From an archaeon (lineage in GTDB: Archaea > Thermoproteota > Bathyarchaeia > TCS64): a stretch of DNA of 7,104 nt. The notes beneath the pieces are model-generated. The model saw only the letters and a program-made list of their open reading frames with translations, had not been told where the DNA came from and made no database searches. Location: assembly GCA_020444005.1 (NCBI GenBank), contig JAHLLU010000305.1:1-7104 (forward strand), given 5' to 3'. The translations under genes and the position numbers were made by a program. Of this stretch, positions 1-7,104 are shown one piece after another; position 1 is the stretch's first letter, and every line of letters starts with the position of its first letter.

Positions 1-1
1 G

Positions 2-196
2 ACGGCAAAAGCAAGCAAGAAGCTGTTGGGGGTTATCTGTGAGCATAATCTCTTCGGTTTCGTACGAAGCGAACCTCCGTTCGCCATTATAAACTGCCGA
101 GGTGTTAAGTTCTTCCAGTATGAGAACAGAGAATCAAGCGACAAAATAGTGATGGAGCTTGCGCGGAGGATATCAAACCAGAACATCATACTATAA
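2..196 (+). CDS. C-terminal fragment of an unrecognised cassette protein
   Basis: Reading from base 2 gives 64 uninterrupted codons ending in TAA at 194-196; the start lies outside the window. The fragment looks like a small mixed alpha/beta end: a lysine-rich helix, a hydrophobic strand around FAIINC, a strand around GVKFFQY, then an amphipathic C-terminal helix. I do not recognise the family and assign no function. That it is a real gene is supported mainly by context: the stop comes 5 bases before the R'' arm of an attC site, the normal arrangement for an integron cassette. The other two forward frames are closed early by stops. The complete gene would show whether it resembles the nuclease-like cargo that follows. 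Confidence 0.6.
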   Translation, partial: TAKASKKLLGVICEHNLFGFVRSEPPFAIINCRGVKFFQYENRESSDKIVMELARRISNQNIIL

Positions 197-201
197 TCGA
201 T

Positions 202-271
202 GTATAACAATTAAATTCACCAGATCCCAAAAGCCTGCGGCTTTTGGTCCAGGTGATTCCCTACGTTATAC
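202..271 (+). other. attC-1 recombination site
   Basis: The outer arms R'' GTATAAC (202-208) and R' GTTATAC (265-271) are exact reverse complements and fit the GTTRRRY family loosely. The inner arms are TCACC (217-221) and GGTGA (252-256). Extending the stem outwards leaves one unpaired T on the left arm, as expected for the extrahelical bases that orient attC recombination. The centre is a perfect 9-bp hairpin (227-235 with 239-247, loop TGC). The site lies just behind one gene and 2 bases before the next start codon, as in cassette arrays. The orientation places the integrase, if any, to the left of the window. Confidence 0.85.
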
Positions 272-273
272 GT

Positions 274-879
274 ATGGCAACGATGAATCCTATCATACAA
301 TTCGAAGCTACGGTGGACGCTATCTATGGTGTCTATCTGGATTCAACCACCGGATTTGACAAGCTTCGCGGTTGGCTGGAACAACAACAGCAGGATTCGC
401 TTCGTCGGTTTAAGGAATCTAAGCCGGAACTTGCAACAACAGAATATCTGGACTCTACGCTATTCATTTATGGCAAAGGGGACCCGAACAAACCTGACGC
501 AGTTGAACTTCACCGCTGCACGCAGGGTCAGTATAAAGAGCGCAACTCGCAAGCCGGTCTGAATTTTTTGTTCATCGGTAACATGGTGTTGGTGTCTATA
601 TACCAGTTTTGGGAAGACCACTTTCGCGCTGAAGTCGCCACCTATCTCAATATGGACAAAAATGATCTTAAAGAATCGATCATGGGAGATATCCGCCATT
701 TGAGACGTTCAATCGTCCATCATGCGGGCATTGCGCTTCCTGAGGTAGAGCGGTGTGAAATCTTGCGTTGGTTTAATGAGGGAGACGTCGTGTACCTCGA
801 CAAAGAGAAATTCGAAACAGTTATTTACGAGATAAAGAGGATGGTTAAGGGTCTCATGAATAGGAATGAAAACGTATAA
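274..879 (+). CDS. HEPN-like domain protein, 201 aa (integron cassette)
   Basis: The gene encodes a mostly helical, presumably cytoplasmic protein with no signal peptide. Its best functional clue is residues 139-151, where R144/R145 precede H149/H150 in an R-x4-H arrangement ending in HHAG. This resembles the catalytic motif of HEPN ribonucleases, in which a helix such as NDI(R)xxIVHxxG ends in the active-site histidine. A preceding hydrophobic helix (about 96-118, rich in F/I/L/V/Y/W) could be the other core HEPN helix. HEPN proteins are commonly RNases in toxin-antitoxin or abortive-infection systems; an RNase role here is inference. I place the start at ATG 274, directly after attC-1, because an in-frame ATG at 244 lies inside the attC stem; ATG 283 is also possible. 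No strong Shine-Dalgarno is visible, which is common in cassettes. The stop TAA (877-879) lies inside the R'' arm of attC-2. No partner antitoxin gene is adjacent in the same cassette. Confidence 0.8.
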   Translation: MATMNPIIQFEATVDAIYGVYLDSTTGFDKLRGWLEQQQQDSLRRFKESKPELATTEYLDSTLFIYGKGDPNKPDAVELHRCTQGQYKERNSQAGLNFLFIGNMVLVSIYQFWEDHFRAEVATYLNMDKNDLKESIMGDIRHLRRSIVHHAGIALPEVERCEILRWFNEGDVVYLDKEKFETVIYEIKRMVKGLMNRNENV

Positions 880-933
880 CCTTGCCACTTCAGCCGACCG
901 CAAAAAGCGCGGCGGCTGACCGGCCCGTTGGGC
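874..933 (+). other. attC-2 recombination site
   Basis: R'' is GTATAAC (874-880) and contains the stop codon of the upstream gene. R' is GTTGGGC (927-933), a perfect GTTRRRY match. The inner arms CAGCCG (891-896) and CGGCTG (913-918) pair exactly around an A-rich centre. The R'' and R' arms pair only partly, as is common. The left inner arm resembles that of attC-3 (both contain TTCAGCCGAC), while attC-1 and attC-4 share TTCACCAGAT. Confidence 0.85.
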
Positions 934-957
934 TAAAGGACCACATTACCAAATTCT

Positions 958-967
958 TGAGGTGGGG
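958..967 (+). promoter_or_regulatory. Strong ribosome binding site for the 436-aa gene
   Basis: A purine-rich GAGGTGGGG stretch lies 6 bases or so before ATG 974. This good Shine-Dalgarno fixes the start of the 436-aa protein and shows that this cassette carries its own translation signal, unlike the preceding one. Confidence 0.65.
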
Positions 968-973
968 TAGCAT

Positions 974-2284
974 ATGTTGAAAACCCTAATAGCGCTATTT
1001 AACAAGCAATACGAACCATACCTGTTAAGAATTGGGGATAGAAATATTGCATTGTCTATTTGGGACTATCCCCCCTCTGCCTTTGCTAAATCATTTATAG
1101 AAAAGTGGTCCAACAGCAGGGGGATTGAATACGATTCTGACCCTGTACAAGCTATCAAATCTATTCTCCAGTGTGAAGACAACTGTCTGTTTTGGAAGAA
1201 CTGCAAGGAGTTGCGATCTTTAGCCAATTTGGACGACGATGATATCTTGCTCGAATTCCGAGATAGAATGCGTGGCTTTCAAGATATACATATAGAAGAT
1301 GAGGTTAAGAACTATAAGGACAGAATTGGGCAAAAGGTTGCGCGGATAAGCCCAATCATTAAAGCAATCCAAACGGCACTGGACGAAGCGCGTAAACAAA
1401 AGAATCGAGGGAAGACGTTATATCTCAACAAAGCTTTAGCGGAGTTCACTGAAGCACACGAAACTTATCAGAAGGAGCTTGACGAGGCTTCACTAGTTTT
1501 AAGAGCGGCGAGTAAACTAAAGAGGGAAACTGGCCTTTTCAAAGGATTGTCAACAGTTCTCAACTTCTTTCGGGACTGGGATATTGTACGTCCGTACTTA
1601 AAGATATCATCATTTGATCTATCCTTAGATAATCCGTACAGACACATGATTTGGTCTCCTGTGCCTTTGTTCTACTCTGTTCAAGATAGTTGGGAGCAAA
1701 ATCAGGACAAGAAATTGTGTGTTGATATTATTGATGCGTATTGTGATATCTATAAAATTTTCATGGAGATCGTTAATAACAACTTTAATGAGAAGAGAAA
1801 AGGCGTGTTAATCGAATCGCTAGATTGTGCCAAGTCTGGTCATTTTACAGCGGCATCTTCTCTTTTATACTCGCAAACGGAAGGACTGCTCTTTGATCTG
1901 GCAACCGAAGTCAATAACCATTCGTTTGGTAGTTTACGAATACAAATATTTCAAAATCCCGATGATTTAAGACGATACATAGGTAGTGATGGGAAAGAAA
2001 AAGATTTGCTTAGTATTGCTGGTTTACTGTTTGATTCCCAGTTGACTAAGTTCTTCTGGCCAGGCTTTTTGGAGTATTTCTCTTCTGACTTCTATGTAAA
2101 TAGATGTCATTTGGCCCATGGTGAGATTACTTCGCAGCTTTCCGAACCAGACTACAAGACCATAATGTTGTTTACGATTTCTGTTCTGTATACCTATAAG
2201 GAATTTCTCGATGAAGGAGCGGCTCCAGTATTGTCGGAGTGTTATGTGATGCAAAATGATGTCAAACCAGCCCAACACGGCTAA
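974..2284 (+). CDS. 436-aa protein with C-terminal HEPN-like domain (integron cassette)
   Basis: The start is set by the GAGGTGGGG site. The N-terminal third is unrecognised. Residues about 105-190 are charged and probably form long helices or a coiled coil. The C-terminal part looks like a HEPN domain of the kind found in many uncharacterised bacterial proteins. Near residues 285-303 there is a GHFTAASSLL...TEGLL pattern, a helix where a small-residue repeat is followed by a conserved EG. At 376-383 the segment N-R-C-H-L-A-H-G gives R377-x4-H382 followed by G, the likely active-site motif. No transmembrane segment or signal peptide is evident. The order (regulatory or sensing N-terminus, HEPN at the end) suggests an RNA-cleaving or RNA-binding effector, but this is inference. 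The gene is visibly richer in A/T than its neighbours, consistent with separate acquisition as a cassette. The stop falls within attC-3. Confidence 0.85.
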   Translation: MLKTLIALFNKQYEPYLLRIGDRNIALSIWDYPPSAFAKSFIEKWSNSRGIEYDSDPVQAIKSILQCEDNCLFWKNCKELRSLANLDDDDILLEFRDRMRGFQDIHIEDEVKNYKDRIGQKVARISPIIKAIQTALDEARKQKNRGKTLYLNKALAEFTEAHETYQKELDEASLVLRAASKLKRETGLFKGLSTVLNFFRDWDIVRPYLKISSFDLSLDNPYRHMIWSPVPLFYSVQDSWEQNQDKKLCVDIIDAYCDIYKIFMEIVNNNFNEKRKGVLIESLDCAKSGHFTAASSLLYSQTEGLLFDLATEVNNHSFGSLRIQIFQNPDDLRRYIGSDGKEKDLLSIAGLLFDSQLTKFFWPGFLEYFSSDFYVNRCHLAHGEITSQLSEPDYKTIMLFTISVLYTYKEFLDEGAAPVLSECYVMQNDVKPAQHG

Positions 2285-2328
2285 TTCAGCCGACGCAAAA
2301 ACCGCGCGGCTGATTAGCATCGTTGGTC
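2270..2328 (+). other. attC-3 recombination site, R' arm interrupted by a group II intron
   Basis: R'' is GCCCAAC (2270-2276), a perfect RYYYAAC. The inner stem pairs CTAAT-T-CAGCCG (2281-2292) with CGGCTGATTAG (2307-2317), leaving T2286 as an extrahelical base. The R' arm begins GTTG (2322-2325), but the intron starts at 2326, so the expected GTTGGGC is cut after four bases. Joining the exons at the proposed boundaries would give GTTGGCG, which matches the expected arm in only 5 of 7 positions, so either the 3' boundary or the original arm is uncertain. The upstream gene's stop (2282-2284) is inside the site. Confidence 0.8.
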
Positions 2329-3082
2329 GCGACACGATGTCGCATAATTGATTGTATTAACAGATGTTTTTAGCATCTGAAGAGTACCCGGTATGTTTCT
2401 ACCGGTCCCTAGGTGGACATGCTGCCGTTGCGCTGATGACGGGGTGTGAAGCTCCACCGACAACGTACCGAATTGGGCCGAAATGGTGACAGGACGACCC
2501 CTCCGGGAAGCCTCCCCGGTTAAGGGCTAGGGACGAGTGATATGGTGAAGATATCTGAATGTCCACAAGCATCGTCAAGCTAAACAGGTCTACTGGGGCT
2601 TAATAGGCCGAGGGCTATTCCCCTGTGTGAATAGTATGCGGTCAGGTTGCAAGTCTCTAACGTGCTTGCACGGAACTGTAGTACCGCCGGTGTACAGGAC
2701 GCACCTAAGTCATTCATTGGATCAGTTAGGTGGAACGTGGAAATCTCATATCTCCGCCTGAATATTCAGGCAGGTGAAACCGTAAGGCACACTATTGGAG
2801 CTGTGAGCGTAAGATGCGGGAAAAAGCGAATGCCAGCCTGTAATGGGTTGGATACGGGTTCAAAATTTGCCAGACTCGAAAGAGTGCAAACGTCCCGCAG
2901 GTGTCCCATTACGAGAAATCCGGAAGAACTACATCAAGAGAAGAAAGCAAATGACGGCTGGCCATCAGGCACGCTGGTGCACTTCTCGCCGAAAGGCATT
3001 GTAGCCGTCAGTCAGTATCGTAAAGCTGGTGTGAATTTTATTTCAGCGGGTGGCCCAATAAGGGCTCACTTTTGGGAGGCTT

Positions 3083-3116
3083 GAGCCGTATGATGGGAAA
3101 CTATCACGTACGGTTC
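3083..3116 (+). ncRNA. Group II intron domain V (catalytic hairpin)
   Basis: The 34-nt hairpin begins GAGCCGTA and ends TACGGTTC. The lower stem pairs 8 bp, a two-base CG bulge follows on the 3' side, the upper stem TGAT/ATCA continues, and a GAAA tetraloop caps it. The catalytic triad is AGC (bases 2-4 of the hairpin), the form usual in IIA/IIB-type introns; the IIC intron of Oceanobacillus has CGC. This is the most diagnostic sequence in the element. Confidence 0.93.
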
Positions 3117-3159
3117 TTAGGGGGGAAAGGGGCGGTAACGCCCCTGACCTACCCGGTAC
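3117..3159 (+). ncRNA. Group II intron domain VI and 3' splice site
   Basis: A G-rich strand leads into GGGGCG-GTAA-CGCCCC (3130-3145), a perfect stem with a GTAA tetraloop. It returns through TGACCTACCC; the A at 3151 is the candidate branch point. The intron probably ends GGTAC at 3159, giving the expected AY terminus. The exact end is inferred, not proven. Confidence 0.7.
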
Positions 3160-3238
3160 GCGTCACAAGGCACTTTCATGCTGGCAGGCCGATGTATGTC
3201 ACCGACCCAACGTGGGTAAAGGATAGTAGTGGTATTCA
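3160..3238 (+). other. Leader of the 1065-aa gene (downstream exon of intron copy 1)
   Basis: These 79 bases hold no gene. A small inverted repeat ACCC-AACGT-GGGT lies at 3205-3217, followed by AAAGGA (3219-3223 region), a weak Shine-Dalgarno about 15 bases before ATG 3239. An in-frame TAG at 3227-3229 rules out an upstream extension. I see no convincing sigma-70 promoter, so expression may depend on transcription through the intron. Confidence 0.45.
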
Positions 3239-6200
3239 ATGACTAAAAGTGATGGTAAGGATAGGAAGAAAATCATACCGTCTCAGTTTATGAGAGAGCT
3301 TCGGCCCGAATATTATTCGGATACCGAAGACCGGGTGACGTATCTTCTGCATGCTCCGACCTTGGAATATCATTTAGACTCAATTACCTCTCGTAATCAG
3401 ACCCATGATTTTGAAATTTTTTGTCGGAAACTCTGCGAACGTACTATTTGCCCTAACTTGCGAGCTCATACAGGGCCGGACGGCGGTGGAGACAGCAAGG
3501 CTGATGCCGAAACCTACCCCGTAACTGAAGAAATAGCGGCTCTGTTTTATATTGGTGAGGATAAATCAGCGCAGGAGCGATGGGCTTTTGCCTTCAGCGC
3601 AAAAAAGAAGTGGTCAGTCAAGGTTCGCCATGATGTAAAGAGCATTGTTGAAACGAAGCGTGACTATAAAAGGATAATTTTTGTGACGAGTAGATTTGCT
3701 CGGGATAAAGATCGCGCACGCATTGAAGATGAGCTTTCAAAACAATATAGCATTCCAATTACGATTCACGACCGGTCTTGGATTGTAAAAGAAATCATAG
3801 AGAATGATCGCAAGGACATTGCGTACAATTATCTGAAAATTGGCGAGGCCAAAAATGACCCGTTTAGGTTGGGACCAGTAGATTATTCGCGTACGCAACA
3901 GCTTGTAGAGATTGAAAAGTCTATTGATGATCCTGAAGCGTTTAAGGGTATGGAAAAACAAAGGGTTACGGAAGCCCTTTTGGCAGCCAAACTCTCAAGG
4001 AATCTGGAACGCCCTCGCACAGAAACAGATGGCAGATTTCTCCGGGCTATCCGGTTAGCGGAAGCGGGCAGCACCTATAGACAAAAGCTGGAAGCCAAAT
4101 ATGAACATATCTGGACAGCGTTCTGGTGGTTTGATGATTTTCAGTTTCTAAAAGATTCATATGAGGATTTTGAAAGGCTGGCGCTTAAATCAGATCATGC
4201 CTTAAATCTGGAATTTTTGAGTAATCTACTCCAGCTTTTCGTAAACTCGGTTATCCATGGCCATATATCCCGCGACGAATGTAATCTCGATGAGATTACG
4301 GGTAGACTCAAGGAAGCGCTGGAAAAAATTGCTGCAAACAAAGACCGCCCTAATAACGCGCTTGAAGCGCAAATGTCCCTCATCATTATCTGGATGAACC
4401 AAATTATACTCGATAACAAGCGCGAGGAATTGGCAAGCGTTTGGGATGGTTTTTCTGCTGTCTTGGAAAAGGCAAGTGGGCTTGGCGAGTTTAAAGCTGA
4501 CCGGCTAGTGAAAATGGTTGAGATCGCCGGGAATATAGCCGGAAATGATCCCGATTATAACGATCTGGTGGAGAAAACGGCAGAGTTTGTTTCTAATCGG
4601 AAAAGTGAGGCCGAAGGTGCTTTGATACTTCTTAAACGAGCGCAGAAACTCGACTTTGATAACAACTTTGAAATGATCCGTCTACTCGGCAAGGCTGCTA
4701 TAGGGCTGACAAAAAAGGAATATGTGGATCATCTCATCGAAGCCCTTCTACTTTTGATGCTCTCCTATCGAAGCGCTGGACTGTTGTGGGCGGCACGCTC
4801 AAGTTGCGCCTTCCTTGCTGCATCTATCGTTATGGAAGGCGAAGAAGACATTGAATTGCCAGTCAGTTTTGTTCCAACGATGAAAATCTGGGCATGGATA
4901 GCGCTGGAGCTGCGTCACATTCCTGATTTTATCTTTGCGATCCAATTATTGAACGGTGCTCTCGCTACTCTCCCGTTGACAGATGATTCAAAGGAAAATG
5001 TCGGCGAAGATATTAGGGAGCTGGATATGGCCCTAGGCAGCCTGATCCTGAATTTGGATGAAACAAATCTTCGCAAGCTGGAAAACTTGCCGGATATACT
5101 TGACGCGTTAGGGTTATTTGTGGCGCGATCTGCGCTTCTTTATACTCTTGGCCACGCCGATGTTTTACGGGCCGATGGCAGCTTGCCTGAGGTTGAATCC
5201 GATGAAGATACGAACCGTTTTTTTTCAATGCTCGCAAGCCAACCGGTTTCACAAAAACTGCGAGGTACTCTCGTTCTGAACACCGAAGGGCAACAGTCAC
5301 TGAGCACAACCATTCTTGGTATGACCATCGAAATCAATATCGAGGGCAGCACTCAATCCGTCCTTATTGCGGAAGCGGTCCTGGGTTCTTTAGAAGCGTT
5401 CTTTGCCACTGCGATTGAAAAGCGCGTTGTCCCACACACAGAAAAATTACGGTTTAATGTGGTAGAAAACGCGGGAACATCCAAACCATCCTTTGAGATG
5501 AGCGCTATGGATATGAGCGGCACGATCACGTGGCCTGCTGATCTTTCTCCTATGAATCTTGAAAATCAAAGCGATGTCAAAAAATTTTGGGCAGAGGTAT
5601 CCGCCCATGTTCTCGCTACATGCTGTATTATTGAAGATGTAGAGGAATTTCTGAAAGGACTTTATACCGATGAGGCTGCGCAACACAGAATGACAATGGT
5701 GGCCCTCTCTTCTACAAGTTATCACAGGGTCGCAGCAAGAAGCATTTCTCGAATATCAGACTGGCAAGATGCTATACAACAATCATACGAATTGCGTGGC
5801 GAACGCCCGGCACTAACGCTTATTCCACTGACAGAAGAAGAGGATGATACAGAATCTCAAAACGACAGAATGCCTATGCCAAAAGATCATCGGGCATTTA
5901 GTGTCAGGTCGGTTATTGATATTCATGCCTGGGATCAGGCGCAATGGAGGGGAACAGCTTATGCTCAGTTCAGAACTCCTCAGCTTCCATGTATGGCATT
6001 TCTTTTTGAAAATGAGGAAGGCGGCAGAAAAATTTTTCAACGCTGGCGGGAGCGTTTCGGTACACAGGATGAAAATGAAGAGATTTCTATATCCATTATC
6101 TGCCAACTGCCGAAGCAAAACGAACACCACTATTGCGTCCTGATAACCTCCAACTTGCCGGAAACAGACTGCATTAAGCCACACCAAGTAGTTACAATGG

Positions 6201-6436
6201 CCAGCCGGTCTTTGACTATGACACCCGACAACGGTACTAATTTAGAAAGATTTCTGGAATCGTACCGCCGCTTCGGAGCGTTCTACATATTGCCAGCCCT
6301 TTTAGACAATGCAGGAACACCAGAATTTATTTTCGATCTTGCCATACTTAAACGTAATCTCACCATAAAATTGGCGGCAAATCTTGGTGTGCATGATCCA
6401 GAATCTATTGCGCTTCATATCCGGGGCTTTCTTTAA
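3239..6436 (+). CDS. 1065-aa protein with N-terminal Mrr-like PD-(D/E)XK nuclease domain
   Basis: Residues about 50-200 look like a restriction-endonuclease fold of the Mrr type. Helix DFEIFCRKL (57-65) supplies a conserved E59, GPDGGGD (79-85) ends in the likely metal-binding D85, and AFSAKKKW (118-125) provides the [x]-x-K strand with K122, with serine where Mrr proteins usually have Q or E. This is followed by RIIFVTSR (145-152) and IPITIHDRSWIV (172-183), typical later strands of this domain. The remaining roughly 850 residues are unrecognised. Residues about 220-640 are strongly helical with repeated short amphipathic helices, resembling a TPR- or HEAT-like scaffold. The last 250 residues look alpha/beta. 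I see no Walker A motif, so it is not evidently a STAND ATPase or helicase. The architecture (DNA nuclease plus large sensor-like scaffold) suggests a stand-alone anti-phage effector; this is inference. It is unusually long for an integron cassette. ATG 3239 is the earliest in-frame start. Confidence 0.88.
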   Translation: MTKSDGKDRKKIIPSQFMRELRPEYYSDTEDRVTYLLHAPTLEYHLDSITSRNQTHDFEIFCRKLCERTICPNLRAHTGPDGGGDSKADAETYPVTEEIAALFYIGEDKSAQERWAFAFSAKKKWSVKVRHDVKSIVETKRDYKRIIFVTSRFARDKDRARIEDELSKQYSIPITIHDRSWIVKEIIENDRKDIAYNYLKIGEAKNDPFRLGPVDYSRTQQLVEIEKSIDDPEAFKGMEKQRVTEALLAAKLSRNLERPRTETDGRFLRAIRLAEAGSTYRQKLEAKYEHIWTAFWWFDDFQFLKDSYEDFERLALKSDHALNLEFLSNLLQLFVNSVIHGHISRDECNLDEITGRLKEALEKIAANKDRPNNALEAQMSLIIIWMNQIILDNKREELASVWDGFSAVLEKASGLGEFKADRLVKMVEIAGNIAGNDPDYNDLVEKTAEFVSNRKSEAEGALILLKRAQKLDFDNNFEMIRLLGKAAIGLTKKEYVDHLIEALLLLMLSYRSAGLLWAARSSCAFLAASIVMEGEEDIELPVSFVPTMKIWAWIALELRHIPDFIFAIQLLNGALATLPLTDDSKENVGEDIRELDMALGSLILNLDETNLRKLENLPDILDALGLFVARSALLYTLGHADVLRADGSLPEVESDEDTNRFFSMLASQPVSQKLRGTLVLNTEGQQSLSTTILGMTIEINIEGSTQSVLIAEAVLGSLEAFFATAIEKRVVPHTEKLRFNVVENAGTSKPSFEMSAMDMSGTITWPADLSPMNLENQSDVKKFWAEVSAHVLATCCIIEDVEEFLKGLYTDEAAQHRMTMVALSSTSYHRVAARSISRISDWQDAIQQSYELRGERPALTLIPLTEEEDDTESQNDRMPMPKDHRAFSVRSVIDIHAWDQAQWRGTAYAQFRTPQLPCMAFLFENEEGGRKIFQRWRERFGTQDENEEISISIICQLPKQNEHHYCVLITSNLPETDCIKPHQVVTMASRSLTMTPDNGTNLERFLESYRRFGAFYILPALLDNAGTPEFIFDLAILKRNLTIKLAANLGVHDPESIALHIRGFL

Positions 6437-6458
6437 TATCCCATCTAGAGGACAGGAC

Positions 6459-6584
6459 ATGCGGGACCTCGCGTATCTCGGATTTACGGATTATAGGAAC
6501 GTAGAGGGAATGTCGGACTTGCCAATTTTGCTAAAAAAATTGAGGGGGGCAGGTCTTCAATCTTCACAGCTTGTTCAGTCTTAG
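6459..6584 (+). CDS. Possible 41-aa protein of unknown function
   Basis: ATG 6459 follows an AGAGGACAGGAC purine-rich stretch that could serve as a ribosome binding site. The product begins MRDLAYLGF and ends at TAG 6582-6584. It has no membrane segment and no family I recognise; a central segment (MSDLPILLKKLRGAGL) could form an amphipathic helix. It starts 22 bases after the stop of the 1065-aa gene, within the same presumed cassette, so it could be a small co-expressed partner, the remnant of a longer gene, or a chance frame. The open frame extends upstream into the large gene, which weakens the coding case. Confidence 0.35.
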   Translation: MRDLAYLGFTDYRNVEGMSDLPILLKKLRGAGLQSSQLVQS

Positions 6585-6617
6585 GGTGATAAACTGTTTG
6601 ATGTTATTCGACAAATT

Positions 6618-6665
6618 TTCCAACCACGCTTTTCACCAGATAAACTGGTGAAGGCGGCGTTATGG
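6618..6665 (+). other. attC-4-like site, interrupted at its end by intron copy 2
   Basis: A perfect 8-bp stem TTCACCAG (6632-6639)/CTGGTGAA (6645-6652) with loop ATAAA forms the inner part. The left outer arm is TTCCAAC (6618-6624) and the right arm begins GTTATG (6659-6664), then the intron starts at 6665. The arms pair only through AAC/GTT, so this is the weakest of the four sites. The left inner arm shares TTCACCAGAT with attC-1. Position behind a gene and directly before an intron, as for attC-3, supports the call. Confidence 0.6.
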
Positions 6666-7104
6666 TGCGACACGATGTCGCATAGTTTGAGTGTACTCAG
6701 GTAGTTATCTGGAGTACCCGGCATGTTCCTGCCCCCCTACGCAGGCGTGCTACCGTCGCGCTGATGACGGGGTGCGAAGCCCTGCGGGTCACGCTGCGGC
6801 GTGATACCGAATCGGGTTTGAATGGTGACAGGAGAACCCCTCCGGGAATCCTCCCCGGTTAAGGGCCAGGGTCGGATGATATGGTGAAGTTAATTGAATG
6901 TTTGTAAGCGTCGTCAACGAGCGACGGACCTACGAGGATTAAAAGGTCTTAGGCCGCTTCCCAGAGTTTGCGGCAAAGGGTCAGGCTGCAGGTCTCCTAA
7001 TCACGCCATGGCGTGACACGGAACCGTTATACCCTCGGCGTAGAGGACACACCTAAGTCATCCATAGGATCAACTGTGTGGAACGTGGTAACCCCGTCCT
7101 TCGC
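6665..7104 (+). mobile_element. Group II intron, copy 2 (5' part, runs off the window)
   Basis: This begins with the canonical GTGCGAC 5' end and follows copy 1 throughout: GCGACACGATGTCGCAT is identical, as are CTGATGACGGGG, CCCCTCCGGGAA, CTCCCCGGTTAAGGG and TGATATGGTGAAG segments. It covers domain I and probably the start of domain II, equivalent to 2326 to about 2750 of copy 1. The copies have diverged clearly elsewhere, with compensatory changes in stems (6718-6723/6730-6733 and 6740-6745/6781-6786). EBS1 candidate CGTGAT (6800-6805) can pair with the upstream exon GTTATG (6659-6664), using wobbles. Whether this copy encodes a reverse transcriptase/maturase lies beyond the window; if so it could serve copy 1 in trans. 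Confidence 0.85.

Follow-up and report, generated by a model that had tools for sequence, protein, structure and literature searches.

The window examined here, by which we mean the whole 7,104-nucleotide stretch (7.1 kb), consists of a gene-cassette array in which four attC-like sites can be read from the sequence (Table 1). The terminal attC of each cassette carries an R'' that complements the R' with which that same cassette begins: 7/7 bases for cassette 1, 7/7 for cassette 2 (the R'' of attC 2, GCCCAAC, is the exact complement of GTTGGGC at 927-933), and 6/7 for cassette 3, where the R' GTTGGAC, joined across an intron copy 1 of 2327-3157, is set against R'' TTCCAAC. In attC 2 this agreement with the start of its own cassette accompanies arms that complement each other at the usual distances (R'' with R', L'' with L'), an attC score of 9.8 (decoy 95% and 99% quantiles, 8.1 and 10.1) and a single-strand DNA fold of the top strand with a z of -3.6; attC 3 has an attC score of 9.0 and a fold z of -3.2. 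Pfam and PADLOC searches gave no match for cassette ORFs 1 to 3; the protein of cassette 3, at 1065 amino acids, is long for a cassette gene.

Table 1. Features of the 7,104-nucleotide window, in order of position
Feature	Position	Strand	Description
attC 0	202..271	+	R'' GTATAAC 202-208 and R' GTTATAC 265-271, complementary; opens cassette 1
Cassette 1 ORF	274..879	+	No Pfam or PADLOC match
attC 1, uninterrupted	874..933	+	R'' GTATAAC 874-880, R' GTTGGGC 927-933; shares repeat D8 with attC 2
Cassette 2 ORF	974..2284	+	436 aa; no Pfam or PADLOC match
attC 2 up to intron	2270..2326	+	R'' GCCCAAC 2270-2276; R' begins GTTGG 2322-2326; arms CTAATTCAGCCG / CGGCTGATTAG; last two R' bases (AC) at 3158-3159, past the intron
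IBS1, CGTTGG	2321..2326	+	Pairs 6/6 with 2657-2662, one G-U
Intron copy 1	2327..3157	+	831 nt, ORF-less, 5' UCGCG ... CCGGU 3'; best boundaries
CAACG	2461..2465	+	Within conserved GACAAYGUA-like DI motif; not EBS1
GCTAA at EBS2 position	2579..2583	+	Could pair with TTAGC 2314-2318 (-13 to -9) of copy 1
EBS1, CTAACG	2657..2662	+	In loop 2645-2673
Domain V of copy 1	3083..3116	+	AGC triad
Cassette 3 ORF	3239..6436	+	1065 aa; no Pfam or PADLOC match; intron copy 1 in its 5' leader
attC 3 up to intron copy 2	6618..6664	+	R'' TTCCAAC 6618-6624; R' begins GTTATG 6659-6664
Intron copy 2	6665..7104	+	5' part only, GTGCG start; RF02012 42.5 bits

Intron copies and their boundaries

Copy 1 is a group II intron at approximately 2326-3159: Rfam RF02012, for the group II D1 region, matches 2387-2527 (71.1 bits), and RF00029 matches domains V and VI at 3081-3157 (66.1 bits), with the AGC domain V triad that a sequence-only reading had already picked out; the bulged A of domain VI, within CCTACCC, was placed by comparison with the Rfam structure. 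The intron interrupts the R' arm of the well-formed attC 2 in sense orientation, in the top strand. That same reading had set copy 1 inside an R' arm, an insertion borne out by the Rfam matches and the R' complementarity, and the strings it quoted are present. There is no reverse transcriptase (RT) in copy 1, nor anywhere within the window, which copy 2 leaves before any RT.

The position at which copy 1 begins was judged from its relatives. Near-identical introns of G878 (2 to 4 differences in 2262) vary at the base right after GTTR (GTTAG|TCGCG, GTTAT|TCGCG), as do two G798 introns that are identical over the approximately 97 bases compared (GTTAA|, GTTAG|). Because near-identical introns differ there, this base belongs to the exon, and by analogy copy 1 would start five bases into R', GTTGG|TCGCG, at 2327; the junction read originally, four bases into R' (GTTG|GTCGCG), is therefore moved by one base. 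A 5' extension of the intron between GTTR and GCGAC is ruled out, both by the differences between near-identical copies at that base and by introns outside the clade (see below) that carry the same two bases before GCGAC. Alternative boundaries for copy 1 restore R' less well: GTTGGCG, 5/7, for 2326-3159 and GTTGACG, 4/7, for 2326-3157. Among the relatives, the 3' intron ends are mostly CCCGGT|, CCCGAT| or CCCGAC|, and the joined flanks restore a seven-base R', GTTRNNY, in which base 7 is a pyrimidine in 20/24 introns, versus 0.44 at 3' exon bases 4-6; this count covers 24 introns out of the 32 delimited at both ends, while L069, L139, L113, L072, L078, L087, L140 and L125 were set aside for want of a GTTR core, for repeating the flank of another intron, or for lack of an identified 3' end. 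The first two intron bases are TC (21/33) or TT (8/33) where the exon is of GTTRN type, and GT (17/21) where it is of GTTRNN type. The ends of copy 1, UCGCG...GU, depart from the GUGYG...AY of group IIB1/CL1 introns, while the 5' end of copy 2, GUGCG, is canonical; altered ends occur in some IIB introns, according to the portions of a review available to us (PMC4424553).

Relatives of the introns and their insertion sites

Scanning GTDB genomes with an 18-base DI pattern containing no exon sequence gave 50 loci, 37 of which hold intron relatives by BLAST, mostly in deltaproteobacterial/Desulfobacterota records, to judge by the record titles. From 35 sequences, a covariance model limited to the opening 133 bases of the intron, and free of exon sequence, was then built and applied to the 29 genomes behind these loci; matches to the model, which include introns outside the lineage, occur in 11/395 genomes of the phylum of G007, 20/257 of its order and 8/369 of the class of G009. 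Joint rescoring gave 87 matches in 84 sources; with duplicates out and EcI5 from an E. coli plasmid in (row L011, which we take to be that intron), 85 rows were aligned. Elsewhere the yield was slight: eight pattern matches in viral contigs lacked a Rfam group II match at gathering level and two further patterns gave none there, phages gave 10 short matches to copy 2 (E up to 10), 721 plasmid records and 365 E. coli genome records matched copy 1 only in part, always over less than 80% of its length, and the copy 2 region had no match in plasmids.

Read in the sense of the cassettes, most flanks carry GTTA or GTTG close upstream of the intron. The 69 rows not classed as outgroup comprise 33 GTTRN|, 21 GTTRNN| and 15 with neither; insertion in the R' arm, GTTRRRY, is after base 5 (GTTRN|, the type of copy 1) or base 6 (GTTRNN|, that of copy 2). 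Base -6 is C in 31/33 sites of the first type, and T(-16) (30/33) and A(-14) (27/33), which fall in the attC L' box, are also conserved. None of 16 hand-classed outgroup rows has GTTR at that place (L096 has GTTC); this outgroup was chosen after the flanks had been seen, and a tree makes the fairer statement. From 62 rows, with EBS1, EBS2 and the first intron columns left out and the root placed by us on L104, a clade of 46 introns emerges with support of 96/97: GTTR lies five or six bases before the intron in 37/46 clade rows versus 2/16 outside. The clade's exceptions are L067 (GTTC), L118 (GTTA four bases before the intron, one base nearer) and seven rows with neither, namely L078, L087, L113, L072, L069, L137 and L075, whose upstream sequence is missing; some of these, L078, L087 and L113 among them, are at sites that look unlike attC. 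When mapped on the tree, the target label, which here also took in L067 and L118, changes 8 times, versus a mean of 17.8 in 500 shuffles, none of which had as few.

Several rows are of interest in their own right. L078 and L087 (Desulfosediminicola, Desulfogranum) are sister introns within the attC clade at other sites, and L087 follows a strong hairpin (z -7.3). L107 and L110, two introns of G671 whose targets read GTTAT|TTGCG, are placed outside the main clade, and their 5' ends are like those of UHB.I2 (see below); they may represent a separate, second origin. In L104 (428-552 and 1207-1332, minus strand), a CL1-type intron outside the attC lineage is nested in another copy, its insertion point lying where domain VI begins, immediately past domain V.

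The 32 introns with both ends differ in their coding content: an RT frame containing YADD is present in 13, another 17 are shorter than 1.1 kb and RT-less, and the remaining two are longer and have no such frame. Of the 17 short introns (380 to 1065 nt), 12 have the appearance of complete ribozymes, at 799 to 1065 nt, and L073, L140, L125, L080 and L084, at 380 to 756 nt, have probably undergone further truncation. Such a share of short RT-less members (17/32) is unusual for bacteria, in which ORF-less introns are rare as stated in the accessible part of the review (PMC4424553).

Exon pairing and the attC likeness of the targets

The 6-bp EBS1-IBS1 pairing of group IIB1/CL1 introns is found in copy 1, between CTAACG (2657-2662) and CGTTGG; in copy 2, the EBS1 CCTAAT (6996-7001) makes 5/6 pairs with GTTATG. 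The sequence-only reading had instead assigned EBS1 to CAACG at 2461-2465, a candidate ruled out by its setting in a conserved motif and by exon pairing at chance level: the GACAAYGUA-like motif is common to most of the 69 aligned introns, and across 53 introns this segment makes a mean of 4.45 of 6 pairs with its own exon against 4.49 when permuted, with 4044/5000 permutations as good (1101/5000 in a set of 16 introns). Counted by hand, chance would place a given 5-mer approximately 0.8 times in 831 nt. For the EBS1 loop at 2654-2664, in contrast, 0/5000 permutations were as good, in a test that excluded 16/69 aligned introns (loops unalignable, judged by eye, or no upstream sequence); here and below, permutations shuffle partners and ignore relatedness among introns. 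The first outgroup, hand-picked after the flanks had been seen, held L107 and L118 (both GTTA) and, in one EBS1 test, also L078 and L087, and the EBS1 and EBS2 tests were redone with groups taken from the tree: EBS1 beats 5000/5000 permutations both outside the clade (14 introns) and within it (44 introns). An unbiased scan of intron against exon windows likewise ranks IBS1-EBS1 first in both lineage (47 introns, z 5.2) and outgroup (16 introns; copy 1 2654-2667, z 6.0). The lineage's EBS1 loop holds a YUAACG or CCUAAC-like stretch that matches the GTTR core.

The second pairing behaves differently in the two groups. The place of EBS2 was taken from the covariation scan of other CL1-type introns, the 16 of the outgroup, in which IBS2-EBS2 (copy 1 2576-2589) is second with a z of 5.9, so that EBS1 and EBS2 together top the 2992 tests; in the scan of 47 lineage introns, the EBS2 window is absent from the 22 best of 3146 tests. 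Outside the clade, where introns related to EcI5 use both IBS1 and IBS2, EBS2 pairs at IBS2 with 5.08 of 6 (12 introns; background 3.46, sd 0.34; 0/5000 permutations), versus 3.83-3.90 at the same places within the clade (41 introns; background 3.64, sd 0.15). The clade's excess with its own partner is weak (3.83 vs 3.55 permuted; 6/5000 permutations), and an earlier EBS2 permutation in the lineage gave a z of 0.5 to 1.8 near IBS2. For GAGC, a common EBS2 core, the attC spacer offers a pairing partner at a frequency slightly above background (0.26 vs 0.16, sd 0.05), and copy 1 itself could form a 5-bp GCUAA-UUAGC EBS2 helix. By these covariation measures, IBS2-EBS2 pairing in the clade appears much weakened, not abolished, and so attC structure may partly replace IBS2, as it does in IIC introns.

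What lies upstream of the introns was assessed with an attC score that counts R'', spacers and arm complementarity, with further GTTR occurrences in the loci themselves as decoys. With groups from the tree and 114 nt upstream, the clade has a median of 6.7 (45 rows), compared with 3.8 outside (14 rows) and 3.6 for 965 decoys (clade vs decoys, Mann-Whitney p 2.8e-8); 17/45 clade rows and 0/14 outside rows exceed the decoy 95% level, and 11/45 clade rows the 99% level. With up to 150 nt upstream, the median is 7.6 (68 rows) versus 4.35 (984 decoys), and 28/56 rows exceed the decoy 95% level and 8/56 the 99% level, row L075 having to be discounted, since its upstream came from another locus. Upstream folds with z below -2 are found in 25/69 lineage stretches versus 0/15 others. 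A per-site shuffle test gives p<0.05 in 9/69 rows. As a group, the upstream exons are attC-like, with modest support for attC at the single site.

Class, mobility and alternative explanations

Another set of observations concerns the integron integrase. IntI cuts R' between G and TT; with that cut at G|TT and the intron four or five bases downstream, the intron would be the 5' end of the following cassette. An intI over the NCBIfam cut-off occurs in 29/40 intron-bearing genomes versus 137/257 genomes of the order, and in four cases on the same contig as the intron (G029:C102, G798:C12, G798:C2, and G398:C1, on which the two are divergent and separated by 3.4 kb). In two G878 contigs (L142, L155), the introns differ at 2 of 2262 bases and 225/226 downstream bases agree, and the upstream attC sites are unrelated beyond AACGTTAT: this fits an intron-led cassette moved by IntI, in one draft genome where misassembly at the 2.3 kb repeat is possible. 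L141 and L155, again with near-identical introns (2 differences in 2262), have unrelated cassettes and differ at R' bases 5 to 7, exon and cassette differences that call for movement of the intron itself.

Our preferred reading, to which we give a probability of roughly 0.78, is that both copies belong to a group IIB, CL1-type lineage that retrotransposes into the top (cassette-sense) strand of attC sites. The YUAACG or CCUAAC-like EBS1 stretch pairs with the GTTR core of R'. We hypothesize that the attC hairpin would be recognised and would partly substitute for IBS2 as a target determinant, in the way that upstream stem-loops do for IIC, that the endonuclease-less RTs of full-length members would act on single-stranded DNA, and that these RTs could serve in trans for the mobility of copies that lack an ORF, copy 1 included. 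As the 5' end of the following cassette, the intron could then travel with it, and could splice out of the sense transcript. Splicing and mobility of the introns, and the recombination competence of the attC sites, are deduced here from sequence.

That the copies might instead be IIC-attC introns merely resembling IIB is hard to credit. Such introns (S.ma.I2 and kin) share the attC target with the lineage, and an upstream stem-loop, weak IBS2-EBS2 pairing and relatives' RTs that lack an endonuclease domain would all suit them; yet they have a class C RT and enter the bottom strand, at TTGT/T in R'' and antisense to the cassettes, whereas our copies lie in the top strand in sense orientation, with a six-base EBS1 and, in copy 1, an AGC domain V in place of the CGC type of IIC. 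The RT of one relative (L061) scores 517 bits to the 6me0 maturase, which we take to be that of the T.el4h IIB/CL1 intron, and 135 to LtrA, 129 to 7uim (presumably a IIC protein) and 123 to 6ar1 (named GsI-IIC in its listing); 7994/8000 candidate proteins scored match this RT at E<=1e-60, so its family is large. EcI5-type CL1/IIB1 introns (L011) are like the lineage in ribozyme architecture and in the places of EBS1 and EBS2, and unlike it in their GUGCG start, in having an RT with an HNH match (0/5 among the relatives' RTs) and in the absence of GTTR before the intron. The idea of an attC-targeting lineage outside IIC, raised from the sequence at the outset, is supported, also well outside the window, by the clade (46 introns, 37 with GTTR), the AGC domain V and the proximity of the L061 RT to 6me0.

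An ordinary CL1 intron with a degenerate EBS2, homing to (C)GTTR through EBS1 and striking attC since arrays are rich in CGTTR and not for their structure, is in our view an unlikely source of this pattern, although EBS1 pairing does account for the invariant bases, C stands at -6 in 31/33 sites of the GTTRN type, and some EBS2 covariation persists in the clade (6/5000). A five-base target occurs everywhere in a genome, yet the attC likeness of the upstream sequences far exceeds that of GTTR decoys from the very same loci, and the conserved T(-16) and A(-14) fall in the L' box. Nor do we think it at all probable that the introns arrived once beside an attC and have since spread only as cassette passengers via IntI: intI is common and the G878 pair does place one intron and its following cassette in two attC contexts, but the L141/L155 comparison sets near-identical introns before unrelated cassettes, with different R' bases, and 13/32 complete members carry an RT frame with YADD.

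Introns at attC or in integrons that are not IIC are already on record, so that the lineage, which the sequence-only reading had expected to be unusual, is supported and is not unprecedented (PMC7923331, PMC9229058, in the passages available). The closest case is UHB.I2, a CL1/IIB1 intron from the Tanatar-5 soda lake (Sonbol and Siam 2021) that directly follows an attC; as far as its description goes (PMC7923331, in part), it resembles the lineage in class, in its place just after attC, in sense orientation, in an RT without endonuclease, and in non-canonical ends (UUGCG...GU) like those of several lineage members, and it differs in being a single case with an IBS2 marked by its authors, a comparison made by description only. 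Its homologues show poor exon conservation except for two 3' exon bases, and the passages describing it contain no lineage, R' register or EBS1-R' match. The same paper attributes to IIC-attC introns a short IBS1 and an upstream stem-loop in place of IBS2, and is the only one we found in the open-access literature devoted to IIB introns at attC (PMC7923331, in part). One CL1 and one class E intron occur in two Shewanella integrons, likewise non-IIC, their insertion site being undescribed in the passages at hand (PMC9229058). The accessible text of PMC8876359 treats IIC-attC introns with no mention of "IIB", and that of PMC8919778 treats group II introns widely with no "attC" in its main text. 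For the R' register, the matched EBS1 and the EBS2 difference, we found no account in the open-access literature so far as its texts were accessible, a scope mostly outside the subscription journals.

We further propose, tentatively and at less than even odds, that a CL1/IIB lineage, independently of IIC, moved away from IBS2 pairing and came to recognise the attC hairpin instead. Because it sits immediately downstream of the IntI crossover (G|TT), the intron would on this view form a self-splicing leader of the next cassette, and IntI could shuffle the two as one; retrotransposon and recombinase would use a common site that neither destroys. So far, it is chiefly IIC introns that have been credited with targeting attC; a second lineage, of CL1 type, would have its own register and strand, and would open the question of what a group II intron requires to adopt a DNA hairpin as its target. 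The division of labour between EBS1 and hairpin is directly testable, and integron arrays would gain a spliceable element that may ride with their cassettes.
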